Positions 1 through 64,000 of a DNA stretch of 64,000 nucleotides are shown piece after piece; position 1 is the stretch's first letter; each line of letters begins with the position of its first letter. This DNA comes from Blautia massiliensis (ex Durand et al. 2017). GTDB lineage: Bacteria; Bacillota; Clostridia; Lachnospirales; Lachnospiraceae. The position numbers and the translations under genes are program-made. Location of the stretch: positions 2,174,096 through 2,238,095 of the forward strand of contig NZ_LN913006.1 in NCBI RefSeq assembly GCF_001487165.1. Direction: 5' to 3'. The notes beneath the pieces were generated by a model that saw nothing but the letters and a program-made list of their open reading frames with translations, searched no databases and was not told the origin of the DNA.

Positions 1-2
1 CG

Positions 3-119
3 GCTACCTTTCAGGGAGCAGAGGTAGACTGGTACATCAAGGCGGAGGATATTGTTCTGAAAAAAGGGGCTGCCATGAATCCGCAGCCACCAAAGAAAGA
101 CGTTCCCCCTGCAAAATAA
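3..119 (+). CDS. Orf22-like / YdcP-family (DUF961) conjugation protein, C-terminal fragment
   Basis: An open frame runs in from the left edge and ends at TAA 117-119, giving 39 residues that finish in a proline- and lysine-rich tail (NPQPPKKDVPPAK). Its position directly upstream of the FtsK-like gene, with a 35-base gap holding a strong ribosome site, is that of Tn916 orf22. Members are small proteins of unknown biochemical role at the start of Tn916-type transfer modules. Only the tail is visible, so the family call rests mainly on synteny. Confidence 0.6.
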   Translation, partial: ATFQGAEVDWYIKAEDIVLKKGAAMNPQPPKKDVPPAK

Positions 120-154
120 CAGGAACATAAAAAAACGAAAGGAGGATTGTTCCT

Positions 155-1552
155 ATGAAGCAGCTTTTCCCCCGTGGAAAACGTATCCGTCCCACGGATA
201 AAGACCTTGTATTCTATACTGCCCTTGCTTCTCTGCTCCCTGTCTTCCTGCTGGTTGTCCTGCTGTTTCATATCGGGCAGATTGCCGGAACCAACTGGCA
301 GGAAGTGTCCCTCTCCCAGATAGTACAGGATGTAAATATCCCTTATCTGCTATTTAGCATGGGCGTGGCAGGGCTGGTGTGCCTTACAGCAGTTCTTCTG
401 TTCTGGCGATACCGCAGGGATGAAGTAAAGCAGCTCATCCACCGCCAAAAGCTGGCAAGGATGGTGTTGGAAAACAAGTGGTATGAATCGGAGCAGAGAA
501 AGGAGGACGCTTTTTTCAAGGACTTGTCTTCCAGCCGTTCCAAAGAAACCATCACTTACTTTCCCAAAATCTACTACCGGATGAAACAAGGCTTGCTCCA
601 TATCCGTGTGGAAATCACCTTGGGGAAATATCAGGAACAGCTCTTAAACTTGGAGAGAAAGCTGGAAAGCGGCTTGTACTGTGAGCTGACGGATAAGGAA
701 TTAAAGGATTCCTATGTGGAGTACACCCTGCTCTATGATACCATTGCGAACCGTATCTCCATTGAGGATGTACAGGCAAAGGACGGCAGGCTCCGGCTCA
801 TGGAAAATGTCTGGTGGGAGTATGACAAGCTCCCCCATATGCTCATTGCCGGAGGAACCGGCGGCGGAAAGACCTACTTCATCCTGACCCTCATTGAAGC
901 CCTGCTCCGCACCAACGCCGTCCTGTTCGTGTTAGACCCAAAGAACGCCGACCTTGCGGATTTACAGGCGGTTATGCCGGATGTGTACTACAAAAAGGAA
1001 GATATGCTCGACTGCATTGACCGTTTCTATGAAGAAATGATGAAACGCAGCGAAGACATGAAGCTCATGGAGAATTACCGGACAGGGGAAAATTACGCTT
1101 ATCTGGGGCTTCCTGCAAATTTCCTTATCTTTGATGAATATGTGGCATTTATGGAAATGCTCGGCACAAAGGAAAATGCCGCTGTCCTCAACAAATTAAA
1201 ACAAATCGTTATGCTTGGGCGGCAGGCTGGCTTCTTCCTGATTCTCGCCTGCCAGCGTCCAGACGCAAAGTATCTGGGGGACGGAATCCGTGACCAGTTT
1301 AATTTCCGTGTGGCTCTGGGGCGGATGTCGGAAATGGGCTATGGGATGATGTTCGGGGAAACCACAAAGGAGTTCTTCCTAAAGCAGATAAAAGGGCGTG
1401 GCTATGTGGATGTGGGAACCAGCGTTATCTCGGAATTTTACACGCCCCTTGTGCCAAAAGGACACGATTTCCTCAAAGAAATAAAAAAACTGATAGACAG
1501 CAGGCAGGAAGTGCAGGCGGCGTGCGAAGCGAAAGCCGCAGAAACGGACTGA
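155..1552 (+). CDS. FtsK/SpoIIIE-type coupling ATPase (Tn916 Orf21, TcpA-like)
   Basis: This 465-residue protein is the likely coupling ATPase that brings the relaxase-DNA complex to the conjugation channel at the membrane. Two N-terminal membrane segments are visible at about residues 20-42 and 64-84. A Walker A loop (GGTGGGKT) sits at about 233-240 and a Walker B-like segment (FLIFDEY) lies downstream. Length and order match Tn916 Orf21. An AGGAGG ribosome site precedes ATG 155. The relaxase follows after a 193-base gap that holds the oriT-like sequence, as in Tn916. FtsK-type rather than VirD4-type coupling is typical of this family. Confidence 0.92.
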   Translation: MKQLFPRGKRIRPTDKDLVFYTALASLLPVFLLVVLLFHIGQIAGTNWQEVSLSQIVQDVNIPYLLFSMGVAGLVCLTAVLLFWRYRRDEVKQLIHRQKLARMVLENKWYESEQRKEDAFFKDLSSSRSKETITYFPKIYYRMKQGLLHIRVEITLGKYQEQLLNLERKLESGLYCELTDKELKDSYVEYTLLYDTIANRISIEDVQAKDGRLRLMENVWWEYDKLPHMLIAGGTGGGKTYFILTLIEALLRTNAVLFVLDPKNADLADLQAVMPDVYYKKEDMLDCIDRFYEEMMKRSEDMKLMENYRTGENYAYLGLPANFLIFDEYVAFMEMLGTKENAAVLNKLKQIVMLGRQAGFFLILACQRPDAKYLGDGIRDQFNFRVALGRMSEMGYGMMFGETTKEFFLKQIKGRGYVDVGTSVISEFYTPLVPKGHDFLKEIKKLIDSRQEVQAACEAKAAETD

Positions 1553-1745
1553 CCTGCTGTGGCTGGTGTGCCGCAAGGCACGCCAGCATGAACCCCTCGT
1601 ATCTAACAGAGGGGTACAAATCGACAGGCAACAATCAAACAACAGGGCAGAATCCCACGATACACAAGGGATTCTCCCATATCCGGCGTATGTCAACAAG
1701 ACTCTGAAAGTTGACATACGCTTTTTTAGACAGGAGGGATTTTCA
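1553..1745 (+). other. oriT-like region with three inverted repeats
   Basis: The gap between the coupling ATPase and the relaxase is where Tn916 carries oriT. It contains an 11-bp stem with one wobble and a GCAA loop (1562-1572 / 1577-1587), a perfect 7-bp repeat ACCCCTC / GAGGGGT (1592-1598 / 1609-1615) around GTATCTAACA, and a perfect 12-bp repeat (1686-1697 / 1710-1721). The sequence around the 7-bp repeat resembles, from memory, the Tn916 oriT core. The nick site cannot be placed by eye. Confidence 0.6.
1686..1727 (+). terminator. 12-bp perfect hairpin followed by six T's
   Basis: GCGTATGTCAAC (1686-1697) pairs perfectly with GTTGACATACGC (1710-1721) across a 12-base loop and is followed by six T's. 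It looks like an intrinsic terminator or attenuator placed just before the relaxase ribosome site. It may equally serve as an oriT stem-loop. Confidence 0.5.
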
Positions 1746-2927
1746 CTGAATGAAGAAACATGGGTACAGGACATCAAAGAAAAACGGGAAGTTTACGGCA
1801 TCTCACAACAGAAACTTGCGTTAGCTGCCGGAATCACCCGTCCGTACCTGAGCGATATTGAAACGAGCAAGGCTCACCCATCCGAAGCATTACAGGAAGC
1901 CATCTCAGAAGCTCTGGAACGCTTCAATCCAGACAATCCCCTTGAAATGCTCTTTGACTATGTTCGGATTCGCTTTCCTACTACGGATGTGAAGCATATC
2001 GTGGAAGACGTGCTGCGGTTAAAACTCCCCTACTTTATCCATGAAGACTACGGCTTCTACTCTTACACAGAGCATTACTATCTGGGGGATATTTTCGTTC
2101 TAGTATCGCCGGAGCTGGAAAAAGGGGTGCTGCTGGAACTGAAAGGGCGTGGCTGCCGCCAGTTTGAAAGCTATCTGCTGGCACAGGAACGGAGCTGGTA
2201 TGAGTTTTTTATGGACGTTCTCATGGAGGACGGCGTGATGAAGCGGCTTGACCTTGCCATCAATGACAAAACAGGAATCCTGAACATTCCCCATCTGACA
2301 GAGAAGTGCCGGAATGAGGAATGTATCTCGGTCTTCCGCAGCTTCAAAAGCTACCGCAGCGGTGAACTGGTACGGAGTGGGGAAAAAGAATGTATGGGGA
2401 ACACCCTGTATATCGGCTCCCTCCAAAGTGAGGTGTACTTCTGCATTTATGAAAAAGACTATGAGCAGTACAAAAAGCACGATATTCCCATTGCGGACGC
2501 AGAGGTAAAGAACCGCTTTGAAATCCGGCTGAAAAATGAGCGTGCCTTTTACGCCATCCGTGACCTGTTAGAACATGACAATCCAGAACGGACAGCGTTT
2601 CAAATCATCAACCGCTATGTCCGGTTCGTGGACAGGGACGATACGAAGCCCCGTTCTGACTGGCGTATCAATAAGGAATGGGCGTGGTTTATGGGGGAAC
2701 ACAGGGGAAGCCTGAAACTGACAACCAAACCGGAACCCTATTCCTTTGAACGCACCCTGCACTGGCTCTCCCATCAGGTAGCCCCCACGTTAAAGCTGGC
2801 TCTCCGTCTGGATAAGATGAACCACACCCAGATTGTCCATGACATCATCACCCATGCAAGGCTGACGGAGAAGCATGAAAAAATCCTGAAGCAGCAAGCC
2901 GCCGCTGCAAAGGAGGTGGTGCTTTAA
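1746..2927 (+). CDS. mobT: MobT relaxase / replication-initiation protein (Tn916 Orf20-like), CTG start
   Basis: This protein nicks oriT and stays bound to the transferred strand. An N-terminal XRE-type helix-turn-helix (about residues 15-45, with SQQKLALAAGITRPYLSDIE) is followed by a Rep_trans-type relaxase region, as in Tn916 Orf20. The frame is open upstream to 1566, but that stretch overlaps the oriT-like repeats. The only well-placed ribosome site (AGGAGG, 1732-1737) sits 8 bases before CTG 1746, followed by AATGAAGAAACATGG. No ATG, GTG or TTG fits there, so a CTG start giving 394 residues is the best reading. The next gene begins 51 bases downstream. Confidence 0.87.
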   Translation: MNEETWVQDIKEKREVYGISQQKLALAAGITRPYLSDIETSKAHPSEALQEAISEALERFNPDNPLEMLFDYVRIRFPTTDVKHIVEDVLRLKLPYFIHEDYGFYSYTEHYYLGDIFVLVSPELEKGVLLELKGRGCRQFESYLLAQERSWYEFFMDVLMEDGVMKRLDLAINDKTGILNIPHLTEKCRNEECISVFRSFKSYRSGELVRSGEKECMGNTLYIGSLQSEVYFCIYEKDYEQYKKHDIPIADAEVKNRFEIRLKNERAFYAIRDLLEHDNPERTAFQIINRYVRFVDRDDTKPRSDWRINKEWAWFMGEHRGSLKLTTKPEPYSFERTLHWLSHQVAPTLKLALRLDKMNHTQIVHDIITHARLTEKHEKILKQQAAAAKEVVL

Positions 2928-2978
2928 CGGCGGCAATTTTAGAACCTAAGAAATCTTACAGGAAAGAAAGGAGCTTTT

Positions 2979-3200
2979 ATGAATTTCGGACAGAATCTTT
3001 ACAACTGGTTTTTATCCAACGCCCAGTCCCTTGTGCTGCTGGCAATCGTGGTGATTGGACTGTACCTCGGATTTAAGAGGGAATTTTCCAAACTTATCGG
3101 CTTTTTAGTAGTTTCCCTCGTAGCGGTCGGTCTGGTCTTCAATGCGGACGGTGTAAAGGACATCTTACTGGAACTGTTCAATAAGATTATCGGTGCATAG
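2979..3200 (+). CDS. Small membrane protein of the conjugation module (Tn916 Orf19-like)
   Basis: A 73-residue protein with two hydrophobic segments (about 16-32 and 38-55) and short polar ends. Size and place, right after the relaxase and ahead of the ardA genes, match Tn916 Orf19. It is presumed to be a small inner-membrane part of the transfer channel, perhaps TcpD-like, but no catalytic motif is present and the exact role is unknown. AAAGGAG precedes ATG 2979. Confidence 0.72.
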   Translation: MNFGQNLYNWFLSNAQSLVLLAIVVIGLYLGFKREFSKLIGFLVVSLVAVGLVFNADGVKDILLELFNKIIGA

Positions 3201-3300
3201 GAAACCCATTTTACACTTCCGTTATGGAGCAAGCTCTGATTGCTTCATGGCGGAAGTCCACTAGGGGCTTGGGGAGCGTAACTCCCCAAAAGAAAGAAGA
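3201..3300 (+). other. Intergenic hairpins between Orf19 and the SieB-like gene
   Basis: ACTTCCG near 3216 can pair with CGGAAGT near 3251 around a smaller inner stem. A perfect 8-bp stem TTGGGGAG / CTCCCCAA lies at 3269-3276 / 3282-3289. Neither is followed by a T-run, so they are not clear terminators. They mark the end of the conserved backbone before the AT-rich cargo gene. Confidence 0.4.
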
Positions 3301-3323
3301 TGTAATATGATAGTGTATGATAA

Positions 3324-3352
3324 TTGAGATAAACTAAGAATGGTGGTATAAT
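3324..3352 (+). promoter_or_regulatory. Sigma-A-type promoter for the SieB-like gene
   Basis: TTGAGA (3324-3329), a 17-base spacer and a perfect TATAAT (3347-3352) lie 34 bases before ATG 3386. This gives the cargo gene its own promoter inside the conjugation operon. Confidence 0.72.
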
Positions 3353-3385
3353 TTCTTTAATAGTAATTGAAAGTGGAGGAAATGT

Positions 3386-3892
3386 ATGAAGGATTTTATT
3401 GATTTTTTGAAATTACCACCGAACATTTTAGGAGCTTTATCTATTGCCAGTGGTACATTATTATTATTGCCTCAAAAGTTAGCCCAAAAGTTTTATATTA
3501 TAAATTTTCGAGAAAAATATGGTTTTACAATAGGCATTGTTTTTGTGATTTCCACAGCTTTACTAATCGTTTTATTACTATCTAAAATTTTTCATTTCTT
3601 TTATGACAAGTATGCTTCTAAGAGATTAGGAACTGCTCAGATTAAATATTTGAAAAATATGACACCAGAACAGGTGACAATCATTCGGGAGTTTTTACGT
3701 GAACCAACTCACACCCTGCCATTACCCATGAACAATGGATTAGTAATAGAACTTCAACATTTACAAATATTAACCCCTGCCGGACAAACTCATTTAGTAA
3801 GTATGTTAGACCCACAAATCAATTATTTTTTACAACCTTGGGTAATTAAAAAAATCAATAGTGATGAAGAATTAAAGCGAATATTTTATTAG
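3386..3892 (+). CDS. SieB-like superinfection-exclusion membrane protein
   Basis: The 168-residue protein has two hydrophobic segments (about 13-30 and 48-70) and a cytosolic tail (about 71-168). The layout and N-terminus (MKDFIDFLKLP) resemble the superinfection-exclusion protein B family, named for the phage P22 protein that aborts infection by other phages. The gene is much more AT-rich than its neighbours and has its own promoter and a strong terminator. It sits between Orf19 and ardA, which are adjacent in Tn916, so it is probably inserted cargo. Anti-phage activity is inferred from the family. Next to two anti-restriction genes it suggests a small defence/anti-defence cluster. Confidence 0.65.
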   Translation: MKDFIDFLKLPPNILGALSIASGTLLLLPQKLAQKFYIINFREKYGFTIGIVFVISTALLIVLLLSKIFHFFYDKYASKRLGTAQIKYLKNMTPEQVTIIREFLREPTHTLPLPMNNGLVIELQHLQILTPAGQTHLVSMLDPQINYFLQPWVIKKINSDEELKRIFY

Positions 3893-3932
3893 AAAAATGG
3901 CAACTGACAAACAAAGTTAGTTGCCATTTTTT
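3893..3932 (+). terminator. Intrinsic terminator after the SieB-like gene
   Basis: AAAATGGCAACT (3894-3905) pairs perfectly with AGTTGCCATTTT (3919-3930) over a 13-base loop and continues into T's. The 12-bp stem starts one base after the stop codon. Confidence 0.88.
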
Positions 3933-3965
3933 GTTCTAAGAAAGGACGTGATACTGATTGAGGAA

Positions 3966-4460
3966 ATGAGAATCTACATCCTGAACACCACACGGTTTTA
4001 CCATGAAGATTTTGAGGAATATCCTGGGGCATGGTTTTCCTGCCCTGTGGATTTTGAAGAAATCAGGGAACGTCTTGGGGTTCAGAGTGAGGAAGAAATC
4101 GAAATTGAAGACTATGAGCTGCCCTTTCCATTGGAGGGCAACACAAGGCTCTGGGAAATCAACGCCCTTTGCCGGATGGTACAGGAAATGCAGGGAACGC
4201 CCCTCTATTATGAAATGGATGTGGTACAAAAGCGGTGGTTTCCCAGCTTTACGGAATTTATCGACCACAAAGACCAGATACGCTGCTATCCGGTGCAGGA
4301 CGGGGAATCCCTCGCCCGTTATCTGGTGCAGGAGGTACAGCTATTTGGAGAAGTACATCCAGACCTGTTGAACCATATCGACTACGCTGCCATTGGTCGG
4401 GAACTGGAAACCAGCGAAAACTACCTGTTTACGGACAATGGTATCTTTTATTACCGCTAA
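3966..4460 (+). CDS. ardA: ArdA-family anti-restriction protein, first copy
   Basis: ArdA proteins are acidic DNA mimics that block type I restriction enzymes when an element enters a new cell. This 164-residue copy has the family's acidic character and the shared segments DYELPFPL and IDYAA. It is a diverged paralogue of the next gene. The start is uncertain: ATG 3966 is used here, but the ribosome site (AAAGGA, 3941-3946) lies too far away. ATT 3957 stands where the second copy has its TTG, both followed by GAG GAA ATG, and CTG 3954 is also possible. A start inside the upstream terminator is unlikely. Confidence 0.83.
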   Translation: MRIYILNTTRFYHEDFEEYPGAWFSCPVDFEEIRERLGVQSEEEIEIEDYELPFPLEGNTRLWEINALCRMVQEMQGTPLYYEMDVVQKRWFPSFTEFIDHKDQIRCYPVQDGESLARYLVQEVQLFGEVHPDLLNHIDYAAIGRELETSENYLFTDNGIFYYR

Positions 4461-4476
4461 AAGGAGGTAGAAGAAC

Positions 4477-4974
4477 TTGGAGGAAATGCGGATTTACATT
4501 GCCAACTTAGGAAAATACAATGAGGGCGAACTGGTCGGGGCATGGTTCACGCCGCCTGTGGACTTTGAGGAAGTCAAGGAACGTATCGGTTTGAATGATG
4601 AATATGAGGAATACGCCATCCATGATTATGAGCTGCCCTTTGAGATTGACGAATATACCCCCATTGAAGAAGTCAACCGCCTGTGTGAAATGGTGGAGGA
4701 CTTACCGGAGTACATTCAGGAGGAACTATCAGAGCTGCAATCCTACTTTGGCAGTATCGAAGAACTCTGTGAGCATGAAGACGATATTATCTGCCATTCC
4801 GGCTGTGATGATATGGCGGATGTGGCTCGCTGCTATCTGGAAGAAAGCGGACAGCTTGGCGAACTTCCGGCACACTTACAAAACTATATCGACTACGCCG
4901 CCTATGGGCGTGACATGGAATTGGAGGGAACCTTTGTTGTCACAAACCACGGCGTATATGAAATCTTACGGTAG
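4477..4974 (+). CDS. ardA: ArdA anti-restriction protein, Tn916 Orf18-like copy
   Basis: This 165-residue acidic protein closely follows Tn916 ArdA in its recognisable blocks (IANLGKYNEGELVGAWF, AIHDYELPF, NYIDYAAYGRD). It should mimic DNA and inhibit type I restriction in the recipient cell. TTG 4477 is chosen because AAGGAGG (4461-4467) lies 9 bases upstream; ATG 4486 is the in-frame alternative. It follows the first ardA by 16 bases, so the two are co-transcribed. Two tandem, clearly different copies suggest broader coverage of restriction enzymes. Confidence 0.91.
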   Translation: MEEMRIYIANLGKYNEGELVGAWFTPPVDFEEVKERIGLNDEYEEYAIHDYELPFEIDEYTPIEEVNRLCEMVEDLPEYIQEELSELQSYFGSIEELCEHEDDIICHSGCDDMADVARCYLEESGQLGELPAHLQNYIDYAAYGRDMELEGTFVVTNHGVYEILR

Positions 4975-4976
4975 AC

Positions 4977-5015
4977 CCGTCTGTATCTCTTTCAGGAAAT
5001 ACAGGCGGATTTTTT
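4977..5015 (+). terminator. Terminator-like hairpin after ardA
   Basis: CCGTCTGTAT (4977-4986) pairs with ATACAGGCGG (4999-5008), one wobble, and is followed by ATTTTTT. It begins two bases after the ardA stop codon. Confidence 0.72.
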
Positions 5016-5021
5016 GATTCA

Positions 5022-5050
5022 GGGGCAGCTCGTTTGCTGCCCCCATCTTT
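5022..5050 (+). terminator. Second hairpin before tcpE
   Basis: GGGGCAGC (5022-5029) pairs perfectly with GCTGCCCC (5036-5043) and is followed by CATCTTTT. It lies between the first terminator and the tcpE ribosome site, so transcription into the channel genes may be attenuated here. Confidence 0.5.
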
Positions 5051-5067
5051 TAGAAAGGACGGACAAC

Positions 5068-5460
5068 ATGAAGAAAATACGAAGCTATACCAGTATCTGG
5101 TCGGTGGAAAAGGTACTCTATTCCATCAATGATTTTAAGCTGCCATTCCCCATCACATTTACGCAGATGGCGTGGTTCGTGGTATCGGTGTTTGCAGTGA
5201 TACTCTTAGGGAACCTCCCTCCCCTTTCGTTCATTGACGGGGCATTTTTGAAATACTTCGGCGTACCCTCTGCCCTCACTTGGTTCATGTGCCAGAAAAC
5301 CTTTGACGGGAAAAAGCCTTATGGCTTCCTGAAATCCGTACTGGCATATCTGGTACGCCCGAAACTGACCTATGCAGGAAAGCCCGTGAAGCTGGAAAAG
5401 GAATATCCGGCACAGCCCATCACGGCAGTAAGGAGTGATATTTATGGCATATCCGATTAA
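5068..5460 (+). CDS. TcpE-family conjugal transfer membrane protein (Tn916 Orf17)
   Basis: A 130-residue protein with a hydrophobic central part (about 30-75) and basic ends, matching the TcpE family, a membrane component of Tn916/pCW3-type transfer machines. ATG 5068 is chosen because AGAAAGGAC precedes it at proper spacing; the frame is open further upstream but only through the hairpins. Its end overlaps the start of the VirB4-like gene by 17 bases, so the two are probably translationally coupled. Confidence 0.86.
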   Translation: MKKIRSYTSIWSVEKVLYSINDFKLPFPITFTQMAWFVVSVFAVILLGNLPPLSFIDGAFLKYFGVPSALTWFMCQKTFDGKKPYGFLKSVLAYLVRPKLTYAGKPVKLEKEYPAQPITAVRSDIYGISD

Positions 5461-7894
5461 GTATATCGAAAATAACCTTGTGTTCAACCATGACGGGGAG
5501 TGCTTCGCTTACTATGAACTGCTTCCCTACAACTATTCCTTTTTAAGCCCTGAACAGAAGTATCAGGTACACGATTCATTCCGGCAGCTTATCGCCCAGA
5601 ACAGGGACGGGAAGATTCACGCCCTGCAAATCAGCACGGAATCCAGCATACGGGCGGCACAGGAACGCTCCAAACAGGAAGTGACAGGCAAGCTAAAGGA
5701 CGTTGCCTGTGCAAAGATTGACGCACAGACCGAAGCCCTCATTTCCATGATAGGGGAAAATCAGGTGGACTACCGTTTTTTTATCGGCTTTAAGCTGCTT
5801 GTCAATGAGCAGGAAGTCACCATGAAGCAGTTTCGCAGGGAAGCAAAGACCGCTGTTTCCGACTTCCTCCATGAAGTCAACCACAAGCTCATGGGGGATT
5901 TTGTTTCCATGAGCAATGAGGAAATCTGGCGGTTTCAGAAGATGGAAAAACTGCTGGAAAATAAAATCTCACGCCGCTTTAAAGTCCGGCGGCTTGATAA
6001 GGACGATTTTGGCTATCTGATTGAGCATTTATACGGGCAGACCGGAACCGCCTACGAAGATTATGAGTATTACCTTCCGAAGAAGCGGTTTCAGGAGGAA
6101 ACGCTGGTGAAATACTATGACCTCATCAAACCCACCCGTTGTCTGATAGAGGAAAACCAGCGGTATCTGAAAATCGAACAGGAAGACGGGACAGTTTATG
6201 CCGCCTACTTTACCATCAACAGCATTGTGGGGGAACTGGACTTTCCATCCTCGGAAATCTTTTACTATCAGCAGCAGCAATTTACCTTTCCCATTGATAC
6301 CTCTATGAATGTGGAGATTGTCACAAACCGGAAAGCCCTCTCCACGGTACGGAACAAGAAAAAAGAGCTGAAAGATTTGGACAACCACGCATGGCAGAAT
6401 GACAGTGAAACCAGTACAAACGTGGTGGACGCTTTAGACAGCGTAAATGAACTGGAATCCACCTTAGACCAGAGCAAGGAATCCATGTACAAACTGTCCT
6501 ATGTAGTGCGTGTGACGGCTCCCGACTTGGAGGAACTGAAACGCCGCTGCAATGAGGTGAAAGATTTTTATGATGATTTGAACGTGAAGCTGGTTCGCCC
6601 CTTTGGGGATATGCTGGGGCTGCATGGGGAATTTCTCCCTGCCAGCAAACGGTATCTGAACGATTACATCCAGTATGTCACCAGCGACTTCCTCGCTGGT
6701 CTTGGATTTGGGGCAACCCAGATGTTGGGGGAACCGGAGGGTATTTATATTGGGTACAGCCTTGATACAGGAAGAAATGTGTACTTAAAGCCTGCCCTTG
6801 CCAGTCAAGGGGTAAAAGGCTCCGTCACCAACGCCCTTGCTGCCGCTTTTGTCGGCTCCCTCGGCGGCGGAAAATCATTCAGCAACAACATGATAGTCTA
6901 TTATTCCGTATTGTTTGGGGCACAGGCACTCATTGTTGACCCGAAAGCGGAACGGGGACGCTGGAAAGAAACCCTGCCGGAAATCGCCCATGAAATCAAT
7001 ATCGTAAACCTGACTTCGGAGGAACAGAACAGGGGCTTACTCGACCCGTATGTGATTATGGAGAACCCAAAGGATTCCGAATCACTGGCAATCGACATCC
7101 TGACCTTTTTAACGGGCATTTCCAGCCGTGACGGGGAAAAGTTCCCTGTTCTTCGGAAAGCCATTCGTGCGGTGACAAACAGTGAGGAACGGGGACTTTT
7201 CAAAGTGATTGAGGAACTTCGGGCGGAGGGAACCACCATCAGCACCAGCATAGCCGACCATATCGAATCCTTTACGGACTATGACTTTGCACACCTGCTC
7301 TTTTCGGATGGGGATGTCACACAGTCCATCAGCCTTGAAAAGCAGCTCAATATCATTCAGGTAGCGGATTTGGTGCTGCCGGATAAGGAAACCTCATTTG
7401 AAGAATACACCACAATGGAGCTGCTTTCCGTGGCAATGCTCATTGTAATCAGCACCTTTGCCCTCGACTTCATCCACACCGACCGCAGCGTGTTTAAGAT
7501 TGTGGATTTGGACGAAGCATGGAGCTTCTTACAGGTAGCACAGGGCAAGACCCTCTCTATGAAGCTGGTTCGTGCCGGACGTGCCATGAACGCAGGCGTT
7601 TACTTTGTCACCCAGAACACGGACGATTTGCTGGATGAAAAGCTGAAAAACAATCTGGGCTTGAAGTTTGCGTTCCGTTCCACGGACATCAACGAAATCA
7701 AGAAGACCCTCGCCTTTTTCGGGGTAGATTCCGAAGATGAAAACAACCAGAAGCGGCTCCGTGACTTGGAAAACGGACAGTGCCTTATCAGTGATTTGTA
7801 CGGGCGTGTAGGAGTGATACAGTTCCATCCTATCTTTGAAGACCTGTTCCATGCCTTTGATACCAGACCGCCCGTGAGAAAAGAGGTGGAATGA
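5444..7894 (+). CDS. VirB4-like conjugation ATPase (Tn916 Orf16, TcpF-like)
   Basis: The 816-residue cytosolic ATPase is expected to power assembly or operation of the transfer channel. A P-loop (GSLGGGKS) lies at about residues 471-478, followed by the conserved DPKAERGRWKE stretch and a Walker B region (FKIVDLDEAWSF) near 690. The first half is the family's recognition domain. ATG 5444 has AAGGAG 8 bases upstream. The stop overlaps the next start (ATGATG), showing tight coupling. Length agrees with Tn916 Orf16. Confidence 0.92.
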   Translation: MAYPIKYIENNLVFNHDGECFAYYELLPYNYSFLSPEQKYQVHDSFRQLIAQNRDGKIHALQISTESSIRAAQERSKQEVTGKLKDVACAKIDAQTEALISMIGENQVDYRFFIGFKLLVNEQEVTMKQFRREAKTAVSDFLHEVNHKLMGDFVSMSNEEIWRFQKMEKLLENKISRRFKVRRLDKDDFGYLIEHLYGQTGTAYEDYEYYLPKKRFQEETLVKYYDLIKPTRCLIEENQRYLKIEQEDGTVYAAYFTINSIVGELDFPSSEIFYYQQQQFTFPIDTSMNVEIVTNRKALSTVRNKKKELKDLDNHAWQNDSETSTNVVDALDSVNELESTLDQSKESMYKLSYVVRVTAPDLEELKRRCNEVKDFYDDLNVKLVRPFGDMLGLHGEFLPASKRYLNDYIQYVTSDFLAGLGFGATQMLGEPEGIYIGYSLDTGRNVYLKPALASQGVKGSVTNALAAAFVGSLGGGKSFSNNMIVYYSVLFGAQALIVDPKAERGRWKETLPEIAHEINIVNLTSEEQNRGLLDPYVIMENPKDSESLAIDILTFLTGISSRDGEKFPVLRKAIRAVTNSEERGLFKVIEELRAEGTTISTSIADHIESFTDYDFAHLLFSDGDVTQSISLEKQLNIIQVADLVLPDKETSFEEYTTMELLSVAMLIVISTFALDFIHTDRSVFKIVDLDEAWSFLQVAQGKTLSMKLVRAGRAMNAGVYFVTQNTDDLLDEKLKNNLGLKFAFRSTDINEIKKTLAFFGVDSEDENNQKRLRDLENGQCLISDLYGRVGVIQFHPIFEDLFHAFDTRPPVRKEVE

Positions 7895-10269
7895 TGGTGA
7901 TACATAGAACTTCCAACGGGCAGCAACTCCCTGTTCCCCATCACGCAAAAAAGAGATTGTCTTGGAAGATGGCAGGAAAAGTGATTGGCAGGGTGCTTCT
8001 GGCACTCCTGCTCATCCTCCTGCTGCTGGCAGTCTTCGGCACAGCCGCCCATGCTGCCGGACTGGTGGATGATACGGTGGACGCTGCCAACGAATACAGC
8101 AAATATCCTCTGGACAACTACCAGCTTGATTTTTATGTGGACAGCGGATGGGACTGGCTCCCGTGGAACTGGCTGGACGGTATCGGAAAACAGGTGATGT
8201 ACGGGCTGTATGCCATCACAAATTTTATCTGGACAATCAGCCTGTACCTTTCCAACGCCACGGGGTATCTGATTCAGGAAGCCTACTCGCTGGACTTCAT
8301 TTCCTCTACGGCGGATTCCATTGGGAAAAATATGCAGACCCTTGCAGGCGTTACCACAGGCGGCTTGTCCTCGGAGGGATTTTATATCGGGTTCCTGCTG
8401 ATTCTCATTCTGGTGGTGGGGATTTACGTTGCCTACACAGGGCTTATCAAACGGGAAACCACAAAAGCCATCCATGCCGTTGTGAATTTCGTGGTGGTGT
8501 TCGTGCTGTCCGCTGCCTTTATCGCTTATGCTCCTGATTATATCGGGAAAATCAATGAATTTTCCGCAGACATCAGCAATGCCAGCCTGACCCTTGGCAC
8601 AAAGATTGTGCTGCCGAACTCGGAAAGTCAAGGAAAAGACAGCGTAGATTTGATACGGGACAGCCTGTTTTCCATACAGGTCAAGCAGCCGTGGCTCCTG
8701 CTGCAATACGGCAACTCGGATGTGGAAAACCTTGGGGCTGACCGCGTGGAACGCCTGCTCTCAACCAGCCCAGACGAAAACAACGGGCAGGACAGGGAAG
8801 AAATCGTGGTGGAGGAAATCGAAGACAGGGAAAACACCAACCTTACCATCACAAAAACCATCAACCGCTTGGGAACCGTATTCTTCCTGTTTATGTTCAA
8901 TATCGGTATCTCCGTTTTTGTATTCCTACTCACGGGGATAATGATTTTTTCACAGGTGCTTTTTATCATCTACGCCATGTTCCTGCCTGTGAGCTTCCTC
9001 CTCAGCATGGTTCCCTCTTTTGAGGGGATGTCCAAACGTGCCATTACAAAACTGTTCAATACCATCCTTACCAGAGCCGGAATCACCCTGATTATCACGG
9101 TAGCGTTCAGCATTTCCACCATGCTCTACAACCTGTCTGGGGAATATCCGTTCTTCCTAACGGCGTTCTTGCAGATAGTGACCTTTGCCGGAATTTATTT
9201 CAAGCTGGGGGATTTGATGGGGATGTTCTCCTTACAAAGTGGGGATTCCCAAAGCATGGGGAGCCGTATCATGCGAAGACCCCGTATGCTCATGCACGCC
9301 CATATGCACCGTTTACAGCATAAGTTAGGACGTTCTGTGGCGGCTCTTGGGGCTGGTACGGCTGCCTACCACGCAGGAAAACAGGCTGGCTCAGACCAGA
9401 GAACTGCTTCCAGCTCCGGTTCTTCCAAACGGACACAGGCAGACCACAGCAGACCAGATGGGCAGGCAGCACCGGAAAAGGAATCCGCATGGAAACGGGC
9501 TGGTTCTGCGGTAGGTGCGGTGGCAGATACCAAAGATAAGATAGCCGATACTGCCGGACAGCTTCGGGAGCAGGCAAAGGATTTGCCTGTCAATGCAAAG
9601 TACGCTCTTTACCACAGGAAAACACAGGTATCAGAGGGAGTACGGGATTTTACTTCCAGCGTGACCCAGACCCGAACTGCCAGAACCGAACAGCGGAACG
9701 CACAGGCAGAAAGCCGCAGACAGACCATTGCAGAACGCATGGCGGAACTGGAACAGGCAAAACAGCCGCAAAAGACAGCTTCCGAAGTACCCAAAGGGGC
9801 GGCTCCTGTCCATGAACGCCCTGTTACTGCAAAGCAGCCGGAAGATTTCCGACATCATGCAGATACCTCTCATACAGGAAAGCCAGCTATACAGCCAACT
9901 TCCCCATCCATCAGGGAACGGGGACAGGTTTCTTATGGGGGAACTGTGGCAGAACGGTCTTCGGTTCCGGTGGTAAAAGCGGCTTCCATCCACCATGAAC
10001 AGACGCCGCCTGTAAGGACAGAACGCCAGATAGACCCTCCGGCTTCCCCAGACAAACCAGATGAAAGACAAAAGACAACTACTACACCTGCTGCTCCCCC
10101 TCCGACAAGACCTGTCCAGAATGATACGGCTCCTGTGATACCGGAAAGAAAACGGGCTGCCCCTGCGGTAAAAGAATCCAACTTTACCATCCGGCGTACC
10201 ACCGCCAGAAAGGAGTGGACAAAAACAGTAACAGCGGCGTCCAAACAGAAGAAAGGGGAGAAGCCATGA
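7891..10269 (+). CDS. VirB6-like polytopic conjugation protein (Tn916 Orf15)
   Basis: This 792-residue protein is the main membrane part of the channel. A first hydrophobic segment near 30-52 is followed by several segments between about 105 and 445. A long hydrophilic tail (about 480-792), rich in Q, A, P, T and K, is probably cytosolic and disordered. The arrangement fits Tn916 Orf15. The start overlaps the preceding stop and the end overlaps the next start (ATGA). ATG 7894 is an equally possible start one codon later. Confidence 0.88.
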   Translation: MMVIHRTSNGQQLPVPHHAKKRLSWKMAGKVIGRVLLALLLILLLLAVFGTAAHAAGLVDDTVDAANEYSKYPLDNYQLDFYVDSGWDWLPWNWLDGIGKQVMYGLYAITNFIWTISLYLSNATGYLIQEAYSLDFISSTADSIGKNMQTLAGVTTGGLSSEGFYIGFLLILILVVGIYVAYTGLIKRETTKAIHAVVNFVVVFVLSAAFIAYAPDYIGKINEFSADISNASLTLGTKIVLPNSESQGKDSVDLIRDSLFSIQVKQPWLLLQYGNSDVENLGADRVERLLSTSPDENNGQDREEIVVEEIEDRENTNLTITKTINRLGTVFFLFMFNIGISVFVFLLTGIMIFSQVLFIIYAMFLPVSFLLSMVPSFEGMSKRAITKLFNTILTRAGITLIITVAFSISTMLYNLSGEYPFFLTAFLQIVTFAGIYFKLGDLMGMFSLQSGDSQSMGSRIMRRPRMLMHAHMHRLQHKLGRSVAALGAGTAAYHAGKQAGSDQRTASSSGSSKRTQADHSRPDGQAAPEKESAWKRAGSAVGAVADTKDKIADTAGQLREQAKDLPVNAKYALYHRKTQVSEGVRDFTSSVTQTRTARTEQRNAQAESRRQTIAERMAELEQAKQPQKTASEVPKGAAPVHERPVTAKQPEDFRHHADTSHTGKPAIQPTSPSIRERGQVSYGGTVAERSSVPVVKAASIHHEQTPPVRTERQIDPPASPDKPDERQKTTTTPAAPPPTRPVQNDTAPVIPERKRAAPAVKESNFTIRRTTARKEWTKTVTAASKQKKGEKP

Positions 10270-11270
10270 AGTTAAGACACCTTTTCTTTGCCTGTTCCGG
10301 CGTGTTCGTGATGATGTTCTCCCTGCTCCTTTTGGTGGTGATTGTCTTCTCGGATGAGGAAGACGGAGGAAGCGGCGGAAACCTTATCTATGGGGGCGTG
10401 AGCGTATCACAGGAAGTCCTCGCCCATAAGCCTATGCTGGAAAAGTATGCAAGGGAATATGGCATAGAGGAATACTTAAATGTGCTGCTCGCCATCATTC
10501 AGGTGGAATCCGGCGGCACGCTGGAAGACGTTATGCAGTCCTCGGAATCTCTGGGGCTTCCCCCGAACTCCCTTAGTACAGAGGAATCCATCAAACAGGG
10601 CTGCAAATATTTCTCGGAACTGCTCGCAGCGGCAGAAGCAAAGGGCTGTGACTTAAACAGTGTGGTTCAGTCCTACAACTATGGCGGCGGTTTCCTAGAC
10701 TATGTGGCAGGACGTGGGAAAAAATACACCTTTGAACTGGCAGAGAGCTTTGCAAGGGACAAATCCGGCGGAAAGAAAGTCACCTACACCAACCCTGTTG
10801 CCGTAGAGAAAAACGGGGGCTGGCGGTATTCCTATGGAAATATGTTCTATGTCCTCTTGGTATCGCAATACCTGACCGTGGCACAGTTTGATGATGAAAC
10901 GGTACAGGCTATCATGGAGGAAGCCTTAAAGTATGAGGGCTGGACGTATGTGTACGGGGGCGATTCCCCCTCCACTTCCTTTGACTGTTCGGGACTGGTG
11001 CAGTGGTGCTATGGCAAGGCAGGAATCACCCTGCCACGGACAGCACAGGAACAGTACAATGTGACGCAGCATATCCCCCTGTCCGAAGCAAAAGCAGGGG
11101 ATTTGGTCTTTTTCCATTCCACCTACAATGCTGGAACCTACATCACCCATGTGGGGCTGTATGTGGGAAATAACCGGATGTACCATGCCGGAAATCCCAT
11201 TGGTTACGCAGACCTGACAGGCTCCTACTGGCAACAGCACCTTGCCGGAGCCGGACGAATCAAACAATAA
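10266..11270 (+). CDS. Two-domain peptidoglycan hydrolase of the transfer machine (Tn916 Orf14, TcpG-like)
   Basis: A 334-residue enzyme that opens the cell wall for the conjugation channel. A membrane anchor (about 5-28) is followed by a lysozyme-like domain (about 50-175, with IIQVESGG carrying the probable catalytic Glu). A C-terminal NlpC/P60 domain (about 215-334) shows the Cys in SFDCSGLVQW and the His in THVGLYVG. ATG 10266 overlaps the previous stop in an ATGA junction, and the length matches Tn916 Orf14. Confidence 0.93.
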   Translation: MKLRHLFFACSGVFVMMFSLLLLVVIVFSDEEDGGSGGNLIYGGVSVSQEVLAHKPMLEKYAREYGIEEYLNVLLAIIQVESGGTLEDVMQSSESLGLPPNSLSTEESIKQGCKYFSELLAAAEAKGCDLNSVVQSYNYGGGFLDYVAGRGKKYTFELAESFARDKSGGKKVTYTNPVAVEKNGGWRYSYGNMFYVLLVSQYLTVAQFDDETVQAIMEEALKYEGWTYVYGGDSPSTSFDCSGLVQWCYGKAGITLPRTAQEQYNVTQHIPLSEAKAGDLVFFHSTYNAGTYITHVGLYVGNNRMYHAGNPIGYADLTGSYWQQHLAGAGRIKQ

Positions 11271-11286
11271 GAAAGGATGAACCGAT

Positions 11287-12195
11287 ATGATTCAGATTAG
11301 AAAAGAGGAAAACCAGAAAAAGCAGAAAGAAAAGAAACTGAAAGTCTACAAAGTCAATACCCATAAGAAAACCGTGATTGCCCTGTGGGTGCTGCTGGCA
11401 ATGAGCTTCCTGTTTGCCGTCTATAAGAATTTCACGGCGATAGACATTCACACTGTCCATGAAACGAAAGTGATTGAGGAACAAATCCTCGACACTCACA
11501 AGATAGAGAATTTTGTGGAGAATTTCGCAGAAGTCTACTATTCATGGGAACAGTCCGCCGCTTCCATTGACAACCGGACAAACGCTTTAAAAGGGTATCT
11601 CACCGGAGAGCTGCAAGCCCTGAATGTAGATACTGTCCGAAAGGACATCCCCGTATCGTCTGCCCTGACCGATTTTCAGATATGGGAAATCACAGAAGAA
11701 AAGGAGCAGCATTATCAAGTGACCTATACGGTGGAACAGCGTATCACAGAGGGGGAATCCAGTAAAACCGTCCGTTCCGCCTATCAGGTGACAGTCTATG
11801 TGGACGGCTCTGGAAACCTGACGATTATCCAGAATCCAACCATTACCAGTGTTCCCGTAAAATCCGGTTACACTCCCAAAGCGGTACAAAGTGACGGTAC
11901 GGTGGATTCCATCACCACAGAGGAAATCAACGAATTTCTCACCACCTTTTTCAAGCTGTACCCTACGGCAACCGCAAAGGAACTGACCTATTATGTAAAT
12001 GAGGGTGTGCTGAAAACTGTGGGAAAAGAGTATATTTTCTCGGAACTGGTAAATCCGGTTTATAACCGAAACGGAAATCAGGTGACAGCTTCCCTTGCAG
12101 TAAAATATCTGGATAACCAGACCATGACAACACAGGTATCACAGTTTAACCTTGTACTGGAAAAGAACGGGGAAAACTGGAAGATTGTGAAATAA
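11287..12195 (+). CDS. TcpC-family conjugal transfer protein (Tn916 Orf13)
   Basis: A 302-residue bitopic membrane protein: a short basic cytosolic head, one membrane segment (about 33-52) and a long outside region with two NTF2-like halves, as in TcpC of pCW3 and VirB8 proteins. It is a scaffold of the transfer channel. AGAAAGGATG stands before ATG 11287, 16 bases after the hydrolase gene. It is the last gene of the transfer operon and ends at a strong hairpin. In Tn916 the tet(M) leader follows here; this element has none. Confidence 0.9.
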   Translation: MIQIRKEENQKKQKEKKLKVYKVNTHKKTVIALWVLLAMSFLFAVYKNFTAIDIHTVHETKVIEEQILDTHKIENFVENFAEVYYSWEQSAASIDNRTNALKGYLTGELQALNVDTVRKDIPVSSALTDFQIWEITEEKEQHYQVTYTVEQRITEGESSKTVRSAYQVTVYVDGSGNLTIIQNPTITSVPVKSGYTPKAVQSDGTVDSITTEEINEFLTTFFKLYPTATAKELTYYVNEGVLKTVGKEYIFSELVNPVYNRNGNQVTASLAVKYLDNQTMTTQVSQFNLVLEKNGENWKIVK

Positions 12196-12207
12196 GCTAT
12201 ATAAAAC

Positions 12208-12254
12208 AGAAGACACATTGTATTTCTCAAAAAATTACAATGTGTCTTCTCATT
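12208..12254 (+). terminator. Terminator closing the transfer operon
   Basis: A perfect 15-bp stem (12208-12222 / 12236-12250, AGAAGACACATTGTA and its complement) with a 13-base loop, followed by CATTTT. It lies between convergent genes and probably works in both directions. Confidence 0.85.
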
Positions 12255-12275
12255 TTAAAATTCTGTTCTGGACAT

Positions 12276-12632
12276 TCACCTGTCCTCTGCTTCGACTTCG
12301 GCTATCTCTTTTGCTGTGGCGGTGACTACCCGTATTCCTTTCTCACTCATACTATCAAGCAATGTATCAAGTTGTCTGCGTTGTGTATCTTTTTCCGCGG
12401 ATTTATTCGGAAAAAAGAATTGGTCTACGGATATATCATAACGTGTTACAAGCTCATAAAAAATTTGTAAACTCGGCTGTTGCCCTTTATTCTCAATATT
12501 AGCAAGATAACGTGGTGAGATATACATTTCATCACTTACTTTCTTGCGGCTCTCTTTTCGTTCGGTTCTCGCTGCTTTGATAGCTTGTCCGAAAGCCTTA
12601 AAGTCATATTTAGCTGTTGGTCTTTTTGCCAT
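12276..12632 (-). CDS. XRE-family regulator (Tn916 Orf9-like)
   Basis: A 118-residue DNA-binding protein with an XRE-type helix-turn-helix at about 13-65 (KKVSDEMYISPRYLANIENKG) and an acidic C-terminal tail. Tn916 carries a similar small repressor (Orf9) on the opposite strand after its cargo, thought to hold down transcription of the downstream regulators. Here it is divergent from the small HTH protein and response regulator, with their promoter between them. Control of the element or of the cargo promoter is inferred from this layout. Confidence 0.85.
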   Translation of the reverse strand: MAKRPTAKYDFKAFGQAIKAARTERKESRKKVSDEMYISPRYLANIENKGQQPSLQIFYELVTRYDISVDQFFFPNKSAEKDTQRRQLDTLLDSMSEKGIRVVTATAKEIAEVEAEDR

Positions 12633-12727
12633 ATTTATTCACCCATATACATTCTACTGTTCCTCTTTCATACTGAATACGTCTATACAGTTCCTATTTG
12701 TAGCCATAATAATTCATATGTTTGCAC

Positions 12728-12756
12728 TTGCTATTATTCGTATGTCCGACTATAAT
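12728..12756 (+). promoter_or_regulatory. Promoter of the regulatory/ABC cargo operon
   Basis: TTGCTA (12728-12733), a 17-base spacer and a perfect TATAAT (12751-12756) precede the small HTH gene by 37 bases. Confidence 0.65.
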
Positions 12757-12793
12757 TATGATAATATAGTTTATAGAAAGGACTGGGACTGTT

Positions 12794-12973
12794 ATGGAAT
12801 ATATGTCTTGCCCCGAAGCAGCTAAAAAATGGGGCATTTCTGAACGACGAGTACAGATTCTTTGTAAGGAAGATAGAATACCGGGAGTTTCAAAAATCGG
12901 TTATATGTGGTTGATACCAAAGGATGCAGAAAAACCTGTTGACGCAAGGAGAAAGGAGTTTAAGCATGAGTAA
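12794..12973 (+). CDS. Small helix-turn-helix protein (MerR/excisionase-like)
   Basis: This 59-residue reading frame begins at ATG 12794 and ends at TAA 12971-12973. It encodes a short winged-helix type sequence: SCPEAAKKWGISERRVQILC at about 5-24, then DRIPGVSKIGYMWLIPKDA. Such proteins are common helpers before two-component genes on mobile elements. AGAAAGGACTGGGACTGTT lies upstream with AAAGGA about 13 bases from the start, so the ribosome site is only fair. The end overlaps the response-regulator start by 8 bases, which implies coupled translation. A DNA-binding role is inferred from the fold-like sequence. Confidence 0.72.
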   Translation: MEYMSCPEAAKKWGISERRVQILCKEDRIPGVSKIGYMWLIPKDAEKPVDARRKEFKHE

Positions 12974-13658
12974 CTTATTACTTTTAGAAGATGATATTAG
13001 CTTAATAGACGGGTTGCATTACTCTCTAAAGAAAAATGGTTTCTACGTTGATATTGCCCGTACTGTTGAAGAAGCAGAAAAGCAATTAGCACAAATCGAA
13101 AAATACGATTTGCTTATTCTTGATGTGACACTGCCGGACGGAACAGGCTTTGAGGTTTGCGAAAATGTGCGGAAACATAACAAACAGATACCGATTATCT
13201 TTTTGACTGCTTCTGATGAAGAAGTCAATATTATTCGTGGCTTGGATTGCGGCGGGGACGATTATGTTACAAAGCCCTTTAAGTTGGGGGAACTATGTTC
13301 CCGTATTCGTGCCTTGTTACGACGTGCAGGAGTAACACCGCAGGACAAGGCAAGTGTATTGAAATGCGGGGACATTTCGATTGACTTTTTAAGTTGCCGC
13401 GTAATTTTGAACAATAAAATACTAGAACTGACAAACGCAGAATACCGTCTGCTTTGTCTGTTAGTACGAAATGCAAATCGCATTGTTTCCAGAGATATTA
13501 TTCTAAATGATTTATGGGACGGTACAGGAAATTTTGTTGACGATAACACCTTATCGGTTTATATCCGGCGGCTTCGCGAAAAAGTGGAAACTGACGCTTC
13601 CCACCCGCAGCGCTTAATAACCATTCGCGGCTTTGGTTATCAGTGGAAAGAGGTGTAA
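12966..13658 (+). CDS. OmpR-family response regulator
   Basis: A 230-residue regulator: receiver domain (about 1-118) with phosphoacceptor Asp53 in LLILDVTLPDG, and a C-terminal winged helix (about 130-228) ending in ITIRGFGYQWKE. ATG 12966 has AAGGAG a few bases upstream; a start further upstream would enter the HTH gene. It is paired with the histidine kinase three bases downstream and an ABC transporter, the usual arrangement of peptide-antibiotic sensing systems in Firmicutes. A repeated CTTAC-N6-GTAAG motif around the ABC genes is a candidate binding site. Confidence 0.92.
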   Translation: MSNLLLLEDDISLIDGLHYSLKKNGFYVDIARTVEEAEKQLAQIEKYDLLILDVTLPDGTGFEVCENVRKHNKQIPIIFLTASDEEVNIIRGLDCGGDDYVTKPFKLGELCSRIRALLRRAGVTPQDKASVLKCGDISIDFLSCRVILNNKILELTNAEYRLLCLLVRNANRIVSRDIILNDLWDGTGNFVDDNTLSVYIRRLREKVETDASHPQRLITIRGFGYQWKEV

Positions 13659-13660
13659 GT

Positions 13661-14890
13661 ATGAATATTTTTCGTGACAAGCAAATAAAACATTTTTCTC
13701 TTTTTATTGCTATATACAGTATTTTACTTGTGGGAGTTTCTACATGGTTTTCTATAAATCAATTAAATACAGCAAAGTCTATGTATCTGGAACATGATAG
13801 AGCTATTGTATCTGCCTTGTTGGAACAGGAGGTTTCAAAAGAAGTAATTGCCAATGCTATTTCTTCCACAGATATAAGTACCGCGGGAATGGAATTTTTA
13901 GATAATTTGGGAATTACCACAAATACGTTTGGTAGCTTGTTGCCACATTTTTCCCAGTTTCAATATCACTTTTTGCGTATAGCATTAGGAGGGGGAATTT
14001 GTCTAGTGATAATTCTTGTCATTGGGGTTATTTCTTTCCTACAAATTAGAAATAATCTATATCGACAGTCTGGAAAAATTATAGATAACTATATTAACAA
14101 TGACTATTCTTGTCATTTACCGCAAGACAGTGAGGGAGACCTTTTTCATTTATTTGCATCTGTTGAACAGCTTGCAACTATGCTTAAAGCCAAAAGTGAA
14201 ACAGAACATAAAACAAAAGAATTTTTGAAAAGCACAATTTCAGATATTTCACATCAACTGAAAACTCCATTAGCAGCTTTGATGATGTATCAAGAAATTA
14301 TAGAAGCGGAACCGGATAATACTGAAACAGTAAAAAAATTTTCGCAAAAAACCGGAACCGCCTTAAAACGAATAGAACAGCTTATTTTGTCTATGCTTAA
14401 AATCGCACGTTTAGATACTGGAAATATTCTTTTTGACAAGCGTACCTGTCTTATACAGGAATTAGTTAAAAACGCTATCAGTGAACTTACAATAAGAGCT
14501 ACACAAGAAAAAAAACAGATTATTGTAAATGGAACATCTAATCAAGTTATTATGTGTGATATGGATTGGACAAGTGAAGCGATTGGAAACCTTGTAAAGA
14601 ACGCGTTAGACCATACAGAAATAGGAGGAATAGTAAAGATTACTTGGGAAAGTACACCAACTATGATACGAATTTTAGTTTCTGATAATGGAAGTGGAAT
14701 TGCCCCGGAAGATATACACCATATTTTCAAACGCTTTTATCGCAGTAAATATTCCCTCAACACTCCGGGAATTGGATTAGGACTTCCTCTTGCAAAATCT
14801 ATTATAGAGGGACAAGAGGGGCTCATTTCTGTTCAAAGTGTTTTACATGAAGGTACTACTTTTTCAGTTTCTTTCCTTACGAAATCGTAA
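13661..14890 (+). CDS. Membrane histidine kinase
   Basis: A 409-residue sensor kinase. Two membrane segments (about 11-32 and 107-130) enclose an outside region of some 75 residues, larger than the nearly absent loop of BceS-type kinases. The H-box (SDISHQLKTPL) has His198. It is followed by N (NLVKNALDHTE), G1 (DNGSGI), F (IFKRFYRS) and G2 (GIGLGLPLAK) boxes. ATG 13661 follows AAAGAGG by 7 bases. The ligand is unknown. The stop codon lies inside the CTTAC-N6-GTAAG repeat. Confidence 0.92.
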   Translation: MNIFRDKQIKHFSLFIAIYSILLVGVSTWFSINQLNTAKSMYLEHDRAIVSALLEQEVSKEVIANAISSTDISTAGMEFLDNLGITTNTFGSLLPHFSQFQYHFLRIALGGGICLVIILVIGVISFLQIRNNLYRQSGKIIDNYINNDYSCHLPQDSEGDLFHLFASVEQLATMLKAKSETEHKTKEFLKSTISDISHQLKTPLAALMMYQEIIEAEPDNTETVKKFSQKTGTALKRIEQLILSMLKIARLDTGNILFDKRTCLIQELVKNAISELTIRATQEKKQIIVNGTSNQVIMCDMDWTSEAIGNLVKNALDHTEIGGIVKITWESTPTMIRILVSDNGSGIAPEDIHHIFKRFYRSKYSLNTPGIGLGLPLAKSIIEGQEGLISVQSVLHEGTTFSVSFLTKS

Positions 14891-14911
14891 GGTGAAATTC
14901 ACCGGATTGTA
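14876..14911. promoter_or_regulatory. Inverted-repeat operator candidate, copy 1
   Basis: CTTACGAAATCGTAAG (14876-14891) is an inverted repeat with half-sites CTTAC and GTAAG, followed by a further GTAAG at 14907-14911. It overlaps the kinase stop and lies 61 bases before the ABC ATPase start. A closely similar sequence recurs after the permease gene. Binding by the neighbouring response regulator is inferred. Confidence 0.5.
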
Positions 14912-14952
14912 AGCTGTTCCTGTTATCCTTTAAGAAAGGAGGTCTATGATTT

Positions 14953-15648
14953 ATGGAAATTTTAAAAGTTGAAAATTTATGTAAAACTTACGGGAAAGGC
15001 GAAGCAAAAGTAAATGCTTTAAAAAATGTGTCTTTCTCACTTGAAAAAGGGGAATTTGCTGCTGTTGTAGGTGAATCTGGTTCTGGAAAAAGTACTTTGC
15101 TTAACTGCATCGGTGCTTTAGATACGCCGACTTCGGGTTCTATTTTTATTGACGGGCAAAATCTGTTTTCTATGAAAGAAGAAAAACGGACAATTTACAG
15201 ACGACGCAACATAGGATTTATTTTTCAGTCTTTCCAGCTTGTGTCTGAGCTGAATGTAGAACAAAATATTATTTTCCCTCTACTGTTAGATTATCAAAAG
15301 CCAGACCCTAAAAAAGTAAACGAAATCCTCAATTTACTTGGATTGGCAGAACGCCGCTATCATTTACCGAGACAATTATCCGGAGGACAGCAACAACGAG
15401 TAGCGATTGGGAGAGCTTTGATAACACAGCCAAAACTAATTTTAGCCGATGAACCGACGGGAAATCTCGACAGTAAAAATAGTCAAGACGTTATTGATAT
15501 GCTTATCAGTGCGTCAAGACATTTTAAACAAACAATTTTGATGATAACGCACAATAATAATTTAACATCTTCGGTTGACAGGGTGTTTCGTGTGAGCGAC
15601 GGTATTCTTACAGACTTAGGGGGGACAGCAAATGAAGCATTATCTTAA
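14953..15648 (+). CDS. ABC transporter ATP-binding protein (MacB/BceA type)
   Basis: A 231-residue ATPase with Walker A (GESGSGKS), Q-loop (IFQSFQL), signature (LSGGQQQRVAIGRAL) and Walker B (LILADEPT). It pairs with the FtsX-type permease, whose start overlaps its end by 17 bases. Such pairs remove or release peptide antibiotics or lipid-linked compounds at the membrane rather than doing classical export. AAAGGAGG precedes ATG 14953. The substrate cannot be read from sequence. Confidence 0.93.
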   Translation: MEILKVENLCKTYGKGEAKVNALKNVSFSLEKGEFAAVVGESGSGKSTLLNCIGALDTPTSGSIFIDGQNLFSMKEEKRTIYRRRNIGFIFQSFQLVSELNVEQNIIFPLLLDYQKPDPKKVNEILNLLGLAERRYHLPRQLSGGQQQRVAIGRALITQPKLILADEPTGNLDSKNSQDVIDMLISASRHFKQTILMITHNNNLTSSVDRVFRVSDGILTDLGGTANEALS

Positions 15649-17974
15649 ACTTGTCCCTATATCAACCAAAATCCACCGCAAGCAAAGTAGAATGACCCGT
15701 ATTTGTATTACTCTTGCGGTTATTTTGGTTGCTGTCATGTTTGGTCTTGCCGATATGTATTTACAGGGTGTTACGCAACACGAAATAGAGAAAAGCGGAA
15801 ACTGGCATTATGCGTTTCATGCTATTAATTCGCAGACAGCTTCCTTTATTTCAGCTCGTCCAGAGGTAAAAATTTCCGGGTGGCATAATACAGTTTCTTC
15901 CGAAGCAGGATATTTTATTAAAGAACAGCCTATTACTATCAGCGCGCAAGATAAAGGGGTTTTTGAAGATATATTTCTGAACGGGATTGCAGAGGGAAAA
16001 TATCCAGACGCGCCAAACGAGATTGCAATATCTTCTTCACTTAAAGATACTGCCTCTGTTTTGTTGAATGATACAGTTGAATTGTATAATCTGAACGGAA
16101 GTGTGGCAGATTATCAGATAGTTGGCTTTTTAGACGATACAAAAACTTCACACTTGATTGCTGAGAATTTGCCGATTGTAGTAATGACACCAGAGGGCTT
16201 AGGAACGCTTGCTGTTTCTAACGCGAATGAAAGTTATGTCGCCCAGTTTTCACATTTATGTAATATACCGGACGCAATCAATGATATAAAAGCAGCCAAT
16301 CATCTGACTGATGAACAGATAACCGGAAATACACCTCTTTTGAGCATACAAGGGCAAATAGAGGGGAAATCAGGTGTAAATCAGATTTATCAAGTAGCCT
16401 TTATTCTTTCCCTTATTGTCATGCTGACTTGCATTTTGATGATTTCAAGCAGTCTAAACAGCAATGTCGCAGAGAGAACAGAATTTTTTGGTATGCTCCG
16501 GTGTCTGGGGGCAACCAAAAGACAAATAATGCGATTTGTATGTTTAGAGGGGCTGTATTGGTGTAAAACGGCTATTCCCATTGGAATTATATTCTCCATT
16601 GTGATTGTTTGGATTTTGTCTGCCGCCATGCGGGTAATAAGTCCAGAATGGTTTTCTTCAATGCCGATTTGGGGTATTAGTTGGATAAGTATAGTTGCAA
16701 GTATTTTGTTAGGATTGCTGACCGTTTTACTGGCTGCTCGTTCTCCGGCAAGAAGAGCCGCAAAAGTTTCTCCGCTTACCGCTGTATCAGGAAATGCTGG
16801 ACAAATAGCTACATTTCACAAAGCAGCTAACACAAAGACATTTAAAATTGAAACCGCATTGGGTATTCATCACGCAAAAGCAAAGAAAAGAAATTACATT
16901 TTAATGACAGGGGCATTTGCTATCTGTATTACATTGTTTCTCACGTTCAGTACACTTGTTGATTTTATGCAAAATGCTTTTGTGCCCCCGGTTTATACGC
17001 CGGAATTATCCATAGCAAGTGAAACTAATACTTGTTCGATTGAGAGCGAAATGTTAGCACAGATTAAGAAAAATGATGATGTCAAGCGGGCATACGGGCG
17101 TATGTTTGCTTATGATGTTCCATCAGAAAATAGTGGAAAAAGCTACAATGCAAATCTTATTTCCTATGAGGAAAATCAATTTCAATGGGCGGCGGACTCT
17201 TTGGTAGCAGGTTCCATAGAAACAGTTATGCAGCAAGAAAATCAAGTGCTATTCGTACAGACGGGAAATGTTAATGTACAAGTTGGCGACAAGATAACTT
17301 TATCTATCAATAATACGAAAAAAACTGTTACGGTTGCAGGAATTTTGTCTGATAGCCCCTTAGCCCGTGTAAAGGGTACGGAAACCTTTTTCTGTTCGGA
17401 AGCAACCTTTAGCGCACTGACCGGAGAAACTGGCTATACTATTATCGACATTCAATTTGAGAACAACGCTTCCAGTGAAGATGTAAACGCAATTAAAAAC
17501 ATATTTACTAATGGTGGCGTAATATTTTCAGACAGCCTTTCTCAAGTGCAGCAGCAAAGAAATCTGTATTATACTTTTGCAGTTCTTGTTTACGGCTTCC
17601 TATCTATTATCGTTGCGATTACCATTTTCCATATTATGAATACAATCAATCTGGGAGTTGCCGCAAAAATGAAAGAATACGGAAGTATGCGAGCGATTGG
17701 AATGAGCAATCGCCAACTTATAAAAATGATAATCGCAGAAGCAGGAACCTACGCAATAAGCGGAGTGATTTGGGGTTGTATCATTGGACTTCCTATGCAC
17801 TGGGTTATCTATGTAAGTCTTATAACAAATATTTGGGGAACAGCATGGAGTGTTCCGTTTATTCCCCTTATACTCATAATCGCTATTGTACTGTTGACTT
17901 CTCTTTTGGCAGTTAAAGGACCTGCAAAACGGTTACAGCGAATGTCTATCGTCGAAAATATTAGTGCACAATAA
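15632..17974 (+). CDS. FtsX-domain ABC transporter permease with two large outside domains
   Basis: A 780-residue permease built as a repeat of one membrane segment, an outside domain and three membrane segments. Segments fall near 22-42, 255-275, 310-332 and 347-370, then 425-445, 645-670, 700-722 and 740-765. The outside parts span roughly 45-250 and 446-640. This 1+3+1+3 layout is that of duplicated FtsX/MacB-like permeases and differs from the 10-segment BceB type. With the ATPase and two-component system it likely forms a sensing and resistance unit for a cell-envelope antibiotic; the substrate is unknown. Confidence 0.9.
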   Translation: MKHYLKLVPISTKIHRKQSRMTRICITLAVILVAVMFGLADMYLQGVTQHEIEKSGNWHYAFHAINSQTASFISARPEVKISGWHNTVSSEAGYFIKEQPITISAQDKGVFEDIFLNGIAEGKYPDAPNEIAISSSLKDTASVLLNDTVELYNLNGSVADYQIVGFLDDTKTSHLIAENLPIVVMTPEGLGTLAVSNANESYVAQFSHLCNIPDAINDIKAANHLTDEQITGNTPLLSIQGQIEGKSGVNQIYQVAFILSLIVMLTCILMISSSLNSNVAERTEFFGMLRCLGATKRQIMRFVCLEGLYWCKTAIPIGIIFSIVIVWILSAAMRVISPEWFSSMPIWGISWISIVASILLGLLTVLLAARSPARRAAKVSPLTAVSGNAGQIATFHKAANTKTFKIETALGIHHAKAKKRNYILMTGAFAICITLFLTFSTLVDFMQNAFVPPVYTPELSIASETNTCSIESEMLAQIKKNDDVKRAYGRMFAYDVPSENSGKSYNANLISYEENQFQWAADSLVAGSIETVMQQENQVLFVQTGNVNVQVGDKITLSINNTKKTVTVAGILSDSPLARVKGTETFFCSEATFSALTGETGYTIIDIQFENNASSEDVNAIKNIFTNGGVIFSDSLSQVQQQRNLYYTFAVLVYGFLSIIVAITIFHIMNTINLGVAAKMKEYGSMRAIGMSNRQLIKMIIAEAGTYAISGVIWGCIIGLPMHWVIYVSLITNIWGTAWSVPFIPLILIIAIVLLTSLLAVKGPAKRLQRMSIVENISAQ

Positions 17975-17981
17975 TCTTTTG

Positions 17982-18015
17982 AGAGGGGGAATTTCAAAAG
18001 TGCCCCCTCTTTTTC
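17982..18015 (+). terminator. Terminator of the ABC operon
   Basis: AGAGGGGG (17982-17989) pairs perfectly with CCCCCTCT (18003-18010) and is followed by a T-run. It starts 8 bases after the permease stop codon. Confidence 0.85.
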
Positions 18016-18018
18016 TAT

Positions 18019-18055
18019 CTTACAAATCCGTAAGCTAAAATTCATCTTAAAGTAA
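18019..18055. promoter_or_regulatory. Inverted-repeat operator candidate, copy 2
   Basis: CTTACAAATCCGTAAG (18019-18034) repeats the half-site layout of 14876-14891. Likeness continues over about 40 bases, including AAATTCA and a later GTAAG. It lies just after the operon terminator and ahead of a stretch without large ORFs, so any transcript it controls would be short or would be the Orf7/Orf8 unit. Confidence 0.45.
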
Positions 18056-18107
18056 GTTGATATTGATAAAATAAATCAAAACATAATATTTGTTTGTTAT
18101 CTGCCGG

Positions 18108-18135
18108 ACGACGGCAAAAGAAAAAAAGCCGTCGT
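18108..18135. repeat. 8-bp perfect hairpin
   Basis: ACGACGGC (18108-18115) pairs with GCCGTCGT (18128-18135) around an A-rich loop. There is no following T-run. It lies in the gap between the ABC operon and Orf7. Confidence 0.45.
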
Positions 18136-18162
18136 AACGCAGACAGATTTTCACGTGCTTTT

Positions 18163-18202
18163 GAAGCGGTGGCTTTGATTTTTAGAGCCGCCGCTTCTTT
18201 TT
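18163..18202 (+). terminator. Terminator-like hairpin in the gap before Orf7
   Basis: GAAGCGGTGGCT (18163-18174) pairs with AGCCGCCGCTTC (18186-18197), one wobble, followed by TTTTT. No ORF ends nearby, so it may close a short non-coding transcript beginning near operator copy 2. Confidence 0.6.
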
Positions 18203-18264
18203 GTCTATTACTGAACCAACAATGACGCAGAATATAAATAGCGGCATTTAGGAGGATTGCCGCT

Positions 18265-18324
18265 ATGGGGATTTCTTTGCTGCTATATAACGTACATAGG
18301 CTACATTCATTAAAAAAAGTATAG
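18265..18324 (+). CDS. Possible 19-residue peptide with its ribosome site in a hairpin loop
   Basis: ATG 18265 opens a short frame (MGISLLLYNVHRLHSLKKV) ending at TAG 18322-18324. AGGAGG lies 9 bases before it, inside the loop of a perfect 7-bp hairpin (AGCGGCA 18240-18246 / TGCCGCT 18258-18264) whose right arm ends at the start codon. A strong, structured ribosome site next to a tiny frame suggests a leader peptide or small regulator, but chance cannot be excluded. It is not recognised as a known family. Confidence 0.35.
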   Translation: MGISLLLYNVHRLHSLKKV

Positions 18325-18544
18325 CTCCTCCACTGTGGAAGTCCAACTTTGAATATGAACTGACAAGTCATATTTATTCTACTGTTATTTCTCATGCACT
18401 CATTTTTATTTTAAAATGGGTGTATTTTTTTATTCAAAAATGCAACTGTGCCCCCTGTCCTGTCGGGACTAAGAGCGAAAAGGGGGAAAGAAGCAGAAAT
18501 TCCTATCAACTCGCTCCCTTTCAAGGCTGGAAAGGGGGTGAGCA

Positions 18545-18967
18545 ATGATGAAGCCATCTGAATTTCAGACAACCATAGAGAACCAGTTTGATTATATCTG
18601 TAAAGTCGCTATGGACGATGAACGCAAAGACTATTTCAAAGCGTTGTCCAGACAGTGTAAACGGGAAACCCTGTTCTGTGATATGGACAATTACACCGTC
18701 AATCTGTTTTCTTCCGAAGACACCTATCCCTCCCATTTCCATACTTTTGAAATGGATGGATTTACTGTCCGCATTGAAAACAGCCTATTAGCAGAAGCAT
18801 TAGAAAATCTGGATGGAAAGAAACGTGACGTTATCCTGAGATATTATTTTCTTGGATTTGACGATACGGAAATTTCAAAAATTCTGGAAGTCAACCGTTC
18901 TACCATTCAGAGAAGAAGACACGCCGGACTGAAATTTATCAAAAAATTTATGGAGGACGAAGCATGA
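18545..18967 (+). CDS. Sigma-70 region 4-like regulator (Tn916 Orf7-like)
   Basis: A 140-residue protein whose C-terminal part (about 75-135) shows a sigma region 4 helix-turn-helix: LDGKKRDVILRYYFLGFDDTEISKILEVNRSTIQRRR is the core stretch in fragments. In Tn916, Orf7 activates transcription that leads into the excision and transfer genes. GGGGGTGAGCA precedes ATG 18545; ATG 18548 is equally possible. The end overlaps the Orf8-like start by 4 bases. Confidence 0.86.
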   Translation: MMKPSEFQTTIENQFDYICKVAMDDERKDYFKALSRQCKRETLFCDMDNYTVNLFSSEDTYPSHFHTFEMDGFTVRIENSLLAEALENLDGKKRDVILRYYFLGFDDTEISKILEVNRSTIQRRRHAGLKFIKKFMEDEA

Positions 18968-19203
18968 CAGCAAAGCACCCTATGATTCCGTTTCCTGTGA
19001 TTGTAAGGGCTGCGGACGGCGATATTGAAGCAGTCAACCAGATTGTACGCCATTACAGCGGTTTTATTGCCAGCCGTTCCATGCGTCCCATGAAAGACGA
19101 ATATGGGAATACCCACATGGTTGTAGATGAAACCCTACGCCGCCGGATGGAAGCACGTCTGATTGCAAAGATTTTATCTTTTGAAATCAGGGAACCAAAC
19201 TAA
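18964..19203 (+). CDS. Orf8-like helix-turn-helix conjugative-transposon protein
   Basis: A 79-residue protein with the helix-turn-helix pattern of Tn916 Orf8 (AADGDIEAVNQIVRHYSGFI at about 17-36) and a conserved tail around DETLRRRMEARL. It overlaps the Orf7-like gene (ATGA), so the pair is co-translated and probably acts together in turning on transfer. Exact biochemical role unknown. Confidence 0.84.
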   Translation: MTAKHPMIPFPVIVRAADGDIEAVNQIVRHYSGFIASRSMRPMKDEYGNTHMVVDETLRRRMEARLIAKILSFEIREPN

Positions 19204-19210
19204 AAATAAC

Positions 19211-19640
19211 GCTCTCCTGTGGAAGCATGGACAAGCCCATGCTTCCCAGACAGAGCTTGCCAGTCTATTAAAGTGCATTATCACCAGTGCACTTTAACAG
19301 GCTGACAAAGCCGGATTGTTCCTTGAAAAAGAAAGCGTCTAATCAACGCAGCATAAAGCAGCCGAATACGTTTCGATAGAAAGAGAGCCGTTGGGCTGGC
19401 ACGCCGTGACCCACCAAAGGAGGGATGAAACCGGATAGCGATTCCTGCCAGCGTTCCATAAGCAGCTTACCGCAAAAGCTGCCGCCATGACCTTTCTATC
19501 GTGATAATGATACTTCCGTACAGCCTTAGTCTGTGTGATGATGTAGCACCGCTGACAAAGGGTACGGCTGGATGAGAACCATGCAGGGGTGAGATTCCCA
19601 TGAGCTTTAGCGAAAGCTGTTCGGCTTGCTTATATACTAT
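19211..19640 (+). ncRNA. Possible structured RNA between Orf8 and the excisionase gene
   Basis: There is no ORF of note across about 430 bases, yet base pairing is rich. Local stems: GGAAGCATGG / CCATGCTTCC (19221-19230 / 19237-19246), TTAAAGTGCA / TGCACTTTAA (19268-19277 / 19288-19297) and AGCTTT / AAAGCT (19603-19608 / 19613-19618). A long-range perfect 10-bp stem CGATAGAAAG / CTTTCTATCG (19374-19383 / 19492-19501) encloses two further 7-bp stems (19395-19401 / 19446-19452 and 19462-19468 / 19476-19482), a multi-branch layout. CCGTAC / GTACGG pair at 19516 / 19562. Strand, ends and transcription are inferred; I do not recognise a known RNA family. Confidence 0.45.
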
Positions 19641-19720
19641 TTTGAATTATAATTTTTCATTCAAAATCAAATAACTATTTGCAGGAAATACAATCTTAAT
19701 ATTACTTTTGCCATAAAATC

Positions 19721-19729
19721 TGATATAAT
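19721..19729 (+). promoter_or_regulatory. Extended -10 promoter before the Xis-like gene
   Basis: TGATATAAT places TG one base before a perfect TATAAT (19724-19729), about 49 bases before ATG 19778. An imperfect inverted repeat (AGACAGATAT near 19732 with ATATCTGGTCT near 19752) lies between and may be an operator or RNA hairpin. Confidence 0.55.
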
Positions 19730-19777
19730 ATAGACAGATATTGAGGGTTCCATATCTGGTCTATGGAAAGGAGGAAC

Positions 19778-19972
19778 ATGATTACAGTAACAAAAAAAGA
19801 CTTAATAGAACTGGGTTATGGGACTTCATTCGCAACAGACATCATAAGAGAAGCAAAAAAACTTATGATTTCAAAAGGGCATACCTACTATCAGTCACGC
19901 AAACTGGACAGGGTTCCCAGAGAAGCTGTGGAAGAATTGCTAGGGATTACTTTTACTGATAAATCAAACTGA
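19778..19972 (+). CDS. DUF3173-family protein, excisionase-like
   Basis: A 64-residue basic protein (MITVTKKDLIELGYGTSFA, then DSRKL-like SRKLDRVPREAVEELLG) of the DUF3173 family found just before Tn916-type integrases. It probably acts as the recombination directionality factor, helping integrase excise the element. ATG 19778 is chosen because AAAGGAGG (19767-19774) stands three bases before; an in-frame start five codons upstream lies inside that ribosome site. The integrase starts 36 bases downstream. Confidence 0.82.
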   Translation: MITVTKKDLIELGYGTSFATDIIREAKKLMISKGHTYYQSRKLDRVPREAVEELLGITFTDKSN

Positions 19973-20008
19973 TTGTACTTCTTGCACATTTATGTAAGGA
20001 GTGAAATC

Positions 20009-21199
20009 ATGGCAAAAGACCCTATTAAGAAAGCAGAAAACGGAACTTATTATTTTAGAGCAAACTTAGGTTTTCATCCGATTACCGGAAAACAGATTCA
20101 GAAATACAAAAGCGGATTCAAGACAAAAAAGGAAGCTAGAGAAGCATATTCAAAGCTTATGCTGACATCCACAGAGGAATTAACGGAAAAGAAACAGCAG
20201 CTATCCTTTCAACAGTTCATTGAAGAAACTTACCTGCCTTGGTATAAAACACAGGTAAAGGAAAGTACCTATCTGAACCGCCGTTCTACCATTCAGAAGC
20301 ATTTTTCATACTTTTACAAAATGACGGTGGATGAGATAGAACCCATTAACGTCCAGAACTGGCAGCTTGAACTCGCAAAAGAATTTAGTCCAAACTATAT
20401 CCGTATTGTACAGGGTATGCTCTCCATTGCCTTTGACAGAGCAGTTGTTCTCGGTCTTGCAAAGAAAAATCCGTCACGAATGATAGGAAACATCAAGAGC
20501 AAGAAAACAAAAGTGGATTTTTGGACACTGGATGAATTTCAAAAGGTAATTTCCCTGCTCTACAAGGGCGATTATTACGAACATTACCTTTTCATCTCAT
20601 ACTGGCTCCTGTTTATGACCGGAATGAGAATCGGAGAAGCCGCAGCCCTGCAATGGTCGGACATCAACTTTGAAACCGGACTTTTAAGTATAACGAAAAC
20701 GCTGTACTATAAAACAATGGATGAATACAAATTTATGGAACCAAAGACACAAGCCAGTATTCGCACTATCTATATTGACACAGATACCATTAAAGAATTA
20801 AAAGCATGGCAGGAAGTACAGCAAAAGGTTTTAAAGGGCTGCGACCTTGTACTAAGCTATAATGGGATTCCCACCAGTAAGCACACCCTCCCACGGGCAT
20901 TAGAAAAGCTTGCTGGATTGGCAGGCGTACACCGTATCAAAATTCATGCACTCAGACATTCCCATGCTTCCCTGCTCATCAGTATGGGAGAAAATCCTTT
21001 ATTGATTAAAGAACGTCTGGGGCATGAAAAGATACAGACCACGTTAGGAACCTATGGACATTTATATCCCAACACCAACGTGGAAGTTGCCAAAAAATTA
21101 ACTGGCGTTCTCACTTATACTCCGGCAACAACCAGTGTTGCCGATTACACCAGCAATCAACATACAGCAATCTATCACAGAACAGTTGAAGAAAAATAA
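20009..21199 (+). CDS. int: Tyrosine site-specific integrase (Tn916 Int family)
   Basis: A 396-residue recombinase that inserts and excises the element. An N-terminal arm-binding domain (about 5-55, YYFRANLGFHPITGKQIQK) is followed by a SAM-like core-binding domain (about 68-165) and the catalytic domain. Catalytic residues are visible: Arg207 (GMRIGEAA), His313 and Arg316 (HALRHSHASLL), His339 (LGHEK) and Tyr349 (TYGHL). ATG 20009 has AAGGAG upstream. It reads toward the 3' end of guaA, with the stop 76 bases from the guaA stop codon. Confidence 0.95.
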   Translation: MAKDPIKKAENGTYYFRANLGFHPITGKQIQKYKSGFKTKKEAREAYSKLMLTSTEELTEKKQQLSFQQFIEETYLPWYKTQVKESTYLNRRSTIQKHFSYFYKMTVDEIEPINVQNWQLELAKEFSPNYIRIVQGMLSIAFDRAVVLGLAKKNPSRMIGNIKSKKTKVDFWTLDEFQKVISLLYKGDYYEHYLFISYWLLFMTGMRIGEAAALQWSDINFETGLLSITKTLYYKTMDEYKFMEPKTQASIRTIYIDTDTIKELKAWQEVQQKVLKGCDLVLSYNGIPTSKHTLPRALEKLAGLAGVHRIKIHALRHSHASLLISMGENPLLIKERLGHEKIQTTLGTYGHLYPNTNVEVAKKLTGVLTYTPATTSVADYTSNQHTAIYHRTVEEK

Positions 21200-21274
21200 T
21201 GCAATGAAAATGCAATCCTATAAAGGAAAAGCTGTAAAACCCTTGTAAACAAAGGCTTTACAGCTTAGCTCCAA
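21200..21274. other. Probable right attachment region with hairpin
   Basis: Between the convergent integrase and guaA stop codons lie two TGCAAT direct repeats (21200-21205, 21211-21216) and a perfect 10-bp inverted repeat AAGCTGTAAA / TTTACAGCTT (21229-21238 / 21257-21266). The hairpin may terminate both genes. The crossover site cannot be fixed without the left end; the guaA 3' end (from about 21275) is the likely target. Confidence 0.5.
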
Positions 21275-22852
21275 CTATTCAAACTCAATCGTTCCAGGCG
21301 GCTTACTTGTAAGATCATAGAATACGCGGTTTACACCCTTAACCTCATTAATAATGCGGTTCATCACCTTATTAAGTACTGCATAAGGAATCTCAGCAGA
21401 CTCCGCAGTCATGAAGTCAATAGTCTTAACGGCGCGGAGCGCCACTGCATAATCGTATGTTCTGAAGTCTCCCATTACACCTACGCTTCGCATATTTGTA
21501 AGGGCTGCAAAGTACTGGTTCGGCATCCAGGACGGATCTTCCCCGTGTTCTTTTTTGTAGTCGGCGGCTGCATTGTCGACTTCTTCACGGTAGATGTAGT
21601 CTGCATCCTGTACGATGCGTACTTTTTCCTCGGTGACTTCACCGATGATACGGATTCCAAGTCCCGGGCCCGGGAATGGCTGACGGAATACCAGTCTTTC
21701 CGGAATTCCAAGCTCAAGGCCAGCTTTACGGACCTCATCTTTGAACAGATCACGAAGCGGCTCAATGATTTCTTTGAAATCAACGAAATCCGGAAGACCT
21801 CCTACGTTGTGGTGGGATTTAATCACTGCGGATTCTCCGCCGAGACCGCTCTCTACAACGTCCGGATAAATGGTTCCCTGTGCAAGGAAATCTACAGCGC
21901 CGATCTTCTTGGCTTCTTCCTCGAAGATACGGATAAATTCCTCACCGATGATCTTACGCTTCGCTTCAGGCTCTGTAACACCGGCAAGCTTGTCGTAATA
22001 TCTCTGCTGTGCGTTCACGCGGATAAAGTTCAGGTCAAACTGACCATTCGATCCGAATACACCTTCAACCTCATCACCTTCATCCTTACGAAGAAGGCCA
22101 TGATCTACAAATACGCAGGTAAGCTGCTTGCCGATCGCTCTGGAAAGAAGTCCTGCTGCCACGGAGGAATCTACACCACCTGACAGGGCAAGGAGAACTT
22201 TTCCATCACCGACTTTCTCGCGGATCTCTTTGATCGTGTGTTCAACAAAGGCATCCATCTTCCAGTCTCCGGCACATTCGCAGACACCAAGTACGAAGTT
22301 GGACAGCATTGTCTTTCCTTCTACTGTGTGCAGTACTTCCGGATGGAACTGGATCGCATACAGTTTCTTCTCTTCATTCTGTGCAGTTGCTACCGGACAG
22401 TCTGCAGTATGTGCAGCGATCTCAAATCCCGGTGCAGTCTGGGAAATATAGTCTGTATGGCTCATCCAGCAGATTGTTTTGTCGGATACATTTTTGAAGA
22501 TCCTGGAATCTTTCTTATCGATGAGAAGCTCTGTCTTACCGTATTCGCTGACATCTGCCTTCTCAACTTTTCCGCCAAGGACATGCATCATAAGCTGTGC
22601 TCCATAGCAAAGTCCAAGTACCGGAATACCAAGCTCAAATAATTCCTTCTGGTAAGTCGGTGAATCTGCCTCATAGCAGCTGTTTGGTCCGCCGGTAAGG
22701 ATGATTCCCTTAGGATTCATCGCTTTAATCTTCTCAAGATCTGTCTTGTAAGAATAAATTTCGCAATATACATTGCATTCTCTGACACGTCTTGCAACCA
22801 GCTGATTGTACTGACCGCCAAAATCAATGACAATAACTAATTCTCTTTTCAA
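21275..22852 (-). CDS. guaA: GMP synthase (glutamine-hydrolysing)
   Basis: This 525-residue enzyme makes GMP from XMP, ATP and glutamine. The N-terminal class I glutamine amidotransferase carries Cys82 (LGLCYGAQ) and the His/Glu pair in QFHPEV. The ATP-pyrophosphatase P-loop ([10 protein letters not shown]) is at about 220-229, and the dimerisation domain ends in the typical PPGTIEFE. Full length, so the neighbouring element has not broken the reading frame; it may have replaced the last codons with an identical copy. ATG 22852 follows AGGAGG. Confidence 0.97.
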
Positions 22853-22952
22853 GGCTTTCCTCCTGTTATTTATAACATCTTTAGAATCTGTTACTCATTA
22901 TAAATGAGTACATGCACTTTTACAATGCTAATTTTATCTCCCGCCGGAATTT

Positions 22953-24515
22953 TTATTTTCCGGAAAAATTTTTCACTACTTTTTTTGCCTGCTCATCCCA
23001 GTAAGCGCAGTCATTTCTTCCAATTACCTCCGATGTAAACGGAGTACCGTCATTCTTCTTATAATGTCTGGTCGCCCGGAAAACATATTTCGCACCGACA
23101 TAAACGATCGGTACGTTGAAAAATACGATCAGAATATTTCCAAGATCAGAAAATGCCCAGAGATTTCCAAGCTCCAGTCCTGCGATATTACAGAGGATAC
23201 CAAATGCGGCAACAAAAAGACCGATACAGCGTACAAAATTAATACAGATCTTATCCTTGCGGATACGGTTGGCTGCGATTTCCGAAAAGCTGATCATTCC
23301 AAGCAGACAGGTAAATGCAAACAGGCAGAAACATAAGGTTACAAGAAATGTAACGATCCCGTTCATTGCAGTTCCCGGAGTCAGCACAGCAATGGACTCC
23401 GTATATTTTGGAAGTTTATCAAGAGCCTGCCAGCTTTCCGCATCTGCTCCCGTCCAGCAATGTGCCATAACTACCACAAATCCGGTAAGTGTGCAGATCA
23501 CAATGGTATCAAGAAAAACTCCCAGAGAAGCGATCACACCCTGCTCACATGGATGCTTTGCGTCAGCTGCTGCCGCTGACATGGTGATCGTTCCCTGACC
23601 AGCCTCATTGGACATCAGGCCTCGTTTTACGCCCTGTGCAAGAACTGTTCCAAAAACACCTCCAAAAAATGCATCCGGCTTAAAGGCTCCTGCAAACACG
23701 CTTCCGAAGAAATACGGAATACGGGTAAAATTCAATATGATAAGAAGTAACACTACTACCATATAGAGCACCGCCATCACCGGCACCATCATATCTGTCC
23801 ATTTGGATACTTTTTTGATTCCGCCAAATGCGATAGCTGCTGTGAGGATTACAATCAGCGTACCTACTATATAATAGAAGGCTGATCCGCTTGGGATGGT
23901 TTTTCCGGTTACGATCTCTGCCATGCGTCCTACTGATGAAACAACGTTAAAGCCCTGTGCCGGCAGACAGCAAAGCGCATACAGAATATACAATACCGAA
24001 AGAAAAACACCGATCCATACCTTATTTCCAAGAAGCTTTCTCCCATAAAAAGGAAGACCTCCTACAAACTCATCGTCCTTCTTCTCCTTGAAAATCTGAG
24101 CAAGGACACCCTCCATGTATGCAACTGCCATCCCGAAAAACGCAGATATCCACATCCAGAACAGGGCCCCCGGTCCACCCACTGCAATAGCACCTGTTAC
24201 GCCCAGGATATTTCCCGGTCCTACACGCATAGCTGAACTCAGGAAAAACGATGCAAGCGGCGAAATTCCTGTTTCCACAACACGTTTCTCCGTCATGGTC
24301 CTGATTCCTTTTTTAAAGTAAGTCACCTGCATAAAACCGATCCTGAAACTAAAAAAAATCCCGGACCCAAGAAGTAGTATGATCGCAAAGGATATATTTC
24401 CCAGAATCGGGATACTGCTGTACCAGTCAAAATTCGTGGGGAACTCCCACAGAAAATCAGACAGTGGACCGATAAAGCTGAACACTCCATTGATTGCCTC
24501 AAACACTTTCTCCAT
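22953..24515 (-). CDS. Sodium:alanine symporter, AGCS family
   Basis: A 520-residue transporter that brings in alanine or glycine with sodium. It has about ten membrane segments and the family signature around GPGNILGVTGAIAVGGPGA and NEAGQGT. ATG 24515 is chosen because GGGAGG stands 8 bases before it; earlier in-frame ATGs overlap or precede that site. It is transcribed alone, upstream of guaA with a 100-base gap. The exact amino acid is not certain. Confidence 0.92.
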   Translation of the reverse strand: MEKVFEAINGVFSFIGPLSDFLWEFPTNFDWYSSIPILGNISFAIILLLGSGIFFSFRIGFMQVTYFKKGIRTMTEKRVVETGISPLASFFLSSAMRVGPGNILGVTGAIAVGGPGALFWMWISAFFGMAVAYMEGVLAQIFKEKKDDEFVGGLPFYGRKLLGNKVWIGVFLSVLYILYALCCLPAQGFNVVSSVGRMAEIVTGKTIPSGSAFYYIVGTLIVILTAAIAFGGIKKVSKWTDMMVPVMAVLYMVVVLLLIILNFTRIPYFFGSVFAGAFKPDAFFGGVFGTVLAQGVKRGLMSNEAGQGTITMSAAAADAKHPCEQGVIASLGVFLDTIVICTLTGFVVVMAHCWTGADAESWQALDKLPKYTESIAVLTPGTAMNGIVTFLVTLCFCLFAFTCLLGMISFSEIAANRIRKDKICINFVRCIGLFVAAFGILCNIAGLELGNLWAFSDLGNILIVFFNVPIVYVGAKYVFRATRHYKKNDGTPFTSEVIGRNDCAYWDEQAKKVVKNFSGK

Positions 24516-24783
24516 AGCCATCTCCTCCCTTTTCATCTGAATACCTCAGAATTGAACCATCTTTCCGGATATCACATTTTCCGCTGGACATAAAATATAG
24601 ATATATTCATTTATACCCCTCAGAAAAATTTCCGCATCTGTTCATATGACGTTGTGTAACACATCCATCATCGTTCATTTCCCCTCCGGATTTTTATGCT
24701 ATGGTTTATTATACCGTATCGGCTTAGAAAAGTCTTATTTATTTTCACTATTTTTGTACAAATTTCAGAATTTTCTATTCTTA

Positions 24784-24841
24784 CAAGCCCCACCGACTGC
24801 TATTGCTTTTCGTATTCCCCGCAGGGGACTTACTTGATTCG
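24784..24841. repeat. Dispersed palindromic repeat, copy 1
   Basis: About 58 bases bounded by CAAGCCCC and GGGGACTT, with a second, similar copy at 53263-53320. Shared blocks are ACTGC, ATTGCTTTTCG and GACTTACTTGATTCG. The ends can pair, so a unit can fold as one hairpin. Confidence 0.65.
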
Positions 24842-25057
24842 ATTCAAGCGGATATTCGCAATCCGCTTCGCTACGCGGCTCTACACCAAATAACTGCTTC
24901 ACAGTTTATCAGACTTTATAAGATATTTAGACTTTCCTCACAAATTTTTAAAATGCTTCTCACAGTTCCATCACATTTTGACGGTATATTATTAATCAAA
25001 TAAAGCACAAAGCTTTTTCATCTTATAGATCATTACTTATTTTTCTTTTCATACTCT

Positions 25058-25091
25058 GCCGGGTCCCTTCCAAGACCCGGCCCTCCTTTTT
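25058..25091 (+). terminator. GC-rich hairpin with T-run
   Basis: GCCGGGTC (25058-25065) pairs perfectly with GACCCGGC (25074-25081), followed by CCTCCTTTTTAT. No plus-strand gene ends here, so what it terminates is unclear. Confidence 0.6.
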
Positions 25092-25329
25092 ATCTTCTTA
25101 CAAACTCCCATAGTATACCATCCTTTCTTTATTCAAAAGGATCTATACCTATAATCATGGTGTCTATATTGGACATTCTGATTCTATCTGATGATCGACA
25201 TTTTCATCTCGGTCCATTTACTCCGCATCACTTCACGCCCAGATATCCTTATCCCCCCTGAAACCCACATAAACACAACAAAAAAACACCGTCCCCGCAG
25301 CTCTATATCTGCAAAAACAGTGCCTTTAG

Positions 25330-25402
25330 TGCGTCTTCAGGGGTTCGAACCCTGGACACCCTGATTAAGAGTCAGGTGCTCTACCAACTGAGCTAAAGAC
25401 GC
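25330..25402 (-). tRNA. tRNA-Lys (anticodon CTT)
   Basis: The minus strand folds into a full cloverleaf: 7-bp acceptor GCGTCTT / AAGACGC, D-arm GCTC-GAGC, anticodon stem CCTGA / TCAGG with loop CTCTTAA (anticodon CTT), variable GTGTC, and T-arm CAGGG-TTCGAAC-CCCTG. The discriminator is A. CCA is not encoded. It reads AAG codons. Confidence 0.97.
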
Positions 25403-25888
25403 TTATTTAATTATTTGTCTTTCGTTTTTTGTTTCGTTCGTTCCTCAAGACATGTTGTATTATACGTTATGATTTGCGGAAAGTCAACACCTTTTTTTAA
25501 TTTTTTTTATTTTTTTCTTTTTTATTTTTTATATCTTCATTTGATGCAATTTTGTTCAGTGATTTTTCTATTTCTGACAGCGAATTTCTGATCTGAAATG
25601 CCTGGCTTTTGACGCCGCGTTTTACACTATTGAGATTTCGACGGAATGAGTTGGATTTTCTTTTTTTCAAACCTTATCTTCCCCTCTTTCTTTATACAGA
25701 TCAGGCAGCTTCTCCTGCAGATTCGTATATTCCTGCCTGACGCTCCCTCTTATTTATTATATGAAAACAGGCCGATCTGTTTACAGATCAGCCCGATAAA
25801 ACAACCTTCTATATTAATGCAGAATATCTATGCGTCAGATAAGCTTTGATATCAGATACCTTCTGAAAACCACTTAACCTTACCTCTT
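25403..25888. other. AT-rich gap between trmB and tRNA-Lys
   Basis: No gene seen. Poly-T-rich stretches (about 25490-25540) flank the tRNA. A hairpin at 25771-25792 (GATCTG / CAGATC core) with a T-rich minus-strand flank could be the trmB terminator. Confidence 0.45.
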
Positions 25889-26545
25889 CTATTTTTGTCT
25901 GATCACCATCTTACAGATCGGATTGCCCATGGAAGAAAACTTCTCCTCATACTCCGTCATCACATTTCCCTTCACCAGCTCCTCATCATGATGAAGATCA
26001 AACGTACAAACCTCCAGGTTCCAGTCAGACTCCTTCACCTCTTCCAGGGAAAATTCAAACAATCCACGGTTATCTGTCTTAAATTCCACAGTACCCTCTT
26101 TTTTCAGGACCTGCTCATACCTCTTCAAAAACTCCCTGGAAGTCAGTCTTCTCTTGGCATGACGGGCCTTCGGCCACGGATCGGAAAAATTCAGATAAAT
26201 CCCGTCAACCTCATCCTTCTCAAAAATCTCCGGCAAAAGCCTTGCATCCACACGGATAAACACCAGATTTGAAAACTCCTCCCCGGCCTCCTCAAGTTCC
26301 TCCCTCTTCTGAAGTGCCCGAAGCAGCACACTGTCATACATCTCAATCCCAACATAATTCCTCTCCGGATGCAGCCTCGCCATATCCATCAGAAAACGCC
26401 CTTTTCCCATGCCAACCTCAAGAAAAAGCGGTCTCTTCTCCCCAAAAACACTCGCCCATTCCCCTTTAAACTTCTCCGGTTCATCAATCACCCAGTCACA
26501 CTCCAAAATCGCATCCTTCGCCCCGGGAATATTACGTAATCTCAT
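25889..26545 (-). CDS. trmB: tRNA (guanine-N7)-methyltransferase
   Basis: A 218-residue SAM-dependent enzyme that methylates G46 of tRNAs. The SAM-binding motif (LEVGMGKGRFL) and the TrmB signature (YLNFSDPWPKARHAKRRL) with the later FKTDNRGLFEFS are clear. ATG 26545 has TGGAGG 6 bases upstream, and the protein begins MRLRNIPGAK as is usual for the family; a longer start adds an unlikely hydrophobic tail. Transcribed alone, divergent from the V-ATPase operon. Confidence 0.96.
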   Translation of the reverse strand: MRLRNIPGAKDAILECDWVIDEPEKFKGEWASVFGEKRPLFLEVGMGKGRFLMDMARLHPERNYVGIEMYDSVLLRALQKREELEEAGEEFSNLVFIRVDARLLPEIFEKDEVDGIYLNFSDPWPKARHAKRRLTSREFLKRYEQVLKKEGTVEFKTDNRGLFEFSLEEVKESDWNLEVCTFDLHHDEELVKGNVMTEYEEKFSSMGNPICKMVIRQK

Positions 26546-27171
26546 AAATAACCTCCAAATTAATCTTCCTATAATATACAAATCAAATAACTACCTCTCG
26601 CAGCCAGCAAAAGCAGTCTATAACAATTCCCAAAACCAATGAAACCACTATAATACATCCGCCACCAGCCACACAAACCAGAATACCTGCACAAATCCAA
26701 AAAAATCATCATTCCTCTTCCAGAATATCCGATAAAACACCCTGTACAATGCATCCCAATATTCAACTATACATGTAACCCCCACCCCGCCGCAAGCAAA
26801 AAATAAAAAAAATCCTCAACCAGGCGACAGCAACGCGCCTCGCCGTCCACCCCCCAACACCATCCGCATCCACACACATCGGCTCAACCTCACACATCCA
26901 ACACCGCAGCATACATACACAAGTCAACAACCTCACACCACCACAACCAAGAACTCCTAAAAAAAGCCCGAGGGGTGTGCAGAGGGGCCATGACTTTATG
27001 GCCCCTTTGCGGTTTTCCTCTTTTCCCACAAAACCCCCAAAAAATATCTTTTTACCCACATTTCACTCAAAAGTTTGCATAAAAATTAACAAAATTTTAG
27101 TTGTTTTTACCATAAAAAAGGTGTATCATATAAAAATCAATTATAAACAATAAACAAACAAGGAGGGCGTT
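26546..27171. other. Divergent gap before the V-ATPase operon, C-rich
   Basis: No credible gene. From about 26770 to 26960 the plus strand is nearly free of G in long runs, an odd A+C-rich block. A hairpin AGGGGCCAT / ATGGCCCCT (26983-26991 / 26998-27006) is preceded by AAAAAAAGCCCGAGGGG, which would read as T-rich on the minus strand. Confidence 0.5.
27101..27129 (+). promoter_or_regulatory. Promoter of the V-ATPase operon
   Basis: TTGTTT (27101-27106), 17-base spacer, TATCAT (27124-27129), 43 bases before ATG 27172 in an AT-rich stretch. Confidence 0.6.
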
Positions 27172-27492
27172 ATGGAACAAATCCTAAATAAGCTTTCGGA
27201 AATCGAAGCTACAGCCAATGCCATCATGCAGGACGCTGCGCGACAGAAACAGGCTCTCTCGGAAGAAGCAGAAAAACAGACGAAGGAATTCGACGCTTCA
27301 CTTGAAAAAGAAACCAGCGACGAGATCCGGAAGATCCGTGAAAATCTGGCCCACGAGAAAGACGCCCGGATCAATGAGCTTCGTGCAGAAACCGAAGACC
27401 AGCTATCCAGGCTGGATGCCTATTACGAAGCCCATCACGAAAGTCTTTGCAGTGAGCTGTTTCAGAAAATAACAGGCATCACCGAAACCTGA
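27172..27492 (+). CDS. V-type ATPase peripheral-stalk subunit (G/H type)
   Basis: A 106-residue, highly charged, nearly all-helical protein, predicted as a long coiled coil. As first gene of the V-ATPase operon it is the G/H-type partner of subunit E in the peripheral stalk, which holds the catalytic head still against rotation. GGAGGG precedes ATG 27172. The coiled coil alone would not identify it; the operon does. The next gene follows in 19 bases. Confidence 0.82.
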   Translation: MEQILNKLSEIEATANAIMQDAARQKQALSEEAEKQTKEFDASLEKETSDEIRKIRENLAHEKDARINELRAETEDQLSRLDAYYEAHHESLCSELFQKITGITET

Positions 27493-27511
27493 AGGGAAAG
27501 GAAGTGATTCA

Positions 27512-28555
27512 ATGGGCTCTGTCCTCTCATACAGCGGACTCTCCACCAAGATCCGCGCCATGCAGAGCAGGCTTGTGACAGATGAGCAGCTGGAAGAAAT
27601 CGTTCAGCTTCCCAATGTCCCACAGGTAACAGCCTACCTGAAACGGACTCCGGAATATCAGAATATCTGGTCCGGTCTCGATGAAAATGATCTTCACCGC
27701 GGACAGATAGAAAAACTCCTGAAGAAATCCATCTTCCTGAATTTTTCAAGGCTTTACCACTTTGCAAATCAGGAACAGCGAACGTTCCTGTCGCTTTACT
27801 CGAAGCGTTATGAGATCCGCGTCCTGAAAGAAATCATGACGAATCTCTTTGACCACCGGGACACCGATCCCGTAGATATTTCTCCCTACCGCGATTTTTT
27901 CAAACATCATTCCAAGCTGGACATTGACAGGCTTACCGCCTGCACCAATATGGATGAATTCATTGCGGCACTGAAGGGAAATGATTTTTTTATTCCGCTG
28001 TCTCAGGTCAACGAACGTGGAAATGCCACGCTTTTTGACTTCGGCATGGCACTTGACCTTTCGTATTTTTCACAGATCTGGAATGTGCGGAAGAAGCTTT
28101 TCAAAGGTAACGATCTGAAACAGATCACCAAGGCTTACGGTGAAAAATTCGATATGCTGAACCTGCAGTTCATCCAGCGCTCCAAACGCTGCTTTCAGAT
28201 GGAACCGGCTGCTATTTACGCATTGCTGGTCCCCATGAACTACAAGCTCCGCAAAGAGGAGATCACCACCCTTGTGGAGGCCCCTACACCAGAAGAGTTC
28301 CGTCGTATCTTCAATGGAACTTATTATGGTAAGAAATACGAACAGCTGACCGTCGCCAGTCTGGAAGAATTTTATAACTATATTCTTCGCAGCATACTGG
28401 AACAGGAAGCACGCAAGGATCCCTATTCTGTAGCAGTCATCTATTCCTATTTATATCACAAAGAACATGAAGTCAACCGTCTGACCATTGCCCTTGAATG
28501 CGTGCGCTATGGCGTGGACCCAGAACAATCCCTGCGTTATATACGCAACGGTTAA
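27512..28555 (+). CDS. ntpC: V-type ATPase subunit C
   Basis: A 347-residue helical protein of the V0D/AC39 family. It forms the funnel that joins the central shaft (D/F) to the rotating K ring. Family features include the early YSGLSTKIRAMQSRL and the tail EHEVNRLTIALECVRYG. In many bacterial operons this gene lies after E; here it stands between the stalk subunit and subunit I. AAAGGAAG precedes ATG 27512. Confidence 0.91.
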   Translation: MGSVLSYSGLSTKIRAMQSRLVTDEQLEEIVQLPNVPQVTAYLKRTPEYQNIWSGLDENDLHRGQIEKLLKKSIFLNFSRLYHFANQEQRTFLSLYSKRYEIRVLKEIMTNLFDHRDTDPVDISPYRDFFKHHSKLDIDRLTACTNMDEFIAALKGNDFFIPLSQVNERGNATLFDFGMALDLSYFSQIWNVRKKLFKGNDLKQITKAYGEKFDMLNLQFIQRSKRCFQMEPAAIYALLVPMNYKLRKEEITTLVEAPTPEEFRRIFNGTYYGKKYEQLTVASLEEFYNYILRSILEQEARKDPYSVAVIYSYLYHKEHEVNRLTIALECVRYGVDPEQSLRYIRNG

Positions 28556-28573
28556 TAACCAGGAGGTAGCAAC

Positions 28574-30514
28574 GTGATTGAAAAAATGAATTTTCTAAGC
28601 ATCACCGGTCCCAAGGCAGATATCGACCGGGTTGTAAACACCTACCTGTGCAAGTACGAGATCCATCTGGAAAACGCTCTCTCAGAGCTGACCACAGTAG
28701 AAAGTCTGACGCCTTTCCTGGATGTCAACCCCTACAGAGATGCCTTAAATTCCATCAATACCATTTATGAGGAGCTGAAAACTCCTCCGTCCACTTCCAA
28801 CAGAAGCCCGGGTATTGAAACAGCACTTTCCACAGTAAAGGAGATCCGCTCCCAGGCGGATCAGCTCCAGAAGGAACAGTCCGAACTGGAAGAAAAATGT
28901 TCCTCTCTGGAAGAGTCACTGCGGATCATACGTCCCTTCCGAAATATTGATTATGATATTTCATCCATACTTCATCTGAAGTATATCCATTTTCATTTCG
29001 GACGTATCGAGAAACAGTATTATGAGAAATTCAAGAAATATATTTACGACAATCTGAACACGATCTTCCTTAAATGCGATGAAGATGACCAATACGTCTG
29101 GGGCGTTTACTTCGTACCGAAGCACGAAGCACACAAAATTGATGCCGCCTACTCTTCTATGCACTTTGAGAAGATCTTTGTGCCGGATAATTATACCGGA
29201 ACTGCCCAGCAGGCATTTTCAAGCGTAAGCAAACAATACGAGGATGCCATGAAACATCTTGAAACAAAGAAGCAGAAATACCAGAGATTTCTTGCGGATC
29301 AGGCAGAAACCATCGTTACCGCCAGAAACACACTTCTTCAGTTTTCCAGAAATTTCGATGTCCGGAAAGCGGCAGCCTGCACCGGAAAGCATGAAAATTT
29401 CTATATTCTCTGCGGCTGGATGACAGAAGCCGACACCAGAGCTTTTCAAGCCGATATCTCATCCGACGAAAAAATCTTCTGCCTGGTAGACGGAGAAGAT
29501 ACCAATACGCCGGAGCACGACCAGAACCATCAGCCGCCGACCAAGCTGAAAAACCCGAAGCTTTTCAAGCCCTTTGAAATGTATGTAAAAATGTACGGAC
29601 TTCCCGCCTATGGCGAGATGGACCCCACCTGGTTTGTTGCCATCACCTACTCCTTTATTTTCGGAGCCATGTTCGGTGATGCAGGACAGGGACTCCTGCT
29701 CTTTATCGGAGGATTGCTCCTGTACAAGCTGAAGCATATCGATCTTGCCGGAATCATCAGCTGCGCCGGAGTCTTTTCCACATTTTTCGGTCTGATGTTC
29801 GGAAGTATCTTTGGATTTGAGGATGTCATACCTGCTCTGTGGCTGCGGCCTGTGGACAGTATGACGACCATACCTTTTATCGGAAAACTGAATACCGTAT
29901 TTATCGTTGCCATCGGCTTCGGCATGGGAATCATCCTCCTGTGTATGGTTTTCAACATCATCAATTCCTTTAAGACGCATGATGTTGAAAAAACTTGGTT
30001 TGACACCAACGCTGTGGCAGGACTTGTATTTTATGGCTCCGCAGTTCTCTGCATCGGACTCTTTGTATCCGGGCATGCAGTTCCGGGTGGTGCAGTCCTT
30101 GCCATTATGTTTGGTTTACCGCTGCTTCTTATTTTCTTCAAGGAGCCTCTTACAAACCTGGTAGAAAAAAAGGCCGAGGTTATGCCAAAAGAAAAAGGCA
30201 TGTTTATCGTACAGGGTATCTTTGAACTGTTCGAGGTTATCCTGAGCTACTTTTCCAATACACTCTCCTTCGTGCGTATCGGTGCTTTTGCAGTCAGCCA
30301 CGCAGCTATGATGGAGGTTGTACTTATGCTTGCAGGCGCAGAAAACGGCAGTCCGAACTGGATCGTCATCATTCTCGGAAACCTGTTCGTATGCGCTATG
30401 GAGGGCCTGATCGTAGGTATCCAGGTACTCCGTCTGGAATATTACGAAATGTTCAGCCGTTTTTACAAGGGCAGCGGACGGAAATTCGAGCCGTTCTGCT
30501 CAAAAAACAAATAA
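28574..30514 (+). CDS. ntpI: V-type ATPase subunit I (a-like)
   Basis: A 646-residue stator subunit. The N-terminal half (about 1-340) is a soluble coiled-coil arm that contacts the peripheral stalks. The C-terminal half has about seven to eight membrane segments forming the two ion half-channels. The key Arg lies in NTLSFVRIGAFAVSHA. GTG 28574 is the start, 7 bases after AGGAGG; ATG a few codons later is possible. It works against the K ring encoded next. Confidence 0.94.
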   Translation: MIEKMNFLSITGPKADIDRVVNTYLCKYEIHLENALSELTTVESLTPFLDVNPYRDALNSINTIYEELKTPPSTSNRSPGIETALSTVKEIRSQADQLQKEQSELEEKCSSLEESLRIIRPFRNIDYDISSILHLKYIHFHFGRIEKQYYEKFKKYIYDNLNTIFLKCDEDDQYVWGVYFVPKHEAHKIDAAYSSMHFEKIFVPDNYTGTAQQAFSSVSKQYEDAMKHLETKKQKYQRFLADQAETIVTARNTLLQFSRNFDVRKAAACTGKHENFYILCGWMTEADTRAFQADISSDEKIFCLVDGEDTNTPEHDQNHQPPTKLKNPKLFKPFEMYVKMYGLPAYGEMDPTWFVAITYSFIFGAMFGDAGQGLLLFIGGLLLYKLKHIDLAGIISCAGVFSTFFGLMFGSIFGFEDVIPALWLRPVDSMTTIPFIGKLNTVFIVAIGFGMGIILLCMVFNIINSFKTHDVEKTWFDTNAVAGLVFYGSAVLCIGLFVSGHAVPGGAVLAIMFGLPLLLIFFKEPLTNLVEKKAEVMPKEKGMFIVQGIFELFEVILSYFSNTLSFVRIGAFAVSHAAMMEVVLMLAGAENGSPNWIVIILGNLFVCAMEGLIVGIQVLRLEYYEMFSRFYKGSGRKFEPFCSKNK

Positions 30515-30550
30515 AATGCCAGAGTCGGAACGCATTCTGATCCGGGCATT
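30515..30550 (+). repeat. Hairpin between ntpI and ntpK
   Basis: AATGCC (30515-30520) pairs with GGCATT (30545-30550) around an imperfect inner stem, just after the ntpI stop. It may protect or partly separate the downstream ntpK message, whose product is needed in many copies. Function inferred. Confidence 0.4.
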
Positions 30551-30581
30551 CAATTAAACGAATATTAAGGAGGTCATCATC

Positions 30582-31013
30582 ATGACAGTCATTACACAGA
30601 TCACAATCGCAGTTGCACTTGTACTCAGCATCATTCTTCCATTTGGTTATTATCTTCTCGGCGAAAAAAGCCGCGGCCGCTACAAAACAGCTCTTGGTGT
30701 CAACGCCTTTTTCTTCTTCGGGATCATGCTTGTTGCCATTGCAGTAACATTTGCAGGCGGAGCTTCCGTACAAGCTGCTACAGGCGCTGACGCAGGCCTT
30801 GCAACAGGTATGGGTTACATCGCAGCAGCACTTGTTACCGGACTTTCCTGTATCGGTGGTGGTATTGCCGTTGCCAGTGCGGCAAGCGCAGCACTTGGAG
30901 CGATCAGTGAGGATCAGAGCATCCTTGGTAAATCTCTTATCTTCGTAGGTCTTGCCGAAGGTGTTGCTCTTTATGGACTGATCATCTCCTTCATGATCCT
31001 GGGTAAACTTTGA
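30582..31013 (+). CDS. ntpK: V-type ATPase subunit K (rotor ring proteolipid)
   Basis: A 143-residue membrane protein with four hydrophobic segments (about 6-26, 37-58, 76-105, 115-140). The second pair is a normal c-type hairpin, with GGGIAVASAASAALGA and the ion-binding Glu126 in FVGLAEGVALYG. The first pair lacks a matching carboxylate, so each subunit carries one ion site, as in V-type pumps. I do not see a clear Na+-ligand set (the Q/T pattern of Enterococcus NtpK), so ion choice is open. AGGAGG precedes ATG 30582. Confidence 0.94.
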   Translation: MTVITQITIAVALVLSIILPFGYYLLGEKSRGRYKTALGVNAFFFFGIMLVAIAVTFAGGASVQAATGADAGLATGMGYIAAALVTGLSCIGGGIAVASAASAALGAISEDQSILGKSLIFVGLAEGVALYGLIISFMILGKL

Positions 31014-31014
31014 T

Positions 31015-31323
31015 ATGAAAATGTATCTGATCAGTGACAATATTGATACTCTGACAGGAATGAGACTGGCCGGTGTAGAGGGTGTGATCGTTCATGAGCA
31101 CGACGAGCTGAAGGAAGCTCTGGAGCGCACCATCGCAGACAAAGAGATCGGAATCATACTCCTGACCGAAAAATTCGGCCGGGAGTTTCCTGAGATCATT
31201 GATGATGTCAAGCTTCATCACAAAACACCTCTCATCATTGAAATTCCTGACAGACATGGTACCGGCCGCAGACCTGATTTCATTACATCTTATGTAAATG
31301 AGGCCATCGGATTAAAATTATAG
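31015..31323 (+). CDS. ntpG: V-type ATPase subunit F
   Basis: A 102-residue central-shaft subunit that binds D and helps couple rotation. The Rossmann-like family pattern is seen (IGIILLTEKFGREFPEIID, then PLIIEIPDRHG). Its ATG lies one base after the ntpK stop, so translation is coupled. In Enterococcus naming this is NtpG. Confidence 0.92.
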   Translation: MKMYLISDNIDTLTGMRLAGVEGVIVHEHDELKEALERTIADKEIGIILLTEKFGREFPEIIDDVKLHHKTPLIIEIPDRHGTGRRPDFITSYVNEAIGLKL

Positions 31324-31335
31324 GCAGGTGATATT

Positions 31336-31923
31336 ATGACAATTGAAGAGAAGCTTAAACACTTCTATGACACCTCCGTGGACGAAGCACGCCGTCAGGC
31401 GGAAAAAGATGTCCGGGAACACAAGGAATCCCTGGATGCCGCACTGGAGGAACATAAAAAAATGTCTCTGGAAAACGCCGCCAGCTCCCGCAAAGCCGAG
31501 ATTGCAAACGCAAAGCGCGAGATCAACAAGGCACTTTCCGCAGAGCAGCTTCACATCCGGCGTGACTGGACTGCCAGACAGAGCCGCTTAAAAGAAAAAC
31601 TTTTTGCTGAAGTCCGGGAACAGATCCTGAAATTCATGGAATCTTCCCGTTATGAAGAATATCTTTGTACAAAAATTGAAGAAGCTGTCTGCTTCGCGGA
31701 ACACGATGAGATCCAGATCTATCTTTCAAAAGAAGATGAACCCCGTCTGAAGTCTCTCACTGTAAAGACCGGTTTCCCGCTGAAGGTTTCCGATGAATCC
31801 TTTATCGGCGGGATCAAGGCGATAATCCCTGAAAAAAATATCCTCATCGACAATTCCTTTGAGGAAGGCTATCAGGCAGCTTACAGAGAATTCAAATTTG
31901 ACGGAGGTCCAGCACATGAGTAA
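31336..31923 (+). CDS. ntpE: V-type ATPase subunit E
   Basis: A 195-residue peripheral-stalk subunit: an N-terminal coiled coil (about 1-90, rich in E, K, R and A) and a C-terminal globular head (about 95-195) with GGIKAIIPEKNILIDNSFEEGY, typical of subunit E. It pairs with the small stalk protein at the start of the operon and binds the top of A/B. The stop overlaps the ntpA start by 8 bases. Confidence 0.9.
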   Translation: MTIEEKLKHFYDTSVDEARRQAEKDVREHKESLDAALEEHKKMSLENAASSRKAEIANAKREINKALSAEQLHIRRDWTARQSRLKEKLFAEVREQILKFMESSRYEEYLCTKIEEAVCFAEHDEIQIYLSKEDEPRLKSLTVKTGFPLKVSDESFIGGIKAIIPEKNILIDNSFEEGYQAAYREFKFDGGPAHE

Positions 31924-33685
31924 AACAGGTATTATCTACGGTGTTAACGGTCCTGTTATCTACCTCAAGGGCGACACCGGCTTCAAGATCTCCGAGATGG
32001 TCTATGTAGGCCCCGAAAAACTGGTTGGAGAAGTCATCGGTCTTAAGAAACATATGACGACCATACAGGTTTTTGAGGAAACTACAGGGCTGAAACCCGG
32101 AGAAACTGTTATCGGAACAGGAGACGCTATTTCCGTTCTCCTTGGTCCGGGAATCATCCACAATATTTTTGATGGTATCCAGAGACCTCTGGCAGAGATT
32201 GCCCAGGCCTCTGGAAAATATATTTCCCGTGGTGTCAGCGTTGACTCTCTTGACACAGAAAAAAAATGGGAAACCCACATTACCGTAAAGGAAGGTGACG
32301 TCATCGGTGCAGGCACGGTTATTGCCGAGACACAGGAAACCGCCTCCATCCTTCACAAATCCATGGTTCCGCCCACGATCACACACGGAACCGTTATCCA
32401 TGCAGCTCCTGACGGTGCCTATACCGTTCTGGAGCCCATTGTTACCATCCGCCTTGATGACGGAACTGAAAAAGAACTGGCACTTGCCCAGAAATGGCCG
32501 ATCCGTGTTCCACGGCCGACCTACAAGCGTTTCCCGGCCAGCGTTCCGCTCCTTACCGGTCAGCGAATCCTGGATACCCTTTTCCCTATTGCCAAGGGAG
32601 GCACTGCCGCAGTTCCCGGCGGATTCGGAACAGGAAAAACCATGACACAGCACCAGATCGCCAAGTGGTCAGACGCAGATATCATCATCTACATCGGCTG
32701 TGGCGAGCGTGGAAACGAGATGACACAGGTTCTTGAGGACTTCAGCAAGCTGATCGACCCGAAATCCGGAAACCTGATGATGGACCGTACCACACTGATC
32801 GCCAACACCTCCAACATGCCGGTTGCAGCCCGTGAGGCTTCTATCTATACAGGTGTCACACTTGCGGAATATTACCGTGATATGGGTTATGATGTAGCGA
32901 TCATGGCAGACTCCACATCCCGATGGGCCGAGGCTCTCCGTGAGCTTTCCGGACGTCTGGAGGAGATGCCTGCAGAGGAAGGCTTCCCTGCATATCTGGC
33001 AAGTAAGCTTTCCGCCTTCTATGAGCGCGCGGGAATGATGCAGAACCTGAACGGAACAGAGGGTTCCGTATCCATTATCGGTGCAGTTTCCCCTCAGGGT
33101 GGTGATTTCTCCGAGCCGGTCACACAGAATACCAAACGTTTTGTCCGCTGTTTCTGGGGACTGGACAAGGCTCTTGCCTATGCCCGTCACTTCCCTGCCA
33201 TCCAGTGGCTGACCAGCTACAGCGAATATCTGGAGGACCTGACTCCCTGGTACAGAGAGCATGTCTCCCCGAAATTCGTTTATGACAGAAACCAGATCAT
33301 GGCTATCCTCAACCAGGAAAGCTCTCTTATGGAGATCGTCAAGCTGATCGGAAGCGATGTTCTTCCGGATGATCAGAAGCTGACGCTGGAGATCGCCAGG
33401 GTTATCCGTCTGGGCTTCCTGCAGCAGAACGCTTTTCACCAGGAGGACACCAGTGTTCCTATGGAAAAGCAGTTCCTGATGATGGAAACCATCCTCTATC
33501 TCTACGAAAAATGCCGTGCCCTTGTAAACCGTGGCATGCCGGTTTCCGTGCTGAAGGAGGATAAGATCTTTGAACGTATCATCGCCATCAAATACGAGGT
33601 TCCAAATAAAGAGCCGGAGCGTTTTGATGAATATCATAAAGATATCGACCGCTTCTACGACAATGTACTGGAAAGAAACGGTTAA
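31916..33685 (+). CDS. ntpA: V-type ATPase catalytic subunit A
   Basis: The 589-residue catalytic subunit hydrolyses or makes ATP in the hexameric head. The P-loop (GGFGTGKT) is at about 235-242 and the catalytic Glu lies in CGERGNEM. Adenine-pocket and DELSEED-like regions follow. It has the extra bulge domain that sets A apart from F-type beta. ATG 31916 follows GGAGG and gives the usual start [15 protein letters not shown]; an upstream start lies inside ntpE. Confidence 0.97.
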
Positions 33686-33700
33686 AGGAGGGATCAGTTT

Positions 33701-35083
33701 ATGGCAATCGAATATCTTGGCCTGAGTGAAATAAACGGCCCTCTTGTTGTCCTTGAGGGTGTAAAAAACGCATCTTACGAGGAGATCGTGGAATTCCACA
33801 TGGAGGACGGCACTCAAAAGATCGGCCGTATCGTGGAAATCTATGAGGACAAGGCCGTTATCCAGGTTTTTGAGGGAACTGACAATATGTCCCTCGGCAA
33901 TACACACACACGTCTTACCGGACATCCTATGGAGATCGGGCTTTCTCCTGAGATCCTGGGACGTACCTTTAACGGTATCGGCCAGCCCATTGACGGGCTT
34001 GGCGAGATCACACCGGAGGTCAGCCTGAACATTAACGGGCTTCCGCTGAATCCGGTAACCCGTGAATATCCACGAAACTATATCAACACCGGTATCTCCG
34101 CTATTGACGGACTGACCACACTGATCCGCGGCCAGAAGCTGCCGATCTTTTCCGGTAACGGTCTTCCACATGATAAGCTGGCTGCACAGATCGTTCAGCA
34201 GGCTTCCCTGGGAGCAGACTCCGATGAGAAATTCGCCATTGTTTTTGCAGCAATGGGTGTGAAATACGACGTAGCGGAATTCTTCCGCAGGACCTTCGAA
34301 GAAAGCGGTGCGTCCGACCACGTTGTGATGTTTTTGAACCTTGCAAACGATCCGGTTGTAGAGCGTCTTCTGACACCGAAGATCGCCCTCACTGCCGCTG
34401 AGTATCTTGCTTTTGAAAAAGGCATGCATATCCTGGTAATCCTGACTGATATCACCTCCTTCTGTGAGGCCATGCGAGAGGTTTCCTCCTCCAAGGGTGA
34501 GATTCCTTCCCGAAAGGGTTATCCCGGATATCTGTACAGTGAGCTTGCAACCCTTTACGAGCGTGCGGGAATCGTCCGTGGCGGCACCGGGTCTGTAACC
34601 CAGATCCCAATCCTGACCATGCCAAACGACGACATCACACACCCGATCCCGGACCTTACCGGATATATCACAGAAGGCCAGATCGTACTGGACCGCCAGC
34701 TTCACGGTCAGGCGATCTATCCGCCGATCAATGTTCTGCCATCCCTGTCCCGTCTGATGAAGGACGGTATCGGTGAAGGCTTCACACGTGCCGATCATCA
34801 GGATGTTGCCAACCAGCTCTTCTCCTGCTACGCAAAGGTAGGCGATGCAAGAGCTCTGGCATCCGTTATCGGTGAGGATGAGCTTTCTCCGCTGGATAAG
34901 CAGTACCTTGTATTCGGAAAAGCCTTCGAGGCAGAGTTTGTAGGACAGTCAGAAACAGAGAATCGAAGCATCATCGAAACTCTGGATAAGGGCTGGGAGC
35001 TTCTTGGCCTTCTTCCAAGAGAAGAGCTCGACCGTATCGATACCAAAGTTCTGGATCAGTATTACAGAGAAACCGTCCGTTAG
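33701..35083 (+). CDS. ntpB: V-type ATPase subunit B
   Basis: The 460-residue non-catalytic head subunit alternates with A. The P-loop position is degenerate ([15 protein letters not shown]), as expected, and the conserved run with [22 protein letters not shown] is present. AAAGGAGGG stands 11 bases before ATG 33701, 15 bases after ntpA. Confidence 0.97.
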
Positions 35084-35095
35084 TGAGGTGATTTT

Positions 35096-35719
35096 ATGGA
35101 TCCGAATACCTTTCCCACCAAGGGAAATCTCATACTTGCAAAAAACTCTCTGGCTCTTTCCAAACAGGGCTATGAGCTTATGGACAAAAAGCGTAATATC
35201 CTGATCCGTGAAATGATGGAGCTGATCGATCAGGCAAAGGATATCCAGTCACAGATCGATGAGACCTTCCGTACCGCTTATGCGGCTCTTCAGAAGGCAA
35301 ATATGGAAATTGGAATCGCTTTCGTAGACCAGATCTCTCATACCGTTCCTGTGGAAGATTCCATCCGAATCAAAACCAGGAGCGTCATGGGAACCGAGAT
35401 CCCTCTTGTGGAATATGACAAAAAAGCAGGCAACACGCCGACCTACGCCTACTACAGCACCAAGCTGTCCCTGGACGAGGCCAAGGCAGCCTTCGAGCGT
35501 GTAAAGGAGCTGTCCATCCAGCTCTCCATGATCGAAAACGCCGCCATCCGTCTTGCCACCAACATCAAAAAAACCCAGAAGCGTGCCAATGCGCTGAAAA
35601 ACATCACCATCCCCAGATACGAAACTCTCACCCGAGATATCACCAATGCTCTGGAAGAAAAAGAGCGTGAAGAGTTTACACGTCTGAAGGTGATCAAACG
35701 TATGAAACAAAATAGTTAA
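35096..35719 (+). CDS. ntpD: V-type ATPase central-shaft subunit D
   Basis: A 207-residue subunit forming the long antiparallel coiled coil of the rotor shaft. The start (FPTKGNLILAKNSLALSKQGYELMDKKRNIL) and the C-terminal IKKTQKRANALKNITIPRY are family hallmarks. It starts 12 bases after ntpB and is the last gene; a strong terminator follows two bases after the stop. Confidence 0.96.
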   Translation: MDPNTFPTKGNLILAKNSLALSKQGYELMDKKRNILIREMMELIDQAKDIQSQIDETFRTAYAALQKANMEIGIAFVDQISHTVPVEDSIRIKTRSVMGTEIPLVEYDKKAGNTPTYAYYSTKLSLDEAKAAFERVKELSIQLSMIENAAIRLATNIKKTQKRANALKNITIPRYETLTRDITNALEEKEREEFTRLKVIKRMKQNS

Positions 35720-35720
35720 A

Positions 35721-35762
35721 AAAATCCTCCGCAGATCTTTCCGGTTCTGCGGAGGATTTTTT
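35721..35762 (+). terminator. Terminator of the V-ATPase operon
   Basis: A perfect 14-bp stem (35721-35734 / 35747-35760, AAAATCCTCCGCAG and its complement) with a 12-base loop and a T-rich end. Confidence 0.93.
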
Positions 35763-35764
35763 GG

Positions 35765-36198
35765 TTATCCACATTTATCCACACCTGAAAATGACTTTTC
35801 AACACCTTGCAGTGATCGTTTTAACTGGGCACTGTTCTTTTTTATCCTCATTTCCATACATCCGATAGTCCCCCTTTTAAATAGATTAGTTTTTCAAGAA
35901 TTTACTCATTATTATCTGATTATTTATTTTTATTCTTTTGTATTATGTCTTTTTTGCAATAAATTTTATGATATTTAGAATTTAAAAATGTCAATAGTTT
36001 TAAAAACTTTTTTCCCATTTTTTACAATTTTATCATTTTACACAAAACATATGTTTAAATTTATTTATGTAAATCAGGTCATCCACATGGTTATCCTTGT
36101 GGATAATGTGGATAAATTTGTGCATAACTTGATTATTGGCGGATTTGCGGATTTTTGTCATGTGGAAAACTTTTTGGAAAGTTTTTCACTTATCCACC
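35765..36198. other. Cluster of DnaA boxes around an AT-rich core
   Basis: Six exact matches to TTWTNCACA: TTATCCACA at 35765-35773 and 35775-35783 (plus strand, 10 bases apart), and on the minus strand at 36098-36106, 36107-36115, 36119-36127 (TTATGCACA) and 36161-36169 (TTTTCCACA). Near matches are at 36079-36087 and 36190-36198. Between the two groups, about 35870-36075, lies a very AT-rich block. The layout looks like a replication origin or a DnaA-binding locus; neighbouring dnaA/dnaN are absent. Confidence 0.7.
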
Positions 36199-36355
36199 AT
36201 GGTTCGACAAGTTTTGTGCATATTGCCAGAACGACCTTTTCAGGGCTGATATTGCCCGTATCCGCACGCACCTGTCTAATGTTGCCAATCCTCTCCGATT
36301 TTATATCAAGCCTTTCTTTTTGCAGCTTTTTATGGTGTTTCTCCTGCGTGCGGTC

Positions 36356-36384
36356 TTGACATCAGCACTGTTTTTTGTTAATGT
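36356..36384 (+). promoter_or_regulatory. Promoter upstream of the MATE gene
   Basis: A perfect TTGACA (36356-36361), 17-base spacer and TAATGT (36379-36384) would start transcription near 36391, about 160 bases before the MATE start codon. Confidence 0.6.
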
Positions 36385-36431
36385 GAAAACACTAAAACAA
36401 CGTGTGGATTTTTCAGTTTTGAACTTTTTTC

Positions 36432-36476
36432 GCCACACAATCTGTCCGATTCGAGAAGACAGATTGTGTGGCTTTT
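36432..36476 (+). terminator. Terminator or attenuator in the MATE leader
   Basis: A perfect 15-bp stem (36432-36446 / 36458-36472, GCCACACAATCTGTC and its complement) ends in TTTTATT. It lies between the promoter and the MATE gene. GTGTGG near 36401-36408 could pair with the left arm as an antiterminator, so control by attenuation is possible. Confidence 0.65.
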
Positions 36477-36549
36477 ATTATGCACAAAAAACACGCTCTG
36501 TTTTCCGCACCTGATATTCTTACGATTCTGATATAAAGGGGGATTTTTC

Positions 36550-37881
36550 ATGAACAGCACATTTATGAAGGAAAAGCCTGTCGGCCCGCTGCTGGCATCC
36601 ATGGCGCTGCCTATGGTCTTTTCCATGCTTGTAAACTCACTATACAACATTGTGGACAGCTTCTTCGTGGCACAGATCAGCGAGCAGGCCATGACCGCCC
36701 TGTCCCTTGTCTATCCGGTCCAGAACATGATCAACGCCGTTGCCATTGGCTTCGGGATCGGAATCAACGCCAGAGTTTCCTATCACCTTGGCGCAGGGGA
36801 CAAAAAAATGGCAGACACTGCCGCAACCCACGGATTTTTTCTGTCTGTGATCCACGGGATCCTGATGACTGTGATCAGCATCGCTGTTATGCCCGTATTC
36901 CTTCAGATGTACACCCAGGATGAAACAGTGATCCGAATGGGGCTGGAGTATTCTACCATCGTTTTCCTGTTTTCCACAGTAATTGCCATCAGCCTTTTCT
37001 TCGAAAAACTTTTCCAGGCTGTAGGACGGATGAAAGTATCCATGCTCGCCCTGCTTGTGGGATGTATCAGCAACATCATCCTGGACCCGTTCCTGATCTG
37101 GGGAATCGGCTTTTTCCCGAAGCTGGGTATCCGGGGCGCAGCTCTGGCTACTGGCATCGGCCAGGTGCTCACCATTGCGGTCTATATGGTCTTTTATACC
37201 CTGAAGCCTATTCCTGTACGTGTAACACCCAAAGCCCTGAAAACAAGCAAAGTAACGGATCTGAGCCTGTATGCCATCGGTGTTCCCGCGATCCTGAACC
37301 TTGCACTGCCATCGTTTCTGATCTCTTTTCTGAACTCCGTGCTGGCCGCTTACTCGGACAGCTATGTGGTGATCCTTGGCATTTATTACAAACTGCAGAC
37401 CTTCCTGTATCTCCCGGCCAACGGAATCATCCAGGGAATGCGCCCGCTGATCGGTTATAACTTCGGTGCCCGTGAGATGAAGCGTGTGAAAAAAATCTTC
37501 CGGCTCACCCTGGAATCCAGCTGTGTGATCATGCTCTTTGGAACCGTTATCTGCCTCCTGGCATCCGGACAGCTTATGGGACTTTTCACAACTACCCCGG
37601 AAACCATTGTCGCTGGCTCCAGAGCACTGAAGATCATCAGCGCCGGCTTTCTTGTTTCTGCTGTATCCGTTACCACTTCCGGTGCCATGGAAGGCCTTGG
37701 AAAAGGCACGCAGTCCCTTGTAATTTCCCTTTTCCGCTATGTGGTCGTTATCATGCCCACCGCATATCTTCTGTCCCATTTTATGGGTCCTGATGGCGTA
37801 TGGAACGCATTCTGGATCACAGAGGTGTTTACAGCCATCGTTTCTGTCATGATTTATCACAAAACGTTGAAAAAAGCCTGA
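36550..37881 (+). CDS. MATE-family multidrug/sodium antiporter
   Basis: A 443-residue membrane protein with about twelve hydrophobic segments and internal two-fold likeness, typical of MATE exporters, which push cationic drugs or metabolites out in exchange for Na+ or H+. Conserved pieces include NIVDSFFVAQI near the start and the GIIQGMRPLIGYNFGA stretch. A weak ribosome site (AAAGGGGG) stands before ATG 36550. It is a single gene ending at a bidirectional terminator. Substrate unknown. Confidence 0.92.
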   Translation: MNSTFMKEKPVGPLLASMALPMVFSMLVNSLYNIVDSFFVAQISEQAMTALSLVYPVQNMINAVAIGFGIGINARVSYHLGAGDKKMADTAATHGFFLSVIHGILMTVISIAVMPVFLQMYTQDETVIRMGLEYSTIVFLFSTVIAISLFFEKLFQAVGRMKVSMLALLVGCISNIILDPFLIWGIGFFPKLGIRGAALATGIGQVLTIAVYMVFYTLKPIPVRVTPKALKTSKVTDLSLYAIGVPAILNLALPSFLISFLNSVLAAYSDSYVVILGIYYKLQTFLYLPANGIIQGMRPLIGYNFGAREMKRVKKIFRLTLESSCVIMLFGTVICLLASGQLMGLFTTTPETIVAGSRALKIISAGFLVSAVSVTTSGAMEGLGKGTQSLVISLFRYVVVIMPTAYLLSHFMGPDGVWNAFWITEVFTAIVSVMIYHKTLKKA

Positions 37882-37946
37882 GAATGCAAATGTCCGGCCC
37901 ACCGGCCTGTTTGCAGCCACCTGCAGGTTTACGTCCCGAAAGCACA

Positions 37947-38010
37947 AAAAGCTTCGATCCACTCTCTGAGCACATCGCTCATCGATGAGAGTTAGATCGA
38001 AGCTTTCTTT
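37947..38010. terminator. Bidirectional terminator between MATE and nagB
   Basis: AAAGCTTCGATC pairs with GATCGAAGCTTT, and the stem continues with CTCTC / GAGAG, giving a long hairpin flanked by A's on the left and T's on the right. It serves the two convergent genes. Confidence 0.82.
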
Positions 38011-38118
38011 ATTAACCAAATCAGGAAAATCCCATGAGTGATCCCTGATATCCTCTTGACTCAAACGGATATCCGTGATCTGCGTTCATTTAATTCGCGG
38101 AAATTTCCTCTGTATCTC

Positions 38119-38862
38119 TTACAGCAGTCCTTTCTCACGGATCAGCTTTAAAGCGCCTTCATCGGCCACTACCGTCACATCCGGGTGAAGCTGCAGGATA
38201 GATGCCGGCACGTTGGGCGTGATCGGTCCGTAGAGAGATTTGTAAAGGGCATCTGCCTTTGCCTCTCCGGTAGCGACCAGAAGGATTTTCTTTGCAGTCA
38301 TGATGTTTTTGATACCCATGGTATATGCCTGCTTCGGCACATCATCCATAGTCTCAAAGAATCTTGCATTTGCCTTGATGGTGCTCTCCGTAAGGTCTAC
38401 GCAGTGAGTCTCCTTCTCAAATGCTGCACCCGGCTCGTTGAAGCCGATGTGACCGTTTCCGCCGATTCCAAGCAGCTGCATATCGATACCACCCACGCTG
38501 CGGATGATCTCATTGTAATCCGCGCAGGCTTTCTCACTGTCCTCTTCCAGTCCGTTTGGCACATAGGTTCTTGCCTTATCGATATTTACATGGTCAAACA
38601 GATTTGTGTTCATAAAATAACGATAGCTCTGATCGTTATCTCCGGAAAGTCCTTTGTATTCATCAAGATTTACGGATGTGATCTGCGAAAAGTCCAGATC
38701 TCCTTTTTTGTACCACTCGATCAGCTGCTTGTACATTCCCACCGGTGTGGAGCCTGTAGCAAGTCCAAGAACAGCATTTGGCTTCATGATGATCTGTGCA
38801 GACATGATGTTTGCTGCTTTTCTGCTTACGTCATAGTAATCTTTTCCTGTATAAATGATCAT
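38119..38862 (-). CDS. nagB: Glucosamine-6-phosphate deaminase
   Basis: A 247-residue enzyme turning glucosamine-6-phosphate into fructose-6-phosphate and ammonia. Family motifs: GLATGSTPVGMY, TSVNLDEYKGL and the catalytic-region GIGGNGHIGFNEPG. ATG 38862 is chosen, with AGGAGA upstream and the usual start MIIYTGKDYYDVS. It lies 103 bases after the GH29/ABC operon on the same strand and may be its last gene, linking GlcNAc-containing substrates to glycolysis. Confidence 0.96.
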   Translation of the reverse strand: MIIYTGKDYYDVSRKAANIMSAQIIMKPNAVLGLATGSTPVGMYKQLIEWYKKGDLDFSQITSVNLDEYKGLSGDNDQSYRYFMNTNLFDHVNIDKARTYVPNGLEEDSEKACADYNEIIRSVGGIDMQLLGIGGNGHIGFNEPGAAFEKETHCVDLTESTIKANARFFETMDDVPKQAYTMGIKNIMTAKKILLVATGEAKADALYKSLYGPITPNVPASILQLHPDVTVVADEGALKLIREKGLL

Positions 38863-38965
38863 AATCTTTTCCCTTCTCCTTATGGTAAAAAAGAACAACC
38901 GGATAACTAAGATTCACATATCTCCTGCTTTTCCTGTTGTTCTTTTTTATTATTGATTCGTTTTT

Positions 38966-40276
38966 TTACTCAGCCATCTCTACTTCGAGAACATAGTCTA
39001 CCGGGTCAGGAAGTACCGGGTCAGGTCCCAGATCAACGAATGCGATATCCGGGTAATCGCTGTGCATCCATGCATTGGAGATCGGCACCTCATGTCCGTC
39101 ATCCAGCGCACGCACCTTCACGATCTTATCCTTATCAAATCCCAGAAGCGGAAGTGGTCCCAGTGTATTCTCATAAATATGCACATAGTATTTGTTTCCG
39201 TTTCTGGTGATACGTCCGTAATCCGGCTTCGGAATGTTTTCAGCCGGTACACAGCCGTAGATACTGTCATGATTCTTATCCATCCAGCGACCGATCTCAG
39301 CTAGGATCGCAGAAGATTCCTTCGGGAATTTACCTTTGGCATCCGGTCCTACGTTCAGGATCATATTTCCACCCTTGGAAACGCACTCTACCAGCTTCTT
39401 GATCAGCATGGAAGCCGGTTTGTAATAATGGTCGTTTGCACAGTATCCCCAGTTGTTGTTCATGGTGAAGCATGCTTCCCAGACCATCGGGTTGCCTTCC
39501 TTATCGCAGATTCCTTCCGGCGGGATAATCTGCTCAGGGCTTACGAAATCGCCATGGTACGGTGTCGGATCACACTCATACAGGGATCCTCTTCCCTCTC
39601 CGCTGGCTTCCAGACGGTTATCGATGATAACCTGCGGCTGTAAGCTGCGCACCATGTTGATCAGCTTGGTTGCGCCCCATTTTTCCCCTCTCATATCGTC
39701 GTAGGAGAAATCAAACCAGATGATATCGATCTGTCCGTAGTTTGTACAGATCTCTTCTACCTGATTATACAGATATTCTGTATAACGTGAGAAATCACGG
39801 TTCTCATTTCCGCACTCTTTGTGGTTTCTCATCGGATGGATACGATCTCCGTAATGCGGATAATCCGGATGATGCCAGTCAAGCAGTGTGAAATAGATTC
39901 CAACCTTAAGGCCTTCCTCACGAAGTGCCTCTACATACTCCTTGATCAGGTCTCTTCCTGCCGGTGTGTTTGTTACCTTGTAATCTGTGTATTTACTGTC
40001 AAATAAGCAGAAGCCGTCGTGATGTTTTGCTGTCAGGACTACATATTTCATACCTGCAGCCTTGGCCTCTTTTGCCCACTGCTTCGGGTTGTAGTCTCTT
40101 GCATCAAATTCTTTCATAAACGGAAGATATTCTTCCTCAGGTATTTCCTCTACGCTTCGTACCCACTCGCCTCTTGCAGGGATAGAATATAATCCCCAGT
40201 GGATAAACATTCCAAAACGGGCATCCTGGTACCACTCCATACGTTTTTCATATTCTTTTCTGTCAAACTGATACAT
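38966..40276 (-). CDS. GH29 alpha-L-fucosidase, cytosolic
   Basis: A 436-residue glycoside hydrolase releasing L-fucose. The GH29 core shows HWGLYS (26-31), TAKHHDGF (82-89) and the probable nucleophile Asp189 in IIWFDFSYD. There is no signal peptide, so it acts on imported fucosides. It is the last gene of the ABC operon, 30 bases after the permease. AGGAGG precedes ATG 40276. Linkage choice (1,2; 1,3/4; 1,6) cannot be read. Confidence 0.92.
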   Translation of the reverse strand: MYQFDRKEYEKRMEWYQDARFGMFIHWGLYSIPARGEWVRSVEEIPEEEYLPFMKEFDARDYNPKQWAKEAKAAGMKYVVLTAKHHDGFCLFDSKYTDYKVTNTPAGRDLIKEYVEALREEGLKVGIYFTLLDWHHPDYPHYGDRIHPMRNHKECGNENRDFSRYTEYLYNQVEEICTNYGQIDIIWFDFSYDDMRGEKWGATKLINMVRSLQPQVIIDNRLEASGEGRGSLYECDPTPYHGDFVSPEQIIPPEGICDKEGNPMVWEACFTMNNNWGYCANDHYYKPASMLIKKLVECVSKGGNMILNVGPDAKGKFPKESSAILAEIGRWMDKNHDSIYGCVPAENIPKPDYGRITRNGNKYYVHIYENTLGPLPLLGFDKDKIVKVRALDDGHEVPISNAWMHSDYPDIAFVDLGPDPVLPDPVDYVLEVEMAE

Positions 40277-40306
40277 GATTTTTTCCTCCTGTTTAGATTA
40301 AAAGCA

Positions 40307-41152
40307 TCAGCCTTTGATAGCTCCGGAAAGCATACCTTTTTCAATCTGTTTATGGAACACGATGTAAATGATAAGCATCGGAATTACGGACATTACTACA
40401 TATGCAAACTGACTTCCGATCTCCTGTGTATGTGCAGAAGAGAAGTTCAGCATCGCACGTGAAACTGTGAAATATTTGGTATCTGTCATCAGGATCATGG
40501 AGAATACAAGTTCACTGTATCCATAGATGAATACGAAGATCGCCTCTGTTGCGATGATCGGCTTGCAAACAGGGAAAAGGATCTTCCACAGCAGCTGCCA
40601 GTTGTTACATCCATCAATGATCGCCGCCTCATCCAGGTTCCTGGAGATTCCATCCATGAATCCTGTATAAAGGAATATCGCCTGGGACATACCAAACGCA
40701 ACATAGATCAGGATCAGGAAGAACAGGTTGTTCTTTGCATTTAATGCTGTTGCAATGTTGTTGATCGGGATCAGTGTACAGTGAACCGGAACCATTACTC
40801 CGATCATGAAGAATACATATACCCATTTCAGGAATTTGTAATCTTTTCTTGATAAGATGTATGCTGCCATCATTCCGACTACAGTATTAAATACAGTTGT
40901 CAGAGTCGCTACAACCAGGGAGTTCTTGATGGTATTCAATGCATCCGCTGTTTTGTTTGCGCTGATATAGTTCTGGAACATAATCTTCTTAGGGAAGCTT
41001 AACAGGTTCAGGTAAATCTCTGAGTTTGTTTTGAAGGAAGCCATTACGGTCACTACTACCGGAAACAGTGTAACAACTGTCCACAGGATCGCGATAATGT
41101 ACAGCGCTATCTTTCCTCCATGCATTTTCTGTTTATTAGCTGTTTTTTCCAT
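40307..41152 (-). CDS. Carbohydrate ABC transporter permease (MalG type)
   Basis: A 281-residue CUT1 permease with six membrane segments and the EAA loop (MDGISRNLDEAAIIDGCNNWQ). With the other permease it forms the channel for sugar uptake; the ATPase is not in this operon and is probably a shared MsmK-type protein. It starts 20 bases after the MalF-type gene, and GGAGAAG precedes ATG 41152. Substrate is inferred from the flanking fucosidases. Confidence 0.93.
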   Translation of the reverse strand: MEKTANKQKMHGGKIALYIIAILWTVVTLFPVVVTVMASFKTNSEIYLNLLSFPKKIMFQNYISANKTADALNTIKNSLVVATLTTVFNTVVGMMAAYILSRKDYKFLKWVYVFFMIGVMVPVHCTLIPINNIATALNAKNNLFFLILIYVAFGMSQAIFLYTGFMDGISRNLDEAAIIDGCNNWQLLWKILFPVCKPIIATEAIFVFIYGYSELVFSMILMTDTKYFTVSRAMLNFSSAHTQEIGSQFAYVVMSVIPMLIIYIVFHKQIEKGMLSGAIKG

Positions 41153-41172
41153 ATCGTCTCTTCTCCTTCCGC

Positions 41173-42093
41173 CTACATTGCAAGATCTTTATCTTCACGG
41201 AACAAATGATTGGTCACAAGACTCAGCACAACACCCAGCACTAACAGAATAACGCCGTATGCACTGCTTCGTCCGAACAGCTTATAGGAGAATCCCTGTG
41301 TATAAAGCATGATTGAAGGTGTGGAGCTGATATCGTTCGGGCCTCCTCTTGTCATTGCCCAGATGATATCGAATACTTTCAGACATCCTGTAATACACAA
41401 AATAGAGAATACCTTGAAGGAGTTTTTCATCAGAGGAAGGATGATATAGCGGATCCTCTGCCATCCTGTAGCACCATCCAGCGCTGCAGCCTCATTTAAC
41501 TCATCAGGGATCGCCACCAGACCAGCTGCAAAGATCAGCATGTTATATCCGGCATACATCCATTCGTTTACCAGAACAACGATCCAGACGTTTACAGTCT
41601 TTATCGTCAGCACATCAGGGATCGTACCATGAAGGCCGAAAATATTTTCAATGGTATTAAAGATACCAAAGTTCGGATTTAACATAAATGTCCACATCAG
41701 GGCTACTGCTGTTGTTCCTAACATATTCGGAAGGAAGTAGCAGGTTCTGAAGAATCCGGTTCCCTTGATCTTTGCAGTTACCAGCATTGCGAGACCAAAT
41801 GAAAGCGGCATCAGGATAACGAAACCACCGATCATAAAGTACACACTGTTGAGCATTGCATTCCAGAACAGCTTATCTGAAAAAATCTTCTGATAGTTCT
41901 CAAGTCCTACCCATTGCTTTGCCGCACCAAACATACCGTTCCATTTACGGAATGATAAGCCTACGGTATCAAAAACAGGGTAGATGACAAAAATAACAGT
42001 TATTAAAATTGCCGGAAGAAGGAACGCTAAAGAAAGCGTAAGATCTTTTTTATCCAGCTTCTGTTTTACCTTTGGTACAGATTTACCTGCCAT
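41173..42093 (-). CDS. Carbohydrate ABC transporter permease (MalF type)
   Basis: A 306-residue CUT1 permease with six membrane segments and the EAA loop (VAIPDELNEAAALDGATGWQ). ATG 42093 follows CGGAGG; the upstream extension of the frame has no ribosome site and a non-permease sequence. Part of the fucosidase operon between the binding protein and the second permease. Confidence 0.93.
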   Translation of the reverse strand: MAGKSVPKVKQKLDKKDLTLSLAFLLPAILITVIFVIYPVFDTVGLSFRKWNGMFGAAKQWVGLENYQKIFSDKLFWNAMLNSVYFMIGGFVILMPLSFGLAMLVTAKIKGTGFFRTCYFLPNMLGTTAVALMWTFMLNPNFGIFNTIENIFGLHGTIPDVLTIKTVNVWIVVLVNEWMYAGYNMLIFAAGLVAIPDELNEAAALDGATGWQRIRYIILPLMKNSFKVFSILCITGCLKVFDIIWAMTRGGPNDISSTPSIMLYTQGFSYKLFGRSSAYGVILLVLGVVLSLVTNHLFREDKDLAM

Positions 42094-42183
42094 ATGTATA
42101 CCTCCGTAATAAACAAGGGGAAGCAGATGATGCTTCCCCCTGTTTCTCTTATCCACACATCATGCGTTCAGTCAAAATTCTCT

Positions 42184-43539
42184 TTATTCGTAAGCAGACA
42201 TTTTGTCAACGATATCGTCTCCAACTTCCTGTGCACTTGCGCCTGTCGCTAATGCCTGAAGAGAATTACGGATTGTATCCATAGCTGCTGTGTTGCTGTC
42301 ATATGTAGGAATCTCAAGTTTAGACTCTGTATTCTCAGCCATGATCGCATTTACATCGTCAAGCAGATAGTTACCTGTATCAATCGTAACCTTCTCAGCA
42401 TATGTTGTCGGGCTGGATTTGCACATTTCGTTGATGGAATCTACACTTGTAAGGTATTTGATGAATTTAACAGTTGCTGCGATTTCCTCATCGCTCTTGT
42501 TTAATGTAGTGATGTAGTATGTATCAGAACCGCCGCCCATCTCTACAGTCTTGTTTGCTTCGTCGATATAAGGAATTCTTGTAACACCGATCTTCTGAGC
42601 ATCGAAGAGAGTTGTATCGGAGTCATTCTGGAAGTTACCGCAGTTCCATGTTCCGTCAACTGTGAATGCAGCTTTTCCTGCCTCGAACATATTTCTCTCT
42701 GTGTTGAAGTCTGTGCTGAGGATTCCGTCTCCCCAGTATCCTGCATCAATCATATCTTTCATCTTCTGATAGATTGCAACCATCTTCTCGCCGTTGTAAG
42801 CCTCTTTGTCGCTTGCAAGATCATCTGCGATGCTTGTTCCGTAAGCTTTCAGAGCAAGAGCACTCATCAGATGCTCGAAGTGATAGTTATCTTTGTCAGA
42901 GTAGTTGAATGGCTGGATTCCTGCATCTTTTAATTTTGCGCAGGCATCAACAAGATCATCCCAGGACTCCGGAACATCTACGCCAACCTGATCAAGGTAA
43001 TCTTTGTTGTAGTAGAGACAGAGCTGATAAGCGGACCACGGAATACCATAGGTTCCTTCAATGCCGTCAAACTGTGTTGTCTCCCATGCAAAATCCTGAA
43101 CTCCCTCTTTCCATTCCGGATACTGTTCAAAGTATGGTGTCAGATCCAGTATATATCCTGCATCTACATACTCTCTTGTACGGCTTCCGCCATACTGAAG
43201 GAATGCGTTCGGTACATTACCGGAAGCGAAATCTGTTGTAAGCTTCTCTTCGTAATCAGACTCTGTAGAAATACTCTCATCTGTTACATGGATCTTTCCT
43301 TCGTTCTCTTTATTGAACTCTTCAAGTGCTTTGTAATACCATTTAGCCTGTCCGTCTGTATCAGATCCGTTGTTAAATCTGAATGCTACACGAAGCTCAA
43401 CGTTTTCAAAATCCATATTGTCTACATCGTAGTTTGTGTCACCCTTTGCAAATACGGCGCTTCCTGTTACGCCTACTGTTGACATTGCTGTTACACCGGC
43501 GAGACACAGTGTTGCAACTTTTTTCATTCGTTTCTTCAT
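42184..43539 (-). CDS. Extracellular sugar-binding protein of the ABC system
   Basis: A 451-residue solute-binding protein (family 1, MalE-like). The signal peptide runs MKKRMKKVATLCLAG to about AVFAKGD, with a probable signal peptidase I site after VFA. There is no lipobox Cys near the cleavage site, unlike most Gram-positive binding proteins, so anchoring is unclear. Conserved pieces: TYGIPWSAYQLCLYYNKD and KAAFTVDGTWN. GGAGG lies 8 bases before ATG 43539. Ligand probably a fucosylated oligosaccharide, from context. Confidence 0.91.
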   Translation of the reverse strand: MKKRMKKVATLCLAGVTAMSTVGVTGSAVFAKGDTNYDVDNMDFENVELRVAFRFNNGSDTDGQAKWYYKALEEFNKENEGKIHVTDESISTESDYEEKLTTDFASGNVPNAFLQYGGSRTREYVDAGYILDLTPYFEQYPEWKEGVQDFAWETTQFDGIEGTYGIPWSAYQLCLYYNKDYLDQVGVDVPESWDDLVDACAKLKDAGIQPFNYSDKDNYHFEHLMSALALKAYGTSIADDLASDKEAYNGEKMVAIYQKMKDMIDAGYWGDGILSTDFNTERNMFEAGKAAFTVDGTWNCGNFQNDSDTTLFDAQKIGVTRIPYIDEANKTVEMGGGSDTYYITTLNKSDEEIAATVKFIKYLTSVDSINEMCKSSPTTYAEKVTIDTGNYLLDDVNAIMAENTESKLEIPTYDSNTAAMDTIRNSLQALATGASAQEVGDDIVDKMSAYE

Positions 43540-43603
43540 GAATAAATCCTCCCTTAATATGATTTTTTATTATATAGTTTTCCCCTTGATGTTCATAAAT
43601 TGA

Positions 43604-44872
43604 TCAATCGATGATCGCCTCAAAGATCGGCTCTTCTTCCTCAAGCTCCAGGCATACACAGTAGTTCTTTGCCCCCTGAAGCTTCTCCGGAAGCTCTACC
43701 TCTATCATCGAGTTTCCTTCGCAGCACTTTAATGCGCGGCACGGAAGCTTTTCTCCTGTGCTTACCACATATGCACCCTTTAACTGATTACCGATGTTCA
43801 GCAGTTCAACTCGATATCTCGGTGCAAGGACGTGTACGTAAAGCTTATGTGGTCTCTTTGTAAATTCAATGCTCGGGATCTCATACGGATAGATACCAAC
43901 ATTCTTGGTTCCGTAAATTGCTTCCGCATTCTCAGTCACGTATTTACCAACCTCATTCATAACCTCGACACAAGCTTCCGGAACAGTTCCGTCTGCCATT
44001 GGTCCTACGTTCAGCAGGTAATTTCCGCCTCTGCCGACGATCTTGAGAAGAAGGTTCAGGATATCATCCGGATTCTTCCAGTTTGTATCGTATTTATTAT
44101 AACCCCATGTATCATTTACAGTTGCCGGTACTTCCCAGTCACCGTCGTATGGAAGACGTGGAATAAAGTTATCACCGGTGGTCATGTAATCGCCCTTCTG
44201 GTGTCCGATACGTCCGCTGATGATGCAGTCAGGCTTAATACCCTTAACCCAGTCTCTTAATTCCTGAGCTTCGTCTGCGGTCATTCCCATCGGAGTATCA
44301 AACCAGATCAGGGAAATATTATCGTAATTCTCAAGAAGCTCTTTTAACTGCGGTTTGCATTTCTCATCGAAGTATATACGGAATTCCGGCTTCCATTCGT
44401 TCTTGTCTTCGTAATCCTTCTTATAGGCATTGTCATCATCCCAGTCCTGAGCCTGTGAATAATAGATACCCATTGTCATGTCATATTTCTTACAAGCATC
44501 GGAAAGCTCTCTTAAGATATCTCTTCCTGCAGCCTTCACTACATTAAAATCACTGACCTTGGAATCGTACATTGCGAATCCCTCGTGATGCTTGGAAGTA
44601 AGAACGATATATTTAACACCCCACTGCTCTTTCGCTCTTTTCACAAACATGTCCGCGTCAAATTTGTCCGGATGGAACTCATCTTTCAGCTTTCTGTAAT
44701 CTTCCTTGTCAATGTTGAGATTGTTCTCGATCCACTCTGCGATACGGTCTGTCTTGGTGACCTCGCCGGTCTTCGGATCTTTCCATTCTCCTGCAAGGAT
44801 GGAATAAAGTCCCCAATGGATGAATAATCCGTATTTGGCATCTTTATACCACTGCTGCTTTGTGTCTGCCAT
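43604..44872 (-). CDS. GH29 alpha-L-fucosidase, first gene of the operon
   Basis: A 422-residue cytosolic fucosidase, clearly different from the other GH29 in the operon. Core motifs: IHWGLYS (18-24), TSKHHEGF (92-99) and the probable nucleophile Asp192 in LIWFDTPMG. ATG 44872 has AAGGAG 6 bases upstream; a longer frame lacks such a site. It leads the operon and lies 43 bases from an AAACGTTT operator candidate. Two distinct GH29 enzymes suggest different fucosyl linkages. Confidence 0.92.
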   Translation of the reverse strand: MADTKQQWYKDAKYGLFIHWGLYSILAGEWKDPKTGEVTKTDRIAEWIENNLNIDKEDYRKLKDEFHPDKFDADMFVKRAKEQWGVKYIVLTSKHHEGFAMYDSKVSDFNVVKAAGRDILRELSDACKKYDMTMGIYYSQAQDWDDDNAYKKDYEDKNEWKPEFRIYFDEKCKPQLKELLENYDNISLIWFDTPMGMTADEAQELRDWVKGIKPDCIISGRIGHQKGDYMTTGDNFIPRLPYDGDWEVPATVNDTWGYNKYDTNWKNPDDILNLLLKIVGRGGNYLLNVGPMADGTVPEACVEVMNEVGKYVTENAEAIYGTKNVGIYPYEIPSIEFTKRPHKLYVHVLAPRYRVELLNIGNQLKGAYVVSTGEKLPCRALKCCEGNSMIEVELPEKLQGAKNYCVCLELEEEEPIFEAIID

Positions 44873-44914
44873 AACCTTCTCCTTGTTTCGTATAGCTGAT
44901 TTTCTTGTTGCATA

Positions 44915-45063
44915 AAACGTTTCGTTTTTTGTTAAGACTATCTTACCGCATCCGAAGCAGCTTTTCAAGTAAAATCATAGGGCAAAAATCATTTTTCCTA
45001 TTTTTTACAATTATTTCGTCTTGTTTTTGTGTACTTTTTCGTATCAGGTTTTGTTAAACGTTT
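44915..45063. promoter_or_regulatory. Two AAACGTTT palindromes in the divergent promoter region
   Basis: The perfect palindrome AAACGTTT occurs at 44915-44922 and 45056-45063, each followed by C-R/A-TTTT (CGTTTTTT, CATTTTTA). A central CG is usual for LacI-family operators. They lie between the fucosidase operon and the two lacI genes, so they are the best candidate sites for these regulators. Confidence 0.55.
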
Positions 45064-45134
45064 CATTTTTATCAATTTTCTGTACAATACGCTCGTTTTT
45101 TCTGATACTTTATGTGTAAAAAATGCCATGTGTA

Positions 45135-45163
45135 TTGAGGCATTTTCTTTTTCATGATATAAT
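45135..45163 (+). promoter_or_regulatory. Promoter of the tandem lacI genes
   Basis: TTGAGG (45135-45140), 17-base spacer and a perfect TATAAT (45158-45163), 49 bases before ATG 45212. Confidence 0.7.
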
Positions 45164-45211
45164 ATGAAAATACTCTATTATCTGTAAATGTATCAGAACC
45201 GGAGGTTTTAC

Positions 45212-46276
45212 ATGAACGTTACGATCAATGATATCGCCCGTGCGACAGGCCTGTCCACCGCAACGATCTCCAAATATATAAACCACAAAAAAATACGGGA
45301 AGAAAATCGTATCCTTATAGAAAAGGCAATTCAGGAGCTTGGATATACCCCAAACCGGAATGCCCAGCTTCTCCGTGCCAAAAACACACATACCATCGGT
45401 ATCCTGATCTCAGATCTTGGTAATTATTTCTGGGGCGAGCTTGTCAACTCCATTATCAAGCATTTCACGGATCATGGCTATACAGTTATTGTCTGTTCTT
45501 TCTTTTTTGAACATCAGAAGGAGATCGATACGATACAGGATATTATCTCCCAGCACTTTGACGGAGTCATCATGCTCCCATCCTGCTGGCATGATGACCT
45601 GTACCAGCTCTTACAGAATGCCGGCATACCGGTTGTAATGCTCGATCAGATTCCTGCTTCCATGAGACATTTTCCTGTAGACTGTGTTATTTCTGATAAT
45701 TACAGAGGCGGTGCACTGCTGGCAGAGCACCTTTTGGAAAAAGGCCACACAAAGGTCTGGATCATGGAACAGTATCTGGACTCCTACACCATCGAGCAGC
45801 GGATCCAGGGCTTTGTGGATGTATATCAGAAAAATGGCATTGACCTTCTGAAACAGCAGGATTCTTTTCCCCCTGTTTCTTTTGGTTCCACTGCAGAAAC
45901 GATCACCCAGAGCAACCTGCATTTCCAGAAGCTTATGGATTCTTCCGATCCCCCTACTGCTGTTTTTTTTGACTGCTATCTCTCCGCAATGGGCGGTTTA
46001 AGCGCTGCCAGCCAGGCACGAATTTCCGTTCCTCAGGATATTTCCTTTGTGTGCTTTGATGATGATCCGCTTTTCAAGACCATGAGCGCGACTATGACCT
46101 GCGTCTCACAGGATCTGACAAGCATGGGGAAACATGCTGTGGAATTACTTTTAAAAAGGATCCATGGAGACTATACGGATTTTCCCAAAATAGACATGCT
46201 GGATGTTGTATTCCACCCGCGGCGCTCCGTAAAAGACCTGTCCGAACACAACAGTACAGCATCCGGAAAGGATTGA
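45212..46276 (+). CDS. LacI-family transcription regulator, first of two
   Basis: A 354-residue repressor with an N-terminal LacI helix-turn-helix (TINDIARATGLSTATISKYIN at about 3-23, given here in part) and a sugar-binding periplasmic-protein-like core. ATG 45212 follows GGAGG; the frame is open a little further up. It is divergent from the GH29/ABC operon and probably represses it until a sugar binds. The second lacI gene follows in 3 bases. The effector is unknown. Confidence 0.93.
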   Translation: MNVTINDIARATGLSTATISKYINHKKIREENRILIEKAIQELGYTPNRNAQLLRAKNTHTIGILISDLGNYFWGELVNSIIKHFTDHGYTVIVCSFFFEHQKEIDTIQDIISQHFDGVIMLPSCWHDDLYQLLQNAGIPVVMLDQIPASMRHFPVDCVISDNYRGGALLAEHLLEKGHTKVWIMEQYLDSYTIEQRIQGFVDVYQKNGIDLLKQQDSFPPVSFGSTAETITQSNLHFQKLMDSSDPPTAVFFDCYLSAMGGLSAASQARISVPQDISFVCFDDDPLFKTMSATMTCVSQDLTSMGKHAVELLLKRIHGDYTDFPKIDMLDVVFHPRRSVKDLSEHNSTASGKD

Positions 46277-46279
46277 TTT

Positions 46280-47296
46280 ATGAGTGCAACCATCAAGGAC
46301 ATTGCCAGAGAAACCGGTCTGGCATTGGCCACCATTTCAAAATATATCAACGGCGGAACTGTACGGCCGCAAAACAAAAAGCAGATCGACGAAGCGATCC
46401 GGAAACTGAATTACGTTCCACGAAACACGGCCCGGGGACTTCGTTCCTCCAAGACTTACCGTATCGGTCTGGTATCCGGTCCTCCCAATACTCCGCATAA
46501 TGCTTTTCTTCTGAGCAAAATAGAAAACACCATGCGCGCTCACGGTTATTCTCTCACATTTATGAGCGGCGACAAGTATAAGGATCATGTCAATAAATTC
46601 GTCCCTCACATGCTCCGCTCTGGGATCGACGGCCTTATCATTACCTCTTTCAGTCTGAACCAGGACATCTGTTCTGCTGTGGAACACGCCAAAATCCCTG
46701 TTGTGGAGCTGGAAGAACACAGCCATTTCCACCGTACAGACTGTGTACAGACCAGCTGTACCTCCGGAGCCTACGAGATCGTGGAGCATCTGATAAAAAT
46801 GGGGCATCAGAAGATCGCCCTTGTCACCGGTTCTCCTGCATCCTATACTGCATGTGAACGAAAAAAAGGCTATCTCCGGGCACTGGAAGACTACGATATT
46901 CCGGTTAATCCCGATTATATCATCGCTGAAAATTACACAAACGACTTTGGATATCAGGCAATGCAGAAATTATGGAATCTTCCGGAACGTCCGACTGCCG
47001 TATTTTCTGCGAACTATACACTATGCCTCGGTATTTATGAAGCGATCTACAGCCTTGGCATCCGGATCCCGGAAGACCTGTCTGTTGTCTCCTTTGATGA
47101 TTTTGAACTGTCCATGCTGCTTTCTCCTCAGCTGACCGCTGTCCGTCAGCCGCTGACCGGTCTGGCAGAGCAGGCCTGTGATCTGCTGCTTCGCAGAATG
47201 AACGGAGACTACAGTGATTTTCCAAGGACGATACGCCTGAAGCCAGAATGTATCTACCGGGATTCCGTGCGTGATCTCTTTTCTGATGCTAAGTAA
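46280..47296 (+). CDS. LacI-family transcription regulator, second of two
   Basis: A 338-residue regulator with the same layout (helix-turn-helix TIKDIARETGLALATISKY at the start, effector domain after residue 60). Its recognition helix differs slightly from the first (ALATISKY against STATISKY), so both may bind similar operators but sense different sugars. It begins 3 bases after the first gene's stop, so they are co-translated. Likely a paralogous pair. Confidence 0.92.
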   Translation: MSATIKDIARETGLALATISKYINGGTVRPQNKKQIDEAIRKLNYVPRNTARGLRSSKTYRIGLVSGPPNTPHNAFLLSKIENTMRAHGYSLTFMSGDKYKDHVNKFVPHMLRSGIDGLIITSFSLNQDICSAVEHAKIPVVELEEHSHFHRTDCVQTSCTSGAYEIVEHLIKMGHQKIALVTGSPASYTACERKKGYLRALEDYDIPVNPDYIIAENYTNDFGYQAMQKLWNLPERPTAVFSANYTLCLGIYEAIYSLGIRIPEDLSVVSFDDFELSMLLSPQLTAVRQPLTGLAEQACDLLLRRMNGDYSDFPRTIRLKPECIYRDSVRDLFSDAK

Positions 47297-47414
47297 TGCA
47301 AAGCAACTTTTATTACGGCAATTTCGGGAAGCACAACAGGCATTTTCATTCCGATCTGCCCGCATATTCTGAGCATCTGAACCACTGCAATAATTTCACA
47401 GCTTTTACAAAGGG

Positions 47415-47453
47415 CACAGACCGTCACCGACACAGTCGATGATACGGCCTGTG
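47415..47453. terminator. Hairpin between convergent genes
   Basis: CACAGACCGT (47415-47424) pairs with ACGGCCTGTG (47444-47453), one wobble. It lies between the second lacI and the transglutaminase-fold gene; T-runs are weak. Confidence 0.4.
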
Positions 47454-47481
47454 TTCCTTCTGTATATATCCGTTATATCTG

Positions 47482-49965
47482 TCACAGCAGTCTCAGCAGC
47501 ATATCTCCGGTTCCCACATTGTATCCGCTGGTTGCATAGATCCCATTCAGGCTTTTGTTTGTCACAATGATCAGCGGAAGCTTATCCGGATCTACGTACA
47601 TTCTTCTTCCCAGTGTATTGATGATCTCTGAAAAATCATCATATAAGATCTGAACATCTCCAAGCTTGCCCAGTGCTCTTGAAAGGGTAGGTGTCTCCAG
47701 CGCTTTTTTGCTTTTTACTACAAAAATGATCCTATTCGCATATCGGGAAAAAGCTTCTTCCTGCTCCATCATCTCATTTAAGATATGCTCCGTCGGTTCT
47801 TTCTCCTCTTCCAGAAACGCCAGGATATGCTTCCCATCTGCCGTCAGTTCTGACGCCTTCACGGTGCTTCCATCTTCTTTTCTGAGAGTAAATTCCGGTA
47901 TGGAGATATTCTCCAGCATATCTTCCAGGTTTGCATTCCGAAATGCCAGCTCCACCCTCTTCATTTCTCCGATCTGAACCTCAAAATAATACTCCGCTGC
48001 AAATATATTTCCATTTGGCAATCTGTTTGAGGTAAGGATCCTGTAATTTCCCGCTTCCAGCGGCAGCTTCATCACCTGATCTCTGAAATTTTCGGCTTCC
48101 AGCTTCCGTGTGATATATTTTCCGGCTTCCAGTTTTGCGATGCTCCAGTTCTGGAAATATTTCCACTGTGTATCCGCACTTGCCTTCAGAAGGATCGATG
48201 CCTTTTTCTCCGTTTCCGCAGATACTGAGATGAATTTTCCGTTTTTCATATACTCCATGGAACGGTCATGAGGGTTCAGGCGTGCCGGAATCCCCAGTGT
48301 TCTCGCCATTGCCACAAAAAGGATCTTCTTTGACAGAATGCTTCCTGTTCCCGTTTTCAAACATCCGGACGGCGTGGTGATCACACTGCTGCGTTCTTTC
48401 TCCGGACTGGAAACGATCTTATCCTCAATCCACTTCCAGATCTTCGCCGGTTCCTTTTGCAGCATATTTTTTTCTTCTTCCGACAGTTGCTCAAGAATCG
48501 TTTTTCTGTATTTCTGCAAAACTTCATCGTCAACTCTCGGGTTCAGTACATATGGTACAAAAATATCTGCATCCATGTTTTTTTCATACGGTAATGCAGA
48601 TTTCAGGTGCTCCTCCAGAACCTGGCTGATACAGTCTGTTCTGTCTTTCTCTGTGAGGACTTCAAGGAGTTTTTTTCTCATTGAAGAATCTCCAGTTTCT
48701 TTTTCCAGGAATTTCCGACACTCCGGATTGCTCAGGTTTCTTACCTTCTGTTCCCTGTAAGCGTTTGCCTCTGCCAGACGTTTGCTACCCCTTTCCTTCT
48801 GCTCCGGTGTTGGCATATCTTTATTTACAGGTGCATCATGAGGTGCGATCATATCGATCTCCGTCCACTCCTCATAAAAAATACCCTTTTCCTTTCCTAC
48901 GGGCATCAGACAGATCTCACAACAATCCTCTGTTTTTGTATCCATGCTGTTTTCTGCATGCAGCCATTCTCCATCTGCATACATCCTTGCAGAAATATGG
49001 ATACTTCCAAGCCCTGTTGTCAGGCTGACTTTTCCCAGACTGTCGGTTTTCAGTTCTGCGATCGGGGCATATTCCGAATAATTCAGCACCTCAAAAGAAA
49101 CTTCTGCACCTTCTGCCGGTTTTCCATGTGAATCCTTTACGGACACAGTGATCTCTTTTGTCCGTGCATATCGTTTCAGCTCGTTGAGCATAGTCACCAT
49201 ACCATCTTTGCCGATCACTTCTCCCTCCGGGATCATGGTATCAAAAACTCTTGAATGGACCATCATGGCCCTTGAGGAAGCGTTGGTAAACCATCCCTTA
49301 TTCAGGATCTCCTCCGGCTCACAGGCTCCCAGAAAATACCAGCTTCCATCGCACCAGATTTCCACCCACGCATGATTGTCATCACAATGAGACCACTTTG
49401 GTGCATATACCTGACGGGCAGGTACACCAACACTTCTCAGTGCATTAACGGTAAATACAGATTCCTCTCCGCATCTTCCGTTTCCTCTGCGGTATACGGC
49501 AAGTGCAGACAGGGTACGATCATCTGTACAATGATAGGTAGCCTCCTGTGCACACCAGTAGTTCACCTCCAGGGCAGCTTCCCGGAAGCTCATTCCCTCA
49601 GTTCTCTCTCCGATCTCCCTGCGGAAAAATGTACGGCAGGGTGCGATCTCCTCCTCATTTACTCTATGAAACAGCACATAATTCAAAAAGATTTCCTCCG
49701 GCAGCTCTGCCACCCCGGAGTTTTCCTTCCATAAATATACGCCATTCTCCGCATAATCCAGGAATACTTCAAACGCGTAATTTCCGATATCACTGTACGG
49801 CATGAACGCATATAAATATTTGCACGCCAGAGCCACTTCGTCTGTGCATTCCGCAAGCTTTTTATCAATCTCCGCAAAAACCTGCGGTAACCCCATCATC
49901 TGCTCCCGATATTTTTTTTCGATCCGATCACGGTTTTCTTTCAGAAAAATCTTCCCCTCAGCCAT
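47482..49965 (-). CDS. Large cytosolic transglutaminase-fold protein (PNGase-like), four-part
   Basis: An 827-residue protein without signal peptide or membrane segment. An N-terminal transglutaminase-like core carries Cys165 (GRCGEES), His198 (DDNHAWVE) and an acidic third residue, Glu216 in the ACEPE motif, where peptide:N-glycanases have Asp in CDP. Residues 270-345 look like an Ig-like/carboxypeptidase-regulatory fold. Residues about 525-580 (SILSKKILFVAMARTLGIPARL) resemble a second transglutaminase core lacking the Cys. Residues about 700-827 are thioredoxin-like without CxxC. Its start overlaps the cutC stop by one base. Action on peptides or glycopeptides is inferred. Confidence 0.75.
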   Translation of the reverse strand: MAEGKIFLKENRDRIEKKYREQMMGLPQVFAEIDKKLAECTDEVALACKYLYAFMPYSDIGNYAFEVFLDYAENGVYLWKENSGVAELPEEIFLNYVLFHRVNEEEIAPCRTFFRREIGERTEGMSFREAALEVNYWCAQEATYHCTDDRTLSALAVYRRGNGRCGEESVFTVNALRSVGVPARQVYAPKWSHCDDNHAWVEIWCDGSWYFLGACEPEEILNKGWFTNASSRAMMVHSRVFDTMIPEGEVIGKDGMVTMLNELKRYARTKEITVSVKDSHGKPAEGAEVSFEVLNYSEYAPIAELKTDSLGKVSLTTGLGSIHISARMYADGEWLHAENSMDTKTEDCCEICLMPVGKEKGIFYEEWTEIDMIAPHDAPVNKDMPTPEQKERGSKRLAEANAYREQKVRNLSNPECRKFLEKETGDSSMRKKLLEVLTEKDRTDCISQVLEEHLKSALPYEKNMDADIFVPYVLNPRVDDEVLQKYRKTILEQLSEEEKNMLQKEPAKIWKWIEDKIVSSPEKERSSVITTPSGCLKTGTGSILSKKILFVAMARTLGIPARLNPHDRSMEYMKNGKFISVSAETEKKASILLKASADTQWKYFQNWSIAKLEAGKYITRKLEAENFRDQVMKLPLEAGNYRILTSNRLPNGNIFAAEYYFEVQIGEMKRVELAFRNANLEDMLENISIPEFTLRKEDGSTVKASELTADGKHILAFLEEEKEPTEHILNEMMEQEEAFSRYANRIIFVVKSKKALETPTLSRALGKLGDVQILYDDFSEIINTLGRRMYVDPDKLPLIIVTNKSLNGIYATSGYNVGTGDMLLRLL

Positions 49966-50711
49966 TATAATTCCTCCAGAACTTTCTTTGCAGCACGAAC
50001 ATTTTCAATATCTGTACGCCATATCTCATATTCACTGAATGTCGGAAGTCCCATATTGACACCTTCCTTGCGAAACTGCATCGCACTGTCCGTTACAACC
50101 TTGCCGCTCATATGATAAGCCTTGATCCCGGTAAGAGGATAAAGCTGGCGGATCACTTCCGCACCGACGCCACTCCCCGCCTGGATGGTGATACGTCCCT
50201 GACTCCTGGTTTCCAGTTCCTTCAAAAGCTCCGCACCCTGAAGGCAGGTATTCTTCTGTCCGGAGGTAAGGATCGTATCGATTCCCAGAGAGATTGCCTG
50301 TTCCATAGCCTCGATCGGATCTGCGCACACATCAAAAGCCCTGTGCAGCGTAACAGACATATCTCCCGCCGCATCCATCAGCTCTTTCATCTGTTCCATA
50401 TTCAAGGTGCCATCCGGTTTCAGGATACCTACCACGACACCCTCCGCTCCCATTTTGCGGAAATCCTTTACTGCATTCCTTATCATAGAAAATTCCGCAT
50501 CTGTATAACAGAAATCTCCAAACCGCGGACGGATCAGCGCATGGATCCGGATATCTGAACGCTTCCTTATTTCCTCAAAAAGCCATGGGCCGGGAGTTGT
50601 TCCCCCGATGATCAGATTACTGCAAAGCTCCAATCTGTCCGCACCACCCTCGGCTGCTGCCATGGCGGATTCCACAGAATCCACACAGGTTTCCAGAATA
50701 TAGTCTTTCAT
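49965..50711 (-). CDS. cutC: CutC-family TIM-barrel protein
   Basis: A 248-residue protein of the CutC family (ETCVDSVESAMAAAEGGADRLELC near the start; VTLHRAFD; TILTSGQ; IQAGSGV). The family is named for copper homeostasis in E. coli, but a copper role is doubtful in many bacteria and the reaction is unknown. Here it sits between a DeoR sugar-type regulator (28 bases upstream) and a transglutaminase-fold protein, near fucosidases, so a carbohydrate or glycopeptide role is more likely than a metal role. AAAGGGGG precedes ATG 50711. Confidence 0.93.
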   Translation of the reverse strand: MKDYILETCVDSVESAMAAAEGGADRLELCSNLIIGGTTPGPWLFEEIRKRSDIRIHALIRPRFGDFCYTDAEFSMIRNAVKDFRKMGAEGVVVGILKPDGTLNMEQMKELMDAAGDMSVTLHRAFDVCADPIEAMEQAISLGIDTILTSGQKNTCLQGAELLKELETRSQGRITIQAGSGVGAEVIRQLYPLTGIKAYHMSGKVVTDSAMQFRKEGVNMGLPTFSEYEIWRTDIENVRAAKKVLEEL

Positions 50712-50739
50712 GTAAAAATCCCCCTTTATTACTGTCTGC

Positions 50740-51501
50740 TCAGAGTAATTTCACTCCGGTATTCCTCAGTATGTTCACAATGGTATCATCCGGAAATTCA
50801 TCGGTAATGATCCCGCTGATATCATCAAAATGTGTATATTTATAAGATTCGTTAAAATAAAACTTCTCTCTCTCCATAACCACATATTTATGTCTGCTGC
50901 TCTGCACTGCCGCCTTCTTGGTCAATCCATCCTCCACTCCGGATGTAGTAACTGCAAAATCTGTCATATCCACGCCACAGCTTCCCAAAAATGCCCGGTC
51001 AAAGCTGTACTGCTTGATCACCTCAATGGCCGCAGCTCCCATAAATCCATTCACCGAACGGTACATAGTTCCCCCTGTGCCTATGGCCGTGATGGACGGA
51101 TTCGCAGCAAGGATCTGCAGGATATCGATCATATTGCTGACAACCACAACATGCATACCCGACGAAGCGATAAGCCTTGCCAGCTCTATATTTGTAGTGG
51201 AAACATCCAGAAAGATCGTTTCGTTATTTTTGATCAGCTTGAAGGCTTTCGCAGCAATCACTTTCTTCTTATCAAGATTGTACATACGCCTGTCTACTAC
51301 GTTTCTCTCCAGAGGATACTCCTGTGACAGGATCGCTCCGCCGTAAGTCCTCTTTAATCTGCCTGCATTTTCAAGGATCTTGAGATCCTTGCGGATACAG
51401 TCCTCCGTAACCTGAAACATCTCGCTTAATTCTTTGACCCTGACTTTTCCTTTTTCGCGGAGACATTTCTCTATTGCATTCTGTCGTTCTTCTGTAAACA
51501 T
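50740..51501 (-). CDS. DeoR-family transcription regulator
   Basis: A 253-residue regulator: DeoR helix-turn-helix (about 5-55, KVRVKELSEMFQVTEDCIRKD) and a DeoRC sensor domain (about 75-235, with DVSTTNIELA and GTGGTMY). Such proteins usually sense phosphorylated sugars. It leads an operon with cutC and the transglutaminase-fold gene and has a good promoter just upstream. GGAGATAGGACC precedes ATG 51501. Autoregulation is likely. Confidence 0.94.
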   Translation of the reverse strand: MFTEERQNAIEKCLREKGKVRVKELSEMFQVTEDCIRKDLKILENAGRLKRTYGGAILSQEYPLERNVVDRRMYNLDKKKVIAAKAFKLIKNNETIFLDVSTTNIELARLIASSGMHVVVVSNMIDILQILAANPSITAIGTGGTMYRSVNGFMGAAAIEVIKQYSFDRAFLGSCGVDMTDFAVTTSGVEDGLTKKAAVQSSRHKYVVMEREKFYFNESYKYTHFDDISGIITDEFPDDTIVNILRNTGVKLL

Positions 51502-51605
51502 GGTCCTATCTCCTCATTCCTGATTTTTCTGTGATAAAAGTTCCAGAAATCAATACTCCGCAAAACAATATCCGGCGCATTGATCCCTGGAAAGCCTGTG
51601 ATTTC

Positions 51606-51634
51606 AGTATAACAGTTCGATATCTTACTGTCAA
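51606..51634 (-). promoter_or_regulatory. Promoter of the deoR-cutC operon
   Basis: On the minus strand TTGACA (51634-51629), a 17-base spacer and TATACT (51611-51606), about 105 bases before the deoR start. The gap 51502-51921 holds no gene. Confidence 0.75.
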
Positions 51635-51833
51635 TTATTTTGTATTATTTTTTATTGTTTTATCGTATTTTGATCAAATCAAGTAATTCCACTGGTTCAA
51701 TTGCAAACCTCCGCTTGCCCCCTGTTCCGGGAATCCCTTACAAAGCTGCAAATATCCCCCTGACTCAAAGCCACATGTTCCCTTGCGGAATTATAAAGGT
51801 CAATAACCATTGAAAATATTGAATAACTTATGA

Positions 51834-51869
51834 GGACTTGTCTGTACTCTTCCCGAAACAGACAAGTCC
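51834..51869. terminator. 12-bp perfect hairpin downstream of the M28 gene
   Basis: GGACTTGTCTGT (51834-51845) pairs perfectly with ACAGACAAGTCC (51858-51869). It lies 53 bases past the M28 stop on the minus strand; no strong T-run follows, so it may be a terminator or an RNA-stabilising hairpin. Confidence 0.5.
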
Positions 51870-51921
51870 CCACAGTTCCATAACAAATATCCAGTTATGA
51901 GCAGATAAAATCAGCTTTTTA

Positions 51922-53235
51922 CTATCTGCACATATATTCATCCAGCTCTCCGATAAATTTCTCCGGCATCTTTCTCTCAAACGGGAAAACCTCCGTATTC
52001 CCAAGCGCATCCGCAATACATCCCAGAAGGATCGCACTTCTCTCCAGCGACCAGGCAGACAGCAGATCAATCGTATCATAACGGGTATGCATGCCAAAAC
52101 CATCCCGGTTCAGAGTCATGGCCGGAATTCCCTTCCATGCAAAAGAATTGGAATCACTTCCCCAGATCTGATTCTTCACAGACGCTCCGATCCCTGCTTC
52201 GTCAGCGATCTCAAGAAGCTTATCACAAACAGAAGCCTCTCCCGTCACTCCCAGAACATTTCCTCCGATCAGCTGCCCGGCCAGATCTACATTCATATTA
52301 AAACGATGCGCTCCAAGCTCACTCTCATGAACTCTGATATAATCCCGGCTGCCCAGCAAACCCTTCTCCTCAGCACCAAACCACACAAATTCCATAGTCC
52401 TGCGCGGTCTATACTGCTGAAAATATCTGCAAAGCTCCATGATGATCGCTGCCCCAGCCATATTATCATAGGCCCCTGGTCCCTCCGGCACCGAATCATA
52501 ATGCGCCGTAATCGTCAAGATCTCATCTTTCTTATCCGTACCTTCGATCCTCGCCACTACATTACGGGATCTGCACGCCGTCACATCCTGTTCCACAACC
52601 AAGCACACCTCAGACGCACCCTCCGTCACCAGCTCCACTGCATCCTTATAATGAAGATTCGCCCCCGGAATCCTGCCACTATATTTTTCCTGCATCTTGT
52701 GAATATCCTCTGCAGACTCCGACAATCCTTCTGTCTCTTCTGCTGCATCCCCCGGAAAGATCATCGGCAGGCTGCGCTGACAGGGAACCCTGTCCACTCC
52801 TTCATCCAGCGGAGAACCCTCCACACTGATAAAACCAACAGCTCCGGCGCTCACCAGTCTCTGATACACATCACCACTCACCCGGCCATTCACCATAACG
52901 ATCTTACCCTTCGCCCGTGAAAGACTGACAGCATCTCCATTCTCCACATACAAAAAATCCGCTTTCAGACCTTCTGCCCCAGTATTTCCACATCTTCCAT
53001 ACCCGGTCACCACATACTCCTTCTGATAAGGCTCCACAACCTTAAGCACCGCTCTGTTGATCCGAAAACCCCAAAAATCAAACTCCTCCATCCGATTCTT
53101 CACTCCGAAGCTGTCCAAAGTATCCCGGATCATCTTCGCCGCCTTCACTTCCCCCGCAGTACCCGCTTCTCTGACAAAATCAAACCCGGCCAGAAACTCC
53201 ATCTGCCGCTTACCACTGATTTCCTTCGTATTCAT
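51922..53235 (-). CDS. M28-family aminopeptidase with PA domain, cytosolic
   Basis: A 437-residue zinc peptidase. A PA-like insert (about 95-215) lies before the catalytic part. Zinc ligands fit His245 and Asp257 (AHYDSVPEGPGAYDNMAG), Glu289/290 (GAEEKGLLG), Asp317 (NVDLAG) and His383 (GMHTRYDT). No signal peptide is seen, so it may act inside the cell, or leave by an unusual route. ATG 53235 has a weak AAAGG site; an upstream start is possible. It likely trims peptides. Confidence 0.9.
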   Translation of the reverse strand: MNTKEISGKRQMEFLAGFDFVREAGTAGEVKAAKMIRDTLDSFGVKNRMEEFDFWGFRINRAVLKVVEPYQKEYVVTGYGRCGNTGAEGLKADFLYVENGDAVSLSRAKGKIVMVNGRVSGDVYQRLVSAGAVGFISVEGSPLDEGVDRVPCQRSLPMIFPGDAAEETEGLSESAEDIHKMQEKYSGRIPGANLHYKDAVELVTEGASEVCLVVEQDVTACRSRNVVARIEGTDKKDEILTITAHYDSVPEGPGAYDNMAGAAIIMELCRYFQQYRPRRTMEFVWFGAEEKGLLGSRDYIRVHESELGAHRFNMNVDLAGQLIGGNVLGVTGEASVCDKLLEIADEAGIGASVKNQIWGSDSNSFAWKGIPAMTLNRDGFGMHTRYDTIDLLSAWSLERSAILLGCIADALGNTEVFPFERKMPEKFIGELDEYMCR

Positions 53236-53262
53236 AACCCCACAACCTTTCTGAATTTTATC

Positions 53263-53320
53263 TAAGTCCCCACCCACTGCTTATTGCTTTTCGCAACCCA
53301 CAGGAGACTTACTTGATTCG
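53263..53320. repeat. Dispersed palindromic repeat, copy 2
   Basis: Similar to 24784-24841 over its length, with the same bounding inverted ends (TAAGTCCC / GGAGACTTA) and the shared ATTGCTTTTCG and GACTTACTTGATTCG blocks. It lies just upstream of the M28 gene. Confidence 0.65.
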
Positions 53321-53441
53321 GTTAAATTATACACTATTTTTCTGCAAAAAAACTGCCTGCAGCTATTTTTCAGCCTACCCAACCAAAAAATCTCCACAGA
53401 CAGTTTATATTTCATATCAGTAAAGCATTTATATCCATATC

Positions 53442-54131
53442 CTAAGCCACAAACGAACCAACCGCAGCCGGAGCCCGGTAATCATAGTCGGAAACCTTAA
53501 TCCCTGTAGCTGCTGTACTGGCGTGAACGATCTTGCCATCACCAATATAAAGAGCCACATGATCAATACCACCATCACCATAAAAAACCAGATCACCAGC
53601 CTCAATATCCGAAACATCCTTCTTCTCGGAAGCCGCACACTGAGCCGCAGCAACACGAGGAAGCTCATACCCAAACTCCGCAAACACTGACATCACAAAC
53701 CCCGAACAATCCGCCCCGTTAGTCAGACTCGTACCACCATAAACATAAGGATTCCCCACAAACTGCAGCGCAAAATCCACAATCCCCTGCCGCTTCTCCA
53801 GACGCGCAACCTCAGCAGCCTTACGCTCCTCTTCCGCCTTACGCGCAGCCTCAGCAGCCGCTTCAGCCTCAAGCCTCTCCTGTGCGATCACCTCAGCCTC
53901 AGCCTTCGCCTCCTGATACCCCTGAACCTCAGAAACCGTCTTATCCGCCAGAGCACTGGCAAAAGCAGAAATAGAATCCGCACCATCCGAAAAATCATCC
54001 TCAATAGAAAGCTCCTCCACATCTCCATCAGACACAGCACTGACATCATCCACATCCGCAAAAACAACAGAAGGAACCACACCCACAAGAACAGCACTCA
54101 GAACAACAGCAGCAAATTTCTTATAAAACAT
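53442..54131 (-). CDS. Secreted NlpC/P60 peptidoglycan hydrolase
   Basis: A 229-residue exported enzyme. Signal peptide about 1-25 (cleavage after VFA), an acidic linker, a charged coiled coil (about 65-115, rich in A, E, K and R) and the NlpC/P60 domain (about 116-229) with Cys142 (ADCSGF), His191 (DHVALY) and His203. It probably cuts stem peptides in the wall. ATG 54131 is chosen with AGGAG 11 bases upstream; TTG 6 bases earlier is an alternative. Confidence 0.9.
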   Translation of the reverse strand: MFYKKFAAVVLSAVLVGVVPSVVFADVDDVSAVSDGDVEELSIEDDFSDGADSISAFASALADKTVSEVQGYQEAKAEAEVIAQERLEAEAAAEAARKAEEERKAAEVARLEKRQGIVDFALQFVGNPYVYGGTSLTNGADCSGFVMSVFAEFGYELPRVAAAQCAASEKKDVSDIEAGDLVFYGDGGIDHVALYIGDGKIVHASTAATGIKVSDYDYRAPAAVGSFVA

Positions 54132-54722
54132 AAACAATAAAACTCCTCTCAGAAAACCACGCAGCAGCACCACCCATTCAGGCAGACATTCACAATCCAC
54201 TTCGCCACGCTCCTCATTCGCCATTTTGTTACATTTTTATTAAATTTGTTACGTAAGTGTGTATCCTACCATAAAAATCCCCACCTGTCAAACCCCTTTC
54301 ACAAAACCTTCACACACCAATCAGCCATCCAACACAGCGACGATGCCCCAGCCATCACCTTCACCACAGGAAACTCAACCTTTCTCCCAGCCATCCAGCG
54401 CAGCGACGATGGCTCATCCCTCACCTTCAGACCACAGGAAACTCAGCCTTTCCTCCCAGCCATCCAGCGCAGCGCTGATGGCTCATCCAACTCCCGGGAA
54501 TCCACTCAATCCTCCAGCCCTCATCAATCCCCACTTCCGCCAGTCGCCCCACACCCCCACCACTACCTCCCGCCCGGAACCGAACAGCCGGGGAGACGCC
54601 ATCCACCACAAAAAAGAGCGCCCCGCAGCCCATCCAGCCCGCAAAGAACGCTCTCCTAATTTCCATCAGCTTACAATCATACACAATCACCTACGATCAG
54701 CATACAACCCCATACGATCGCA
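54132..54722. other. Gap with tandem repeats upstream of the NlpC/P60 gene
   Basis: No credible gene across about 590 bases, but the stretch holds the repeats at 54322-54497 and is strongly A+C-rich on the plus strand. Overlapping open frames occur in two plus-strand frames but lack ribosome sites. Confidence 0.5.
54322..54497. repeat. Tandem 66-69-base repeat, two and a half units, each with a hairpin
   Basis: Units begin at 54322, 54388 and 54457. Each opens with CAGCCATCCA(G/A)CGCAGCG and continues with CAC/CCTTCA...CACAGGAAACTCA(A/G)CCTTTC. AGCCATC pairs with GATGGCT in unit 2. In unit 3 CAGCGC and GCGCTG extend this to a long stem. Unit 1 has lost most of the right arm. Confidence 0.7.
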
Positions 54723-55580
54723 TCAAATATAACTCATAAACCCCTTCCCAACAACCTCACTACTCTTAGTAACCATCAAAAACGCCTGCGGATCCACCTC
54801 ATCAATAAACCTCTGCAGAAGCACCGCCTGTCTCACATCAACAACCGTCAAAATAATCTTCTTATCCTTATGCGAATAAACACCCTCCCCATGATAAACC
54901 GTAGCACTCCGATCCAGCCCATTCATAATAAACTCACAGATCTCATCCGGCTTACTGGAAATGATCGTAAAATACTTATTCAGCTTCATTCTCTCAATAG
55001 ACTTATCGATCAGCAACGTCTTAGCCATAAGCCCCAGCACAGAACAAAGCCCCGTAGTAAGATCAAACACCATAAACGAAACAACAACGATCACACAATC
55101 CACCGCAAACAATGCACCCGAAATATTCATCGTAGAATACTTCTTAATGATCATCGCCACAATATCCGTGCCACCACCCGAAGCATTCTCAAAAAACAGC
55201 AGCGCCGCAGCCAGCGCCGGCAAAATGATCGCAAAGCAAAGCTCCAGCATAATATTCCCCGTCAGCGCCCTGTTCATAGGAAAAACCTTCTCAAACACAT
55301 TCAGAAGCAAAGAAGAAACAACCGTAACATAAGCCGTCTTCACTCCAAAATCCCGGCCAAGAACAATAAACCCGATCACCAGCAAAATCAGATTGATCAC
55401 CAGGTTGATCTGCGCAGACGTCATCGGAATAAAATGCGAAAACACAACCGCCATACCCGAAACACCACCAAAGGAAAAATTATTCGGAAACTTAAATACA
55501 TAAATTCCCACATCCATCAGAACAACGGCAAATGTGATAATGATATACTCCATCACACGCTTTGGTATCAGATTTTTCAT
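54723..55580 (-). CDS. YitT-family membrane protein (DUF2179)
   Basis: A 285-residue protein with five to six membrane segments (first near 10-28) and a C-terminal soluble DUF2179 domain (about 200-285). Bacillus YitT-type proteins are of unknown function, possibly transporters. Features include the GGVSGMAVVFSH and GGGTDIVAMII stretches. AGGAGG stands 10 bases before ATG 55580. Third codon positions favour G and T, unlike the genes to its right. Confidence 0.9.
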   Translation of the reverse strand: MKNLIPKRVMEYIIITFAVVLMDVGIYVFKFPNNFSFGGVSGMAVVFSHFIPMTSAQINLVINLILLVIGFIVLGRDFGVKTAYVTVVSSLLLNVFEKVFPMNRALTGNIMLELCFAIILPALAAALLFFENASGGGTDIVAMIIKKYSTMNISGALFAVDCVIVVVSFMVFDLTTGLCSVLGLMAKTLLIDKSIERMKLNKYFTIISSKPDEICEFIMNGLDRSATVYHGEGVYSHKDKKIILTVVDVRQAVLLQRFIDEVDPQAFLMVTKSSEVVGKGFMSYI

Positions 55581-55758
55581 TAAAAAATATCCTCCTGATC
55601 TCCTCAAATAATTTTCACCGGTAACTACCGGTCAAAACCAGCAATCCCCGCATCCTCTTCGTTTATCATACCTTATATCACCAAAAATGCAAATAAAAAA
55701 AGACAGAGAAAAATACATTTCCCTGTCCCTTATATCAACGAGCACGATCAACCACAGC

Positions 55759-56601
55759 TTACAGTCCGAAAAACCTCTCCAGAAATTCCGCCACACCATC
55801 ATGATCGTTATCTCCGGTCACCTCATTCGCTGCATCCTTTACATACTGTTTGGAATTGCCCATAGCAACACCGATACCTGCACCCTCCAGCATTTCCAGA
55901 TCATTCTCATTATCTCCGAAAGCGATCACATGCATCCGGTCAATACCAAGCTTTGTGCGAAGCATGGCAAGACCCACACCCTTGTCCACGCCTGCTGCAT
56001 TAAACTCCGCATTGCCGCTGATGGAAGTAGTCACTGCCACATCATCCAGATCCTTCCATTTCTCACGAAGTGCCCTGCTGGTCTCCATATCATCAAAATA
56101 AATATTGATCTTCTCTGCCTGATCCAGAATATCTTTCTGATGATAAAAATCCTTAATATATACATGTCTGCTGAGAAAATAATCTACAAAAGTTTTTTCC
56201 AGCAGATCTTTATCCGCTACAGATGCCACATAATCTCTGGCATCCGCATCAGAATAGGCGATTCCGTTTGCATAAGCCTCTGCGATCCAGCCTTTTGCGT
56301 CGCTGTTTTCCACATCCTTCAGGATTTTACTTACCATTCCTTTTGGCATGGTTTTTCGCCAGATCATCTCATTTTTATCGTAATCCCAGACAACACAGCC
56401 GTTTTCCACGATTCCCCATTTCACACCCCGGAGCACAGAAAACTCCCGAGGGATCAGTTCTCTGGTCCTTCCGGTTGCCGGCACCACATAATGTCCGTCA
56501 TCGATCAGACGCTGCAGAACATTTCTGTTCCTTTCAGAAATCTTATTCTCACTGTTCAGAAGAGTTCCATCCATATCCACTGCAATGATATATTTTTCCA
56601 T
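55759..56601 (-). CDS. Cof-type HAD phosphatase
   Basis: A 280-residue HAD-superfamily (Cof/IIB) hydrolase. Nucleophile Asp9 and Asp11 (AVDMDGTLL), motif II Thr in PATGRT, motif III Lys near the middle and motif IV GDNENDLEML. These enzymes remove phosphate from sugar phosphates or cofactors. It follows the glucosidase gene by 160 bases on the same strand and may act with it on phosphorylated sugars; this is inference. AGGAGGAATTT precedes ATG 56601. Confidence 0.94.
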   Translation of the reverse strand: MEKYIIAVDMDGTLLNSENKISERNRNVLQRLIDDGHYVVPATGRTRELIPREFSVLRGVKWGIVENGCVVWDYDKNEMIWRKTMPKGMVSKILKDVENSDAKGWIAEAYANGIAYSDADARDYVASVADKDLLEKTFVDYFLSRHVYIKDFYHQKDILDQAEKINIYFDDMETSRALREKWKDLDDVAVTTSISGNAEFNAAGVDKGVGLAMLRTKLGIDRMHVIAFGDNENDLEMLEGAGIGVAMGNSKQYVKDAANEVTGDNDHDGVAEFLERFFGL

Positions 56602-56761
56602 AAATTCCTCCTGTTTGTCTTTTCCTCACAGGCAAAAAGCGCATCTGCACTGCACCCGGATATCCTTTGGCAGTACAGATACGCACAAATACTCATACCT
56701 GCTCTCTGTAAAGCGGAGACTTTTCTTCCACTTTACTACTACATATACAACAGCTCAGGAA

Positions 56762-58444
<1,683 letters not shown>

Positions 58445-58579
58445 TTATGTCTCCTTTATTTTGCATTGAGCAGATATTTATAATCCGTATTTGCCGCTTA
58501 TTTATATCCGGTCAGGTATTCTTCAACTGCCCTTTTGCAGTCAGTTATTTCAATATAACTTTTTTTCAGGTTTTTTATA

Positions 58580-58605
58580 GGCGGACCACCTGAGGTCCGC
58601 CTTTT
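58580..58605 (+). terminator. Hairpin between the GH13 gene and PTS IID
   Basis: GGCGGACC (58580-58587) pairs perfectly with GGTCCGCC (58594-58601) with a 6-base loop, followed by TTTT on the plus strand. Genes on both sides run on the minus strand, where no T-run follows, so its role is uncertain. Confidence 0.45.
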
Positions 58606-58632
58606 CATAGTTCTGATCTTTATCCTTAAGGT

Positions 58633-59463
58633 TTATGCAATTCCAAGAAGAGAGAGAAGGATGCTCAGGATGATAACACCGATGATCAGAACTGTGATGC
58701 TGATATTTTTCTTTTTCAGCAGATAGTAGCACAGAAGAGTCAGTCCAAGAGGAACAATACCGATAAAAATCTGGTCCAACATGTTCTGGAGATTCAGAAC
58801 AGATTCACCCTTCATGGTGAGCTCATAAGTGGAATTAAAGGTTACCATGCTGGCAGTCATGCCGCCGACCATGATCAGACCTACAATGCTGGCAGCTTTT
58901 GTCAGGATGTTCATAAGACCGCTTGCATAAACCTTCTGAATATATTCGGAACCAAGCTTGTAGCCCAGGAATGTTCCATAATATTTCACAAGAATAGACG
59001 GAATGTTGAAAAGAAGCAGGAACACGATCGGTGCCAGAACATTTCCGGATGCACCAAGACCTACTGCGATCCCGGCTGCGATCACACGGAGAACGCCCCA
59101 GAAAATGGAATCACCGATACCGGCCAGAGGTCCCATCAGAGAGGATTTAACTGCATTGATAGAGCTCGCGTCAAAATCCTTCTGCTCGCTGTTTTTCTTC
59201 TCCATGGAAGCTACAAGACCCATGATGAAAGTGGAACAGGTGATGGTTGTATTGAAGTAGGACATACTTCTTGTGAGGGCAGCTTTTTTGCCTTTCTCAT
59301 CGTTTTTGTAAAATTTGTTGATAAATGGCATCAGGGAATAGCAGAAACCGGAAGCTCCCTGTTTTGCCGGGCTTACTGCCGCATACAGAGTGAAGGAACG
59401 CCAGAACGCTTTTCTCAGCATTTTTCTTTCATCTGCTGGAATGGATTTCGTTAAATTACTCAT
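58633..59463 (-). CDS. PTS mannose-family IID component
   Basis: A 276-residue membrane protein of the mannose-type PTS. It begins with a soluble stretch (SFTLYAAVSPAKQGASGFCYSLMP) and ends in hydrophobic segments. With IIC it forms the sugar channel. Its ATG overlaps the IIC stop (ATGA), showing coupled translation. Last gene of the PTS operon, about 190 bases before the GH13 gene. Confidence 0.93.
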   Translation of the reverse strand: MSNLTKSIPADERKMLRKAFWRSFTLYAAVSPAKQGASGFCYSLMPFINKFYKNDEKGKKAALTRSMSYFNTTITCSTFIMGLVASMEKKNSEQKDFDASSINAVKSSLMGPLAGIGDSIFWGVLRVIAAGIAVGLGASGNVLAPIVFLLLFNIPSILVKYYGTFLGYKLGSEYIQKVYASGLMNILTKAASIVGLIMVGGMTASMVTFNSTYELTMKGESVLNLQNMLDQIFIGIVPLGLTLLCYYLLKKKNISITVLIIGVIILSILLSLLGIA

Positions 59464-60275
59464 GAGAAAAATTCCTCCTCTTCTTCATCAAGATATTCGT
59501 CAGAACCACCGGCCGGTGAAGCTGTCACTCTCTGCGCCGCAAGCTGGTTCAGCTTGTAATCATTCATACCAATAGAAATGGCAATGATCACACCGATCAC
59601 GGCAAGAGCGATCAGTGGAAGCTTTAAGTATGCTGCAAGGACAAAGCCCAGGAAATAAAACATACAGATCTTGTTATCCCAGAGCATCTTCATCAACATT
59701 GCCATACCTACTGCCGGAAGAAGTCCGCCGCAAACTGTCAGACCATTCATAACAACATCCGGGATGGCATCCAGAAGTGCACTGACTGCATCAGATCCGA
59801 ACAGGATCCCGAAAAATGCGAACAGGGAATATAAAAACCAGTTTACAGCCCAGAGCCCATAGTGAAGAGCAACGATCTGTTTTTCTTTTCCTTCTGCCGC
59901 CAGACGGTCGAAGGTTTTTGCAAACATACCTACAATAAAAATATAGAGAACGGTCTTGATCTGAAGACCAAGGATACCGATTGGAAGTGCAAGTGTCAGG
60001 GCAACCTCAGAGCCTTTGCCAAGCATGATGGCAAAGGCAGTTCCTACAGCTGTGGCAATTCCGGGTTCTGCTGCAGAAGCTCCGCCGATATTTACAACTC
60101 CCATGAATACAGCTTCCAATGAAGCTCCGATGATAACTCCTGTGTGAAGATCTCCAAGGAACAGACCTACCAGTGGCCCGATGACGATCGGACGGTTCAG
60201 CATGGTAAATCCGACCAGCTCTGCACCGCCGACACAGATAAATACGGCAAGTGCTACAAGAAATGCGTTTAACAT
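59460..60275 (-). CDS. PTS mannose-family IIC component
   Basis: A 271-residue membrane protein with about eight hydrophobic segments and the family stretches GPLVGLFLGDLHTGVIIGA and GGASAAEPGIATAVGT. It carries the sugar across the membrane while it is phosphorylated. The C-terminal tail is unusually acidic (DEYLDEEEEEFFS). GGGAGG lies before ATG 60275, 50 bases after the IIAB gene. Confidence 0.94.
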   Translation of the reverse strand: MLNAFLVALAVFICVGGAELVGFTMLNRPIVIGPLVGLFLGDLHTGVIIGASLEAVFMGVVNIGGASAAEPGIATAVGTAFAIMLGKGSEVALTLALPIGILGLQIKTVLYIFIVGMFAKTFDRLAAEGKEKQIVALHYGLWAVNWFLYSLFAFFGILFGSDAVSALLDAIPDVVMNGLTVCGGLLPAVGMAMLMKMLWDNKICMFYFLGFVLAAYLKLPLIALAVIGVIIAISIGMNDYKLNQLAAQRVTASPAGGSDEYLDEEEEEFFS

Positions 60276-60324
60276 TTTTTCTTTCCTCCCTTTTTTGTGC
60301 TACGTTTTATTTATTCAGTGGATG

Positions 60325-61356
60325 TCAGTCAAGCTTGTCCAGTATATCCTTCACAAGCTTCTGCTCATCATTGGGTACCTGCTGCATACAGGCCTTCGGA
60401 TCAAGAGCCACCAGCTCTTTCAGTGCCTGCTGTTCTACTTTTGTCAACATGATAGTCGGGGCCAGGACAAGCTTCTCGGAAACATCGATTCCATCAAAAC
60501 GTCCCGTATTTCCTACATTGAGGAATCCGATCTCACCAACATTTTGTCTTATCTTCAGAGCATCCTTTACCGTTCTTGTCAGAACCAGAATACGCATCCT
60601 GGATGCCTTCGGATTGTTTAAGATACGAATGGCTTCATCCACCGGTTTGATCAGCGATTTGATTCCGCCCGGTACGGCCATTTTCAATGCCATCTTCTGG
60701 GTGTTATCGTTAGCTGCCTCGTCGTTAGCTACCACGATTCCCTGTACAGCCAGCTGTTTGGTCCAGGTCATGGCAACCTGTCCGTGGATCAGACGGTCAT
60801 CTACACGAAGTGCGGTGATCTTTGCTGTGGAATTGTCATAGGACTGGGGAGCCAGAGCTTTTTTCGGTGCGGATTTTTTTGCATACGATGCAGCACCTTC
60901 TGAAATCTGCGCAGTATTTTCGATACCCTGTGCAGTATCTTCTTCAGCATTTTTTTCAGATGTGGATTTCTTTCCACCGCCAAGGTCTACCATCTGAAGC
61001 TCTTCTCTGGCATCATCGATGAACTCCTGGATCTCCTCCTCTGTCACATCGTCATCTGCCATCATGACCTGCATCAGGACCGGAAGGTTGGTTCCTGTGA
61101 TCAGTATGACATTTTCTTTCTGGCTGTATCCCAGAAGCTTCTGATTTACGCTTCCTCCCATCAGATCTGTGAAAACGAAAATCCTGTCGTTTTCATGCTG
61201 TGCGAAATATTCTTCAAACTTTTTCTCCACATTGTCTTCCGGTGTCACATATGCGTCGATGGTTGTGATCTCATCCATTTTTCCAACGATCAGCTCTGCT
61301 GTATAACGAATGCCGGAGGCCATTTTTCCATGTGTGGCGATCAGAATCTGTTTCAT
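60325..61356 (-). CDS. PTS mannose-family fused IIAB component
   Basis: A 343-residue cytosolic phosphotransfer protein. The IIA domain (1-125) has the phospho-His9 (LIATHGKMASG). A linker rich in S, A, K and E (about 130-175) joins it to the IIB domain (about 178-343), with His191 in VDDRLIHGQVAMTW. It passes phosphate from HPr to the sugar. ATG 61356 has AAGGAG 11 bases upstream; a longer frame lacks a site. First gene of the operon, next to two palindromic operators. Confidence 0.94.
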   Translation of the reverse strand: MKQILIATHGKMASGIRYTAELIVGKMDEITTIDAYVTPEDNVEKKFEEYFAQHENDRIFVFTDLMGGSVNQKLLGYSQKENVILITGTNLPVLMQVMMADDDVTEEEIQEFIDDAREELQMVDLGGGKKSTSEKNAEEDTAQGIENTAQISEGAASYAKKSAPKKALAPQSYDNSTAKITALRVDDRLIHGQVAMTWTKQLAVQGIVVANDEAANDNTQKMALKMAVPGGIKSLIKPVDEAIRILNNPKASRMRILVLTRTVKDALKIRQNVGEIGFLNVGNTGRFDGIDVSEKLVLAPTIMLTKVEQQALKELVALDPKACMQQVPNDEQKLVKDILDKLD

Positions 61357-61389
61357 CTGGTATTCACTCCTTCTGTACTCTTTCCCTTT

Positions 61390-61466
61390 GGTTATGTACC
61401 TAACCTTTATGTTCACACTATAGCATCAAAGTTAGACTGTGTAAATAGGTTATGTACATAACCTAT
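61390..61466 (-). promoter_or_regulatory. PTS promoter between two palindromic operators
   Basis: On the minus strand TTTACA (61445-61440), 17-base spacer, TATAGT (61422-61417). A perfect 22-bp palindrome centred at 61455/61456 (core AGGTTATGTACATAACCT) lies just upstream of the -35 box. A near-palindrome GGTTATGTACCTAACC (61390-61405) lies just past the start site, centres 58 bases apart. The spacing suits a looped repressor, perhaps the nearby LacI protein. Confidence 0.7.
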
Positions 61467-61591
61467 CATTGTAACAAGTTCAAAATCATGGTTTTGTGCA
61501 GGTTTCACATAGAACAGCAAATGCTTATTATCCACATCTTCAGCACGAACCTACACAGGATAACTCTTTTACGATTTCAGGTAAATTTACA

Positions 61592-61649
61592 AAAAGCCGA
61601 AAATACTCTGACTGTCAGACACTGACAGTTCCCGTATATTTCGGCTTTT
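61592..61649 (-). terminator. Terminator of the trxB-lacI unit
   Basis: AAAAGCCGAAA (61592-61602) pairs perfectly with TTTCGGCTTTT (61639-61649), with an inner CTGTCAG / CTGACAG stem. Read on the minus strand the hairpin ends in T's, closing the unit that ends at 61777 and keeping it apart from the PTS operon. Confidence 0.75.
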
Positions 61650-61776
61650 GATATCTTTATATCTTAGATTCTCTATACTCTTACTATATTGAAAGTCCCG
61701 ATTTTCTATTTTTCACAGTTCTACAGTGACTTCTCGTATCTACCCCCTGATCAGATCAGGTACATTCTCTGCAGAC

Positions 61777-62814
61777 TTACTTTTCTTCATGCTGCGGCTG
61801 TACAGATCTCCTGGGGATCAGCGTGACCGGAAGCATGATCTCATTTTCACGCTCTTTTTCCACTCCATTGATCCGTTCCATCAGAATTTCCACTGCAAGA
61901 GATGCCTTCTGCTCCACATTCTGGCTGATAGTAGTCAGACGAGGCACGGAAAATTCCGCATAGCTGATGTTATCGTATCCTGCAATTCCGATCTCCTCCG
62001 GAATCTTTACTCCACGACTGCTGAAAAAGCTGATAGCCTCCAATGCATAGAGGTCCGACAAGAAAAACAGTGCGGCCTTTGGTTTTTTCCGCTGGAGCAG
62101 CCACGCATAGCTTTCTTTTCGTTTGGCGTAGTTCATTCCAAGAGCAGTAAACTGCACCTTCTGCTTTTTCTTTGCAAAATCCTTCGCCGCCCGCTGAGCG
62201 CCCATGTAACGAAGATGGTCCACACCATTATCACGGCCTGCACAAACCTGGATATGCTCATAGCCGCATTCCAGAAGATATTTTGTCATAAGATAGCCGC
62301 CGCTTTCGTCGTCCAGTCCGATATTCAGGACATGTTTTTCCTGGCCTGCATCAAGCTCACCGTATGCATCAATGGAAACGATCGGTTTGTTGATCAGCTG
62401 ATAGATCTTTTCACAGTTGCTTTTGCTGAAGGAGATGGCAATAACGCCATCTACATCCCAGCCCATGACCATCTGGAATATCTTATCTGTATCCTTTGCG
62501 AAATACAGCATCAGATAATATCCCAGCTCCTGCACGTATTTCTCGATAAAACCGATGATCTTTCCATAAAAAGGATCTCCGATGATAGAATCCCTGAAGT
62601 CTTTATGATAATTGATCACAACTGCGATCAGCTGGGATTTTTCTTTATTCAGAACTCTCAGTCCCATTTTCTGGACATATCCCATTTCCCGGATAAGATT
62701 CTCGATCTTCTGAATATTGGCAGGAGATACTTTTTTTGTTTTTCCATGTATGACATTGGAAACAGTTGTTGTACTCACGCCTGCTCTTTGTGCGATTTCC
62801 TTAATCGTTGCCAT
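61777..62814 (-). CDS. LacI-family transcription regulator near the PTS operon
   Basis: A 345-residue regulator: helix-turn-helix at the start (TIKEIAQRAGVSTTTVSNVI) and a sugar-binding core. ATG 62814 has GGAGG 7 bases upstream and overlaps the end of trxB by 14 bases. It most likely controls the PTS operon to its left through the two palindromes there, although LacI operators usually have a central CG and these have a central TA. Another target is possible. Confidence 0.93.
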   Translation of the reverse strand: MATIKEIAQRAGVSTTTVSNVIHGKTKKVSPANIQKIENLIREMGYVQKMGLRVLNKEKSQLIAVVINYHKDFRDSIIGDPFYGKIIGFIEKYVQELGYYLMLYFAKDTDKIFQMVMGWDVDGVIAISFSKSNCEKIYQLINKPIVSIDAYGELDAGQEKHVLNIGLDDESGGYLMTKYLLECGYEHIQVCAGRDNGVDHLRYMGAQRAAKDFAKKKQKVQFTALGMNYAKRKESYAWLLQRKKPKAALFFLSDLYALEAISFFSSRGVKIPEEIGIAGYDNISYAEFSVPRLTTISQNVEQKASLAVEILMERINGVEKERENEIMLPVTLIPRRSVQPQHEEK

Positions 62815-63739
62815 TATCTTTCCTCCAGAGATATTTCTGTGCGGAAGCCACTGCATTGGCTCCATCTGAAACAGCAGTTACTATCTGGCGAAGTGCCTTG
62901 GTACGAATATCCCCCGCTGCAAAAACCCCAGGTGCGCTGGTAACCCCCTCTTCTCCTGCACAGATATATCCATTTTCATCCAGCTTGAGCTGATCCTTTA
63001 CAAGTGTCGTATTAGGAACAATCCCCACAGCAATGAAAACACCATCTGCGGTCAGCTCCCTCTCTTCATTTGTTTTTATATTACGGATCTTAAGACCGGT
63101 CACTTCGTCCTGTCCCAGGATCTCAAGGGGAACACTGTCCCACACCATTTCTATATTCTCACAGGCAAAAATTTTCTCCTGAAGTGTCTGATCTGCTCGA
63201 AGCGCATCACGGCGATGAACAAGATATACCCTTTCACAGAGGCCGGAAAGAAAAACTGCATCCTCTGCTGCCACGTTTCCTCCCCCCACTACCACTGCGG
63301 TCCGATCCTTATAAAAAGCTCCGTCACAGGTAGCGCAGTAGGAAACACCAAGGCCGCTCAGATCATCCTCTCCCGGGATATCAAGTTTCCGGTGCTCTGC
63401 CCCAAATGCAAGGATCAGAGATTTCGCCTGATATTCATGCTTTTTTGTACGGATCGTCTTGATCTCTCCGGAAATATTTTCCAGGGAAAGAATCTTCTCT
63501 CGCTGCGGTTCCAAGCCCAGCTTCCGGGCATGTGCCCCAAAGGCTTCTCCGAGATCCATGCCCGATATCCCCGGCATTCCCGGATAATTATCCACCGCAT
63601 AGGTAGCTGTGACCTGACCGCCCGGTGCAAAGTTTTTATCGATCCATATGGTATTTAACCTGGCCCTGGACGCATAGATCGCTGCCGTGATCCCTGCCGG
63701 ACCTCCGCCTAAAATTGCAAGATCATAAATATCACTCAT
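62801..63739 (-). CDS. trxB: Thioredoxin reductase
   Basis: A 312-residue flavoprotein that passes electrons from NADPH to thioredoxin. The FAD-binding motif GGGPAG near the start, the redox pair Cys135/Cys138 (SYCATCDG), the NADPH-binding GGGNVAAEDA, and GVFAAGDIR near the end are all present. ATG 63739 begins MSDIYDLAILGGGPAG, the usual start. It leads the unit with the lacI gene. ATG 63772 upstream is unlikely. Confidence 0.95.
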   Translation of the reverse strand: MSDIYDLAILGGGPAGITAAIYASRARLNTIWIDKNFAPGGQVTATYAVDNYPGMPGISGMDLGEAFGAHARKLGLEPQREKILSLENISGEIKTIRTKKHEYQAKSLILAFGAEHRKLDIPGEDDLSGLGVSYCATCDGAFYKDRTAVVVGGGNVAAEDAVFLSGLCERVYLVHRRDALRADQTLQEKIFACENIEMVWDSVPLEILGQDEVTGLKIRNIKTNEERELTADGVFIAVGIVPNTTLVKDQLKLDENGYICAGEEGVTSAPGVFAAGDIRTKALRQIVTAVSDGANAVASAQKYLWRKDNGND

Positions 63740-63834
63740 GTTATTTCTCCATTTTTGTATATTTCCGCTCACATAATATCATAGATTCCGTAATTTTCCA
63801 ATATGATAGAACAAAGCGCCACTCTGAAAGGACG

Positions 63835-63893
63835 TTACTGTTTGCTTCGAGACCATCAGCACTCTCCACATGGTATATGTCTGTAAACAGTAA
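63835..63893 (+). repeat. Inverted repeat ahead of the truncated gene
   Basis: TTACTGTTT (63835-63843) pairs perfectly with AAACAGTAA (63885-63893). The right arm reaches the first base of a possible start codon. Confidence 0.35.
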
Positions 63894-64000
63894 TGAAAGA
63901 CTGTCTTATGTCTCTTAAAATCAGGAAAAATAAATCTCCTATTATCATCACTCTGCTTCTTATCCTGGCACTTCTCACCGGCCTTACTGCCGGTTATTTT
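63893..64000 (+). CDS. N-terminus of a secreted or membrane protein, cut by the window end
   Basis: An open frame reads from ATG 63893, or ATG 63908 (MSLKIRKNKSPIIITLLLI and on), to the right edge. A short basic head is followed by one hydrophobic segment (IIITLLLILALLTGLTAGY in part), as in signal peptides or membrane anchors. No strong ribosome site is seen for either start. It is divergent from trxB. The family cannot be named from about 35 residues. Confidence 0.5.
   Translation, partial: MKDCLMSLKIRKNKSPIIITLLLILALLTGLTAGYF

Follow-up and report, generated by a model that had tools for sequence, protein, structure and literature searches.

The window, a stretch of 64,000 nucleotides from the Blautia massiliensis chromosome (C4:2174096-2238095; the genome has 3,716,523 bases in four contigs, of which C4 has 3,512,494), contained a dense cluster of DnaA boxes at 35765-36198. 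The cluster lay in an 830-bp gap between the end of a V-type ATPase subunit D gene at 35719 and the start of a MATE efflux gene at 36550 (Table 1). The nearest named relative by the subunit D protein was Blautia luti (98% identity). We counted seven exact TTWTNCACA boxes within the cluster (35765+, 35775+, 36036+, 36098-, 36107-, 36119-, 36161-), one more than the six given in an earlier sequence-only reading, and an eighth (36478+) elsewhere in the same gap. That reading had put the chance expectation well under one, and dinucleotide shuffles of the interval (n = 5000) agreed, with a mean of 0.175 exact boxes and a maximum of 2. The second-densest 425-bp stretch of the window held 2 boxes. 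A+T content was 72% across the cluster, and the very AT-rich block described previously was confirmed, with 82% over 35870-36080.

Table 1 Features of the DnaA-box locus, with positions in the window.
Feature	Position	Strand	Remarks
V-type ATPase subunit D	35096..35719	+	Last gene of the V-ATPase operon; convergent with the element strand
Two forward DnaA boxes	35765..35783	+	Adjoin the terminator-like inverted repeat after the V-ATPase operon; outside the conserved element
A+T-rich tract	35870..36080	none	82% A+T
Conserved ~260-bp DNA element (model R1)	35977..36232	-	5' end 36232; cmsearch 152.8 bits, the window copy being among the sequences used to build R1; alignments A1 and A2
TTGAC motif	35990..35994	-	Right edge of the conserved block
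Forward DnaA box TTTTACACA	36036..36044	+	Overlaps the palindrome; found at this position also in L025 and L036
Palindrome AAACATATGTTTTG, LexA-operator-like	36043..36056	-	Family form RAAC-N4-GTTTTG; 58-61 bp after B2 in 56/59 scored matches (upper estimate)
Conserved GATTTACATAA motif	36065..36075	-	From alignments of relatives
DnaA box B1	36098..36106	-	TTATCCACA; abuts B2
DnaA box B2	36107..36115	-	TTATCCACA; 12 bp from B3 in 50/59 scored matches (upper estimate)
DnaA box B3	36119..36127	-	TTATGCACA; TTATRCACA in most relatives
DnaA box B4	36161..36169	-	TTTTCCACA in the window copy; TTATCCACA in many relatives
Near-match DnaA box TTATCCACC	36190..36198	+	Read from sequence
TTGTCGAA	36203..36210	-	Contains the Spo0A-box core TGTCGAA; suggestive only
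MATE efflux gene	36550..37881	+	Many relatives carry an NlpC/P60 gene in the same place

Among 80 named V-ATPase subunit D loci, 19 had a minus-strand array of boxes downstream of the gene, comprising 12 of the 19 closest (L025-L043) and seven others; the remaining named loci mostly had few or no boxes there, and some ended at contig edges. Alignment of the window with 19 relatives (18 with longer flanks) resolved a conserved block of ~260 bases within poorly conserved intergenic flanks. Alignment A1 had 48 invariant columns, the four DnaA boxes accounting for 25 of them and a palindrome for 8 (manual count). The comparison of the gap among relatives upheld one of the two oppositely oriented groups of boxes claimed in the sequence-only reading: the minus-strand group was conserved, and the plus-strand pair at 35765/35775, which falls outside the element, was not. 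Among the 19 array-bearing relatives this pair was kept as a pair only in L025, and the 36036+ box was found at the same place in only two.

From 36232 along the minus strand, the element consists of TGCACAAA, TGTCGAA (the Spo0A-box core, after the consensus quoted in PMC5295017), a half box, B4, B3, the B2+B1 tandem, GATTTACATAA, the palindrome, ATAAA, and TTGAC. Spacing was scored on 60 matches from 60 sources chosen among the fetched loci (58 distinct; L172, at 34 bits, is doubtful), and the tandem was located in 59 of these, with L141 dropped. B4 to B2 measured 52-55 bp in 49/59 matches and the palindrome to TTGAC 62-63 bp in 49/59, all spacing counts being upper estimates because matches found with a profile favor equal spacing. 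ATAAA followed the palindrome at a nearly fixed distance. TTGAC was half of an inverted repeat, TTGAC-N9-GTCAA, in many relatives, and this repeat was degenerate in the window copy. In the form RTTTACRTAA, the GATTTACATAA motif also occurred in 4/12 stretches around dnaA (our genome, two other Blautia, and G331). The consensus fold had 5 predicted pairs on the model strand, none of which changed on both sides, and there was no Rfam match at the element; a structured RNA gene was rejected on these grounds.

We searched for the element with R1, a sequence-only profile. Matches to dnaA loci scored 24-27 bits, and 37 bits at L225, so we required at least 40 bits for a clear match. In Blautia, R1 matched 58/64 genomes at E ≤ 0.01 and 54/64 at ≥ 40 bits, with weak matches only in G023, G041, G055, and G056; among genomes of good quality (≥ 90% complete, ≤ 5% contaminated), 31/34 had a clear match. 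Across the sampled family, 317/396 genomes (234/280 genera) matched at E ≤ 1e-5 and about 293 at 1e-9, the weak matches including false positives such as that of G219 at its oriC. In the other 79 family genomes the element may be missing or too divergent. Both the Blautia and the family samples mostly had one match per genome. The element is thus a non-coding feature, usually single-copy, that most of the sampled genomes from the Lachnospiraceae, a large gut bacterial family, carry. At the level of the class, 103/393 genomes matched, 16 of which were family members; the other 87 reached 48.8 bits at most (E ≤ 1e-5), and we therefore make no firm claim on the range beyond the family. Twenty of these 87 loci, picked for long or strong matches, were fetched, and one (L225) was a dnaA locus.

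The cluster is a locus ~515 kb down one chromosome arm and not oriC, because the sole dnaA and the GC-skew minimum sit together at that distance. A single DnaA C-terminal-domain match was obtained in the genome, at C4:2725007 and hence outside the window, as stated in the sequence-only reading, while the element is at C4:2210072. Skew was taken from sampled stretches of the chromosome, and its cumulative minimum fell at ~2,724,000, within ~1 kb of the dnaA-dnaN gap (1-kb steps, C4:2716000-2735900 sampled). The stretches sampled between 1.44 and 2.72 Mb had negative skew, the initial 16 kb of the window excepted, and those sampled at 0-1.28 Mb and beyond 2.90 Mb had positive skew. Within the window, cumulative skew was nearly flat at 30-35 kb and fell thereafter; in the sampled stretches there was no sign change at the element, and skew was negative beyond the cluster to either side. 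These positions speak against the relocated or cryptic origin considered in the sequence-only reading, and a relocated origin was rejected on them. The proposed check, locating dnaA/dnaN and the skew minimum, left that reading partly supported: the minimum is at the dnaA locus, and the minus-strand boxes of the cluster are kept in relatives. DnaA boxes flanked dnaA on both sides, with rpmH (identified by eye) beyond the upstream boxes. The clostridial bipartite oriC, as described in passages of PMC7561715, likewise has DnaA boxes near A+T-rich DNA, as in the cluster, but it lies at dnaA, where our genome has its own separate boxes. A second copy of oriC was rejected, as the dnaA-dnaN and rpmH-dnaA regions by eye lacked the layout of the element. 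A strict DnaA-trio test found no run in the 830-bp gap, and the same test also found none at the true oriC.

Elsewhere in the window, positions 155-21199 resemble an integrative conjugative element, with FtsK-like, rolling-circle Rep, AAA_10 ATPase, response regulator, and FtsX permease genes and a tyrosine integrase adjoining a GMP-synthase (guaA) gene. An Rfam pemK RNA family match (72.4 bits, 19504-19603) lies inside this putative mobile element. GC skew in the first 20 kb of the window was mostly positive, opposite to the surrounding arm. With oriC at 2.72 Mb, the inferred replication fork would meet transcription of the V-ATPase operon (27512-35719) head-on.

To place the element relative to oriC, dnaA was sought in 28 near-complete genomes and 24 were kept, distances being calculated from exact contig sizes as a share of the chromosome or main contig. 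The four dropped were G219, whose best match was at oriC; G297 and G450, which scored 27 and 34 bits; and G150, in which dnaA and the element fell on separate contigs. The median element-dnaA distance was 5.7% (range 1.4-31%), with 14.7% in our genome, and the distribution departed from uniform (Kolmogorov-Smirnov p = 1e-6 for the 24 genomes, 7e-5 for 19 with one Blautia kept, and 6e-5 for the 14 single-contig genomes outside Blautia). The element strand read away from oriC in 17 of these 19 genomes (p = 0.0007; exceptions G331 and G099); p was 0.007 when the weak-match genomes G297 and G450, both opposite, were added. Position and polarity are no proof of selection, because inversions symmetric about oriC preserve both distance and orientation, and the arrangement may be partly inherited synteny.

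The palindrome of the element resembles a LexA operator. RAAC-N4-GTTTTG was found in 53/60 aligned matches (51/58 distinct) against 0.2 expected from first-order resampling, and the strict GAAC-N4-GTTY in 32/60 against 0.7. In C. difficile, LexA operators follow the pattern GAAC-N4-GTTT, and those of recA and lexA are GAGAACAAATGTTTGT and AGGAACAAATGTTTGC (passages of PMC4234289). The recA promoter of our own genome contained GAACAAAGGTTCG, and the lexA promoters of relatives contained GAAC-N4-GTTY as well as TAAACATTTGTTTGC-type sites. A permissive RAAY-N4-GTTY was found ≤ 330 bp upstream of 12/13 lexA genes (none in L205), a count that lacks a chance baseline and is supportive only. Judged by GAAC-N4-GTTY or the lexA-promoter variant, the palindromes of the element are LexA-operator-like, the window copy through its AAAC variant and not the strict form; most Blautia copies have an AAAC first half. 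Outside the family, AAAC-N4-GTTT lay 32-33 bp from the tandem in 5/20 fetched loci (L226, L227, L231, L232, L234), four of which had CAAAAC-N4-GTTTTG. From these motifs, LexA is the probable ligand of the palindrome. A different regulator could occupy the site instead, because Blautia copies are mostly AAAC and CAAAAC-N4-GTTTTG recurs in 4/20 loci outside the family. LexA and DnaA sites also lie side by side in the E. coli uvrB region (PMC6015884); that region is a gene promoter, whereas no co-directional gene follows the palindrome of the window copy, which faces the V-ATPase operon.

Neighboring genes were compared at 58 element loci (L106-L163), of which 30, counting that of the window, belong to Blautia and 28 to other genera. 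The genes that follow the element (hpf, trmB, WecG/TagA-like, and others) were named by eye except where Pfam was run. A member of an SH3+NlpC/P60 cluster was among the two nearest ORFs per side at 37/58 loci (Pfam on the longest member), V-ATPase subunit D was within the fetched flanks at 34/58 (manual count), and trxB-like genes were near many. L139, L146, L149, and L160 had none of the tested neighbors. L188 and L194 shared the order trxB, NlpC/P60, element, hpf. That the element outlives its neighbors points to an independent function, with promoters possible in some lineages. A promoter for an adjacent small gene (e.g. sda-like) was rejected for Blautia, because in L037 and, judged by eye, in L030 little space separates the element from the end of the V-ATPase operon. 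In other families of Clostridia, the array upstream of hpf, which encodes a ribosome hibernation factor (L215, L216, L224, L226, L227, L228, L229, L232), suggests that DnaA and ribosome hibernation could be connected.

These neighborhoods bear on whether the element is a transcription-control region, in which DnaA and a LexA-like repressor would act on a promoter, ancestrally that of hpf, or on a short untranslated RNA. In agreement with this, hpf lay downstream of the array in several family members and in 8/20 loci fetched from beyond the family. Roughly half of the 28 family loci from genera other than Blautia had a co-directional ORF after the element, L122 and L123 had trmB in that place, and ATAAA was set at a nearly fixed distance after the palindrome. 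However, the following genes differ in kind (hpf, trmB, WecG/TagA-like, and others), most Blautia copies, like that of the window, face the V-ATPase operon 3'-to-3', and there is little to transcribe in L037 because the element there ends directly at the operon's terminator-like repeat. The hpf gene of our own genome (C4:3085234) had no exact DnaA box in the fetched upstream stretch, and the results on covariation and Rfam given above also count against this reading. Transcription control is rather unlikely in our estimation.

A reactivating locus of the DARS type, promoting ADP release from DnaA and so stimulating initiation, is suggested by the compact, closely spaced boxes and the conserved site for a second protein, which resemble DARS and datA in outline as partly described in reviews. 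We rate it as unlikely, given that DARS loci are stated to be absent from B. subtilis in passages of PMC13220808, and that proximity to oriC fits a sink or an inactivator at least as well. It is very unlikely that the element is a cryptic, secondary, or damage-induced origin: its boxes adjoin an A+T-rich tract, it shares RTTTACRTAA with some dnaA regions, and it has a LexA-like site, but the skew minimum is at dnaA-dnaN, skew keeps its sign at the element, and no dnaA adjoins it. Least probable of all is some other chromosome function, such as segregation or sporulation-linked positioning, with the DnaA boxes incidental. Its polarity away from oriC and the Spo0A-box-like TGTCGAA, in a genome with a Spo0A-type gene, would fit such a function, but just over half of the invariant A1 columns fall in the DnaA boxes, and polarity that symmetric inversions preserve need not be selected.

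DnaA-box clusters outside oriC are already known. In the open-access literature searched, we found no description of an element that spans a family, keeps a nearly fixed geometry and carries a LexA-like operator. A 2012 title by Okumura et al. reportedly places the B. subtilis clusters near oriC. As partly described, those clusters share with the element dense boxes outside oriC and, in the 24 genomes measured here, an oriC-proximal position. B. subtilis has six of them in the same partial accounts, whereas we found one ~260-bp element, mostly matched once per genome, with nearly fixed spacing and a LexA-like palindrome, the two being compared by description only. The datA locus of E. coli is also an array of DnaA boxes outside oriC that includes a conserved site for a second protein; datA needs IHF, whereas the extra site of the element looks like a LexA operator, and the likeness drawn here is one of layout. 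DARS1 and DARS2 of E. coli are similar in outline as DnaA-binding loci away from oriC with accessory sites, which bind IHF/Fis and reactivate DnaA (passages of PMC5295017).

Besides the element, our genome had at least two other, different DnaA-box clusters. One lies between murC and the dnaD-dnaI (helicase-loader) genes at C4:2016733-2016925 (L006:9934-10126) and was found in 5/6 further Blautia stretches (L238, L240, L241, L242, L243), the sixth, L239 (G013), being another locus. Through this cluster DnaA may regulate its own helicase-loading partners. The other consists of three exact TTATCCACA boxes within 64 intergenic bases at C4:2407152-2407215 (L007:9953-10016). DnaA boxes are over-represented genome-wide, because TTATNCACA occurred 211 times on both strands against 82 for a reversed control pattern.

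We favor, with moderate confidence, an oriC-proximal DnaA-binding control locus, like the B. subtilis clusters or datA, with possible LexA input. The regulatory DnaA sink offered in the sequence-only reading fits an array kept through most of the genus and family, mostly in one match per genome, among varied neighbors and fairly near oriC. DnaA would assemble on the fixed array B4, B3, B2, B1 near oriC, and the array would set the amount of free, initiation-competent DnaA. Because it is located near oriC, the element would be copied fairly early in each round of replication, so that twice as much DnaA could be bound at the time when re-initiation must be avoided, and DnaA would be taken up or inactivated at the locus during this period. 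LexA on the palindrome, at its nearly fixed distance, could allow DNA damage to alter DnaA loading. DnaA binding, LexA binding, an effect on initiation, and the sign of that effect are what we infer from these motifs, and the sequence would fit a sink, inactivation, or reactivation of DnaA alike.

Work in model bacteria bears on this reading in both directions. B. subtilis without its six DnaA-box clusters initiates early, and yet one review rates the role of the clusters as not significant and an excess of DnaA alone does not cause over-initiation (passages of PMC13220808 and PMC5295017). The existence of B. subtilis regulators that balance ATP-DnaA and ADP-DnaA is stated to be unknown in part of PMC13220808. 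In E. coli, DnaA boxes are enriched near oriC, which has been read as favoring titration (PMC12371093).

The element may have descended from the array upstream of hpf in other Clostridia. We also put forward, tentatively and as a doubtful extension of the control-locus reading, that it could be a family-wide, nearly rigid nucleoprotein platform where DnaA and LexA, and perhaps Spo0A, meet, so that DNA damage would directly change DnaA availability and initiation with no encoded protein. Matches in 234 of the 280 sampled genera make the element one defined target, in a major family of gut bacteria, for how non-model bacteria limit DnaA. Should the palindrome prove to be a LexA site, the SOS response and the control of initiation would be tied together directly at the DNA.
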